Assembly: GCA_913052485.1 (NCBI GenBank)
Contig: CAJXDN010000003.1
Coordinates: forward strand, 68,602-108,832
Direction of reading: 5' to 3'
DNA: 40,231 nt
Source of the DNA: an uncultured Flammeovirgaceae bacterium
GTDB lineage: Bacteria > Bacteroidota > Bacteroidia > Cytophagales > MED-G16
The position numbers and the translations under genes were made by a program. The notes beneath the pieces are model-generated. The model made no database searches, was not told the origin of the DNA, and worked only from the letters and a program-made list of their open reading frames with translations. Each line of letters begins with the position of its first letter. Positions within the stretch are counted from its first letter, which is position 1. Shown piece by piece: positions 1 to 40,231 of this stretch.

Positions 1-594
1 TTATGGTTGAGGTGGTCTGCAATCTTACATGATATAGCAAAACCACAAACAAAAAGATACAAAGAAAAGATTGGTTGGACATTTCATGGACATGAAGATC
101 TGGGAGCTAGATTAGTACCCAAAATTTTTAAAAAATTAAGACTTCCCATGAATAATAAAATGAAATATGTTCAGAAATTAGTCAGGCTTCATCTAAGACC
201 AATAGCGCTTGTAAAAGATCATATTACTGACTCAGCAATAAGGAGACTGGTTTTTGACGCTGGAGATGATATAGATGATCTATTAACTTTATGTAGGGCG
301 GATGTAACCACTAAAAATCCAGATAAATCAAAAAAGTATCTTAATAATTTTAATATAGTTGAAAAGAAAATAAAAATTGTTGAAGAAAATGACAAAATAA
401 AAAATTTTCAACCTCCGGTATCAGGTCAAGAAATAATTAATATTTTTGCAATAAAACCATCAAGAGTAATTGGTGAATTAAAGAATGAAATTAAAAATCA
501 AATCTTAGATGGTAAAATTAAAAATAATAAGAAAGAGGCCTTGAAACTTTTAAATAAATTAGCGAAGTCAAGGGGTCTTGAACCAGTAAAATAG
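1..594 (+). CDS. cca: CCA tRNA nucleotidyltransferase, C-terminal part (5' truncated by window edge)
   Basis: This is the C-terminal ~197 residues of a protein whose start lies left of the window; the reading frame is open from base 1. The segment begins with an HD phosphohydrolase motif (WSAILHDIAKP), followed by the helical domain typical of bacterial CCA-adding enzymes of the HD type. Those enzymes are usually about 470 residues long and add or repair the 3' CCA of tRNAs. The nucleotidyltransferase head domain is outside the window, so identification rests on the HD block and the helical tail (HLRPIALV, and FDAGDDIDDLLTLCRAD, which is characteristic of the family). A TPR gene follows after 5 bases, suggesting an operon. 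Both tRNAs in this window lack an encoded CCA, which fits the need for this enzyme. Confidence 0.85.
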   Translation, partial: LWLRWSAILHDIAKPQTKRYKEKIGWTFHGHEDLGARLVPKIFKKLRLPMNNKMKYVQKLVRLHLRPIALVKDHITDSAIRRLVFDAGDDIDDLLTLCRADVTTKNPDKSKKYLNNFNIVEKKIKIVEENDKIKNFQPPVSGQEIINIFAIKPSRVIGELKNEIKNQILDGKIKNNKKEALKLLNKLAKSRGLEPVK

Positions 595-599
595 TTTTT

Positions 600-1265
600 A
601 TGAAAATTAAATATTTAATATCACTACTTTTTTTGTTATCCTATGTCTCATTCTCTCAATCTACAGAATTTGATATTCAAAAATCTATATACGAAAAAGC
701 TAAGTCATATAATGATCCAAACGTTGCAATTTCAGCACTGTACAATATGGTTGCACTACAACCCGATAACCTGCTATTAAAGGATTCTTTAATGAGAGAA
801 TATCTTTCCTTATCACAGTGGGCACCTACCTACATGATTTCAAGGGAGATCATGGCCTTACAGCCTAATAATAATTTTGCTCTCGAGGTATCCTGTGTAG
901 CACTACAAAATTTAGGTTTGAAGCAAGAGGCTTTAAATGAGTATGAGTCATTATACTTAAGAACAGATAGAGTAGATGTTTTATATACTATATCATTTCT
1001 TCAGTTTGAATTAAAAAACTTAAATGAAAGTTTAACCAATTTAAATATCCTACTTGAAAATGAACAGACAGAAGGGATGATGGTTAGTGTAAGTAAAAAT
1101 CAAAATGAAAGGCAGGAAGTTTCTATGAGAGCTCAGTTAAACTATCTCAAAGGCCTCGTATTTGTAGAGCAGGGTAAAGATGATTTGGCAAAAGAATCAT
1201 TTAATAGTGCAATAGAATTATCTCCAGAATTCAATAACGCTATTGAAAAATTAAATTCACTTTAA
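600..1265 (+). CDS. Exported tetratricopeptide-repeat protein
   Basis: A 221-residue protein with an N-terminal signal peptide (hydrophobic residues ~5-17, likely cleavage after SFSQ). Helical repeats follow, with TPR-like spacing: paired helices at ~40-110 and a clearer TPR unit at ~180-215 (LNYLKGLVFVEQGKDDLAKE, then a sequence ending ELSPEFNNA). TPR proteins act as protein-interaction scaffolds; the partner cannot be told from sequence. The gene starts 5 bases after the CCA-adding enzyme gene and its stop overlaps that of the convergent ftsE gene by 4 bases, so there is no room for a separate terminator between them. No enzyme motif is seen. Confidence 0.75.
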   Translation: MKIKYLISLLFLLSYVSFSQSTEFDIQKSIYEKAKSYNDPNVAISALYNMVALQPDNLLLKDSLMREYLSLSQWAPTYMISREIMALQPNNNFALEVSCVALQNLGLKQEALNEYESLYLRTDRVDVLYTISFLQFELKNLNESLTNLNILLENEQTEGMMVSVSKNQNERQEVSMRAQLNYLKGLVFVEQGKDDLAKESFNSAIELSPEFNNAIEKLNSL

Positions 1266-1936
1266 TTTTTTTTTAAAAATCTACCATCTTCACATAAGTA
1301 AATATCCTTTTTATATTTATTCATTAAAGAGTAGTTGTGTGTTGTCATTATAATACTTGTGCCTTTCTTATTAATTTCTAATAATATTTGAAGTATTTTT
1401 TCAGCTACCTCAGGGTCAAGGTTTCCAGTTGGTTCATCGGCAATAATAAGTTTTGGATCATTTACAATTGCCCTAGCGATTACAAGTCTTTGCTGCTCAC
1501 CACCTGATAACTCATATGGATAACTATTGGATTTATTTTCTAACCCAACAATCTCAAGTAATGAATTTATTTTATCTTTAATTTTATTTTCATCTTTCCA
1601 ACCAGTAGAGGTCATTATAAATTTGATATTTTCATAAGCATTTCTATCTTGAAAAAGTTGAAAGTCTTGAAAAATAATTCCAATTTTTCTTCTAAGAAAT
1701 GGTAAGTTTTTTTTACTAACTTTTGAAATATCTTCATTATCAAAAATAATTTTTCCCATTTTAAGGGGTATATCAGAATAAATAGTCCTTAGTAAAGAGC
1801 TTTTGCCGCTTCCTGTCTTTCCTATTACATAAATAAAATCACCATTATCTATATTTAGGCAGACATCATTTAGAATTGTTTTATAGTGATGAAATATAGT
1901 AGCATTTTCAATTTTAAGTAAAATATTATCGCTCAT
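1262..1936 (-). CDS. ftsE: FtsE-type ABC transporter ATP-binding protein
   Basis: A 224-residue ABC ATPase with all core motifs in order: Walker A (GKTGSGKSS, ~39-47), a Q-loop (IIFQDFQLF), the signature LSGGEQQR, and Walker B with the FtsE/LolD-like LIIADEPTGNLDPE, then the H-switch (TTHN). The LFQDRNAYENI block and short length fit FtsE, the cytoplasmic ATPase that works with FtsX to control septal peptidoglycan hydrolysis. A LolD or MacB-like ATPase is the alternative. No ftsX lies next to it; in many Bacteroidota the two are unlinked. The start overlaps the stop of an upstream 68-aa gene by 4 bases, so the two are probably translationally coupled. Confidence 0.8.
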   Translation of the reverse strand: MSDNILLKIENATIFHHYKTILNDVCLNIDNGDFIYVIGKTGSGKSSLLRTIYSDIPLKMGKIIFDNEDISKVSKKNLPFLRRKIGIIFQDFQLFQDRNAYENIKFIMTSTGWKDENKIKDKINSLLEIVGLENKSNSYPYELSGGEQQRLVIARAIVNDPKLIIADEPTGNLDPEVAEKILQILLEINKKGTSIIMTTHNYSLMNKYKKDIYLCEDGRFLKKN

Positions 1937-2139
1937 TTTAAATTTAGTTTTTGAAGTTTGCCAAACTCCAAGTCTGTAACGTATTCTAAAATTTTTTCAT
2001 CGGTGGCTTTTATTCCATACCTCCTTAATTTATTTATTGGTCTTTCTGCACTGAAGTACTCAATGAGAATGAAGTCGTTATTCCTTAGTTGAATAAAGTC
2101 AGGAATTTTAGCTTTTCCTTTAATTTTTATTATGTACAT
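1933..2139 (-). CDS. Small conserved-looking protein of unknown function upstream of ftsE
   Basis: A 68-residue, basic, soluble protein (begins MYIIKIKGKAKIPDFIQL) with no signal peptide or membrane segment and no motif I recognise. Its stop overlaps the ftsE start by 4 bases (ATGA-type junction), and its start lies ~15 bases downstream of the 3' end of the SRP RNA on the same strand. This arrangement supports a real, coupled gene rather than a chance open frame. The function is unknown. Confidence 0.6.
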   Translation of the reverse strand: MYIIKIKGKAKIPDFIQLRNNDFILIEYFSAERPINKLRRYGIKATDEKILEYVTDLEFGKLQKLNLK

Positions 2140-2153
2140 ATTTACTAAAAAAA

Positions 2154-2243
2154 GGCAAACTAGATTCGCACCGCTACAACCACTTACCCTTGCTTCTTTC
2201 CAGATCTGGGGGATTCAGCAGGAGCTGGTCGTACTAGCTTGCC
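2154..2243 (-). ncRNA. ffs: Signal recognition particle RNA (4.5S-like, bacterial small type)
   Basis: Read on the minus strand, the sequence contains the SRP helix-8 signature CAGATCTGGAAAGAAGCA. This matches the conserved Ffh-binding hairpin with its GGAA tetraloop and the symmetric and asymmetric internal loops, compared with the E. coli form CAGGTCCGGAAGGAAGCA. The ends GGCAAGCTAG and CTAGTTTGCC pair over 10 positions (one G-U), closing a ~90-nt hairpin. The 3' end runs into seven T, so the terminal helix can double as an intrinsic terminator. The RNA scaffolds Ffh for co-translational membrane targeting. The 5' end is set from the terminal helix and may be off by a few bases. Confidence 0.92.
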
Positions 2244-2247
2244 ACAT

Positions 2248-2255
2248 TAAAATTA
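2248..2255 (-). promoter_or_regulatory. Candidate -7 promoter element for SRP RNA
   Basis: On the minus strand this reads TAATTTTA, a 7-of-8 match to the Bacteroidota TAnnTTTG element. The first base of the SRP RNA (2243) lies 5 bases downstream, the expected distance to a transcription start. No clear TTTG -33 element is seen upstream in this very AT-rich stretch. Confidence 0.45.
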
Positions 2256-2309
2256 ATAAATTCATTATTCATTTCTTTTTTTTAATAATTTTATATTAAA
2301 TAATTTTTA

Positions 2310-2969
2310 ATGAGGATAAAATTTTTAATATCGATACTCTCTTTTTTTCTTTTTTATTGTATCTCATCAGATGGTAAAAATAACGTTTCATTTGGCCTTT
2401 CATATTCATTAAACTCCTCAAATATTAATTTCTATAATAATTTTTTTCCTCAAAATATAAGAACCGAATCTTTTTCATCTTATAGCTTATCACTTTTTAC
2501 TGAAATAAAAAATCAAAAAAATACTGGTATTAGACTTGAAATATCACAAATGAAGAAAGGTTGGGTAGAATCCTATGACTCCGATATGATAAGTAATGAA
2601 TTTGATTTTATTAATATTCCGGTTTTGATGACGACTTATTTTGGGGGGAGAAAAATGAAAATAAATTTTTCAATTGGTCCGTATGCTGAATTTCAAATAA
2701 AAAACAATTCTAATATCATTAAAGATATGTATCCTAGTAAAGATATATTTTTTAATGAATTTAGAGATAATTCTTTTGGTTACGGGATTAAAGCAAGTGG
2801 GGGATTATCATTAGATATAAATAAGAGTTCATTCCTACTTCTTGTTTCGTATTTATACAACTTTGATAATTTAATTGACGTAAATCAAAAGACTAGTATG
2901 GTACCCGATATTTCAAGTTTTAGAACTCTTTCTTTTTCATTAGTATATTTACTTAATTTTAAAAGATGA
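2310..2969 (+). CDS. Outer-membrane beta-barrel protein (PorT-like family)
   Basis: A 219-residue protein with an N-terminal signal peptide (hydrophobic ~4-18). It has alternating beta-strand patterns with aromatic girdle residues (for example FGLSYSLN, TGIRLEISQMKKGW, KINFSIGPYAEF, FGYGIKASGGLSLDI) and a final strand ending in an aromatic-rich segment. This is the usual look of the small PorT/OmpW-like outer-membrane beta-barrels common in Bacteroidota. The substrate cannot be read from the sequence. Its stop codon overlaps the start of the alkane hydroxylase gene by 4 bases, so the two are co-transcribed and probably coupled in translation. Confidence 0.7.
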   Translation: MRIKFLISILSFFLFYCISSDGKNNVSFGLSYSLNSSNINFYNNFFPQNIRTESFSSYSLSLFTEIKNQKNTGIRLEISQMKKGWVESYDSDMISNEFDFINIPVLMTTYFGGRKMKINFSIGPYAEFQIKNNSNIIKDMYPSKDIFFNEFRDNSFGYGIKASGGLSLDINKSSFLLLVSYLYNFDNLIDVNQKTSMVPDISSFRTLSFSLVYLLNFKR

Positions 2970-4006
2970 AATATAAGTTTTTAAAATATTTTCTTACATT
3001 ATCTATTCCTTTTTTGGCATATGTATCATTCAACTCTACTGGTATTCTCACTTTTGCTCCAATTTTAGAGGCTTTTTTATTTATTCCACTACTCGAACTG
3101 TTTTTTAAACCTTCTAGTAAAAATATTTCTGAGGCAGAGGAGGAAATGGCAAAAAATGATATATCCTATGACATAATTTTATATCTGTTTGTACCACTTA
3201 TATATTTTTTAATCTGGGAGTTTTTAATCTCATTGCGTGATTCTATATCATTTACTGATAAAATCGGTAGAATATTATCAATGGGTTTGATATGTGGAGG
3301 CTTTGGTATAAATATCGCCCACGAATTGGGTCATAGGAAAACAAAATACGAGAAATTATTATCAAAAATATTATTGCTACCTTCTCTGTATATGCATTTT
3401 TTTATAGAACATAATAGAGGTCACCACAAACGGGTATCAACCAAAGAGGATCCTTCATCTGCACGATTTGGAGAAAACATATTTTCTTTCTGGTTAAGAG
3501 CGGTCTCATTTGGATATTTGTCAGCATGGAATTTAGAAAATAGTCGACTCAAGAGGAATGGAGGTAATGTAATTAGCATAAAGAATGAAATGATTATTTA
3601 TCAATTAATACAGTTTACTTTCTTAGCTTCAATATATCTAATTTTTGGATTTGAGATTATGTTATACTTTGTCTGCTGTTCTATTTTTGGTTTTCTTCTT
3701 CTTGAAACTGTAAACTATATTGAGCATTATGGACTTCAAAGAAATAAAAATGATAGGGGGAAATACGAGAGAGTTCAACCGTTCCATTCCTGGAATTCTA
3801 ATCATCCAGTGGGTAGAATCATGTTATTTGAACTTTCAAGACATTCTGATCACCATTTTAATGCATCAAGAAAATATCAGATTTTGAAAAATCATGATAA
3901 CACACCAGAGATGCCAACTGGCTATCCTGGTATGATGATATTATCATTAATCCCTCCATTATGGTTCTATGTCATGAATAGACAGGTAAAAAAATTTATA
4001 CATTGA
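2966..4006 (+). CDS. alkB: AlkB-type alkane 1-monooxygenase (membrane di-iron hydroxylase)
   Basis: A 346-residue integral membrane protein with all the AlkB histidine boxes in order: HELGH (119-123), EHNRGHH (149-155), NYIEHYG (250-256) and HSDHH (293-297). Hydrophobic segments at ~8-48, ~70-90, ~100-118 and ~212-250 are consistent with the six-helix AlkB fold. The family hydroxylates medium- to long-chain n-alkanes at the terminal carbon using O2 and electrons from rubredoxin; no rubredoxin or rubredoxin reductase gene is in the window. A related membrane fatty-acid hydroxylase or desaturase is less likely because the fourth-box sequence is the canonical AlkB one. It is coupled to the upstream beta-barrel gene by a 4-base overlap. 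Confidence 0.9.
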   Translation: MKYKFLKYFLTLSIPFLAYVSFNSTGILTFAPILEAFLFIPLLELFFKPSSKNISEAEEEMAKNDISYDIILYLFVPLIYFLIWEFLISLRDSISFTDKIGRILSMGLICGGFGINIAHELGHRKTKYEKLLSKILLLPSLYMHFFIEHNRGHHKRVSTKEDPSSARFGENIFSFWLRAVSFGYLSAWNLENSRLKRNGGNVISIKNEMIIYQLIQFTFLASIYLIFGFEIMLYFVCCSIFGFLLLETVNYIEHYGLQRNKNDRGKYERVQPFHSWNSNHPVGRIMLFELSRHSDHHFNASRKYQILKNHDNTPEMPTGYPGMMILSLIPPLWFYVMNRQVKKFIH

Positions 4007-4007
4007 T

Positions 4008-4038
4008 TTTGTAATTTAATTTTTAGGATATAATTTAG
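4008..4038 (+). promoter_or_regulatory. Candidate trp operon promoter
   Basis: A TTTG (4008-4011) and TAATTTAG (4031-4038) are separated by 19 bases. This matches the spacing of the Bacteroidota TTTG / TAnnTTTG promoter, with one mismatch in the -7 element. A start about 5 bases downstream would fall on the first base of the trp leader-peptide ATG (4043), giving a leaderless leader transcript. The element begins only 2 bases after the alkB stop. Confidence 0.5.
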
Positions 4039-4042
4039 TCTC

Positions 4043-4087
4043 ATGTTAAATATAAGTACTTGGTGGTCATATTATAATTCTATGTAA
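4043..4087 (+). CDS. trpL: trp operon leader peptide with tandem Trp codons
   Basis: A 14-codon open frame reading MLNISTWWSYYNSM then TAA. Two adjacent Trp codons (4061-4066) occur in a 14-residue peptide just ahead of a strong terminator and trpE, the classic design of a ribosome-mediated attenuator that senses charged tRNA-Trp. The strand around the first Trp codon (4056-4063) can pair with 4097-4105 over 8 base pairs with one bulge, giving a 1:2 helix that a stalled ribosome would block. No Shine-Dalgarno sequence precedes it, and the candidate promoter would start transcription at or near the ATG. Expression of the peptide is inferred. Confidence 0.8.
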   Translation: MLNISTWWSYYNSM

Positions 4088-4115
4088 AGCAGACAGCCTA
4101 AGTATATTATAATGC

Positions 4116-4147
4116 AAAACCCAAGCTCGAAGCTTGGGTTTTTTTGT
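4116..4147 (+). terminator. Rho-independent terminator/attenuator ahead of trpE
   Basis: A perfect 12-bp stem (4116-4127 with 4131-4142, three-base loop CGA) whose 3' arm runs into an unbroken run of T ending at 4145. The trpE ATG follows at 4149, so the terminator sits inside the trp leader and can only act as a conditional stop for the trp operon (and as the end of alkB read-through). An alternative pairing of 4095-4103 with the 3' arm (4132-4140; 9 pairs including three G-U) would break it. Confidence 0.9.
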
Positions 4148-4148
4148 T

Positions 4149-5537
4149 ATGAAAGTAAAGTCAAAATATTTAAAAATAATTTCAGATATACATACACCTG
4201 TTGGAGTATATCTTAAGCTCAGAGATTTATATTCTAAAGTTTTTCTTTTGGAGAGCTCTGATTATAAAGGCTCTGAAAATAGTTTATCATTTATTTGTTT
4301 TGACTCCAAAGCTCAATTTTCAGTTTATAATGATATTGTAAAAATGAGTTTTGATAGTAAGGAAGTAGATAAAAAAGTAGAAAACGATAGAGACATACCT
4401 TATTTTTTAAATTATTTCATTAACCAATTTAAAGTTGAAACAAATGAATTTGAATATCCATCAAATGGTTTATTTGGGTATATATCCTATGATTCTATAA
4501 AGTATTCGGATAATATTTCGATTTCTAACCCTAAAGAGATTAATATCCCAGAGATATTATACAATGCTTTTAAATATGTCATAGTTTTCAATCATTATAA
4601 TAATGAACTAATAATTTTTGAACATCTCTATGGAGATGATAATATTTCTGAAATTGAAAAAATTAAGAATATAGTATCAGGAAAACCAGTAAATCCATTC
4701 TCATTTAAAACAAATAAAGATGAGAGAACTAACTTATCAGATGTTGATTTTAAAAAATTAGTTGATAAGGGTATAAATCATTGTAAGCTGGGAGATGTTT
4801 TTCAAATCGTATTATCTAAAAGATTTTATCAAGATTTTCAAGGTGACGAATTTCAAGTTTACAGAGCACTGAGATCCATAAATCCTTCTCCATATCTATT
4901 TTATTTTGACTACGGAAGTTTTAAAATTTTTGGCAGCTCTCCTGAAGCTCAAATTGTAATTAAAAATGATAAGGCAACTATTTATCCTATTGCCGGTACA
5001 TTTAAGAGAACAGGTGATGATGAGAATGATAAAAAACAAGCAGAAAAATTATCAAATGACACAAAAGAAAATTCTGAGCATGTTATGTTAGTAGATTTAG
5101 CTAGGAATGATTTAAGCAAAATATCAAAAAATGTTGAAGTTGAAAGATTTAAAGACATCCAGTTTTATTCTCATGTTATTCATCTAGTATCTAAAGTGAC
5201 AGGAGATATTGCATCAGATAAAAAAATAGATTTGATTTCTGGAACTTTTCCTGCTGGCACTTTGTCAGGTGCTCCAAAACATAAGGCAATGCAACTTATA
5301 GAAGATCATGAAAATTTAAGTAGAGAATTTTATGGGGGAGCTATTGGGTTTATGGGATTTAATGGTGACTTCAACCATGCTATAATTATAAGATCATTTT
5401 TAAGTAAAAATAGAAGTTTATTCTATCAGGCTGGTGCTGGAATTGTTTTTAAATCAAATCCGGATAGTGAAAATCAAGAGGTTTATAATAAAATAGAAGC
5501 TTTGAGAAAAGCAATTAAAATTGCAGAGAGGATATGA
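4149..5537 (+). CDS. trpE: Anthranilate synthase component I
   Basis: A 462-residue enzyme that, with TrpG, converts chorismate to anthranilate, the first committed step of tryptophan synthesis. The N-terminal LLESSD motif (~38-43 from this start) matches the tryptophan feedback-binding site of TrpE. The C-terminal chorismate-binding domain shows GDVFQIVLSKRF, IAGTFKRTG, the metal-binding HVMLVDLARND block, and FPAGTLSGAPK. The start is taken at the ATG at 4149; an in-frame TTG at 4134 lies inside the terminator stem and is rejected. The stop overlaps the trpG ATG (ATGA). The LLESS motif and the attenuator together point to both enzymatic and transcriptional feedback by tryptophan. Confidence 0.96.
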   Translation: MKVKSKYLKIISDIHTPVGVYLKLRDLYSKVFLLESSDYKGSENSLSFICFDSKAQFSVYNDIVKMSFDSKEVDKKVENDRDIPYFLNYFINQFKVETNEFEYPSNGLFGYISYDSIKYSDNISISNPKEINIPEILYNAFKYVIVFNHYNNELIIFEHLYGDDNISEIEKIKNIVSGKPVNPFSFKTNKDERTNLSDVDFKKLVDKGINHCKLGDVFQIVLSKRFYQDFQGDEFQVYRALRSINPSPYLFYFDYGSFKIFGSSPEAQIVIKNDKATIYPIAGTFKRTGDDENDKKQAEKLSNDTKENSEHVMLVDLARNDLSKISKNVEVERFKDIQFYSHVIHLVSKVTGDIASDKKIDLISGTFPAGTLSGAPKHKAMQLIEDHENLSREFYGGAIGFMGFNGDFNHAIIIRSFLSKNRSLFYQAGAGIVFKSNPDSENQEVYNKIEALRKAIKIAERI

Positions 5538-6097
5538 GAATTTTAGTTTTAGATAATTATGATAGTTTCACTTATAATATTGTACATATTCTAAGGGAGT
5601 TAGATGGTTTGGATATATCAGTTATAAAAAATGATCTCATTAAGATGAATGATGTTCAGTCCTATGATAAAATTATTTTATCGCCTGGTCCATCACTCCC
5701 CAAAGATGCAGGGAAGATGAATAAATTAATTTCGAACTATTACCATAGCAAACCAATACTAGGCATATGTCTCGGTCATCAAGCCATTGCGGAAAATTTT
5801 GGAGGTAAATTGTATAATATGGATGAGCCATTGCATGGAGTTCAAACAGATATTTATTTAGAGGATGATTATATTTTCAAGGGTATTAAATCTAAAATTA
5901 AAGCTTGTAGATATCATTCATGGTCAGTAGTAAGTGATCCTTTGCCACAAGAGTTAAAAATAATTGCTAAAGATTCTGAGGGTGTGATTATGGCCCTATC
6001 TCATAAAAAATTTGATTTAAAGGGTATACAGTTTCACCCTGAATCTATTCAGACAAAAACTGGTTTTAATATGATACAAAATTTTATAAATAATTAA
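5534..6097 (+). CDS. trpG: Anthranilate synthase component II (glutamine amidotransferase)
   Basis: A 187-residue class I glutamine amidotransferase that supplies ammonia to TrpE. The sequence shows the conserved start LVLDNYDSFTYN, the oxyanion region ILSPGP, the nucleophile cysteine in GICLGHQAIAE, and the C-terminal FHPESI carrying the catalytic His and Glu. Length is normal for a free-standing TrpG. No separate pabA/pabB is seen here, so the subunit might also serve p-aminobenzoate synthesis, as in some other bacteria; that is an inference. It overlaps trpE by 4 bases and ends 1 base before trpD. Confidence 0.95.
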   Translation: MRILVLDNYDSFTYNIVHILRELDGLDISVIKNDLIKMNDVQSYDKIILSPGPSLPKDAGKMNKLISNYYHSKPILGICLGHQAIAENFGGKLYNMDEPLHGVQTDIYLEDDYIFKGIKSKIKACRYHSWSVVSDPLPQELKIIAKDSEGVIMALSHKKFDLKGIQFHPESIQTKTGFNMIQNFINN

Positions 6098-6098
6098 T

Positions 6099-7091
6099 AT
6101 GAAAAATTTACTTAAAGATTTATATAATCATAAGATAATGAGTAAAGATGAGTCAAAGGCTGCTTTAATATCTTTGACAGATGGAAGTGCAAATAATTCT
6201 CAGATATCTTCGTTTCTTACAGTTTTTTTAATGAGAGATATAACATCTGAGGAACTTGATGGTTTCAGGCAGGCAATGATTGAACTATCTCTTGATGTAG
6301 ATATTGATGGTGATGAATTAATAGATTTATGTGGAACAGGAGGTGATGGAAAAGACACATTTAATATCTCAACAATTTCATCTTTTGTAGTAGCAGGTGC
6401 AGGCATTAAAGTAGCTAAACATGGAAATTACGGTGTTTCATCTTCGTGTGGTTCATCTAATATTATTTCCCACTTAGGACACAAATTTTCGAATGATGTT
6501 AATTCCCTAAAATATAGTCTCGATAAATCAAATATATGTTTTTTACATGCTCCATTATTTCACCCTTCTCTAAAAAATATTTCTCCGATAAGAAGTGAAT
6601 TAGGTGTAAAAACATTTTTTAATATGCTAGGACCAATGGTAAACCCAATTCAGCCAAAAAGTCAATTAGTTGGAGTTTTTAATTCAAATATTTTTAGACT
6701 TTATTCACATATCTATAGTAAAACTGATAAAAACTATTGTATTGTCCATAGCATAGATGGTTATGATGAAGTTTCTTTGACTGGAGCTTTTAAATTATTT
6801 TCTAATAATCATGATATAATGTTAGAACCTAAAGATTTAGATTTTAATTTAATTAATTCTAAGAATCTGAGTGGAGGGAAAAATATTGAAGAGTCCTCTA
6901 AAATTTTTTTAGATATTTTAAAAAATAATGGAACTAGGGAGCAAGTTGATGCTGTTCTAGCCAATTCAGGCTTAGCAATTTATTGTGCAAAACAACTTAC
7001 TTCTATTAAAGAAGGTATAGAAATAGCTAGAGAATCATTGGAATCTGGAAAAGCATACAATTGTTTAAAGCTTTTTATTGAAAATAAATGA
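6099..7091 (+). CDS. trpD: Anthranilate phosphoribosyltransferase
   Basis: A 330-residue enzyme joining anthranilate to PRPP. Diagnostic blocks are the glycine-rich PRPP loop DLCGTGGDGKDTFNIST, KHGNYGVSSSCGSSN (the family has KHGNRxxSSxxGSAD), and the NPIQPKSQLVGVF region corresponding to the NPAxxxxQxxGV block. In KHGNYG the usual Arg after Asn is Tyr and in CGSSN the usual Ala-Asp is Ser-Asn, so this copy is slightly divergent at the substrate site. The stop overlaps trpC by 4 bases. It is the third gene of the trp operon. Confidence 0.95.
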   Translation: MKNLLKDLYNHKIMSKDESKAALISLTDGSANNSQISSFLTVFLMRDITSEELDGFRQAMIELSLDVDIDGDELIDLCGTGGDGKDTFNISTISSFVVAGAGIKVAKHGNYGVSSSCGSSNIISHLGHKFSNDVNSLKYSLDKSNICFLHAPLFHPSLKNISPIRSELGVKTFFNMLGPMVNPIQPKSQLVGVFNSNIFRLYSHIYSKTDKNYCIVHSIDGYDEVSLTGAFKLFSNNHDIMLEPKDLDFNLINSKNLSGGKNIEESSKIFLDILKNNGTREQVDAVLANSGLAIYCAKQLTSIKEGIEIARESLESGKAYNCLKLFIENK

Positions 7092-7861
7092 GTATACTAA
7101 AAGAAATTATTTTAAATAAAAGAAAAGAGATTGATTATCTTAAAAAAAATAATACTATTTCTGAAATTGAAAAATCTTTATTTTTTGATAGAGAAGTTAT
7201 ATCTCTTAAAAAATCATTAATTGAAAAGTCTGGTATTATTTCTGAATTTAAAAGAAAATCTCCATCTAAGCCAAATATAAATTTAGATGCAGATGTACAA
7301 AAAATAACAAGAGGATATGAAATTTCTAATTCTAGTGGGCTATCAATTTTAACTGATTCAAAATATTTTGGAGGATCTAATGAGGATATTACCCAAGTTA
7401 GAAACGAAATAAAAATTCCCATTTTAAGAAAAGATTTTATATTAGGGGAATATCAGATTGTAGAGTCTAAATCTTTGGGTGCTGATATTATACTATTAAT
7501 TGCAGCTTGCCTATCAAAAGAAGAAGTTAAGAATCTGTCAAGATTTGCTCAGTCTTTTAATTTACAGGTAATTTTAGAAATTCATTCAGAGGATGAGTTA
7601 TCTCATTTATGTGATTCTATAGATGTGGTAGGAGTAAATAATAGAAATTTAAAAAAATTTGAAACTGACATTAATAATTCAATAAACTTAGCAGGTATGA
7701 TCCCTTCAGGTTTTTTAAAAATATCTGAAAGTGGAATATCTACTTCTAAGGAAATTTTTCTATTAAAAGAATATGGCTATGATGGTTTTTTAATTGGTGA
7801 AAAATTCATGAAAAATAATGACCCAGTATCCGCATGTAATGACTTTATAAAAGAATTATGA
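7088..7861 (+). CDS. trpC: Indole-3-glycerol-phosphate synthase
   Basis: A 257-residue TIM-barrel enzyme that closes the indole ring of carboxyphenylamino-deoxyribulose phosphate. Seen are IISEFKRKSPS (active-site Glu and Lys), LSILTDSKYFGGS, IPILRKDFIL (catalytic Lys), ESKSLGADIILLIAA, VGVNNRNLKKFETD, and the phosphate site ISESGI with GFLIGEKFM. The length is standard for a mono-functional TrpC; TrpF is a separate downstream gene rather than a fusion as in enterobacteria. It overlaps both neighbours by 4 bases, so ribosomes probably pass directly from gene to gene. Confidence 0.96.
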   Translation: MSILKEIILNKRKEIDYLKKNNTISEIEKSLFFDREVISLKKSLIEKSGIISEFKRKSPSKPNINLDADVQKITRGYEISNSSGLSILTDSKYFGGSNEDITQVRNEIKIPILRKDFILGEYQIVESKSLGADIILLIAACLSKEEVKNLSRFAQSFNLQVILEIHSEDELSHLCDSIDVVGVNNRNLKKFETDINNSINLAGMIPSGFLKISESGISTSKEIFLLKEYGYDGFLIGEKFMKNNDPVSACNDFIKEL

Positions 7862-8484
7862 TTAATAGGTACAGAATTAAAGTTTGTGGTATAACGGATG
7901 AAAATAACTTTTCTGAGTTAAAAAAATATCAAATAGACTACTTTGGATTTATTTTTTATAAAAAATCTCCAAGATATATTTTGAATAATCCTGATCATGC
8001 TTTTATTAAAAATATAAATAATAAAGTTGCTGTTTTTGTTGATGAGAATATTCATACTGTAATAAGAACATTAGAAAAGTATGATTTTTCTTACGTACAG
8101 TTACACGGTAATGAGAGTAGTGATTATTGTATGGAACTTAAAAAGAAGGGAATTAAAATAATTAAGTCCTATTTAATAAGAACACAAGAAGACCTTCATA
8201 GTATAAAGTTAGATAAAGAATCAGCTGATTATTTTCTATTTGATTATAAGAGTGATAAATATGGAGGATCTGGAAAAACTTTTAATTGGGAAATACTAAA
8301 CAACAAAGATTTTGATAAACCTTTTTTTCTTAGTGGGGGTTTATCCTTAGATAATCTCAATAATATTAATATGATTAATGATAATGAAATGCTTTATGGC
8401 CTAGATTTAAATAGTAAATTTGAAAAATCTCCTGGCTTAAAAGATGTTGAAAAAATTGGTAAATTATTTAATTTGAATTTATGA
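7858..8484 (+). CDS. trpF: Phosphoribosylanthranilate isomerase
   Basis: A 208-residue TIM-barrel isomerase, third step after anthranilate. It shows the family start [10 protein letters not shown] (catalytic Cys), [22 protein letters not shown], then [20 protein letters not shown]-like (catalytic Asp; the central part reads [17 protein letters not shown]) and the phosphate site FLSGGL. Length is normal. It overlaps trpC and trpB by 4 bases each. Confidence 0.95.
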
Positions 8485-9659
8485 AATATAATGTAAACAG
8501 TAATGGTTTTTACGGTGATTTTGGAGGTGCCTATATACCTGAAATGCTATTTTCAAACATAGACGAACTTAGAAAAAATTATCTAAGCATAGTTGAGAAA
8601 GATTCTTTCACTAGAGAGTTCAATTTTTATCTTAAGAAATATGTTGGTAGGCCTACACCATTATATTATGCTAAGAGATTATCAGAAAAATATGGATCGA
8701 AAATCTATTTAAAAAGAGAGGACTTATGTCATACTGGTGCACACAAAATAAATAATACAATAGGGCAAATTTTATTAGCTAGAGAGCTGAAAAAAACAAA
8801 GATAATTGCAGAAACTGGAGCGGGTCAACATGGTGTTGCAACAGCTACAGTGTGTGCTCTTATGGGAATGGAGTGTGTAATTTATATGGGTGAAGTTGAT
8901 ATTGAAAGACAAAGACCGAATGTAGAGAGAATGAGGATACTTGGTGCTGAGGTAAGACCTGCCACATCAGGTAGTCGCACTTTAAAAGATGCCACTAATG
9001 AGGCAATGAGACACTGGATAAATAATCCTGACGACACACATTACATTATTGGATCAGTTGTTGGTCCGCATCCATACCCTGATATGGTTGCTAGATTTCA
9101 GTCAGTTATATCTGAGGAATTGTTAGGTCAACTAAAAAAAGTTGAGGGGAGAGATTATCCTGACTTCGTCATAGCGTGTGTGGGTGGAGGAAGTAATGCA
9201 GCAGGTATTTTCTATCATTATCTTGAAAACCCTAAGGTTAAGTTAGTTGGGGTAGAGGCAGCCGGTCTTGGAGTATCTACAGATAAATCTGCAGCAACAA
9301 CAAAACTTGGGAAGAAAGGAGTTTTACATGGAAGCAAGACATTATTAATGCAAGATGAAAACGGTCAAGTAACAGAGCCCTATTCTATATCAGCTGGGCT
9401 TGATTATCCTGGAATAGGACCTTTACATGCTCACCTTTTTGACTCTAAACGAGGTGTTTATGTTAGTGTAGAGGACGATGAGGCTATGAATGCAGGAATT
9501 GAACTTAGTAGATTAGAAGGAATTATTCCTGCTATAGAGACTGCTCATGCTTTTTCTATTTTTGATAAGATAGATATGAAACGTAAAGTTATTGTAATTA
9601 ATTTATCCGGAAGGGGTGATAAAGACCTTGAAACATATATTAAATGGGGTAAATATTAA
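8481..9659 (+). CDS. trpB: Tryptophan synthase beta chain
   Basis: A 392-residue PLP enzyme condensing indole with serine. The PLP lysine lies in [13 protein letters not shown]; the catalytic Glu is in AETGAGQHG; the phosphate-binding GGGSNAAG loop and the C-terminal NLSGRGDKD are all present. It has the lengths and motifs of the TrpB1 type, which forms an alpha2-beta2 complex with TrpA, encoded one base downstream. Its base composition is a little richer in G and C than the neighbouring trp genes, as expected from stronger protein conservation. Confidence 0.97.
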
Positions 9660-9660
9660 T

Positions 9661-10431
9661 ATGAATAGAATTAATAAATTATTCAAGGAAAAAAAAGATA
9701 AAATTCTTAGCATTTATTTTACTGCAGGTTATCCAAATTTAAATGATACTACAGAAATTATTAAAATCTTAGATGAGTGTGGTGTTGACCTGATAGAGGT
9801 AGGGATGCCATTTTCTGATCCTATTGCTGATGGACCTGTCATCCAACACTCATCAAATGTAGCAATTGATAATGGAATGAACTTAAATTTATTATTTAAT
9901 CAATTAGATGAAATTAGAAAAATAACTGATATTCCCATTGTCCTAATGGGTTATGTGAACCCAGTGTACCAGTTCGGTTATGAAAAGTTCATAAAAAATA
10001 TCTTGAAATGTGATTTAGATGGTCTTATTTTACCCGATCTCCCATTAGATGATTACATAAATGAATTTAAACCAATTTTTGATAGGGAAAATCTATCATT
10101 TATTCCTCTAATTACCCCAAATACTTCTGAAGAAAGAATCAGACAAATTGATAGTAACTCTAATGGATTTATATACATGGTTTCTTCATCATCAATAACA
10201 GGTAAAAAGAATAGTTTTGATGATAAACAAATAGATTATTTTCAGAAAATTAGTAGTTTATCTTTGAAAAATCCCACGATTATTGGTTTTGGAATTTCAG
10301 ATAAAGAATCTTTTGAACAAGCTTGCAAGTATTCAAAGGGTGCGATAATTGGTTCTAAGTTTATCAAAGAAATTTCAAATGTAAATTTAAATGAATCTAT
10401 AAAAAACTTTATTTTAAGTGTAAGATCTTAA
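9661..10431 (+). CDS. trpA: Tryptophan synthase alpha chain
   Basis: A 256-residue TIM-barrel lyase releasing indole from indole-3-glycerol phosphate. The catalytic Glu and Asp are in LIEVGMPFSDPIADGPVIQ, with further family blocks at VLMGYVNPVYQFG, LILPDLPLDD and the phosphate site IIGFGISDK. The start is the ATG at 9661, one base after the trpB stop; an in-frame start further upstream (9616) would overlap trpB and adds residues unlike the family. It is the last gene of the operon; its stop overlaps that of the convergent DUF3127 gene, and no hairpin terminator is visible at the junction. Confidence 0.95.
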   Translation: MNRINKLFKEKKDKILSIYFTAGYPNLNDTTEIIKILDECGVDLIEVGMPFSDPIADGPVIQHSSNVAIDNGMNLNLLFNQLDEIRKITDIPIVLMGYVNPVYQFGYEKFIKNILKCDLDGLILPDLPLDDYINEFKPIFDRENLSFIPLITPNTSEERIRQIDSNSNGFIYMVSSSSITGKKNSFDDKQIDYFQKISSLSLKNPTIIGFGISDKESFEQACKYSKGAIIGSKFIKEISNVNLNESIKNFILSVRS

Positions 10432-10778
10432 AATGGTAGGTCCGAATCATCATTTTCCTGACTATCTTGTTGTTGAGATATTTCTTGATTAATTCCACTA
10501 TTTTCAGTCTCAATTTTCCAACCTTGAATAGAGTTAAAATATCTGATATTCCCTTCTTTATCTTCCCATTTTCTTCCTTTGATATTTATCAAAACATTTA
10601 TTTCATCACCTACACTTAAAGAATCAAGCAGAGAAACTTTATCCTGAATTAATTCAACTTTTATATACTCGGGATACTCAGGGTTTCTATTATCTTGAAC
10701 TATAAATTCTCTTTTTTTAAATGTTTCAGTAACTTGTACTGTATCAAAAATTTCAACTAATTTTCCTTTAATATTCAT
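10428..10778 (-). CDS. DUF3127 protein with SSB-like acidic C-terminal tip
   Basis: A 116-residue protein matching DUF3127, a small family common in Bacteroidota: about 90 residues predicted as a beta-rich, OB-like domain (blocks KREFIVQDNRNPEYPEY and IKGRKWEDKEGNIRYFNSI). A glutamine-rich linker follows, and the protein ends in an acidic tip DDSDLPF. That tip closely resembles the terminal DDDIPF of single-stranded DNA-binding protein, which recruits repair and replication proteins. A nucleic-acid-binding role is therefore possible but not shown. The ATG lies in a CATATG hexamer (10776-10781) shared with the start of a divergent 49-aa gene. The stop overlaps that of trpA. Confidence 0.8.
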   Translation of the reverse strand: MNIKGKLVEIFDTVQVTETFKKREFIVQDNRNPEYPEYIKVELIQDKVSLLDSLSVGDEINVLINIKGRKWEDKEGNIRYFNSIQGWKIETENSGINQEISQQQDSQENDDSDLPF

Positions 10779-10928
10779 ATGCGTAGATCTAAGAAGTTAT
10801 TTTTATTTTTTGTAATTATTTGGTTACTAATAATAGTTATATTGATGATTGATTTTTCTAGTAAATCAATGGCACCATGGAAAAAATCAGTAACTAATAA
10901 AGAACTTAGTGTTAAGTTAATTCATTAA
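10779..10928 (+). CDS. Small single-pass membrane protein of unknown function
   Basis: A 49-residue open frame beginning MRRSKKLFLFF: a basic N-terminus, one hydrophobic helix (~7-24) and a short basic tail containing SKSMAPWKK. This is the composition of a genuine small inner-membrane protein with the tail outside or in the periplasm. Its ATG directly abuts the ATG of the divergent DUF3127 gene, and its 3' end overlaps the convergent deoxynucleoside kinase gene by 17 bases. It fills a gap that would otherwise be non-coding in a very compact region. Without a conservation test the call is moderate. Confidence 0.55.
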   Translation: MRRSKKLFLFFVIIWLLIIVILMIDFSSKSMAPWKKSVTNKELSVKLIH

Positions 10929-11541
10929 TTTTTTTTTCTATCATACTGTAAATTTTTTTTAGAAATTCTGGATCTTCCATAAAGTCATTAACTGATAGAT
11001 CAATTGTTAATACCTTTTCTTTTGGATGATTTCCTATCCAATTTTCATAGTACAAGTTAAGTTTTTGAAGATATTTTTTATCTATGGCTTTCTCAAAATT
11101 TCTGCTCCTCTTTTCAATATTTGAGATAATTTTATCAATATCAGTATTTCTTAAATATATAAGAAGGTCTGGTTCGGATATATATTTCAATATTGTATTA
11201 TACAGTCTTTTATAGTTATCAAATTCTCTTCTCTTTAATACACCAGAGTCATATAAAGTTTTTGTGAATACTTCATAATCTTCATATATCGACCTGTCCT
11301 GTATCACAATTTTTTTACTTTCAGAAATTTTTTGAATTTGATTAAATCGACTATTGAGAAAGAAAATTTGCAGATGAAATGACCAATCCCTCATTGACTT
11401 ATAGAAATCATCAAGATAAGGATTGTCGTCAACTTCTTCTAGCTGTAATTCCCAGTCAAATTTTTTAGATATTTTTTTTGATAGTGTAGTCTTACCTACT
11501 CCTATATTACCTGATATTACAATATGTTTTATTTCTTTCAA
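10912..11541 (-). CDS. Deoxynucleoside kinase (dNK family)
   Basis: A 209-residue P-loop kinase with GNIGVGKTT (~11-19), the catalytic/substrate block QDRSIYED (the ERS/DRS motif), and the LID region IEKRSRNFEKAID. This is the deoxyadenosine/deoxyguanosine/deoxycytidine kinase fold, which phosphorylates salvaged deoxynucleosides. Which base is preferred cannot be read reliably; in Bacteroidota the family is usually annotated simply as deoxynucleoside kinase. The start overlaps the stop of the TonB-dependent receptor gene by 4 bases, placing it last in the msrB operon. Confidence 0.88.
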   Translation of the reverse strand: MKEIKHIVISGNIGVGKTTLSKKISKKFDWELQLEEVDDNPYLDDFYKSMRDWSFHLQIFFLNSRFNQIQKISESKKIVIQDRSIYEDYEVFTKTLYDSGVLKRREFDNYKRLYNTILKYISEPDLLIYLRNTDIDKIISNIEKRSRNFEKAIDKKYLQKLNLYYENWIGNHPKEKVLTIDLSVNDFMEDPEFLKKIYSMIEKKINELT

Positions 11542-13916
11542 AATTTAAGATTAAATCCTAGTCTAATATTTCTTCCAGGTGCACTTATCCCAGATGAATA
11601 CGTCCTGTAATGTATATCAAAAATATTATCAATTCCAAAATCAAAATTTAAAAAGTAGTTGTAATTTAATTTGAAGTATAAATTATGAGTTACCCAATTT
11701 GGTGATCCAGTTTCTGGGTACAGGTATAATTTATTTAGCTCGCTTACTGAGAAGTTTTTAATTAATTTTTTCCCATTATAATTTATAAAGTACCCAACTT
11801 GATATTTGTTTTTAGAGTATGAAATTGAAAATTTCCCAAATACTGGTGGAGTATGTCTTAAAGGTCTGTCTGATATAAGATCTTTAGAATAACTATATGA
11901 AATTGAGTTTTCTATATTTAAGCTATTGCTAATCTTAAATAGAATATTGTTAGAAAAACCATAAACATAAGCTCTTCCTCCATTAATTAGTTGCTGTACA
12001 TTACTTAATATCCCATCATATATGATTGAGTCATTTCCGTTTAATGTGCCTTCATCTCTGATTATTGCATTATTAAATCTTATATAGAAAAATGAGTTTT
12101 TTAAGAAAATTTTTTCTGAATTATATTCATAATTTATCTCAAAATTATTTACATACTCAGACTTCAAATTAGGATTTGGTATAATAATATTTCCAGGCTC
12201 AGAATCAAAGACCTTACCGACATCATCAAGGTTAGGTGATCTGTAGCCATTTGAATATTGGAATTTAAATGATGACTTTTCTACATTATACCTTATGCCA
12301 ATATTTCCGCTTATTGATGATGACTTAGTTTCAATTTCATTAAAAGGGAAGTCAAAAAATGTATTTGATAAACTAGATTTTAGGATTGAGTTATTACCTC
12401 TTAAACCTATATTCGTAAAAACATTTTTAAAATTTCTTTTATATGAAATATAAATTGAGTTAGATATAAAATTATTTTTACCATCGGGATATCTTGTTGA
12501 TATATTTTCTCTTGAATTTGTAATTAGGTCTTCTTTGAAAGCGCTTGATTTGACATCATTTATTATGGTTTCTAATCCATAAAAAAATTCATCATTTTTA
12601 TTTTTCTTGTCAAAATCAAAATTTAATGCAAAGATATTTACCCCTTCATTTCTATTGTTGATTGAGTTTGAGTTGAATAACCTTGTATGTCTACTTTCCT
12701 CTAGATTTTGGTGAGATAAATTGAGTTTAAATGCGTCAAAAAGTTTAGTTTTTTGATAATTATTTATCTGTATTCTATTCATTAAAAATTTGTTAGGTCC
12801 ATAAAACCAATCTCCGTATTTTGGTGTGAATATATCTTTATATAAAACTAATCTATCATACCTTGGAATATTAGATGATTTTGAGAAGTAAATTCCATGA
12901 ATTACATTGATGTTATCACTAAGTCTAAAATTTAATTTATTAATAAAATTAATTTGTGAATACCCACTAAATTTTTGAATTTGAAAGTTATCATTTGCTA
13001 TAATTTCATCCTTATTTGTAATTGAATTTCTAATTACATATTCATCTCTAAAACCAAAATTTTTAAAGTTTTTATTTCTTTTATATCCTGATCTAAGATC
13101 GTCAAATGTATTGAATGATAGGCTGCTAATCATTCCTACATTCTTACTACTTACTCCAAATTTTAGTGAATAATGTTTTGAGTTACTCGAAGAGTTATAT
13201 TGTATTTTTTGAGAACTATATAGTTTTGTTTTACTATAATTAAATGTAGGATCTTTTGTTTTAAAATTAATTGCACCGCCTAGTGCATCACTACCATATA
13301 TAACTGAAGCTGGGCCATATATAACTTCAACACCTTCAAGTAAATTAGGTTCGATACTTATTATATTATGAATATTTCCACTCCTGTAGATAATATTATT
13401 TAATCTGACTCCATCTATAGTGAGAAGTATTCTATTTGCTGAAAACCCTCTTATCATCGGACTTCCGCCCCCTAGTTGGCTTTTCTGAACATAAATTTCA
13501 CCGGTTTTCTCTAAAAGATCTGCCGATGTTTGTGGAGATATTTTTTCAATTTTTTCTTCAGATATAATTAATGTTTTATTCGTTAATTCTTTGATGTTCT
13601 CTTCCCATCTATTAACTGAAAATATAATTCCATTAATATTAAAAATTTTGCTATTCAGAGTTAGCCTGTCATTTTTTATATAATTCTTAGTTATAGATAA
13701 ATTTTCAAAGGTAGGGTGTTGTACTATGATTGAATCTTCATCTTCAAAAGCCGATAAGTCTACTTCACCCTGAAAATTTGAAAATTCAGCTAATGTCTGA
13801 TCGATTTTGAAGAAACCAACATTATAAATTGGTTCATTATTCTCGTCAATCACTTTAATTTTTTGACAAAAAATCTGATTGGAAATTACTAAAAATAGAA
13901 TTAAATATTTTTCCAT
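11538..13916 (-). CDS. TonB-dependent outer-membrane receptor
   Basis: A 792-residue protein with a signal peptide (~4-17) and a short N-terminal domain (~20-95) of the kind found on Bacteroidota receptors. The TonB plug follows at ~115-225: the segments ISPQTSADLLEKTGEIYVQ, GGGSPMIRGF, LLTIDGVRLNN and GPASVIYGSDALGGAINF are all typical. A long 22-strand beta-barrel ends in an aromatic strand (RNIRLGFNLKF), and NPNLKSEYVNNFEINYEY and GYRSPNLDDVG are classic barrel signatures. It imports an unknown ligand across the outer membrane using TonB energy. No SusD partner is adjacent, so a siderophore, haem or vitamin-type receptor is more likely than a SusCD glycan importer. It overlaps the ROK gene by 16 bases and the kinase gene by 4. 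Confidence 0.93.
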   Translation of the reverse strand: MEKYLILFLVISNQIFCQKIKVIDENNEPIYNVGFFKIDQTLAEFSNFQGEVDLSAFEDEDSIIVQHPTFENLSITKNYIKNDRLTLNSKIFNINGIIFSVNRWEENIKELTNKTLIISEEKIEKISPQTSADLLEKTGEIYVQKSQLGGGSPMIRGFSANRILLTIDGVRLNNIIYRSGNIHNIISIEPNLLEGVEVIYGPASVIYGSDALGGAINFKTKDPTFNYSKTKLYSSQKIQYNSSSNSKHYSLKFGVSSKNVGMISSLSFNTFDDLRSGYKRNKNFKNFGFRDEYVIRNSITNKDEIIANDNFQIQKFSGYSQINFINKLNFRLSDNINVIHGIYFSKSSNIPRYDRLVLYKDIFTPKYGDWFYGPNKFLMNRIQINNYQKTKLFDAFKLNLSHQNLEESRHTRLFNSNSINNRNEGVNIFALNFDFDKKNKNDEFFYGLETIINDVKSSAFKEDLITNSRENISTRYPDGKNNFISNSIYISYKRNFKNVFTNIGLRGNNSILKSSLSNTFFDFPFNEIETKSSSISGNIGIRYNVEKSSFKFQYSNGYRSPNLDDVGKVFDSEPGNIIIPNPNLKSEYVNNFEINYEYNSEKIFLKNSFFYIRFNNAIIRDEGTLNGNDSIIYDGILSNVQQLINGGRAYVYGFSNNILFKISNSLNIENSISYSYSKDLISDRPLRHTPPVFGKFSISYSKNKYQVGYFINYNGKKLIKNFSVSELNKLYLYPETGSPNWVTHNLYFKLNYNYFLNFDFGIDNIFDIHYRTYSSGISAPGRNIRLGFNLKF

Positions 13917-14836
13917 ACTAAAGCAGCAGAACCTAATATCGCAGAGTCTTTATCTTCTAATCCAGATGTTAAAATCTTTACCTTTTTTTCATAAAAAGCG
14001 AGAAGGTTTTTTTCGAATGATTTTATGGTAGGCTCTAGTATCCATTTACCAGAGTGAACTAATCCACCAGTTAAGATTATTGCTTCAGGTTGAGAGAAAC
14101 TAACAAAATTTGCTAGGGCTTTTCCTAAAATTTTACCAGTATATTGAAATGTTTTCAAAGCAATAAAGTCATTATTTTCAGCAGCTTTTGTTATGTCCTC
14201 TCCATGTAAGTTATCAAATGAAATGCTTCTAAAAATACTATCTTCCATATATTTAGATAACATGTACATAATTGTTCTTTTAATTCCTGTTGCTGACACA
14301 TAAGCTTCTAGTCCACCTTTCGTACCAAGTCCGGTATATCTACCCATCTTATTTATTGAAAAATGTCCAAGCTCAGCAGCAAATCCATCTTTACCTTCAA
14401 CAAGTAGACCATTACTTACTATTCCGCTGCCAAGTCCGGTTCCCAATGTAATTACAATAAAATCATTTAATGATATTGCATTTCCATACATCATTTCCCC
14501 TACAGCAGCACAATTAGCATCGTTAGTTAAGAAAATATTATTTTTTATTTTCTGCTTTAATTTTTTTATAAGATTTAATTGTCCTTTCCACTTAAGATTT
14601 GCTGGGGTTTCAATGGTACCATTTTTTGATGCATTTGGTGCACCTATTCCAATACCAGCAATTTCTTTATTATCTGATATTTGTTCAATTGAACTATTCA
14701 GTTTTTCAACATAATTGGAAAAAGACTTAAACTCTTTTGTCCTAAACGAAGTTTTCTTTATACAATTTCCATCTTTCGAAACAAGACCGATTTTTGTAAT
14801 TGTTCCACCTATATCTATACCTATTGCATATTTCAT
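13901..14836 (-). CDS. ROK-family sugar kinase without the usual zinc-binding cysteines
   Basis: A 311-residue ROK protein with the N-terminal ATP-binding signature IGIDIGGTITKIGLV, LTNDANCAAVGE (catalytic Asp), VITLGTGLGSGIV and the metal-site histidine in ELGHFSI. The canonical CxCGxxGCxE motif that holds a structural zinc is here TGLGTKGGLE: the three cysteines are replaced by Thr, Leu and Gly while the framework glycines and Glu remain. No helix-turn-helix precedes the domain, so it is a kinase (probably glucokinase-like) rather than a NagC/XylR repressor. Substrate is uncertain. It overlaps msrB by 4 bases upstream and the receptor gene by 16 bases downstream. Confidence 0.88.
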   Translation of the reverse strand: MKYAIGIDIGGTITKIGLVSKDGNCIKKTSFRTKEFKSFSNYVEKLNSSIEQISDNKEIAGIGIGAPNASKNGTIETPANLKWKGQLNLIKKLKQKIKNNIFLTNDANCAAVGEMMYGNAISLNDFIVITLGTGLGSGIVSNGLLVEGKDGFAAELGHFSINKMGRYTGLGTKGGLEAYVSATGIKRTIMYMLSKYMEDSIFRSISFDNLHGEDITKAAENNDFIALKTFQYTGKILGKALANFVSFSQPEAIILTGGLVHSGKWILEPTIKSFEKNLLAFYEKKVKILTSGLEDKDSAILGSAALVWKNI

Positions 14837-15195
14837 TTATCCTTAAATTTTAATGCTAAAGAATTAATACAGTATCTCTTGCCGGTTTCACTTGGTCCAT
14901 CATCAAATACATGACCTAGGTGCCCATCACAAGATTTACATAAGACCTCTGTCCTAATCATCCCGTAAGAAAAGTCTCTATTAGTTTTTATTGAATCTAA
15001 TGATTTAATATCAGTAAAACTTGGCCATCCTGAACCAGAGTCATATTTATGAGATGATGAAAAGAGAATGTTATCACATCCCACACAGAGATAATTTCCC
15101 TCTTTATCGTTATATAATAGATCACCAGAAAATGCAGGTTCGGTACCTTTATTTTTAAGAATGTCTATCTGTTTTTTTGAGAGAGATTTTTTCAT
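14833..15195 (-). CDS. msrB: Peptide-methionine (R)-S-oxide reductase
   Basis: A 120-residue MsrB that reduces the R epimer of methionine sulfoxide in proteins. The zinc-binding cysteine pairs are CVGC and CKSC, the substrate block is YDSGSGWPSF, and the catalytic cysteine is in RYCINSLAL. The start is taken at the ATG at 15193-15195 (MKKSLSKKQ). An in-frame ATG 24 bases upstream adds MTFIFAII but lies upstream of a good promoter element (15204-15211), so a transcript from that promoter could not use it. The protein appears cytoplasmic in this form. First gene of a four-gene minus-strand operon. Confidence 0.93.
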   Translation of the reverse strand: MKKSLSKKQIDILKNKGTEPAFSGDLLYNDKEGNYLCVGCDNILFSSSHKYDSGSGWPSFTDIKSLDSIKTNRDFSYGMIRTEVLCKSCDGHLGHVFDDGPSETGKRYCINSLALKFKDK

Positions 15196-15203
15196 GATAA
15201 TGG

Positions 15204-15211
15204 CAAATATA
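15204..15211 (-). promoter_or_regulatory. -7 promoter element for the msrB operon
   Basis: On the minus strand this reads TATATTTG followed by C, an exact match to TAnnTTTG. The msrB ATG begins 8 bases downstream, predicting an mRNA with almost no 5' leader. No clear -33 element is seen. Confidence 0.6.
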
Positions 15212-15261
15212 AATGTCAAAATTATTAATATTGAAAATACGTCAGTATTTATAATAATATA

Positions 15262-16344
15262 ATGAATATTAAGGGTAACGCAATAGTATTAACAGATGGT
15301 AAATTCAATACTAAATCTGCTAAAACTGCCCACGGCCTAATCAGGGGTTCAAATAGGTTTAATGTAATCGGAGTTATCGATAATAAAATTTCAAAAAAAT
15401 ATATCCATTTATATAAAAATGGTAAAATTGATCTCTCTAATAAAAAATCAGACATAAAAGTTTATACTAATTTAAAATCTTTTATTAAACTAAATATTAA
15501 AGTTGATTATTGTATAATTGGTGTCGCCTCTGCTGGTGGTTTACTTCCAAAAAATATGAGAGGTGATATAATAGATGCCATGGATAATGGAATGTCTATT
15601 ATCAATGGTCTCCATTCAATGCTTAATGATGATAAACAATTAGTTAATGTATCCAAAAAAAATAATGTTGATATACATGATATTCGAATCTCAAAAAAAA
15701 GAGAGAAGTTAAGTTTCTGGAGTGGTAAAATATATAAAGTAGATGTACCTAAGATTGTTGTTTTAGGTACAGATTGCGGATTAGGCAAAAGAACAACTGC
15801 AAAACTTATTATAGAAGAACTAAAACGTAGCAATGTAAGTTCAGATATGATATATACTGGTCAGACTGGATGGATGCAGGGCTGGGATCATGGATTTATA
15901 TTTGATTCAACCCTAAATGATTTTGTTTCAGGTGAATTAGAAAGTGCTATCTATGAATGTTATAAATCTAAAAATCCAAAATATATATTAATTGAAGGAC
16001 AAGCTGCCCTAAGAAACCCATCAGGTCCTTGTGGGAGTGAATTTCTAATATCTGCAAATGTTGATGGAGTAATACTTCAGCATTCTCCAAAAAGAAAATT
16101 TTATGATGGTTGGGAACATGTCAATGCGGTTATGCCCTCCTTAGATTCTGAAATAAAATTAATTCACTCATATGGAAAAGAGGTAATTGCTATTACCCTA
16201 AATACTCAGGGAATGACTGACCAAGAAAAATTATATCATAAAGAGTTAATTTCAAAAGATTTAGATATACCTGTTTTTTTACCTATAGATGATGGTCTTG
16301 ATGGTATTGTAGAAATATTACAAAAAAAGTTCTATGAAAATTGA
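15262..16344 (+). CDS. DUF1611 P-loop protein (DgcN-like, candidate D-glutamate N-acetyltransferase)
   Basis: A 360-residue protein with the two-part DUF1611 layout. A Rossmann-like N-terminal domain (~5-150: IVLTDGKFNTKSAKTAHGL, IIGVASAGGLLP) is followed by a P-loop domain with GTDCGLGKRTT (169-179), GQTGWMQGWDHG and IEGQAALRNPSGP. DUF1611 members in marine bacteria include DgcN, which acetylates D-glutamate before DgcA racemises the product. The neighbour overlapping by 11 bases is a DgcA/Ala-Glu-epimerase-like enzyme, which supports that reading. The exact reaction is an inference; no cofactor-specific residue was checked. Confidence 0.75.
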   Translation: MNIKGNAIVLTDGKFNTKSAKTAHGLIRGSNRFNVIGVIDNKISKKYIHLYKNGKIDLSNKKSDIKVYTNLKSFIKLNIKVDYCIIGVASAGGLLPKNMRGDIIDAMDNGMSIINGLHSMLNDDKQLVNVSKKNNVDIHDIRISKKREKLSFWSGKIYKVDVPKIVVLGTDCGLGKRTTAKLIIEELKRSNVSSDMIYTGQTGWMQGWDHGFIFDSTLNDFVSGELESAIYECYKSKNPKYILIEGQAALRNPSGPCGSEFLISANVDGVILQHSPKRKFYDGWEHVNAVMPSLDSEIKLIHSYGKEVIAITLNTQGMTDQEKLYHKELISKDLDIPVFLPIDDGLDGIVEILQKKFYEN

Positions 16345-17389
16345 AAATATTGAGATTGATATAATTGATATCGACCTTACAAGACCTTACACTATAGCTT
16401 ATAAGACAACTTCCTCTATCAAGACTCTTGTTGTGAAAATCATTTTGTCTGATAGCACAGTTGGTGTAGGGGCATCAAATGTCTCAAGATATGTTGTTGG
16501 ATTAGATACTATGGATTCATACAATAACTCAAAAGAGTATATAGATTATTTAAGAGGAAAGGATATAAATTCTTTCTGGATGATTATTAATGATATAGAA
16601 AATGAATTTATTGGTGACCCAGGATCAAAGGCTGCTTTTAATTTAGCAGTTTATGATGCATACTGTAAGAGTCTTGATATTTCTATAGGCAAATTTTTAG
16701 GAAGAAAAATCAAATCTCTTCCAACGTCTATAACCGTAGGAATTAAGGATGCTGTAGAGACTATATCTGAAATTAATGAGTATTTAGGTATGGGGTTTAA
16801 CTACATAAAAATAAAATTAGGAAATGACGTCGATGAAGATATAAGGAGAATTAATATTATAAATGAAACGTTTAGTAATAAAATTAAGATAAGAATTGAC
16901 GCAAATCAAGGCTGGTCTCTAGATGATACAATTAAGTTTTATGGTGAGACTAAACAGATTGAGTTAATCGAACAGCCTCTATCCGTTGAAGATTTAGATA
17001 ATTATTTAAACTTCCCATCCAAAATTAAGGATATAATAGCATTGGATGAGAGCCTTGTTAATTTTGGAGATGCAATAAAATTATCAAGTGAAAATTATGG
17101 TAAAATTTTTAATATAAAATTAATGAAATGTGGTGGGATTACTACTGGTCAACAGATTGCAAATCAAGCATATCAAAATAACATAGATTTGATGTGGGGA
17201 TGTAATGATGAGAGTATAATAAGTATTTCTGCAGCATTAAATACTGCTCTCTCCTTTGAAAACACTAAATATCTTGACTTAGATGGTAGCTTTGATTTAG
17301 AGAGAGATATAGTTAGCGGAGGATTCAATTTGAAGGATGGAGTTCTTCAGCCATTAGATTCTCCAGGGTTAGGTATTAAATTACTGTAA
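16334..17389 (+). CDS. Enolase-superfamily epimerase (L-Ala-D/L-Glu epimerase or N-acetyl-D-glutamate racemase type)
   Basis: A 351-residue member of the muconate-lactonizing/mandelate-racemase branch of the enolase superfamily. The capping domain is at ~1-125. In the barrel, the KxK catalytic lysine motif is at 159-161, metal ligands are Asp189 (in RIDANQGW), Glu213 (IEQPL) and Asp238 (ALDES), and the second catalytic lysine region is NIKLMKCGG (~260-268). TSITVGI at 131-137 is typical of dipeptide epimerases. It would either epimerise L-Ala-D-Glu from murein or racemise N-acetyl-D-glutamate (DgcA). Overlaps the DUF1611 gene by 11 bases; its stop overlaps the hydrolase start (TAATG). Confidence 0.85.
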   Translation: MKIENIEIDIIDIDLTRPYTIAYKTTSSIKTLVVKIILSDSTVGVGASNVSRYVVGLDTMDSYNNSKEYIDYLRGKDINSFWMIINDIENEFIGDPGSKAAFNLAVYDAYCKSLDISIGKFLGRKIKSLPTSITVGIKDAVETISEINEYLGMGFNYIKIKLGNDVDEDIRRINIINETFSNKIKIRIDANQGWSLDDTIKFYGETKQIELIEQPLSVEDLDNYLNFPSKIKDIIALDESLVNFGDAIKLSSENYGKIFNIKLMKCGGITTGQQIANQAYQNNIDLMWGCNDESIISISAALNTALSFENTKYLDLDGSFDLERDIVSGGFNLKDGVLQPLDSPGLGIKLL

Positions 17390-18627
17390 TGAAAATTTTA
17401 ATTTTAATTTTACTACCCTTTCATTTTTCATTGTGTGCTCAGAAAGATATTTTAAAAAATAAAGTTGATTCAATAATTTCATCTGCAATAAAACTTAAAG
17501 CTTTCCCAGGAGCTCAGATTGTAGTACTAAAAGATGGTGAGCAGATTATAAATAAAAGTTACGGTTTCCATACATATGATAGTGTAAAGATGGTTACTAA
17601 TAACTCTATCTATGATTTAGCATCAATTACTAAACCAACTGCTGGTGCTTTTGCTCTAATGAATTTGTATCATGATGGCCTAATTGACATTAACTCACCT
17701 CTAAGCAATTATCTAAAATATTTTAAGAATACTAGAGTAGGAGACACTAAAGTTATAGATTACCTTCAACACATAACAGGTATAAGGCCCTGGATTCCAT
17801 TTCACGAAACAACTAAAAAAGATAATGGAGAGTTTAAAAAGAAAACTCTTTCATTTATATACAAGAAACGATATAGTATTAAGCTAACAGATAGTCTCTA
17901 TCTATATAACAATTACAAAAAAGATATTTTTAAACAAATTAAAAACACAAATTTTATTGAGGAAGATACTGTATTGTATTCCGGGCTTTTTTATTATCTA
18001 ATTCCAGATATAGTTAAAAATCTTTCAGGACAGACTTTTGACTCTTACCTTGAAAAAATTTACGATAGAGTAGATTTAAAGACTATGGTTTTTAACCCTT
18101 TAAAAAAGTTTGAACTTGAAATAATAGTTCCCACAGAGGATGATAATTTTTTTAGAAATTTTCAAATTCATGGGGTTGTTCATGATGAGGGGGCAGCTAT
18201 GATGAATGGGGTATCAGGTAATGCCGGATTATTTTCTACAGCCACTGACCTATCAAAGTTTTATCAAATATTTCTAGATGGGGGCAGCTATGATAAAAAC
18301 CTTTTTATCGATAAAGAAGTTATTAGTCTATTCACTGAATATGATAACAAAAATCAAAAGTTTTACCGAGGCCTTGGTTTTGATAAGCCAAAACCAGAAT
18401 ATGATATCGATAAATGTACCTACTCAAGATATGTATCAGATTCAAGCTATGGACATTCTGGTTACACTGGGACATTTTTTTGGGTTGATCCTACTCATAA
18501 CCTGATATATGTTTTCTTATCAAATAGGGTATATGACTCAAGAGAAAATAGACAGATATATGAATTGAATGTTAGAACAAATATTCATGATTTAATATAT
18601 GAAAATTTAGTTGAAATTGAATCGTGA
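17389..18627 (+). CDS. Exported serine hydrolase, class C beta-lactamase-like
   Basis: A 412-residue protein with a signal peptide (~2-17) and the beta-lactamase/D-Ala-D-Ala peptidase (Pfam Beta-lactamase) fold. The nucleophile motif SITK lies at 79-82, the Tyr motif at 197 reads YSG instead of the usual Y-x-N or YSD, and the third motif HSG is at 356-358 (YGHSGYTGTFF). Such proteins in the periplasm act as penicillin-binding-protein-like peptidases or esterases. Its place behind the epimerase, with overlapping start and stop, suggests work on D-amino-acid-containing cell-wall peptides. The YSG variation leaves the activity uncertain. The next gene's start lies 16 bases past its stop. Confidence 0.85.
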   Translation: MKILILILLPFHFSLCAQKDILKNKVDSIISSAIKLKAFPGAQIVVLKDGEQIINKSYGFHTYDSVKMVTNNSIYDLASITKPTAGAFALMNLYHDGLIDINSPLSNYLKYFKNTRVGDTKVIDYLQHITGIRPWIPFHETTKKDNGEFKKKTLSFIYKKRYSIKLTDSLYLYNNYKKDIFKQIKNTNFIEEDTVLYSGLFYYLIPDIVKNLSGQTFDSYLEKIYDRVDLKTMVFNPLKKFELEIIVPTEDDNFFRNFQIHGVVHDEGAAMMNGVSGNAGLFSTATDLSKFYQIFLDGGSYDKNLFIDKEVISLFTEYDNKNQKFYRGLGFDKPKPEYDIDKCTYSRYVSDSSYGHSGYTGTFFWVDPTHNLIYVFLSNRVYDSRENRQIYELNVRTNIHDLIYENLVEIES

Positions 18628-18643
18628 TATATCCAGTAAGAAT

Positions 18644-19501
18644 ATGAAAAATTTGATAATTATATTTATTATAATCATTAGTATATCATGTACTAATTTT
18701 AGTGTTATTCCTTATGATTGTAATAATTTAACAGTATATAAAGAATGTCAAACTGATCTTTGTAGCTTTTTTATTGACAATGGGTGTTATGTTCATCAAA
18801 TAAATGGTTTTTATATAGTTTCAAGTAATCAAGTTCCAACAACCGAATATGGATTTGACTCTTCTCCTCTCGAGTTATTTGATCATTCAATCAAATTGTT
18901 TAGTAGCTTTTTAGATCAAGATAAGGATGGGCAGATAGACGATGCATATTTAAATTTAAATTATGGTCTTTCTGATAACTTAGCTTTTGTAATTGGTCAT
19001 AGAGACTTTGTAGACGAAATAACTACAAAAACAGAAGAATATGGAGTGTATGGGATGGGAATGTTTTCTGATAAATGGCCATACATCCCTACGTATGATG
19101 GTAAAAGTTTTGAAATAAATGAACTTAAATCTTCTTTGTGGAGGCCTGAGAATCAGGATGCTACTTGGGAAGAAACTTTTCATACAATAACAGAGGCATT
19201 CAATAGAATAGATAAAGATTTCAAATTTACAAAAGGTGCTTACCTTAGAGAGTTAATGGATCAGGATATTTCTAATGGAACTTATGATATTTCTGAGCAG
19301 AATAATCTTGAAAATGGAGATTACGACTCAGAAACAGCAGTAAATGAATATATACATCAAATATGGCAGATAAATTTTTCTGGTCAGGCAGATAAATTAA
19401 ATGTTTATCAAAAAAAAGCACTTGAATTTATGATTATGAAAGGAGTTCCTATGTCAGTTGATTCAAATTATAAATTTATTATCGGAGATAGAATTAAATA
19501 A
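18644..19501 (+). CDS. Lipoprotein of unknown function with a degenerate zincin-like motif
   Basis: A 285-residue protein whose start is set at the ATG at 18644, because this places a lipoprotein signal directly at the N-terminus (hydrophobic run, then SISC with Cys16). A start 33 bases upstream would put charged residues ahead of the signal and overlap the hydrolase gene. An EF-hand-like loop DQDKDGQIDD (~86-95) may bind calcium. EETFH (176-180) in WEETFHTITEAF resembles HExxH with the first His replaced by Glu. I do not recognise the family. It is the last clear member of the DUF1611 cluster. Confidence 0.65.
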   Translation: MKNLIIIFIIIISISCTNFSVIPYDCNNLTVYKECQTDLCSFFIDNGCYVHQINGFYIVSSNQVPTTEYGFDSSPLELFDHSIKLFSSFLDQDKDGQIDDAYLNLNYGLSDNLAFVIGHRDFVDEITTKTEEYGVYGMGMFSDKWPYIPTYDGKSFEINELKSSLWRPENQDATWEETFHTITEAFNRIDKDFKFTKGAYLRELMDQDISNGTYDISEQNNLENGDYDSETAVNEYIHQIWQINFSGQADKLNVYQKKALEFMIMKGVPMSVDSNYKFIIGDRIK

Positions 19502-19546
19502 AATTTTATCAATTAATTTTAAGTATATATTCAATAAATAAAAAGT

Positions 19547-20305
19547 ATGAAAATTTTAATTTCACCTTCTAAAACTCTAAGCTTCGACAGTGAAGTAAAT
19601 TGTGAATTTAAATCAGAAAGTAGGTTAATAGATGAAACAAAGGTCTTACATAAAATATTGTTAGACTACACATCTGATGACTTAAAAAATCTGATGAGTG
19701 TTAGTGATAAGATTGCCGAGTTGAACTATGACAGATTTAAAAATTGGGATGACCCAAATACATCTGAAAGTTCAAGACAGGCAGTATATGCATTCAAGGG
19801 TGATGTCTACTCTGGACTTGATGCTGATACAATAGATGAGGATAAGTTTGATTATCTTCAAAATTCCTTAAGAATTCTATCCGGATACTATGGCTTACTT
19901 AGACCTTTTGATCAAATTTTACCTTACAGATTAGAGATGGGAACAAAGCTTGAAAATGAGAATGGAAATAACCTATATAAGTTTTGGGGGGATAAGATTA
20001 CAGATGTATTGAATGAGGATATATATGAAGGTGATATTGTTGTAAATCTAGCTTCAGATGAATATTTTAAGTCTATAAATAGGGATAAAATTAAATCTAA
20101 AATAATTACTCCTGTTTTTAAGGAATTTAAAAATGATACGTATAAAGTCATTGCAATTTATGCCAAAAAAGCTAGAGGTCTCATGTCAAGATTTCTAATC
20201 GAAAGAAAATCAAATAGTGTCGACGACATAAAATTATTTAATCTTGATGGCTACTCTTTTGATAGTAGTTTATCAAACGAGCATGAATTAGTATTTACAA
20301 GGTAG
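19547..20305 (+). CDS. yaaA: YaaA family peroxide-stress protein
   Basis: A 252-residue protein with the family start MKILISPSKTL and the conserved blocks YAFKGDVYSGLDA, LRILSGYYGLLRPFD, LPYRLEMGTKL, WGDKITD, VNLASDEYFKS and YAKKARGLMSRFLI. E. coli YaaA lowers free iron and protects DNA during peroxide stress; the fold has a DNA-binding helix-hairpin-helix-like feature. Length is normal. It is 45 bases after the lipoprotein gene. Its stop codon abuts a tRNA gene on the opposite strand with no spacing. Confidence 0.93.
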   Translation: MKILISPSKTLSFDSEVNCEFKSESRLIDETKVLHKILLDYTSDDLKNLMSVSDKIAELNYDRFKNWDDPNTSESSRQAVYAFKGDVYSGLDADTIDEDKFDYLQNSLRILSGYYGLLRPFDQILPYRLEMGTKLENENGNNLYKFWGDKITDVLNEDIYEGDIVVNLASDEYFKSINRDKIKSKIITPVFKEFKNDTYKVIAIYAKKARGLMSRFLIERKSNSVDDIKLFNLDGYSFDSSLSNEHELVFTR

Positions 20306-20379
20306 TAGCGAGAGGGGGAATTGAACCCCCGACCTCCGGGTTATGAATCCGACGCTCTAACCACCTGAGCTACCTCGCT
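20306..20379 (-). tRNA. tRNA-Met (anticodon CAT)
   Basis: A complete 74-nt cloverleaf on the minus strand. The acceptor arms AGCGAGG and TCTCGCT pair, the D arm is GCTC...GAGC, the anticodon loop TTCATAA has anticodon CAT (20343-20345), and the T arm is GGGGG TTCAATT CCCCC, with discriminator A. CCA is not encoded. A CAT anticodon could also be tRNA-Ile2 (lysidine-modified); the overall sequence looks like elongator Met, but this needs a scoring tool. It lacks the three G-C pairs of initiator tRNA. Confidence 0.93.
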
Positions 20380-20390
20380 AAAAAAGTAGG

Positions 20391-20398
20391 CAAATCTA
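20391..20398 (-). promoter_or_regulatory. -7 promoter element for tRNA-Met
   Basis: On the minus strand this reads TAGATTTG followed by CC, an exact TAnnTTTG match. The tRNA 5' end lies 11 bases downstream, leaving a leader of about 6 bases for RNase P to remove. Confidence 0.6.
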
Positions 20399-20479
20399 GA
20401 TATATTATTATAAATAAAGAAAATGTTTTGTGTTCTTAAAATATACTATTAAATTAAACGTCATATAAATTTTAGCTAG

Positions 20480-20875
20480 ATGGCCAAACAAAAATTTGTA
20501 GGTGAATATCCTATAAATGCATCAAGGAAGATGCTATTTCCCTACCTAAGTACAGCTACTGGTCTATGTCAGTGGTTTGCCGATGATGTTAACATTAATA
20601 ATATAGATAAAACATTAATTTTCATTGTTGATGGGGAGGAGAGAATAGCTGTTATCGACTCCATTAAAAATAATAGGTATGTCAGATTTAGATTTCTAAA
20701 TGAGGATGAGAAACCCAAAGAAAATGATACTCTCGAGTTCCGACTTGAAATTAACGAGTTGACTCAAGAAGTTTTTGTGAGAGTTGAAGAATTTACAGAA
20801 TCAGATGATTTAGATGAATCATATCAGATTTGGGATAATCTCTTGGCTCAACTTAAAGAAATAATTGGAGCATAA
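20480..20875 (+). CDS. START-like (SRPBCC/AHSA1-type) domain protein
   Basis: A 131-residue single-domain protein resembling the AHSA1/START-like family found in most Flavobacteriia. It has an N-terminal beta-strand and helix (PYLSTATGLCQWFADDV), a central beta sheet (IDSIKNNRYVRFRFL, LEFRLEINE) and a C-terminal helix (YQIWDNLLAQLKEIIGA). The fold forms a hydrophobic pocket for a lipid-like ligand; the ligand is unknown. It is followed after 12 bases by an LptF/LptG-type permease, with which it probably forms an operon. A weak TAAATTTT element lies just upstream. Confidence 0.75.
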   Translation: MAKQKFVGEYPINASRKMLFPYLSTATGLCQWFADDVNINNIDKTLIFIVDGEERIAVIDSIKNNRYVRFRFLNEDEKPKENDTLEFRLEINELTQEVFVRVEEFTESDDLDESYQIWDNLLAQLKEIIGA

Positions 20876-20887
20876 ACAATTTCTCTT

Positions 20888-22387
20888 GTGAGGAAATTAG
20901 ATTCATTAATACTTAGATCCTTTATTGGACCATTTATTGTTACCTTTTTCGTTGTTGTTTTTATTTTACTGCTACAATTTATGCTTAAATATTTTGATGA
21001 TATTTTAGGTAAAGATTTAAGTTTTGGTGTTCTTTTTGAGTTTTTATTTTATTTTTCAGTTAGAATAACTCCTGACGCACTACCTCTTGCTATCCTTCTA
21101 TCTTCAATTATGACATTTGGAAATTTAGGTGAAAATAATGAGTTAGTTGCTATTAAGAGTTCTGGAGTATCTCTAGTTAGGACATTACTTCCATTGTTTT
21201 TTATTTCATTATTAATATCTCTTTTTGCATTTTACTCAAATAATAATTTTGTCCCGAAAGCAAACCTTAAAGCTTTAAGTCTCCTATATGATATTAAGAA
21301 AAAGAAACCTTCAATGGATTTAAAGGAAGGTCAATTCTATAGTGGTATTCCTGGATATTCAATTAAGGCTAATAAAAAAATTACAGATAGGTTACTAAAA
21401 GATGTCATGATTTATGATCACATTACATACCAGGGAAATAATAGAGTGATCTTATCTGATTCAGCATATATGTACTCCATATTGGATAACAAATACTTAG
21501 TTTTTGAATTATTTGAGGGTAGCTCATACACTGAAATTCCTAACGATGGGACAAAGAGAAGGACTTTAGTTGAAATTAATCAATTCTATAGAAATAACTT
21601 CTCGTTCATGAAACTAGTTTTTGATATGTCATCATTCGATTTGAAGAGAACAAAGGAAGAGTTATTTGCTGATGATTACAGGATGAAGAATACAACTCAA
21701 TTATCTAATTCTATTGACTCCCTATCTTACAATCAGTTTAAGCAAAAATATATAATGCTAAAAAATTCAAATGCTTTCTACGATTTCCATATGAAAGATA
21801 ATTTTATTTTTCCTGAGGGTGTTAAAAAGATAAGATCTGAACTTAATGAAGATAATTTAATTAGAGATTTCTACTCTAAAAATGAAAATCTTATAGATTT
21901 AGATAAGTCATTTTATTCAGAAAACGTTAACCTAAATTTCACTAGAAATACATACTCAAGAGCACTTAATTCTGCAAGAAATATTAAAACCAATTTGAGT
22001 ATAAATTCTGCAAGAATAAAATCTCAAAATTTTGAAATTAACAAAAATGAAATTGAGCTTCTCAAGAAATATGCTCAGGCATTTGCCTGTTTATCTATGT
22101 TTATAATTGGAGCTCCGCTTGGTTCTCTAATCAAAAGGGGGGGTGTAGGGTTTCCAGTGATCATATCTATAGGTTTTTACATAGTATACTATGTCCTTAA
22201 TATTTTAGGTATAAAGTGGGCTAGGGAGGATATAATATCTCCAGCCTTAGCAGCTTGGTTATCAAATTTAGTCTTACTACCAATTGGGTTATTTTTCCTA
22301 TACCATTCTAGAAAAGATTCTAGAGTTTTTGATACTAATTTAATTGAGTTAATTAAATCAAAGATTCATCAAATTAAAAAAACTTGA
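20888..22387 (+). CDS. LptF/LptG family lipopolysaccharide-export permease
   Basis: A 499-residue inner-membrane protein of the YjgP/YjgQ family. N-terminal transmembrane helices lie at ~12-35, ~52-75 and ~98-118. A periplasmic beta-jellyroll-like domain follows, and C-terminal helices lie at ~395-415, ~420-445 and ~455-480 (GAPLGSLIKRGGVGFP and ISPALAAWLSNLVLLPIG are family signatures). With LptB it extracts lipopolysaccharide from the inner membrane. It is longer than E. coli LptF/LptG (~360) through an expanded central region (~210-390), common in Bacteroidota. Start is a GTG at 20888; no ATG fits. F or G subtype cannot be assigned. Confidence 0.88.
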   Translation: MRKLDSLILRSFIGPFIVTFFVVVFILLLQFMLKYFDDILGKDLSFGVLFEFLFYFSVRITPDALPLAILLSSIMTFGNLGENNELVAIKSSGVSLVRTLLPLFFISLLISLFAFYSNNNFVPKANLKALSLLYDIKKKKPSMDLKEGQFYSGIPGYSIKANKKITDRLLKDVMIYDHITYQGNNRVILSDSAYMYSILDNKYLVFELFEGSSYTEIPNDGTKRRTLVEINQFYRNNFSFMKLVFDMSSFDLKRTKEELFADDYRMKNTTQLSNSIDSLSYNQFKQKYIMLKNSNAFYDFHMKDNFIFPEGVKKIRSELNEDNLIRDFYSKNENLIDLDKSFYSENVNLNFTRNTYSRALNSARNIKTNLSINSARIKSQNFEINKNEIELLKKYAQAFACLSMFIIGAPLGSLIKRGGVGFPVIISIGFYIVYYVLNILGIKWAREDIISPALAAWLSNLVLLPIGLFFLYHSRKDSRVFDTNLIELIKSKIHQIKKT

Positions 22388-22415
22388 TAGAATTTTATAT
22401 CAATTAATATTTACC

Positions 22416-22423
22416 TATTTTTG
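22416..22423 (+). promoter_or_regulatory. -7 promoter element for rpsO(-pnp)
   Basis: TATTTTTG followed by CAACG, an exact TAnnTTTG match. The rpsO ATG is 42 bases downstream, giving a predicted leader of about 38 bases, the longest seen for the clear promoters here. In other bacteria S15 represses its own translation through the leader. Confidence 0.6.
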
Positions 22424-22465
22424 CAACGAATTTTAAAGATTAAATAATTTAAACTTTGGCTAAGC

Positions 22466-22741
22466 ATGTATTTAAGTAAAAAAGAAAAAGAAGATATTTT
22501 CAAAAATCATGGTCGGTTAAAGAAAAACAATGATACTGGTTCTGCTGAATCACAAATAGCTTTGTTTACTTATCGAATTAAACACTTAACTGATCATTTA
22601 AAAGTAAATAAGAATGATCACTCATCAAGGATGGGGTTATTAAGACTTGTTGGTAAAAGAAGGAAATTATTAAATTACCTTTCTTCTAAACATATTGATA
22701 GGTATAGAGATATCATAGCAAAGCTTAATATCAGAAAATAA
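22466..22741 (+). CDS. rpsO: 30S ribosomal protein S15
   Basis: A 91-residue protein matching S15 throughout. It includes [21 protein letters not shown], the 16S-binding helix-turn [18 protein letters not shown], and the C-terminal [13 protein letters not shown]. The usual length is 89. S15 is a primary 16S rRNA-binding protein that organises the platform of the small subunit. It is followed by pnp after 55 bases, the same rpsO-pnp order as in many bacteria, where the mRNA is processed and PNPase is autoregulated. No hairpin of note is visible in the gap. Confidence 0.97.
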
Positions 22742-22796
22742 ATATTCTTATTTTCATATCGTTTTTCGCGACTTTTATCAATAAACTATATATATA

Positions 22797-24935
22797 ATGA
22801 TTAAACCTATAAACGTAAGTAAAAAACTTTCAGATGGAAGAGAAGTATCCATTGAAACAGGAAAATTAGCTAAACAAGCTGATGGCTCAGTAGTGTTAAC
22901 TATGGGCAAGACAATGATTTTAGCATCAGTTGTATCTAAGAAAGAAGCTATGGATAATGTAGATTTTCTTCCATTATCTGTCGACTATCAAGAAAAATTT
23001 GCATCCGCAGGAAAAATACCTGGTGGATTTTTAAAGAGAGAGGGAAGACTTTCCGATCATGAAGTTCTTATTTGTAGATTGGTTGATAGGGTTTTAAGAC
23101 CTCTATTCCCATCAGATTATCATGCAGACACTCAAGTATTATTATACTTAATTAGTGCTGATAAGGATGTTTTACCTGATGCTCTTGCTGCTCTTGCTGC
23201 ATCAGCTGCATTAACTGTTTCAGACATACCTTTTAATGGTCCAATTGCTGAAGTTAGAGTTGTCAAGTCTGATGGAAAATATATTGTTAACCCAACACCT
23301 GAGCAAATTGAAAATGCTACACTTAACCTAATGGTTGGAGCATCATATGATAATATTTCCATGGTTGAAGGTGAATCTAAAGAAGTATCTGAGGATGAGA
23401 TTGTTGAGGCACTTAAAGTTGCTCATGAGGCTATTAAAACTTTATGTGAACTTCAGAATGAACTACTTAAAAATGTTGGGAATCAAGATAATAGAGAATA
23501 TTCTCACGAAAAATCTGACGATGATCTCAAAAATGATATTGTCAAGAAAACTTATGATGACCTATACAAGATAGCTGCAAAGGGTATTGCTAATAAGAAG
23601 AAGAGAGGTGAATCTTTTAAAGAGGTAAGAGAAAAGTATTTAGAATCTATTGGAGCTGCTGATAATGAAGATTTTGATCATTTTCTATTTAAGAAATATT
23701 TTCATGATGTAGAGAAAGATGCCATCAGGAATTCTGTATTAGACTCTAAGGTTAGGTTGGATGGAAGGAAATTAGATGAGATTAGACCTATCTGGTCTGA
23801 AATTGATTATTTACCTAACGCTCATGGTTCAGCAATCTTTACTAGGGGTGAGACTCAGTCTCTTACAACTGTTACTTTAGGTACAAAACTTGATGAGCAG
23901 ATGATCGATGGTGCTATGCATAATGGATACAATAAATTTATCCTTCACTATAATTTCCCTGGTTTTTCTACTGGTGAGGTTAGACCTAATAGAGGTGCTG
24001 GGAGAAGAGAAATTGGCCATGGTAATTTAGCGTTGAGAGCTCTTAAAAATACTATACCTGCGGACGAAGATAATCCTTACACAATCAGAATTGTATCTGA
24101 TATCTTGGAATCAAATGGTTCATCTTCTATGGCAACTGTTTGTGCAGGAAGTTTGGCATTAATGGATGCAGGTATTAAGGTTAAAAAGCCTGTCTCAGGT
24201 ATTGCAATGGGTATGATTTCAGATGCTAAGTCTGGAAAATATGCGATTTTGTCTGATATTTTAGGAGATGAAGATCACCTCGGTGACATGGATTTTAAAG
24301 TTACTGGTACAGAGGATGGCATAACAGCTTGTCAGATGGATATTAAAATTGATGGATTATCTTTTGATGTGCTAACTGAAGCTTTAAATCAAGCTAAAGA
24401 AGGTAGACTTCATATTTTAAAAGAAATGTCTAACACAATAAAGGATTCTAGATCTGATCTTAAGGCCCATACGCCTAGATCTTTCCAGATGTCTATTCCT
24501 AAAGATATGATTGGTGCTGTGATTGGTCCTGGTGGTAAGATTATCCAAGAGATTCAGAAAGAATCTGGTGCAACAGTTCTTGTCGAAGAAGTTGATGAGA
24601 ATGGTATTGTAAATATATTCTCTTCAAACCAGGAGGATATGGATAATGCAGTCGAAAGAGTTAAGGCTATAATTGCTGTCCCTGAAGTAGGTGAAACTTA
24701 CGTTGGCAAGGTTAAGTCAATTAAAGACTTTGGTGCATTCATTGAGTTTATGCCTGGTAAGGATGGTTTACTTCATATCTCTGAAATCAAGTGGGAGAGA
24801 GTTGAGACTATGGAAGGTGTTTTAGAAGAGGGTGAAGAAGTAAAAGTTAAACTTATTGAAGTCGATAGGAGAACTGGTAAATTTAGACTTTCTAGAAAAG
24901 CTTTATTACCAAAGCCTGAGAAAAAAGATAAGTAA
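22797..24935 (+). CDS. pnp: Polyribonucleotide nucleotidyltransferase (PNPase)
   Basis: A 712-residue phosphorolytic 3'-5' exoribonuclease, core of the RNA degradosome. Two RNase PH-like domains lie at ~1-230 and ~310-550 ([12 protein letters not shown] and [11 protein letters not shown] in the first; [13 protein letters not shown], the [20 protein letters not shown] block and [13 protein letters not shown] in the second). A KH domain follows at ~555-620 ([16 protein letters not shown]), then an S1 domain at ~625-700 ([20 protein letters not shown]). Full length for the family. Its TAA overlaps the trxB start (TAATG). Confidence 0.97.
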
Positions 24936-25864
24936 TGAGTGATAAAAAGGTTGATATATTAATAATTGGTTCTGGTCCTGCAGGATACACTGCAGCAATA
25001 TATACATCTAGAGCTGGTTTAAATACATTATTGTATAAAGGAGATCAACCTGGTGGACAATTGACCATCACCTCTGATGTTGAAAATTATCCTGGTTACC
25101 CTGATGGAGTTATGGGGCCGGAGATGATGGTTGATTTTGAGAAACAAGCTGGTAGATTTGGTGCTGAGGTTAAGTCTGGTATGATTTCATCAGTTAATTT
25201 TTCTTCAGGAGAATTGATTGCTTTTTCTGATTCTAATGAGAAAATAATTGCAAAATCTGTTATTATATCTACAGGTGCATCAGCCAAATGGTTAAATCTT
25301 GAGTCTGAACAGAGGTTGAATGGAAAGGGTGTATCTGCCTGTGCAGTTTGCGATGGGTTTTTCTTTAGAGGTCAAGACGTTGCAGTTGTTGGAGGGGGTG
25401 ATACTGCAGCTGAGGAGGCTCTTTATTTATCTAAACTTACAAATAAAGTTCATCTGGTTATTAGAAGAGATGAGATGAGAGCGTCAGTAATTATGCAGAA
25501 TAGGATAAAAGAGAATGACAAAATTGAAATTCATTGGAATTCTGAGATAATGGAAATTAAGGGCGATGAGTCTGTAGAAGGCATTGACATTTTAAATAAT
25601 GTTACTAAAGAGATTACAAACATATCTTTAGGTGGGGTATTTATAGCAATAGGACATCAGCCTAACACTGATATTTTTAAAGATTACTTAAACCTTGATG
25701 AGAGTGGGTATATATTAACAAAACCAGGAAGTACAGAAACTAACGTTCCAGGTGTTTTCGCAACTGGTGATGCCCAAGATAAAATATATAGACAGGCAGT
25801 TACTGCTGCAGGATCAGGTTGCATGGGAGCTTTAGACGCAGAGAGATATATTTCAAATAATTAA
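24935..25864 (+). CDS. trxB: Thioredoxin-disulfide reductase
   Basis: A 309-residue low-molecular-weight thioredoxin reductase. The FAD-binding site is GSGPAGYTA (12-20), the redox-active disulfide is CAVC (Cys136 and Cys139, followed by DG), the NADPH site is GGGDTAAEEA, and the C-terminal FAD block is GVFATGDAQD. It passes electrons from NADPH to thioredoxin. It overlaps pnp by one base and sits 2 bases before bshB1; the pairing of a thioredoxin reductase with a bacillithiol gene suggests a shared thiol-redox transcript. A bacillithiol-disulfide reductase function is a less likely alternative, since CAVCDG is the TrxB motif. Confidence 0.95.
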   Translation: MSDKKVDILIIGSGPAGYTAAIYTSRAGLNTLLYKGDQPGGQLTITSDVENYPGYPDGVMGPEMMVDFEKQAGRFGAEVKSGMISSVNFSSGELIAFSDSNEKIIAKSVIISTGASAKWLNLESEQRLNGKGVSACAVCDGFFFRGQDVAVVGGGDTAAEEALYLSKLTNKVHLVIRRDEMRASVIMQNRIKENDKIEIHWNSEIMEIKGDESVEGIDILNNVTKEITNISLGGVFIAIGHQPNTDIFKDYLNLDESGYILTKPGSTETNVPGVFATGDAQDKIYRQAVTAAGSGCMGALDAERYISNN

Positions 25865-25866
25865 TT

Positions 25867-26580
25867 ATGGTTGATGTTTTAGTGATTTTGGCACATCCTG
25901 ATGATGCTGAATTATGTTGTGCGGGTACTCTTTTGTCTTCAATAGAAGATGGTCTAAAGGTTGGTATGGTTGATTTAACAAGAGGAGAGTTAGGAACTAG
26001 GGGAACTGATAAGATAAGATTAGAGGAAGCTGCTAATGCTGCTAATGTAATTGGTGCAGAATTTAGATTTAATTTATGTCTAAGAGACGGCTTTATTAGT
26101 TCAGACGAGGAATCATTAATGAAAGTGGTAGAACAAATTAGAAAACATCAGCCTAAAATTATAATTACTAATTCAAGGAAAGATAGGCACCCTGATCATG
26201 AAGCAGCATCTAGATTGGTAAAAAAAGCCTGTTTTTTATCTGGTTTGGTTAAGATCAACACAAAATTTGAAGGAGAAAATCAGTCTCCGTGGAGACCAAA
26301 ATCAATTTTATATTCTATTCAAAACAATTATGTAGATCCTGACTTTGTTATAGATATAACTAAGTTTTATGATAAGAAAGTAGAGGCTATAAATTGTTTT
26401 AAAAGTCAGTTCTACGATCCAAAAAGTAATGAACCAAAATCCTTCATTTCATCGAAAGAGTTCATGAATTTTATTAACTCTAGGGCTATAGAGATGGGGC
26501 ATTCAATTGGTGTTGTATATGGTGAAGGATTTACCTCTGAGAATAAACTTCAAATTAATTCTTTGGATAGTATTATTTAA
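25867..26580 (+). CDS. bshB1: Bacillithiol biosynthesis deacetylase BshB1
   Basis: A 237-residue LmbE-fold zinc deacetylase. The metal motif is AHPDDAE (9-15), followed by VDLTRGELGTRGT and NSRKDRHPDHEAAS with the third zinc ligand, and later VIDITKFYDKKVEAI and FKSQFYDP. These blocks match BshB1 of Bacillus and Bacteroidota, which removes the acetyl group from GlcNAc-malate during bacillithiol synthesis. The usual G-C-G after DDAEL is CCA here (DDAELCCAGT). bshA and bshC are not in the window. It is convergent with pdxH, overlapping by 4 bases. Confidence 0.92.
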   Translation: MVDVLVILAHPDDAELCCAGTLLSSIEDGLKVGMVDLTRGELGTRGTDKIRLEEAANAANVIGAEFRFNLCLRDGFISSDEESLMKVVEQIRKHQPKIIITNSRKDRHPDHEAASRLVKKACFLSGLVKINTKFEGENQSPWRPKSILYSIQNNYVDPDFVIDITKFYDKKVEAINCFKSQFYDPKSNEPKSFISSKEFMNFINSRAIEMGHSIGVVYGEGFTSENKLQINSLDSII

Positions 26581-27212
26581 GGATAGAGTTTACTCAGCTC
26601 CCAGTTTCCTGATTTTTTTTCGTAAAGTATTCTATCATGCATTCTTGAAGATCTACCTTGCCAAAATTCTATTGATATTGGTTTAATAAGGTATCCTCCC
26701 CAGAAGTCAGGATATGGTATATTTTCATCTTTGAATTTATTTTCATAATGCACAAATCTTTCTGTTAAATCTTTGGAGTCTTCTAACTTTTTACTTTGTT
26801 TAGAAGCCCACGCGGCGATTTTACTTTTTCGTGGCCTTGAGTTAAAGTATTTTATGGAATCTTCGGTTATTAGTTTAGTCGCAGTCCCTTTTATTACAAT
26901 CTGTTTTTCAATCTTTTTCCATAAAAAAACTGAGGATACAATATTATTTTTTTGAATATCGACACCCTTTTTACTTGTGTAGTTTGTAAAAAAAATAAAT
27001 CCATCTCTTGAAATATCTTTAAGTAAAACTGTTCTTGAGTTAATTGAGTTATCATTTAATGTTGATAGAACCATAGCATTTGGTTCAATAACCTTTTTTT
27101 TTTCAGCGAATTTAAACCAGCTCTTAAATTCATTAATTGGGTCACTGTCGAAGTTTTTTAAATCAACTATTTCTCCAGAATAATCTACCCTTAAGTTTTG
27201 AATTCCTTTCAT
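26577..27212 (-). CDS. pdxH: Pyridoxamine/pyridoxine 5'-phosphate oxidase
   Basis: A 211-residue FMN enzyme making pyridoxal 5'-phosphate. It shows the N-terminal LRVDYSGEI, the FMN-binding SRTVLLKDISRDGFIFFTNY, FLWKKIEKQIVIKGTA, FNSRPRKSKIAAWASKQS and the C-terminal signature IEFWQGRSSRMHDR. Length matches the family (~215). PLP made here would serve TrpB and the dehydratase in this window among many others. It is divergent from yqgE with only 20 bases between start codons, so the promoters of the two genes must overlap or lie in the coding regions. Confidence 0.95.
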   Translation of the reverse strand: MKGIQNLRVDYSGEIVDLKNFDSDPINEFKSWFKFAEKKKVIEPNAMVLSTLNDNSINSRTVLLKDISRDGFIFFTNYTSKKGVDIQKNNIVSSVFLWKKIEKQIVIKGTATKLITEDSIKYFNSRPRKSKIAAWASKQSKKLEDSKDLTERFVHYENKFKDENIPYPDFWGGYLIKPISIEFWQGRSSRMHDRILYEKKSGNWELSKLYP

Positions 27213-27232
27213 AATTAAATTATATTGATAGT

Positions 27233-27802
27233 ATGGATTTCAACTATTTTAACTTTAAATCTAGTAATAAAGTTGCTAAAGGTAGTCTAATTTTTTCTCA
27301 ACCTTTAATGCAAGATCTAAACTTTAACAGATCCATTATCTTAATATGTGAACATAATTCAGAAGGTAGTTTTGGTTATAAATTAAATGATAAGATAAAG
27401 CCTAGTTCAATCCAAACGGATATTGATCCAATGATAAAAAACTATTTATTTTCAGGTGGTCCAGTTGAAACCTCAAATTTAAATTTTATCCATAATTCTC
27501 AAGAAATCAAAGATTCAGAAAGAATTAGTAAGAATGTATACCTTGGTGGAGAGTTAGAATCAATTCTTGATCGCAAATTGGATTATAAGATTGATGTTAA
27601 GTTTTTTTCAGGCTATTCTGGGTGGTCTCAAAATCAATTAGAAACTGAGATAGAGGATAATTCTTGGATAGTAGTAAATGAGTATGATTATAGTATAATA
27701 TTTAAGGAAATTGATGATAATTTTTGGTCTAAATTTTTGTCAAATCAGGGAATAAAAAATAAAATATTTTCTAATTATCCGAAAGACTCCTCAATGAATT
27801 AA
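27233..27802 (+). CDS. YqgE/AlgH family protein (DUF179)
   Basis: A 189-residue protein of the YqgE/AlgH family: KGSLIFSQPLMQDLNFNRSIILICEHN at the N-terminus (read in two blocks), GYKLND, FSGGPVE, YLGGELE, and the hallmark FSGYSGWSQNQLETEIEDNSW. The family is widespread, its biochemical role is not settled, and the old alginate-regulator name comes from Pseudomonas. Length is normal. It is followed 21 bases later by the DUF349 gene, which seems to have its own promoter. Confidence 0.9.
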   Translation: MDFNYFNFKSSNKVAKGSLIFSQPLMQDLNFNRSIILICEHNSEGSFGYKLNDKIKPSSIQTDIDPMIKNYLFSGGPVETSNLNFIHNSQEIKDSERISKNVYLGGELESILDRKLDYKIDVKFFSGYSGWSQNQLETEIEDNSWIVVNEYDYSIIFKEIDDNFWSKFLSNQGIKNKIFSNYPKDSSMN

Positions 27803-27811
27803 AATATTAAT

Positions 27812-27819
27812 TAAATTTG
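27812..27819 (+). promoter_or_regulatory. -7 promoter element for the DUF349 gene
   Basis: TAAATTTG followed by CC, an exact TAnnTTTG match. The ATG at 27824 lies only 4 bases beyond the element, so transcription would begin at or next to the start codon: a leaderless mRNA. Confidence 0.5.
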
Positions 27820-27823
27820 CCAC

Positions 27824-29518
27824 ATGTCTGAAAATGATAAAAAAAAATTAGTTGAGAAATCTGAAAATAAAAAGACAGATAAATTAACTACTAAAACTAT
27901 TTCTGAAGAAAAGTCACTGCCTGAAAAGCCTGTTCAAGAATCGAAACCACTGTCTGAAGAGACTGTTCAAGAATCGAAACCACTGTCTGAAGAGCCTGTT
28001 CAAGAATCGAAACCACTGTCTGAAGAGCCTGTTCAAGAATTGAAATCAACCCTTGAAAATAGTGATAATTCTCAATCTAATGCTGATCTTGATCCCATTA
28101 AAAAGATAAAGAAAAAGAAAGAAATCGTCAGGAATTTAAGAGACTTGGTCAATGGAGTCGAAGATAAAGACACATTTAACAAAGTCAAAGAGTTACAAAA
28201 CTTATGGAAAGAGATTGGACAGGTAGAGAATTCAAAAGACAGATCATTATGGACAACTTATAATGCTTTACTTGACAGGTTTTATGATAATAGAGGAATT
28301 TATTATGAGCTCAAAGACTTAGATAGAAAAAAGAATTTAGAGCTTAAATCTGCGATATGTGATAAGGCAGAGTCCCTAATTAATGACTCAAATGTTATGA
28401 GGTCCGTTTCGAAGCTAAATGAGCTTCATTCTGAGTTTAAACATATTGGCCCTGTAAGTAAGGATTTTCAAGATAAGATATGGGATAGACTTAAGAAAGC
28501 ATCAGATGAAGTGTACAAGAAGAAAAAAGAGTTTATATCAAATATTAAGGTCTCACTTAATGAAAACTTTGAGAAAAAATCAAGTTTACTAGATGAGATA
28601 ATATCACTCAAAAATTTTAAATCTGATAATATAAGAGAATGGAACTCTAAGACAAAGATTGTTTTATCCTTAAAAGATAAATGGAATTCAATTGGAGGAA
28701 TACCTAAGCCGTCATCTAAAAATATCAGTAAAGAATTCTGGAACTCTTTTAAAGAATTCTTTGCTAATAAATCGAATTTTTTTAAGAAAATTGACGAATC
28801 GTATAATTCTAATCTTAACAAGAAACAAGATCTAATTGATAAGGTTAATTCTTTAAAAAATAGCGATAAGTGGGAAGAGACATCTAAACAAATTCAGCTT
28901 ACACAAAAGGAGTGGAAAAAAATAGGTAAGGTTCCAATTAAAAAGAAAGACTCAATTTATAATGAATTTAAAGAGGCATGTGATTTCTTCTATGAGAGGA
29001 TGAGAGTCGAGGATAAGGACACAATAAAAATGTATGAGGATAACTTCTCTAAAAAAATTGAGATCTGTGAAAAAATTGAAGCACTTCTAGATAGTGACTC
29101 ATTTGATCAAGATCAATTTTTCAAGCATCAAGTTAGATTTCTAGAAATAGGCCATGTACCTAAAGATAAAATAGATAAGGTAAAAGAGAAGTTCAAGTAT
29201 ACCATTGAGTTAGTTGTAGAAAAATCTTCTAAATCTATGGATAAGGATGATTTTGATAAATTTAAATTTATTGTTGAACTTAATTCACTTGCTAAAAATC
29301 CTTACTCTAAAAGTAAGATTATTAAGAAAAAATCGGATATTATAAAAAAAATAAATTTAATACAGTCTGAAATTAAAAATCTAAAAAACAATATTTATTA
29401 TCTGAAAGAATCTGTTGCTGCTGATAATTTAAAGAAGGAATACATGGAAAAAATTAATAATTCTGACAAGGAGGTAGAATCTCTAAAGCTTCAACTTAAT
29501 CTTATTAATAAAGTTTGA
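27824..29518 (+). CDS. DUF349-repeat protein with repetitive N-terminal linker
   Basis: A 564-residue, highly charged, mostly helical cytoplasmic protein. Residues ~1-100 are a low-complexity Lys/Glu/Pro region with four 11-residue repeats around PVQESKPLSEE (~32-75). Several DUF349 repeats follow, each ~70 residues with the recurring W...IG pattern (LWKEIGQV ~125, FKHIGPV ~205, WNSIGGIP ~290, WKKIGKVP ~365, FLEIGHVP ~440). The C-terminus is a coiled coil (~505-560). DUF349 proteins in Bacteroidota have no firm function. Its stop overlaps a TTG start of the dehydratase gene (TTGA). Confidence 0.82.
   Translation: MSENDKKKLVEKSENKKTDKLTTKTISEEKSLPEKPVQESKPLSEETVQESKPLSEEPVQESKPLSEEPVQELKSTLENSDNSQSNADLDPIKKIKKKKEIVRNLRDLVNGVEDKDTFNKVKELQNLWKEIGQVENSKDRSLWTTYNALLDRFYDNRGIYYELKDLDRKKNLELKSAICDKAESLINDSNVMRSVSKLNELHSEFKHIGPVSKDFQDKIWDRLKKASDEVYKKKKEFISNIKVSLNENFEKKSSLLDEIISLKNFKSDNIREWNSKTKIVLSLKDKWNSIGGIPKPSSKNISKEFWNSFKEFFANKSNFFKKIDESYNSNLNKKQDLIDKVNSLKNSDKWEETSKQIQLTQKEWKKIGKVPIKKKDSIYNEFKEACDFFYERMRVEDKDTIKMYEDNFSKKIEICEKIEALLDSDSFDQDQFFKHQVRFLEIGHVPKDKIDKVKEKFKYTIELVVEKSSKSMDKDDFDKFKFIVELNSLAKNPYSKSKIIKKKSDIIKKINLIQSEIKNLKNNIYYLKESVAADNLKKEYMEKINNSDKEVESLKLQLNLINKV
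27917..28048 (+). repeat. Four tandem 33-bp repeats inside the DUF349 gene
   Basis: Four head-to-tail 33-bp units start at 27917, 27950, 27983 and 28016. Units 2 and 3 differ by only two bases, while units 1 and 4 are more diverged. The period is a multiple of three, so the frame is kept, giving 11-residue repeats in the N-terminal linker. The near identity at DNA level points to recent slippage. Confidence 0.92.
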
Positions 29519-30468
29519 ATTTTCCACACCTAGAAAGCTTTTACTCAGTTTTAGAAATTATAGAGCCTTACATAAATAGGACACCTATAATAACATCCTC
29601 ATCAATTAATAAAAAGTTTAATTTGGATATTTACTTTAAATTAGAGTTGATGCAGAAGACAGGATCCTTTAAGGCTAGAGGTGCAGTAAATAAGGTTTTA
29701 AAATTAAGCGATGAGGAAAGGTTAAGAGGTGTTGTAGCCATATCAGCTGGAAATCACGCGCAGGCAACATCTTGGGCTTGCTCTCAGTTCGGTATAAAAT
29801 CAAAAATTGTTATGCCGCACACCGCATCTAAATCAAAAATTAATGCAACTAAATCATATGGTGGTGATGTGGTACTCACAAAAGGAAAAATGATGGACAC
29901 TTGTCAGGAGTTAATTGATAAGGAAAACTTGATATTTGTACATCCATTTGATGACCAAGATATCATCTCAGGGCAGGGAACAGTATCTCTTGAGGTAATA
30001 AATGAAATTAAGACATTAGACTATGCTTTTATTAGCATAGGAGGTGGTGGATTAATATCAGGTATGGCATGTTTCTTGAAACAGATAAATCCTAATATTA
30101 AAGTAATTGGTGTAGAACCCGTTAATTCTAATGTCATGACTAAAAGTATAGAATCTGGTAAACCACAAAATTTTGATACATTAAAAAATAAGACGATAGC
30201 AGATACTTTGGCGGCTCCTTTCGCTGGGAATCTTACTTTTGAATATGTTAAAAAATATGTCGATGAAATTATCAATGTTTCCGAAGAGGAGATGATTGAA
30301 TCTCTAAAGGTGATGATTGAAAGATTAAAGATTGTGCCAGAACCTGCTGCCTCTGCATGTTTTGTCCCGATAATTTTCAATAAATTAAAAATTCCTAATA
30401 AATCAAAATGTCTGGTAGTTGTCTGTGGTGGAAATATTGATCTCTCAAACATTAAGTCTCTATTTTGA
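29515..30468 (+). CDS. Threonine ammonia-lyase / serine-threonine dehydratase (no ACT domain)
   Basis: A 317-residue fold-type II PLP enzyme. The PLP lysine is Lys53 in TGSFKARGA, the substrate loop is ISAGNHAQATSWA, and the phosphate-binding glycine loop is SIGGGGLISG. The C-terminal regulatory ACT domain of biosynthetic IlvA is absent, so it is more like the catabolic dehydratase (TdcB) or a serine racemase; any of these could fit. The start is a TTG at 29515 overlapping the preceding TGA; no ATG lies near enough to keep the N-terminal helix (HLESFYSVLEIIEPYINRTP). It is followed by another TTGA junction. Confidence 0.9.
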   Translation: MNFPHLESFYSVLEIIEPYINRTPIITSSSINKKFNLDIYFKLELMQKTGSFKARGAVNKVLKLSDEERLRGVVAISAGNHAQATSWACSQFGIKSKIVMPHTASKSKINATKSYGGDVVLTKGKMMDTCQELIDKENLIFVHPFDDQDIISGQGTVSLEVINEIKTLDYAFISIGGGGLISGMACFLKQINPNIKVIGVEPVNSNVMTKSIESGKPQNFDTLKNKTIADTLAAPFAGNLTFEYVKKYVDEIINVSEEEMIESLKVMIERLKIVPEPAASACFVPIIFNKLKIPNKSKCLVVVCGGNIDLSNIKSLF

Positions 30469-31361
30469 AGGTTAAGATTCTTTTTTTCTTATTTCTTATT
30501 TGCTCTACTCCCTTATTTTCATTAGACTCTACAAAAAATAAAATAGATAAAAATTTTTATAAATTTCTTGTAGTAGAGGGGGCAGTTCTAACAGGTGCCA
30601 TGTCATACCTTAAAAATGAGTGGTATTCAGATAAGAAAAGAGTACCTTTCCATTTCTATAACGACCTAAAGGGTTGGAATCAAATCGATAAGTTTGGGCA
30701 CTTCTATGCCTCATATATTGAAAGTAATGTAGGTTACTCCCTAATGAAAAAATTTAATTTTTCCGAGAGGCAATCTCTCTACATAGGAGGTTTTCAGGGT
30801 CTTATCCTTGAGACGCCAATTGAATTTTTTGATGCTTACTATGATGGTTGGGGTTTTTCCATATCTGATATGGTTGCAAATGCTTTTGGATCTCTTTTTT
30901 TTATTTACCAGCAGAAGTTATTTGGTGAACAGATTATTAGGCCAAAGTTATCATTTAGTAGATCTTTATATGCTAGAAATGCAAATGGTCTGCTAGGCAA
31001 GAATAATTTATTTTCTGAGTTTGTTTATGATTATAACGGATACACCTACTGGTTTTCCTTCTCTCCTAAGAGGCTATTCAATTTAAAGAAAATACCAGAG
31101 TGGATTAACTTTTCTGTAGGTTACGGGTCTGATGGCATGATTGGAGAGTTTGAAAATAGACTAAGTTATAGGGGAGTTGAAATCCCTAATTATAAGAGGT
31201 ATAGGCAATTTTATTTATCACTTGATATTGATTTTTCAAAGATTAAGACGAATTCTAGATTCATGTCTCACGTGTTTAATGCCCTCAGTTACATTAAAAT
31301 TCCTCTACCTACCATTGAGTTTTCAAATAAGAAGGTAAGAGGTCACCTTTTTTACTTCTAA
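30465..31361 (+). CDS. DUF2279 (YfiM-like) exported protein
   Basis: A 298-residue protein with a signal peptide immediately after a TTG start (VKILFFLFLICSTPLFS). Conserved blocks are WNQIDKFGHFYASY and FDAYYDGWGFSISDMVANAFGS (given in part), typical of the DUF2279/YfiM family. The rest is strand-rich with a likely outer-membrane or periplasmic location. Function is unknown. The start codon overlaps the stop of the dehydratase gene as TTGA; the exact placement of the signal peptide supports the TTG. Confidence 0.75.
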   Translation: MKVKILFFLFLICSTPLFSLDSTKNKIDKNFYKFLVVEGAVLTGAMSYLKNEWYSDKKRVPFHFYNDLKGWNQIDKFGHFYASYIESNVGYSLMKKFNFSERQSLYIGGFQGLILETPIEFFDAYYDGWGFSISDMVANAFGSLFFIYQQKLFGEQIIRPKLSFSRSLYARNANGLLGKNNLFSEFVYDYNGYTYWFSFSPKRLFNLKKIPEWINFSVGYGSDGMIGEFENRLSYRGVEIPNYKRYRQFYLSLDIDFSKIKTNSRFMSHVFNALSYIKIPLPTIEFSNKKVRGHLFYF

Positions 31362-31368
31362 ATTTAAA

Positions 31369-31400
31369 CTTATCTCTAGAAATGATGATAAGATTTTTTT
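31369..31400 (+). terminator. Weak candidate terminator after the DUF2279 gene
   Basis: CTTATC (31369-31374) pairs with GATAAG (31387-31392) around a 12-base loop and is followed by A and seven T. The stem is short and AT-rich, so this is only a possible intrinsic terminator, placed where one would be expected between the DUF2279 gene and the tRNA promoter. Confidence 0.35.
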
Positions 31401-31416
31401 CTTTTTAAATTGATAT

Positions 31417-31424
31417 TATATTTG
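31417..31424 (+). promoter_or_regulatory. -7 promoter element for tRNA-Thr
   Basis: TATATTTG followed by CG, an exact TAnnTTTG match, 16 bases ahead of the tRNA 5' end. A T-rich stretch, but no TTTG, lies at the -33 position. Confidence 0.6.
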
Positions 31425-31440
31425 CGAGAAATTAAAATTA

Positions 31441-31513
31441 GCCTCGTTAGCTCAGATGGTAGAGCAAGTGATTTGTAATCACTAGGTCGCTGGTTCGATC
31501 CCGGCACGAGGCT
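31441..31513 (+). tRNA. tRNA-Thr (anticodon TGT)
   Basis: A complete 73-nt cloverleaf. The acceptor arms GCCTCGT and ACGAGGC pair perfectly, the D arm is GCTC...GAGC, and the anticodon stem GTGAT/ATCAC surrounds loop TTTGTAA with anticodon TGT. The T arm is GCTGG TTCGATC CCGGC (one G-C adjusted pair) and the discriminator is T. CCA is not encoded. It reads ACA and related threonine codons. Confidence 0.96.
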
Positions 31514-31575
31514 CTCAGGTTAAATAAGAATTTATTTTTTATTTATATTTTTACTACCTAATTAAAATTTATACT

Positions 31576-32424
31576 ATGAAATTAATTTACACTTTATGTT
31601 TTTCACTACTATGTTTTTATGGTTTCTCCCAATTAAAGACACCCTCTGCAAGTACAGCTTCTAAAGTTGAGCAGACAGTTGGATTAACTGAGATAGAAGT
31701 TGAATATAATAGACCTTCGAAGAGGGGTAGAGATATTTTTGGGAATTTGGTTCCTTTCGGAAAATTATGGAGAACAGGTGCAAATAGTGGCACCGAGATT
31801 AGTTTCTCATCCGATGTCTCGATCAATGGTGAGAATATCAAGGAGGGTACATACTCAGCTTTTTCTATACCAAATGAGGATAGCTGGAGTATAATACTCT
31901 ACTCAGATACTGACCTGTGGAGTGTGCCAAGGAACTGGGACGAGAGTAAGGTAGTTTTTCAATCTGATTTTGCAACAAACGTATACAACAGTCATACTGT
32001 TGAGACATTCACAATATCATTCGATAACATAACTAATAACGACGTTAACCTTGTATTCTCGTGGGACGATACTTTCGTACAAGTTCCCATAGAAGTACCT
32101 ACCAGACAACTTGTAGAGAATCAAATTGAATCAGTTATGGACGGTGACCCTAAATCAAGTGATTATTACTCTGCGGCTGTATATTATCTACAAGAAAACA
32201 ATAAACTTGATATTGCTCTGAAATGGATGAACAAAGCTATGGAAATGACAGAAAATCCTAGGTTCTTTCAACTTAGACAACAGTCATTAATCCTAGCCGC
32301 TAATGGTAAGTACAGGGAAGCTGTAAAAATTGCCAAAAAATCTTTAGAGCTATCGGTTAAGGCTAATAACCAAGATTATATTAAAATGAATAACGATTCC
32401 ATCGAGGAGTGGTCAAATATGTAA
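31576..32424 (+). CDS. Exported DUF2911 protein with C-terminal TPR-like helices
   Basis: A 282-residue protein with a signal peptide (~3-18, cleavage near FSQ). The DUF2911 domain is at ~20-170: PSASTASKVEQTVGLTEIEVEYNRPSKRGR (given as recognised blocks ASKVEQTVG and YNRPSKRGRDIFG), VPFGKLWRTGAN, INGENIKEGTYSAF. A helical region at ~185-280 is TPR-like (DIALKWMNKAMEM, YREAVKIAKKSLEL). DUF2911 is common in Bacteroidota and has no established activity. It follows tRNA-Thr after 62 bases and precedes the CotH protein gene by 13 bases. Confidence 0.87.
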   Translation: MKLIYTLCFSLLCFYGFSQLKTPSASTASKVEQTVGLTEIEVEYNRPSKRGRDIFGNLVPFGKLWRTGANSGTEISFSSDVSINGENIKEGTYSAFSIPNEDSWSIILYSDTDLWSVPRNWDESKVVFQSDFATNVYNSHTVETFTISFDNITNNDVNLVFSWDDTFVQVPIEVPTRQLVENQIESVMDGDPKSSDYYSAAVYYLQENNKLDIALKWMNKAMEMTENPRFFQLRQQSLILAANGKYREAVKIAKKSLELSVKANNQDYIKMNNDSIEEWSNM

Positions 32425-32437
32425 TCAGAACTAGAGA

Positions 32438-35400
32438 TTGTTCAAAATTAGAATTTTAATATTTTATTATATTTTTCTTGCACCTCTTTATTGTATCTCT
32501 CAGTCAGTAAGGATAAATGAAGCTGTATCGTCAAATTCCTTATTCATTGATGAGGAAGGTGATTCACCGGACTGGTTTGAACTCTATAATTATGGGGACG
32601 AAAGTATTTCTTTAGGTGGTTGGACGGTTTCAGATAAGGATGATAACCCAAAAAAATGGGTATTTCCTGATATATCGCTAGGTCCAAAGGAATATATTGT
32701 CATCTGGGCATCCGGTAAGGATAGGGGTAGTTCTAACATTTTCAAGACATTGATAAACTGGGGTGACGAATTTAAATATGTAATTCCTGATGGCAGTACT
32801 CCATCTAACTGGAAAGGTGAGGATTTTATTGATGCAAGTTGGGACAATGGAAGAAGTGGATTTGGTTACGGAGACGGAGACGATGAGACAAAAATACCTA
32901 CTGGTACATTATCACTATTTATAAGAAAAACTTTTCAACTAAACGATTTAGATAATGTAGAGAGTCTGATACTAGATGTTGATTATGATGACGCCTTTGT
33001 CGCATATGTCAATGGTGTTGAAGTAGGTAGAAGAAATATAGGTGGGAATCCCCCTCTGTACAACTCAGTCCCTTACACTGACCATGAGAGCGCAATCTAC
33101 AGGAACGAGATGCCTGACCGTGTCACTATAACAAGTTTAAATGGTATAGTAAATTCTGGTGAAAATGTCTTCGCACTGCAAGCCCATAATATCTCTGGCA
33201 CATCCTCAGATTTTACAATTATCCCATTTCTGAGTGTTTCCCTGAAAAATGATGATCCAGGTCTTGGCGTAATACCTCCTGACTTACTTAATTTAAATAA
33301 TTTGAGTCTCCATACAAATTTTAAGATTTCCTCGGCTGGTGAGAACATCTCATTATATGATCCTAGCGGTAATAAAATTAGTGAGATGAATGTCACGGGT
33401 TTACCTGCCGATATCTCAATTGGGATTTCAGATAATAATGATGTCGTCCACTTTAAATCTCCAACTCCTGGATTTAAGAATTCATCAATTTTTTATGAGG
33501 GATCTAATCAGACAGATATTATTTTCTCACATGATGGAGGATCGTTCACAGGAGAGGTAAACTTGTCTCTCTCCGGTGTGTCTTCGGATGAAGTGATTAG
33601 GTACACCTTAGACTCAACAGAACCCGAAGAAAATTCAATGATTTACTCAACCCCAATAAATATTAAAAATACTACTGTTGTCAGGGCCAGGGTTTTTGAG
33701 GCTGGGCATATCCCATCAACTACTAAATCGAAGGCCTATATATATAACGTAAATCATACCTTACCTGTCGTTTCATTAATCACAGAGCCCAATAACTTAT
33801 TTGATGCGGATGATGGTATATACGTTTTTGGAGATTCCTATGATCAAAATTATCCGCATTTTGGAGCTAATTTCTGGGAGGATTGGGAGAGACCCATCCA
33901 TTTCTCTTTATATCAGAATAATAATAATTTTGAGACAAGCTTTAATGCTGGTGTTAAAATATTTGGAGGATGGAGTAGGGGGCAAGCCCAGAGGTCATTC
34001 TCAATATTTGCTAGGGGAAAGTATGGTACCTCTTCAATTAATTATAAGTTATTTCCAGATCTTGACTACTCTGAATTTCAATCCTTTATCTTAAGAAACT
34101 CTGGACAAGACTGGCTAAGGACATCAATTAAAGATGCTGCAATTACAAGCCTCCTGGAGGGAACTGGACTTGATTATCAATCTTATAGACCTGTAGTGAC
34201 CTATATCAATGGTGATTACTGGGGTATATATAACATGAGGGAGAAGGTAAATGAGCATTTTATAGCATCGAAACATGATGTTGACCCGGATGAGATAGAT
34301 ATACTCACTAACAATTCAGAATTAGTTCACGGCTCTTCAGAGGATTATGATGACCTTATTAATTTTGTATATAATAATAGTTTAGCCTCTAAAGCTAATT
34401 ATGACTATGTACAGGATAGGGTGGATATAGATAATTATATTATATACCAAGTCTCTCAGGTCTATTTTAATAATCACGACTGGCCAGGAAATAATATAAA
34501 GTATTGGAAACACAAGGAGGGAAAGTGGAGATGGATAATTTATGATACTGATTTTGGTTTCGGTAGTCACCCCTCCTGGTTAGGGTATAACTACAATACT
34601 TTAAATTTTGCCCTGAATGAAAATGGTCCCAATTGGCCTAACCCTCCTTGGTCTACTTTACTATTTAGGAGATTAGTCGAGAACTTAGAATTTAGAAATA
34701 AGTTTATCAATAGGTACTCTGACGAACTCAATTCTAGATTCTTACCTGAAAGATTTTCAAATCACATTGACTCTATGATTGATAAAATAAAAATTGAAAT
34801 TCCTTCACATTTTGATAGATGGAGAAATTACGTGCAAAATTGGAATTATGAGGACTATGTCAACGAAATGAAGAATTTTTCTAATAATAGATCTTTCTTC
34901 TGTAGAGAGCACATTAAATCTACATTTAATCTCCCAAGTATTCAGAACCTCTCACTTTCTATCGAAGATAATGAAATGGGATCCATTGAGTTAAATGATA
35001 ATCTAATTATAAATACTTCTGACTGGACTGGTAAGTATTTTGAAGGTGTCCCAGTGAAGATTAATGCAAAGTCTAATCCTGGTTTTTCTTTTTCTCACTG
35101 GTCTGATGAATCGTTGACCCAGTATGAAAATCTGGATTTAAATAGCCCCACTCTAGAGGTAGATTTGAAAGGTTTTTCAAAATTTAAAGCTCACTTTGAT
35201 GTGGCCCCTCTCTCTACTGAAAATCCAATATTTATAATTAAAATATATCCAAATCCAGCAGATAACTTATTAAAGATATCACTAAAGCCAGGATTAGATA
35301 TTAAGAGCATAAATTTTATTGATATGAAGGGAGAAGTATTTAAGCCAGTATCGGTGATTCGCACAGGATATAGTTTAGACGTTAATGTATCTAATTTCGA

Positions 35401-35479
35401 TAATGGTATATATATTCTTGAGCTACAAAGCGAAAATGAGGTCAGTAGAGTTAAGGTAGTTATTGAAAAAAGAAATTAA
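32438..35479 (+). CDS. Large secreted lamin-tail/CotH protein with T9SS sorting domain
   Basis: A 1013-residue secreted protein. In order: a signal peptide (~4-21); a lamin-tail domain (~22-110, VRINEAVSSNS, DWFELYNYGDESISLGGWTV); a jelly-roll-like segment (~125-270); a chitobiase-type FN3-like domain (~355-425, VIRYTLDSTEPEENS, RARVFEAG); a CotH kinase-like domain (~430-790) with WGIYNMREKVNEHF and the catalytic-type IIYDTDFGFG; a beta domain with HWSDES; and a type A T9SS sorting tail (~930-1013, IYPNPADN to the last strand). CotH proteins phosphorylate protein Ser/Thr in known cases; that role is inferred here. Start is TTG 32438, as an in-frame stop lies just upstream. Confidence 0.88.
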   Translation: MFKIRILIFYYIFLAPLYCISQSVRINEAVSSNSLFIDEEGDSPDWFELYNYGDESISLGGWTVSDKDDNPKKWVFPDISLGPKEYIVIWASGKDRGSSNIFKTLINWGDEFKYVIPDGSTPSNWKGEDFIDASWDNGRSGFGYGDGDDETKIPTGTLSLFIRKTFQLNDLDNVESLILDVDYDDAFVAYVNGVEVGRRNIGGNPPLYNSVPYTDHESAIYRNEMPDRVTITSLNGIVNSGENVFALQAHNISGTSSDFTIIPFLSVSLKNDDPGLGVIPPDLLNLNNLSLHTNFKISSAGENISLYDPSGNKISEMNVTGLPADISIGISDNNDVVHFKSPTPGFKNSSIFYEGSNQTDIIFSHDGGSFTGEVNLSLSGVSSDEVIRYTLDSTEPEENSMIYSTPINIKNTTVVRARVFEAGHIPSTTKSKAYIYNVNHTLPVVSLITEPNNLFDADDGIYVFGDSYDQNYPHFGANFWEDWERPIHFSLYQNNNNFETSFNAGVKIFGGWSRGQAQRSFSIFARGKYGTSSINYKLFPDLDYSEFQSFILRNSGQDWLRTSIKDAAITSLLEGTGLDYQSYRPVVTYINGDYWGIYNMREKVNEHFIASKHDVDPDEIDILTNNSELVHGSSEDYDDLINFVYNNSLASKANYDYVQDRVDIDNYIIYQVSQVYFNNHDWPGNNIKYWKHKEGKWRWIIYDTDFGFGSHPSWLGYNYNTLNFALNENGPNWPNPPWSTLLFRRLVENLEFRNKFINRYSDELNSRFLPERFSNHIDSMIDKIKIEIPSHFDRWRNYVQNWNYEDYVNEMKNFSNNRSFFCREHIKSTFNLPSIQNLSLSIEDNEMGSIELNDNLIINTSDWTGKYFEGVPVKINAKSNPGFSFSHWSDESLTQYENLDLNSPTLEVDLKGFSKFKAHFDVAPLSTENPIFIIKIYPNPADNLLKISLKPGLDIKSINFIDMKGEVFKPVSVIRTGYSLDVNVSNFDNGIYILELQSENEVSRVKVVIEKRN

Positions 35480-35506
35480 ATTTAAATAATCATCTCTAAG
35501 GCACTA

Positions 35507-36643
35507 ATGAAAAATATCAATTTTCTATTACTTTTATTTCTATTTTATGGATGTGAAAATATTAACAAGGATAGTATGTCATCAGTTCGTATAGATAAAC
35601 AGTTATTTGGTGAGACAGTGGAAGGAGTAAAAATCTATGAGTACACATTGAAAAATAAAGGTGGTATGGAGATTAGTATTATTGAATATGGTGGAATAAT
35701 AACATCTTGGAAAGTTGGAGATAGAGAAGGTATCTACGAAGATGTAGTATTGGGGTTTGATAACTTGAGTGACTACGAAAATAAAAGTCCTTACTTTGGT
35801 GCACTCATTGGAAGATACGGTAATAGGATAGCTGACGGTAAATTCAACATTGAAAATATAAACTATACTTTAGAAAGAAATAATAATGAAAATCACCTCC
35901 ACGGGGGGGTAACGGGATTTGATAAGGTTGTCTGGGAGGCTAAAGAAGAATATAACGACTCATCTGCGACACTATCCTTAAAATATCTGAGTGAGGACAT
36001 GGAGGAAGGCTACCCTGGTAACTTAGATGTCACTGTTACATATAGTCTTAATAATGATGACGAGTTGAGTGTTAGGTATGAGGCCGAGACGGATAAAACG
36101 ACCATAATAAATTTAACACAGCACTCATACTTTAACCTAACAGCAAATTTCAATAATAACATATTGAATCATAAAATTTTAATAAATGCGGACTCATATC
36201 TACCCGTGGACCCGACACTTATTCCTACGGGTGAACTTCGTGAAGTCATTGGTACACCATTTAATTTTTTAGAATCTAAGAGAGTTGGAAGAGATATTGA
36301 ATCTAAGAATAGACAGTTAGAATATGGAATTGGTTACGACCACTGCTGGGTTTTAAACGATCAAAATCAGGGGGTTAGATTTGTTGCATCGGCATATGAG
36401 GAAGTATCAGGGAGGTTACTAGAGGTGTTTTCTGATCAGCCTGGCTTACAGTTTTATTCAGGTAACTTCCTGGATGGAAGTCTTAATTCGAAGGGTGATG
36501 GATTTTATAATTTTAGGACTGGTTTCTGTCTTGAGACTCAGCACTATCCAAATTCACCAAATGAGATAAACTTCCCATCTACTTTACTACAACCAGGAGA
36601 GAGATATCTCTCTGAAACTATCTTCAGATTTAGTGTAAAATAA
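35507..36643 (+). CDS. galM: Aldose 1-epimerase, lipoprotein form
   Basis: A 378-residue aldose 1-epimerase (mutarotase), interconverting alpha and beta anomers of sugars. It carries a lipoprotein signal ending in LFYGC (Cys ~16), so it is anchored in a membrane outside the cytoplasm. Family blocks: GALIGRYGNRIADGKF, ENHLHGG, the catalytic His in TQHSYFNL, GYDHCWVLN, and the catalytic Glu in LETQHYPNSPN. In Bacteroidota such exported mutarotases often accompany polysaccharide use; no glycoside hydrolase is in this window. It starts 27 bases after the CotH gene. Confidence 0.92.
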   Translation: MKNINFLLLLFLFYGCENINKDSMSSVRIDKQLFGETVEGVKIYEYTLKNKGGMEISIIEYGGIITSWKVGDREGIYEDVVLGFDNLSDYENKSPYFGALIGRYGNRIADGKFNIENINYTLERNNNENHLHGGVTGFDKVVWEAKEEYNDSSATLSLKYLSEDMEEGYPGNLDVTVTYSLNNDDELSVRYEAETDKTTIINLTQHSYFNLTANFNNNILNHKILINADSYLPVDPTLIPTGELREVIGTPFNFLESKRVGRDIESKNRQLEYGIGYDHCWVLNDQNQGVRFVASAYEEVSGRLLEVFSDQPGLQFYSGNFLDGSLNSKGDGFYNFRTGFCLETQHYPNSPNEINFPSTLLQPGERYLSETIFRFSVK

Positions 36644-36683
36644 GTATTTAATATCTTTTAAATTTATTTTAATATTAATACTT
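36642..36683. promoter_or_regulatory. Inverted repeat between galM and the metalloprotease gene
   Basis: Arms 36642-36654 and 36672-36683 pair over 12 bases with one bulged base (AAGTATT/AATACTT plus AATAT/ATATT) around a 17-base loop. It lies between a stop codon and the next ATG (36690). It is not followed by a T run, so it may be an operator-like or RNA-structure element or a weak two-way terminator. A near match to the -7 element (TACTTTAG, 36679-36686) overlaps its right arm. Confidence 0.35.
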
Positions 36684-36689
36684 TAGGTT

Positions 36690-39600
36690 ATGGTTTTAGC
36701 CCAGAAATATCATAAGCCCTATCTCCTTTTTTTTCTTATTTTCTGTAATTCTCTATTTGCGCAAATTAATAGATTCGATGAGTCTACATGTCACCTTGTA
36801 CACAGAGGGGATCACGATAACATGACGTATCATAGCCATGATGCAAGATTTAGGCCCCTAATTAAGTCAGATAATCAAATTAAAAATCCAATTTTTACTG
36901 CAAATAATGAGGAAAATATAGTGACGTCCTTTCTTAAAGCATACGGTAATGACGTATGGAAATTTACCAAAGTTGATAACGAAGATATAAAGATAGAGTT
37001 TACTGGGGTTCAAGTTGGAATTTATTATGGTGCATTTGGTGAGGTACAAATAAGTGTCATCAAGCCAGATGGAACCTATATGATTGAATTCTCAAAAATA
37101 TATTCAACAAACTCTACTGCCACTCCAAAAAGCTACGTAATTCCTGGTGACAGCCCAAATGGAGAGTATCAAATTGAGGTCAGCCCATATAAGAATGAAA
37201 AGGGGGGGTATAAGTTAGGTGTCATTAAGAATAACTCATACATTAATTTGACTAGTTACGACAGTCCTAGACCAGTAACGCAAACATATAAAATAAATGA
37301 ATCAGCTAACTCTAGTGAGGAGTGGAATTATACAGAGAATGGTAGCTTCTCGCAGGGTGACGATGTTCATAGTTATTCCGTTGTTTTGAAAAAAGATGAA
37401 AATCTTGTAATTGACTTATATAATATCGAGCCCTTCTTAAGAGGTTGGTGGGGTGGAGAAGATTGGAGTTCTATGGATACAAAGCTATACCTCCTTGATT
37501 CAGAAGGGAATATTGTTGCGCAAGATGATGACTCTGGGAATAATAAAAATGCAAGAATTTATTACACGGTTGAAAAGTCTGGTACCTATAATTTAATAGC
37601 AACAAATTATGGTAAGTATGATGAGAATCAGTGGAGTACAGATGTTTCCGTTCAAGACCCTGACTGGAAGCTAGGATCAACAGGTATTACCTATTATACT
37701 TTAGAATTTGACTCTGATTCTAATGTCGACTTTGTATATGAGGAGTATTCTGTTAATGATACAAACTCAGTTATGATTAATGCGGTATTGATTACTAATG
37801 ATGAGTCTCTAGATGAGATACCTATCACTGTTTCTAAAGTTCAAGATTTAATTAAAGAATTAAATAAAGAGTACAACGTACTTTACGACTCTGGTAATTG
37901 GTCCTCATTTGAGTTAGCTGGGGTAACAAAGTTTTTTAACGAAGACTATCACGTAACTGGATCCCCTCATCAAGCTCTAGCTCAAATTGGAAATGGTCCC
38001 GCAGTAAAGAAAAATTACCTTAACCTAATCTTTTTAGATTGTGATGCTGAAAAGACAGGAATTGTTGGAACCACATACTTATACTCTAGCGTTCTTGATA
38101 AAAAGGGTGCGTCTATAGTACTTGATAAAGATGCAGGCGCAGGTGTGCTAATACATGAGATGGGTCACGTAATAGGAATGAATCATACAGCTGGAACCTG
38201 GCCTCCAGCTTCTCACTCTTTAGACCTTCAAGACAATAAAAAGTTAGGTTATCTAACTGCTGACATCTCAAAGGCTGAGAATTCATACATGAGTAATTGG
38301 ACAGCTTTCCCACTAAATTATGATCCTTACGTAAGTATTTACCTTACTGATTCAAAGTATACACTCGCAACACCATCTTACGGTGACCATTTCAAAGAAG
38401 GTTTCAGGAGTTGGTTAGTTAATAATGATTATATAAGTTCTGATGCACCAGGTACTGGTTATGAGGGGAATAATATTCTTGATATGTCATCTAATTTTAA
38501 AAATTTAAAAGAATTTAATACATCATCTCATCAGCTATTTCCTTCAATTGCTTCATCAAAAAACTCAGAAAATAATAAGGCCGCATTCAGCTTTGTTAAT
38601 GCAAATAATAACAAGCTTTCCTACGCTACCAGAGATAAAAATAATGAGTGGTCAAATATCTCTGAGTACTCTGGGGATATTTATGCTGCTAACGTAAAAA
38701 TGAACTATAGGGGAGATGCTGTTATTATTGCAGAACCGTTCCGAGATCAGGGCATAATTTCAATCTACAGGCCTTATAACTCTGATAACTGGGACTCCCC
38801 AGTCACAATCTCATCATCAGATTTTAGATATCATCTCAGAAGCAGTTCCGCAATGAATAGTTCAGGTGATGTCGCTGCGGTATGGCTTGAGAATCACGAC
38901 TTCGACTTTAAAATTATCTCAAACGAATTAGTTGGCGGTGTATGGAAAGGTGAACAAGTAATTAGCTCCTCATCTAATAATAAGGAGCTTCCATCTGTAG
39001 CATATAATGATAGTGGTGATATGATTATTACTTGGCAGGAGTGGAACATTGATGATTCAGAGAGATATGATGTAGTCGGTAAGTTTAGAGAAGGTTACAA
39101 TGGAAGTTGGGGAGTTTTAGAAACTTATAATGACAAATCTAATCATGCAGGATTCTCTCAAGTTGCTTTAGATAACAGTGGAGATGCAATTATTTACTGG
39201 AGAGAAGAAGTTGGACCCTTTGAACCAAATGCAACCGACAACCCTACTGGTGAGTTAATGGTTAGATATAGGGATGAGGATGGGACCTTTGAGGTCGCCC
39301 AGTCAATATCACCTGATGGTGAGGATTCATTCAATGCGTCACTTGAAGTTACTAAACCTAGGATAGTTTTTCAAAATGGTAAGGCCGCTGTGACGTGGTG
39401 GGGTGTTAATGATGGAAGGAATGTTATTTATGCGTCTATAATGAAAACTCGTAACTCCTGGACAAATAATAGACTAACAGATAGTGGTAAAAGTGCTATA
39501 AATCCCTCAATATCTATTGGTAATTCTAGTGATAGTTTGATAGGGGTTTCTTGGCAGAGAACGGACGGGCTGCACTACAGAATACAGTCAAGATTTTATA

Positions 39601-40231
39601 ACCTTAACACAAATTCATGGTCATCTACCTACACAGCATCCGATGCTGGAGGCAATGCCATACACTCTGACATATCCATTGATAGTGATGAGAAGGCATC
39701 CATATCCTGGGTTAGATATAGTTCAGGCTCTGGAAAATATGTACCTCAGATTAGACAATTTATCCCACTAGGCTATGACTCAGATGGAGACGGGTTAGCT
39801 GATGAAAGTGATAATTGTCCACAAACCTCGAATGCTGACCAGTTAGATACCGACGGTGACGGGGAGGGAGATGTCTGTGACACAGATGACGACGGGGACG
39901 GAGTACTTGATACCGAAGACAACTGTCCACTGACAGCAAATGCTGACCAGTTAGATACCGACGGTGACGGGGAAGGTGATGTCTGCGATACTGACGACGA
40001 CGGGGACGGAGTGCTAGATACTGAAGACAACTGTCTGCTTACATCGAACGCTGACCAGTTAGATACTGACGGTGACGGTGACGGTGATGTTTGCGATACT
40101 GACGACGACGGAGACGGGGTACTAGACACTGAAGATAACTGCTCACTTACAGCAAATACTGACCAGTTAGATACCGACGGTGACGGTGAGGGTGATGTGT
40201 GCGACACTGATGACGACGGGGACGGAGTACT
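36690..40231 (+). CDS. Very large secreted zinc metalloprotease with propeller-like repeats and TSP3 tail (3' end outside window)
   Basis: The frame is open from the ATG at 36690 to the window edge (1180 codons, no stop). A signal peptide (~10-24, LLFFLIFCNSLFAQ) is followed by a PPC-like beta domain (~217-315, DTKLYLLDSEGNIV). A zincin catalytic site HEMGHVIGMNH (489-499) fits HExxHxxGxxH of the metzincin-like clan. Next come about seven repeats of ~55 residues (~628-1025) with a recurring SGDxxxxW-type motif (AMNSSGDVAAVW, YNDSGDMIITW, LDNSGDAIIYW, GKAAVTW, DEKASISW), probably a beta-propeller. From ~1029 thrombospondin type 3 calcium-binding repeats run to the edge. It is a likely T9SS substrate, but the C-terminus is not visible. 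Confidence 0.85.
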   Translation, partial: MVLAQKYHKPYLLFFLIFCNSLFAQINRFDESTCHLVHRGDHDNMTYHSHDARFRPLIKSDNQIKNPIFTANNEENIVTSFLKAYGNDVWKFTKVDNEDIKIEFTGVQVGIYYGAFGEVQISVIKPDGTYMIEFSKIYSTNSTATPKSYVIPGDSPNGEYQIEVSPYKNEKGGYKLGVIKNNSYINLTSYDSPRPVTQTYKINESANSSEEWNYTENGSFSQGDDVHSYSVVLKKDENLVIDLYNIEPFLRGWWGGEDWSSMDTKLYLLDSEGNIVAQDDDSGNNKNARIYYTVEKSGTYNLIATNYGKYDENQWSTDVSVQDPDWKLGSTGITYYTLEFDSDSNVDFVYEEYSVNDTNSVMINAVLITNDESLDEIPITVSKVQDLIKELNKEYNVLYDSGNWSSFELAGVTKFFNEDYHVTGSPHQALAQIGNGPAVKKNYLNLIFLDCDAEKTGIVGTTYLYSSVLDKKGASIVLDKDAGAGVLIHEMGHVIGMNHTAGTWPPASHSLDLQDNKKLGYLTADISKAENSYMSNWTAFPLNYDPYVSIYLTDSKYTLATPSYGDHFKEGFRSWLVNNDYISSDAPGTGYEGNNILDMSSNFKNLKEFNTSSHQLFPSIASSKNSENNKAAFSFVNANNNKLSYATRDKNNEWSNISEYSGDIYAANVKMNYRGDAVIIAEPFRDQGIISIYRPYNSDNWDSPVTISSSDFRYHLRSSSAMNSSGDVAAVWLENHDFDFKIISNELVGGVWKGEQVISSSSNNKELPSVAYNDSGDMIITWQEWNIDDSERYDVVGKFREGYNGSWGVLETYNDKSNHAGFSQVALDNSGDAIIYWREEVGPFEPNATDNPTGELMVRYRDEDGTFEVAQSISPDGEDSFNASLEVTKPRIVFQNGKAAVTWWGVNDGRNVIYASIMKTRNSWTNNRLTDSGKSAINPSISIGNSSDSLIGVSWQRTDGLHYRIQSRFYNLNTNSWSSTYTASDAGGNAIHSDISIDSDEKASISWVRYSSGSGKYVPQIRQFIPLGYDSDGDGLADESDNCPQTSNADQLDTDGDGEGDVCDTDDDGDGVLDTEDNCPLTANADQLDTDGDGEGDVCDTDDDGDGVLDTEDNCLLTSNADQLDTDGDGDGDVCDTDDDGDGVLDTEDNCSLTANTDQLDTDGDGEGDVCDTDDDGDGV
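39774..40231 (+). repeat. Thrombospondin type 3 coding repeat, 108-bp period
   Basis: Head-to-tail 108-bp units (36 residues) begin at 39837, 39945, 40053 and 40161, after a shorter divergent first unit at 39774. Each encodes DxDxDG-type calcium loops with a paired cysteine (core DTDGDGEGDVCDTDDDGDG). Neighbouring units are nearly identical at DNA level and much richer in G and C than the rest of the window. The array continues beyond the right edge. Confidence 0.93.

Follow-up and report, generated by a model that had tools for sequence, protein, structure and literature searches.

Described trp leader systems

The trp leader of Escherichia coli has 14 codons with tandem Trp codons, a 1:2 pairing and a terminator before trpE, and in other organisms trp genes are controlled by TRAP and T-box systems. 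Ribosome-mediated attenuation was long ascribed to Proteobacteria and Actinobacteria (PMC2965389). In Sinorhizobium meliloti, rnTrpL/peTrpL is a 14-aa Trp leader whose transcript begins at its ATG (PMC7298713). In the literature searched, ribosome-mediated attenuation in Bacteroidota rests on a computational candidate family, the Bacteroid-trp RNA (Rfam RF01692), which is a candidate cis-regulatory RNA of the phylum (Weinberg et al. 2010, PMC2864571) and was mentioned for Flavobacterium psychrophilum (PMC6414381).

The kind of element described here is already known in the phylum through RF01692 and is found here in a lineage that the Rfam model misses. Very probably the trpEGDCFBA operon is controlled by ribosome-mediated transcription attenuation at this element, because the leader frame, the Trp codons, their fixed spacing, the 1:2 pairing, the terminator and the link to trpE are conserved. 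A sequence-only reading of the same DNA had seen a complete trp attenuator in which a Trp-codon strand is set against a terminator, and the conservation of the leader frame, Trp codons, 1:2 pairing and terminator bore this out.

Locus and host genome

The window, i.e. the whole stretch of DNA analysed, was 40,231 nt long, and coordinates are given on its forward (+) strand unless marked otherwise. The ORFs and Pfam matches downstream of the leader showed a trp operon in the order trpE, trpG, trpD, trpC, trpF, trpB and trpA. The first gene of the operon under the proposed control, trpE (4149-5537), matched Anth_synt_I_N and Chorismate_bind, and the other six genes followed head to tail (5534-10431). 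An FA_desaturase-family gene (2966-4006) lay directly upstream of the leader and adjoined it in all ten family members, where its C-terminal sequence was recognisable. In addition, a Bacteroidales small SRP RNA (RF04183, 76 bits) was located about 1.9 kb upstream of the leader at 2149-2251 (-).

The source assembly had 1.19 Mb and was 78% complete. The genome had been taken for flavobacterium-like from the sequence alone, but the host belongs to Cytophagales (Marinoscillum-like) and not to Flavobacteriia, with uncultured Marinoscillum and Flammeovirgaceae assemblies as its nearest named relatives. Genomes of the order are mostly large. Within the family set, trpE was present in 12 of 15 genomes and its upstream region in ten, so that ten leaders were compared, that of the window being L001. 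Three genomes of the same genus (G007, G010 and G011) were without a trpE match, and G007, at 93% completeness, points to a possible tryptophan auxotroph in the window's genus.

Leader ORF and candidate promoter

The leader ORF trpL, MLNISTWWSYYNSM (4043-4087), consisted of 14 codons and TAA, with the ATG at 4043, the stop codon at 4085-4087 and the tandem Trp codons TGG TGG, the proposed sensor, at 4061-4066. The distance from the leader stop to the start of trpE was 61 nt, with the terminator in between. Both the 14-codon peptide and its tandem Trp codons had been noticed from the sequence, and both were kept in the relatives. Alignment of the regions upstream of trpE, a check suggested by the same reading and carried out here on the family members, showed an intact frame, a length of 14 codons and invariant Trp at codons 7 and 8 in 10/10 leaders. 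All other positions except the start varied, e.g. WWSYYNSM, WWQIIYLY and WWLYFIYR. Since the frame and the Trp positions were fixed while the peptide changed, selection appears to act on the position of the ribosome and not on the peptide, and the conservation of the frame suggests that the leader ORF is translated.

An ORF of 8-40 aa with WW followed by a terminator occurred a single time in the 40 kb and in 0 of 15 first-order Markov simulations. Upstream of trpE, a WW or WWW leader ORF was present in 64 of the 80 other genomes examined in the order and, among the further named Bacteroidota, in 64 of 68. A terminator followed in most cases, and shuffled upstream controls gave 6 of 550. A covariance model of the family leader (R1) gave strong matches solely in front of trpE, and its weak extra matches (E 1e-4 to 0.01) included antisense ones over the same terminator. 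Two successive Trp leader ORFs were found upstream of trpE in three Fulvivirga loci (L115, L129 and L138), those of L115 being MKNNFFNSAWWWHFTKL and MTIFIAKTTKAWWWHFNHFQ; from their sequence, these are possible tandem attenuators.

The -7 promoter consensus of Bacteroidota is TAnnTTTG, and the candidate -33 element was also judged against the promoter consensus of the phylum. This element, TTTTG (4007-4011), was located directly 3' of the stop codon of the FA_desaturase-family gene, and a T-rich TTTG resembling it was present in most family members. The candidate -7 element TAATTTAG (4031-4038) kept its position and spacing in 10/10 family members, always 4 nt from the leader ATG. Given a -7-like box at this distance, the transcription start is probably on the ATG or adjacent to it, and the leader ORF would probably be leaderless (without a 5' untranslated region).

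Strand 1:2 pairing and terminator

Strand 1 (4056-4068), which holds the Trp codons, was paired with strand 2 (4092-4105) in the minimum-free-energy fold, and the pairing was conserved in the family. The shorter helix drawn by the sequence-only reading, 4056-4063 with 4097-4105, was contained in this fold and extended by GUC/GAC. The energy of the 1:2 pairing was -9.8 to -13.3 kcal/mol in 10/10 family members, and in 8/10 it was better than with shuffled partners (p ≤ 0.05). Among the ten family sequences, 92% of the cells of the helix were paired; for the 1:2 helix together with the terminator this was 95.6%, compared to 26-50% when the structure was slid along the alignment. Covariation was thin, with one pair changed on both sides, because only ten sequences were available. 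The sensor codons are thus part of a strand with a downstream pairing partner, as in trp-type attenuators.

The intrinsic terminator (4116-4142) formed a 12-bp stem (4116-4127 with 4131-4142) with a 3-nt loop (4128-4130) and a T7 tract (4139-4145) which ended 3 nt before the trpE ATG (4149), as had been read directly from the sequence. Its stability in the window was -18.3 kcal/mol, and the fold of the surrounding 141-nt stretch reached -32.7 kcal/mol (z = -2.83). The inner nine pairs were 100% paired in the ten family sequences, and the CCCAAGC..GCTTGGG inner stem was unique to this site in each of the nine family genomes having the motif. The complete terminator was the most stable end state in every family member, which means that control would have to be kinetic. 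The distance between the T-run and the trpE ATG was always 3 nt in the family, and the hairpin ended 6 nt before the trpE start (4139-4160). In read-through transcripts, a refolded hairpin could hinder the loading of ribosomes on trpE. In other members of the order, the terminator sits further upstream of trpE. Finally, the arm sequence (4116-4142) was almost invariant in the family, although terminator function alone needs complementarity only; this suggests either a second partner or a recent common origin.

Proposed mechanism

Coupling, stalling and the direction of control are inferred here. A ribosome would translate the 14-codon peptide behind RNA polymerase on a transcript whose 5' end is probably on the leader ATG or adjacent to it. 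With ample Trp-tRNA it would pass TGG TGG, reach the stop codon at 4085-4087 and cover the segment behind it; alternatively it would be released and strand 1 would pair with strand 2. By either route the terminator (4116-4142) would form and transcription would end before trpE. When Trp-tRNA is scarce, the ribosome would stall on the Trp codons and cover strand 1, and the freed segment just behind the stop codon would disturb the terminator, and the operon would be read.

Antiterminator

In other Bacteroidota, the region of the leader stop could often pair with the loop of the terminator and the first part of its 3' arm, by sequences that differed between groups: UCGUGA/UCACGA, CGUGAACU/AGUUCAUG, AUUGAGUGA/UCACUCAGU and CUGAACAGC/GCUGUUUAG. 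A Watson-Crick helix of at least 6 pairs between the stop region and the terminator was present in 75% of the named Bacteroidota set (6% when shuffled) and in 31% of the order set (5% when shuffled). Of the stop-region helices with at least 6 pairs, 73 of 87 reached the terminator 3' arm. To judge from these complementarities, an antiterminator of strand 2 with the loop and strand 4 is common in the phylum. An antiterminator reaching strand 4 had been called unusual from the sequence alone; strand 4 is indeed reached in the phylum, but so commonly that it is not unusual there.

In the window's family, three of ten members retained a helix between the stop region and the terminator (L004, with UAAGCGGUU/AACUGCUUG, L007 and L012). 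The window and its closest relatives had just AAGC/GCUU and AGC(U)/(A)GCU pieces, which is chance level. By reference to the relatives, the counterpart of the antiterminator strand (strand 2a) was placed at 4087-4098 in the window, and its pairing with the terminator apex (4124-4135) was no better there than with shuffled sequences (p = 0.51). This pair is nevertheless put forward as the window's candidate antiterminator, because the antiterminator sits there in other Bacteroidota and in three family members; the assignment is tentative and rather doubtful. When growing transcripts were folded without constraints and the stalled ribosome was masked, the antiterminator was a transient best state in approximately 7 of 10 members, weakly in some, and this state was absent in L001 (the window), L002 and L005. 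In a test with swaps between family members, this antiterminator had no clear specificity.

The sequence-only reading had proposed a different antiterminator for an otherwise identical attenuator, in which a ribosome stalled at the Trp codons lets 4095-4103 pair with 4132-4140, the terminator 3' arm. This pairing could indeed be drawn (9 pairs, three G-U), and in the window it was strong (-11.5 to -11.9 kcal/mol; p = 0.03 compared to shuffles); the almost invariant terminator arms in the family could also mean such a second partner. However, in nine relatives it reached only -1.7 to -5.2 kcal/mol, and as a conserved antiterminator it was rejected, being strong in the window alone. It is also weaker than the terminator and would be formed later. 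In the fold with the leader masked, as had been recommended, the stalled ribosome did not save it, and the terminator won once its 3' arm emerged. The strength in the window came from AGCCUAAG, where the relatives have AGCUAAAG or similar. Strand 2 is complementary to the CUUGG of strand 1. This motif also happens to occur in strand 4 of the terminator, and the simplest explanation is that the pairing is a side effect of its double presence. Overall, control by this pairing is considered unlikely.

Two other pairings were tried and rejected. A 2:3 antiterminator as in E. coli had only -2.5 kcal/mol in the window. A 1:3 pairing of CUUGG with CCAAG (-6.6 kcal/mol) would be blocked by the stalled ribosome and would act in the wrong direction, and its outer pair was lost in some relatives.

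The comparison across Bacteroidota leads to a wider proposal, which we regard as evenly balanced. The trp attenuators of the phylum may have a common type of antiterminator: RNA at and just behind the leader stop would invade the terminator loop and 3' arm (2:loop-4 and not 2:3 as in enterobacteria), and a ribosome on the stop codon would mask exactly the invading strand. In the marine Cytophagales lineage of the window, the leader would then have been shortened, apparently with loss of its 5' untranslated region, and this helix would have been weakened or replaced.

Alternative explanations

The terminator could instead be constitutive, with the small ORF aiding trpE translation by reinitiation or setting a basal level of expression, and with no response to tryptophan. 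Reinitiation has been proposed as the mode of action of leader genes near structural genes (PMC4833913), and in all members no state was more stable than the terminator. Against this, the 61 nt between the leader stop and trpE contain the terminator, and there would be no reason for the tandem Trp codons to stay invariant while the rest of the peptide changes. We find this explanation improbable, more so than the alternative antiterminator above. Control of the terminator by a protein or a tRNA (TRAP or T-box) rather than by the leader ribosome, as such systems do for trp genes elsewhere, is very improbable. The conservation of the codons and of the frame speaks for translation, and searches for a T-box (RF00230, covariance model) and for a Trp repressor gave no match in the assembly, which is 78% complete.

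Significance

Ribosome-mediated attenuation thus remains the preferred reading of the locus. Trp leader ORFs stood before trpE in most genomes examined of the order and of further Bacteroidota, far beyond the 7 of 194 genomes of the order that passed the cut-off of the RF01692 model. If the reading is true, the coupling of ribosome and RNA polymerase in the phylum would be close enough for a stalled ribosome to decide on termination. The helix between the stop-codon region and the terminator loop is the most interesting by-product of the analysis, as a concrete pairing that is open to mutation.

Comparison with known systems

Compared to RF01692, the window element belongs to the same phylum, is located upstream of trp genes and has a Trp-rich leader with a terminator behind it. 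In both, the Trp-codon strand forms a hairpin with RNA 3' of the leader, and the flanking pairs are similar (AAAUAC...GUAUAU in the model, AAUAC...GUAUU in the window). In a search of 211 nt, the window scored 20.7 bits against the model (E = 4.5), below the cut-off of 49 bits. The window has two Trp codons where many RF01692 relatives have three, and its leader-to-trpE distance is 106 nt, compared to about 135-330 in most relatives. Its ORF apparently has no 5' untranslated region, and its terminator lies directly against trpE. No antiterminator is marked in the structure line of the RF01692 model.

The E. coli trp attenuator (RF00513, Trp_leader) shares with the window the tandem Trp codons, the 14-codon leader, the 1:2 pairing and the terminator before trpE. 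Its antiterminator is 2:3, whereas the Bacteroidota version reaches the terminator loop and 3' arm. The window scored 14.5 bits against RF00513, below the cut-off of 41, and no sequence homology is claimed. The rnTrpL/peTrpL of S. meliloti is similarly a 14-aa Trp leader at the transcript start, a position which for the window is judged from the promoter-like box 4 nt upstream; it is alphaproteobacterial, and no relation to the window leader is claimed. Overall, the window element is by score a member of neither Bacteroid-trp nor the E. coli trp leader, and it would work like both.
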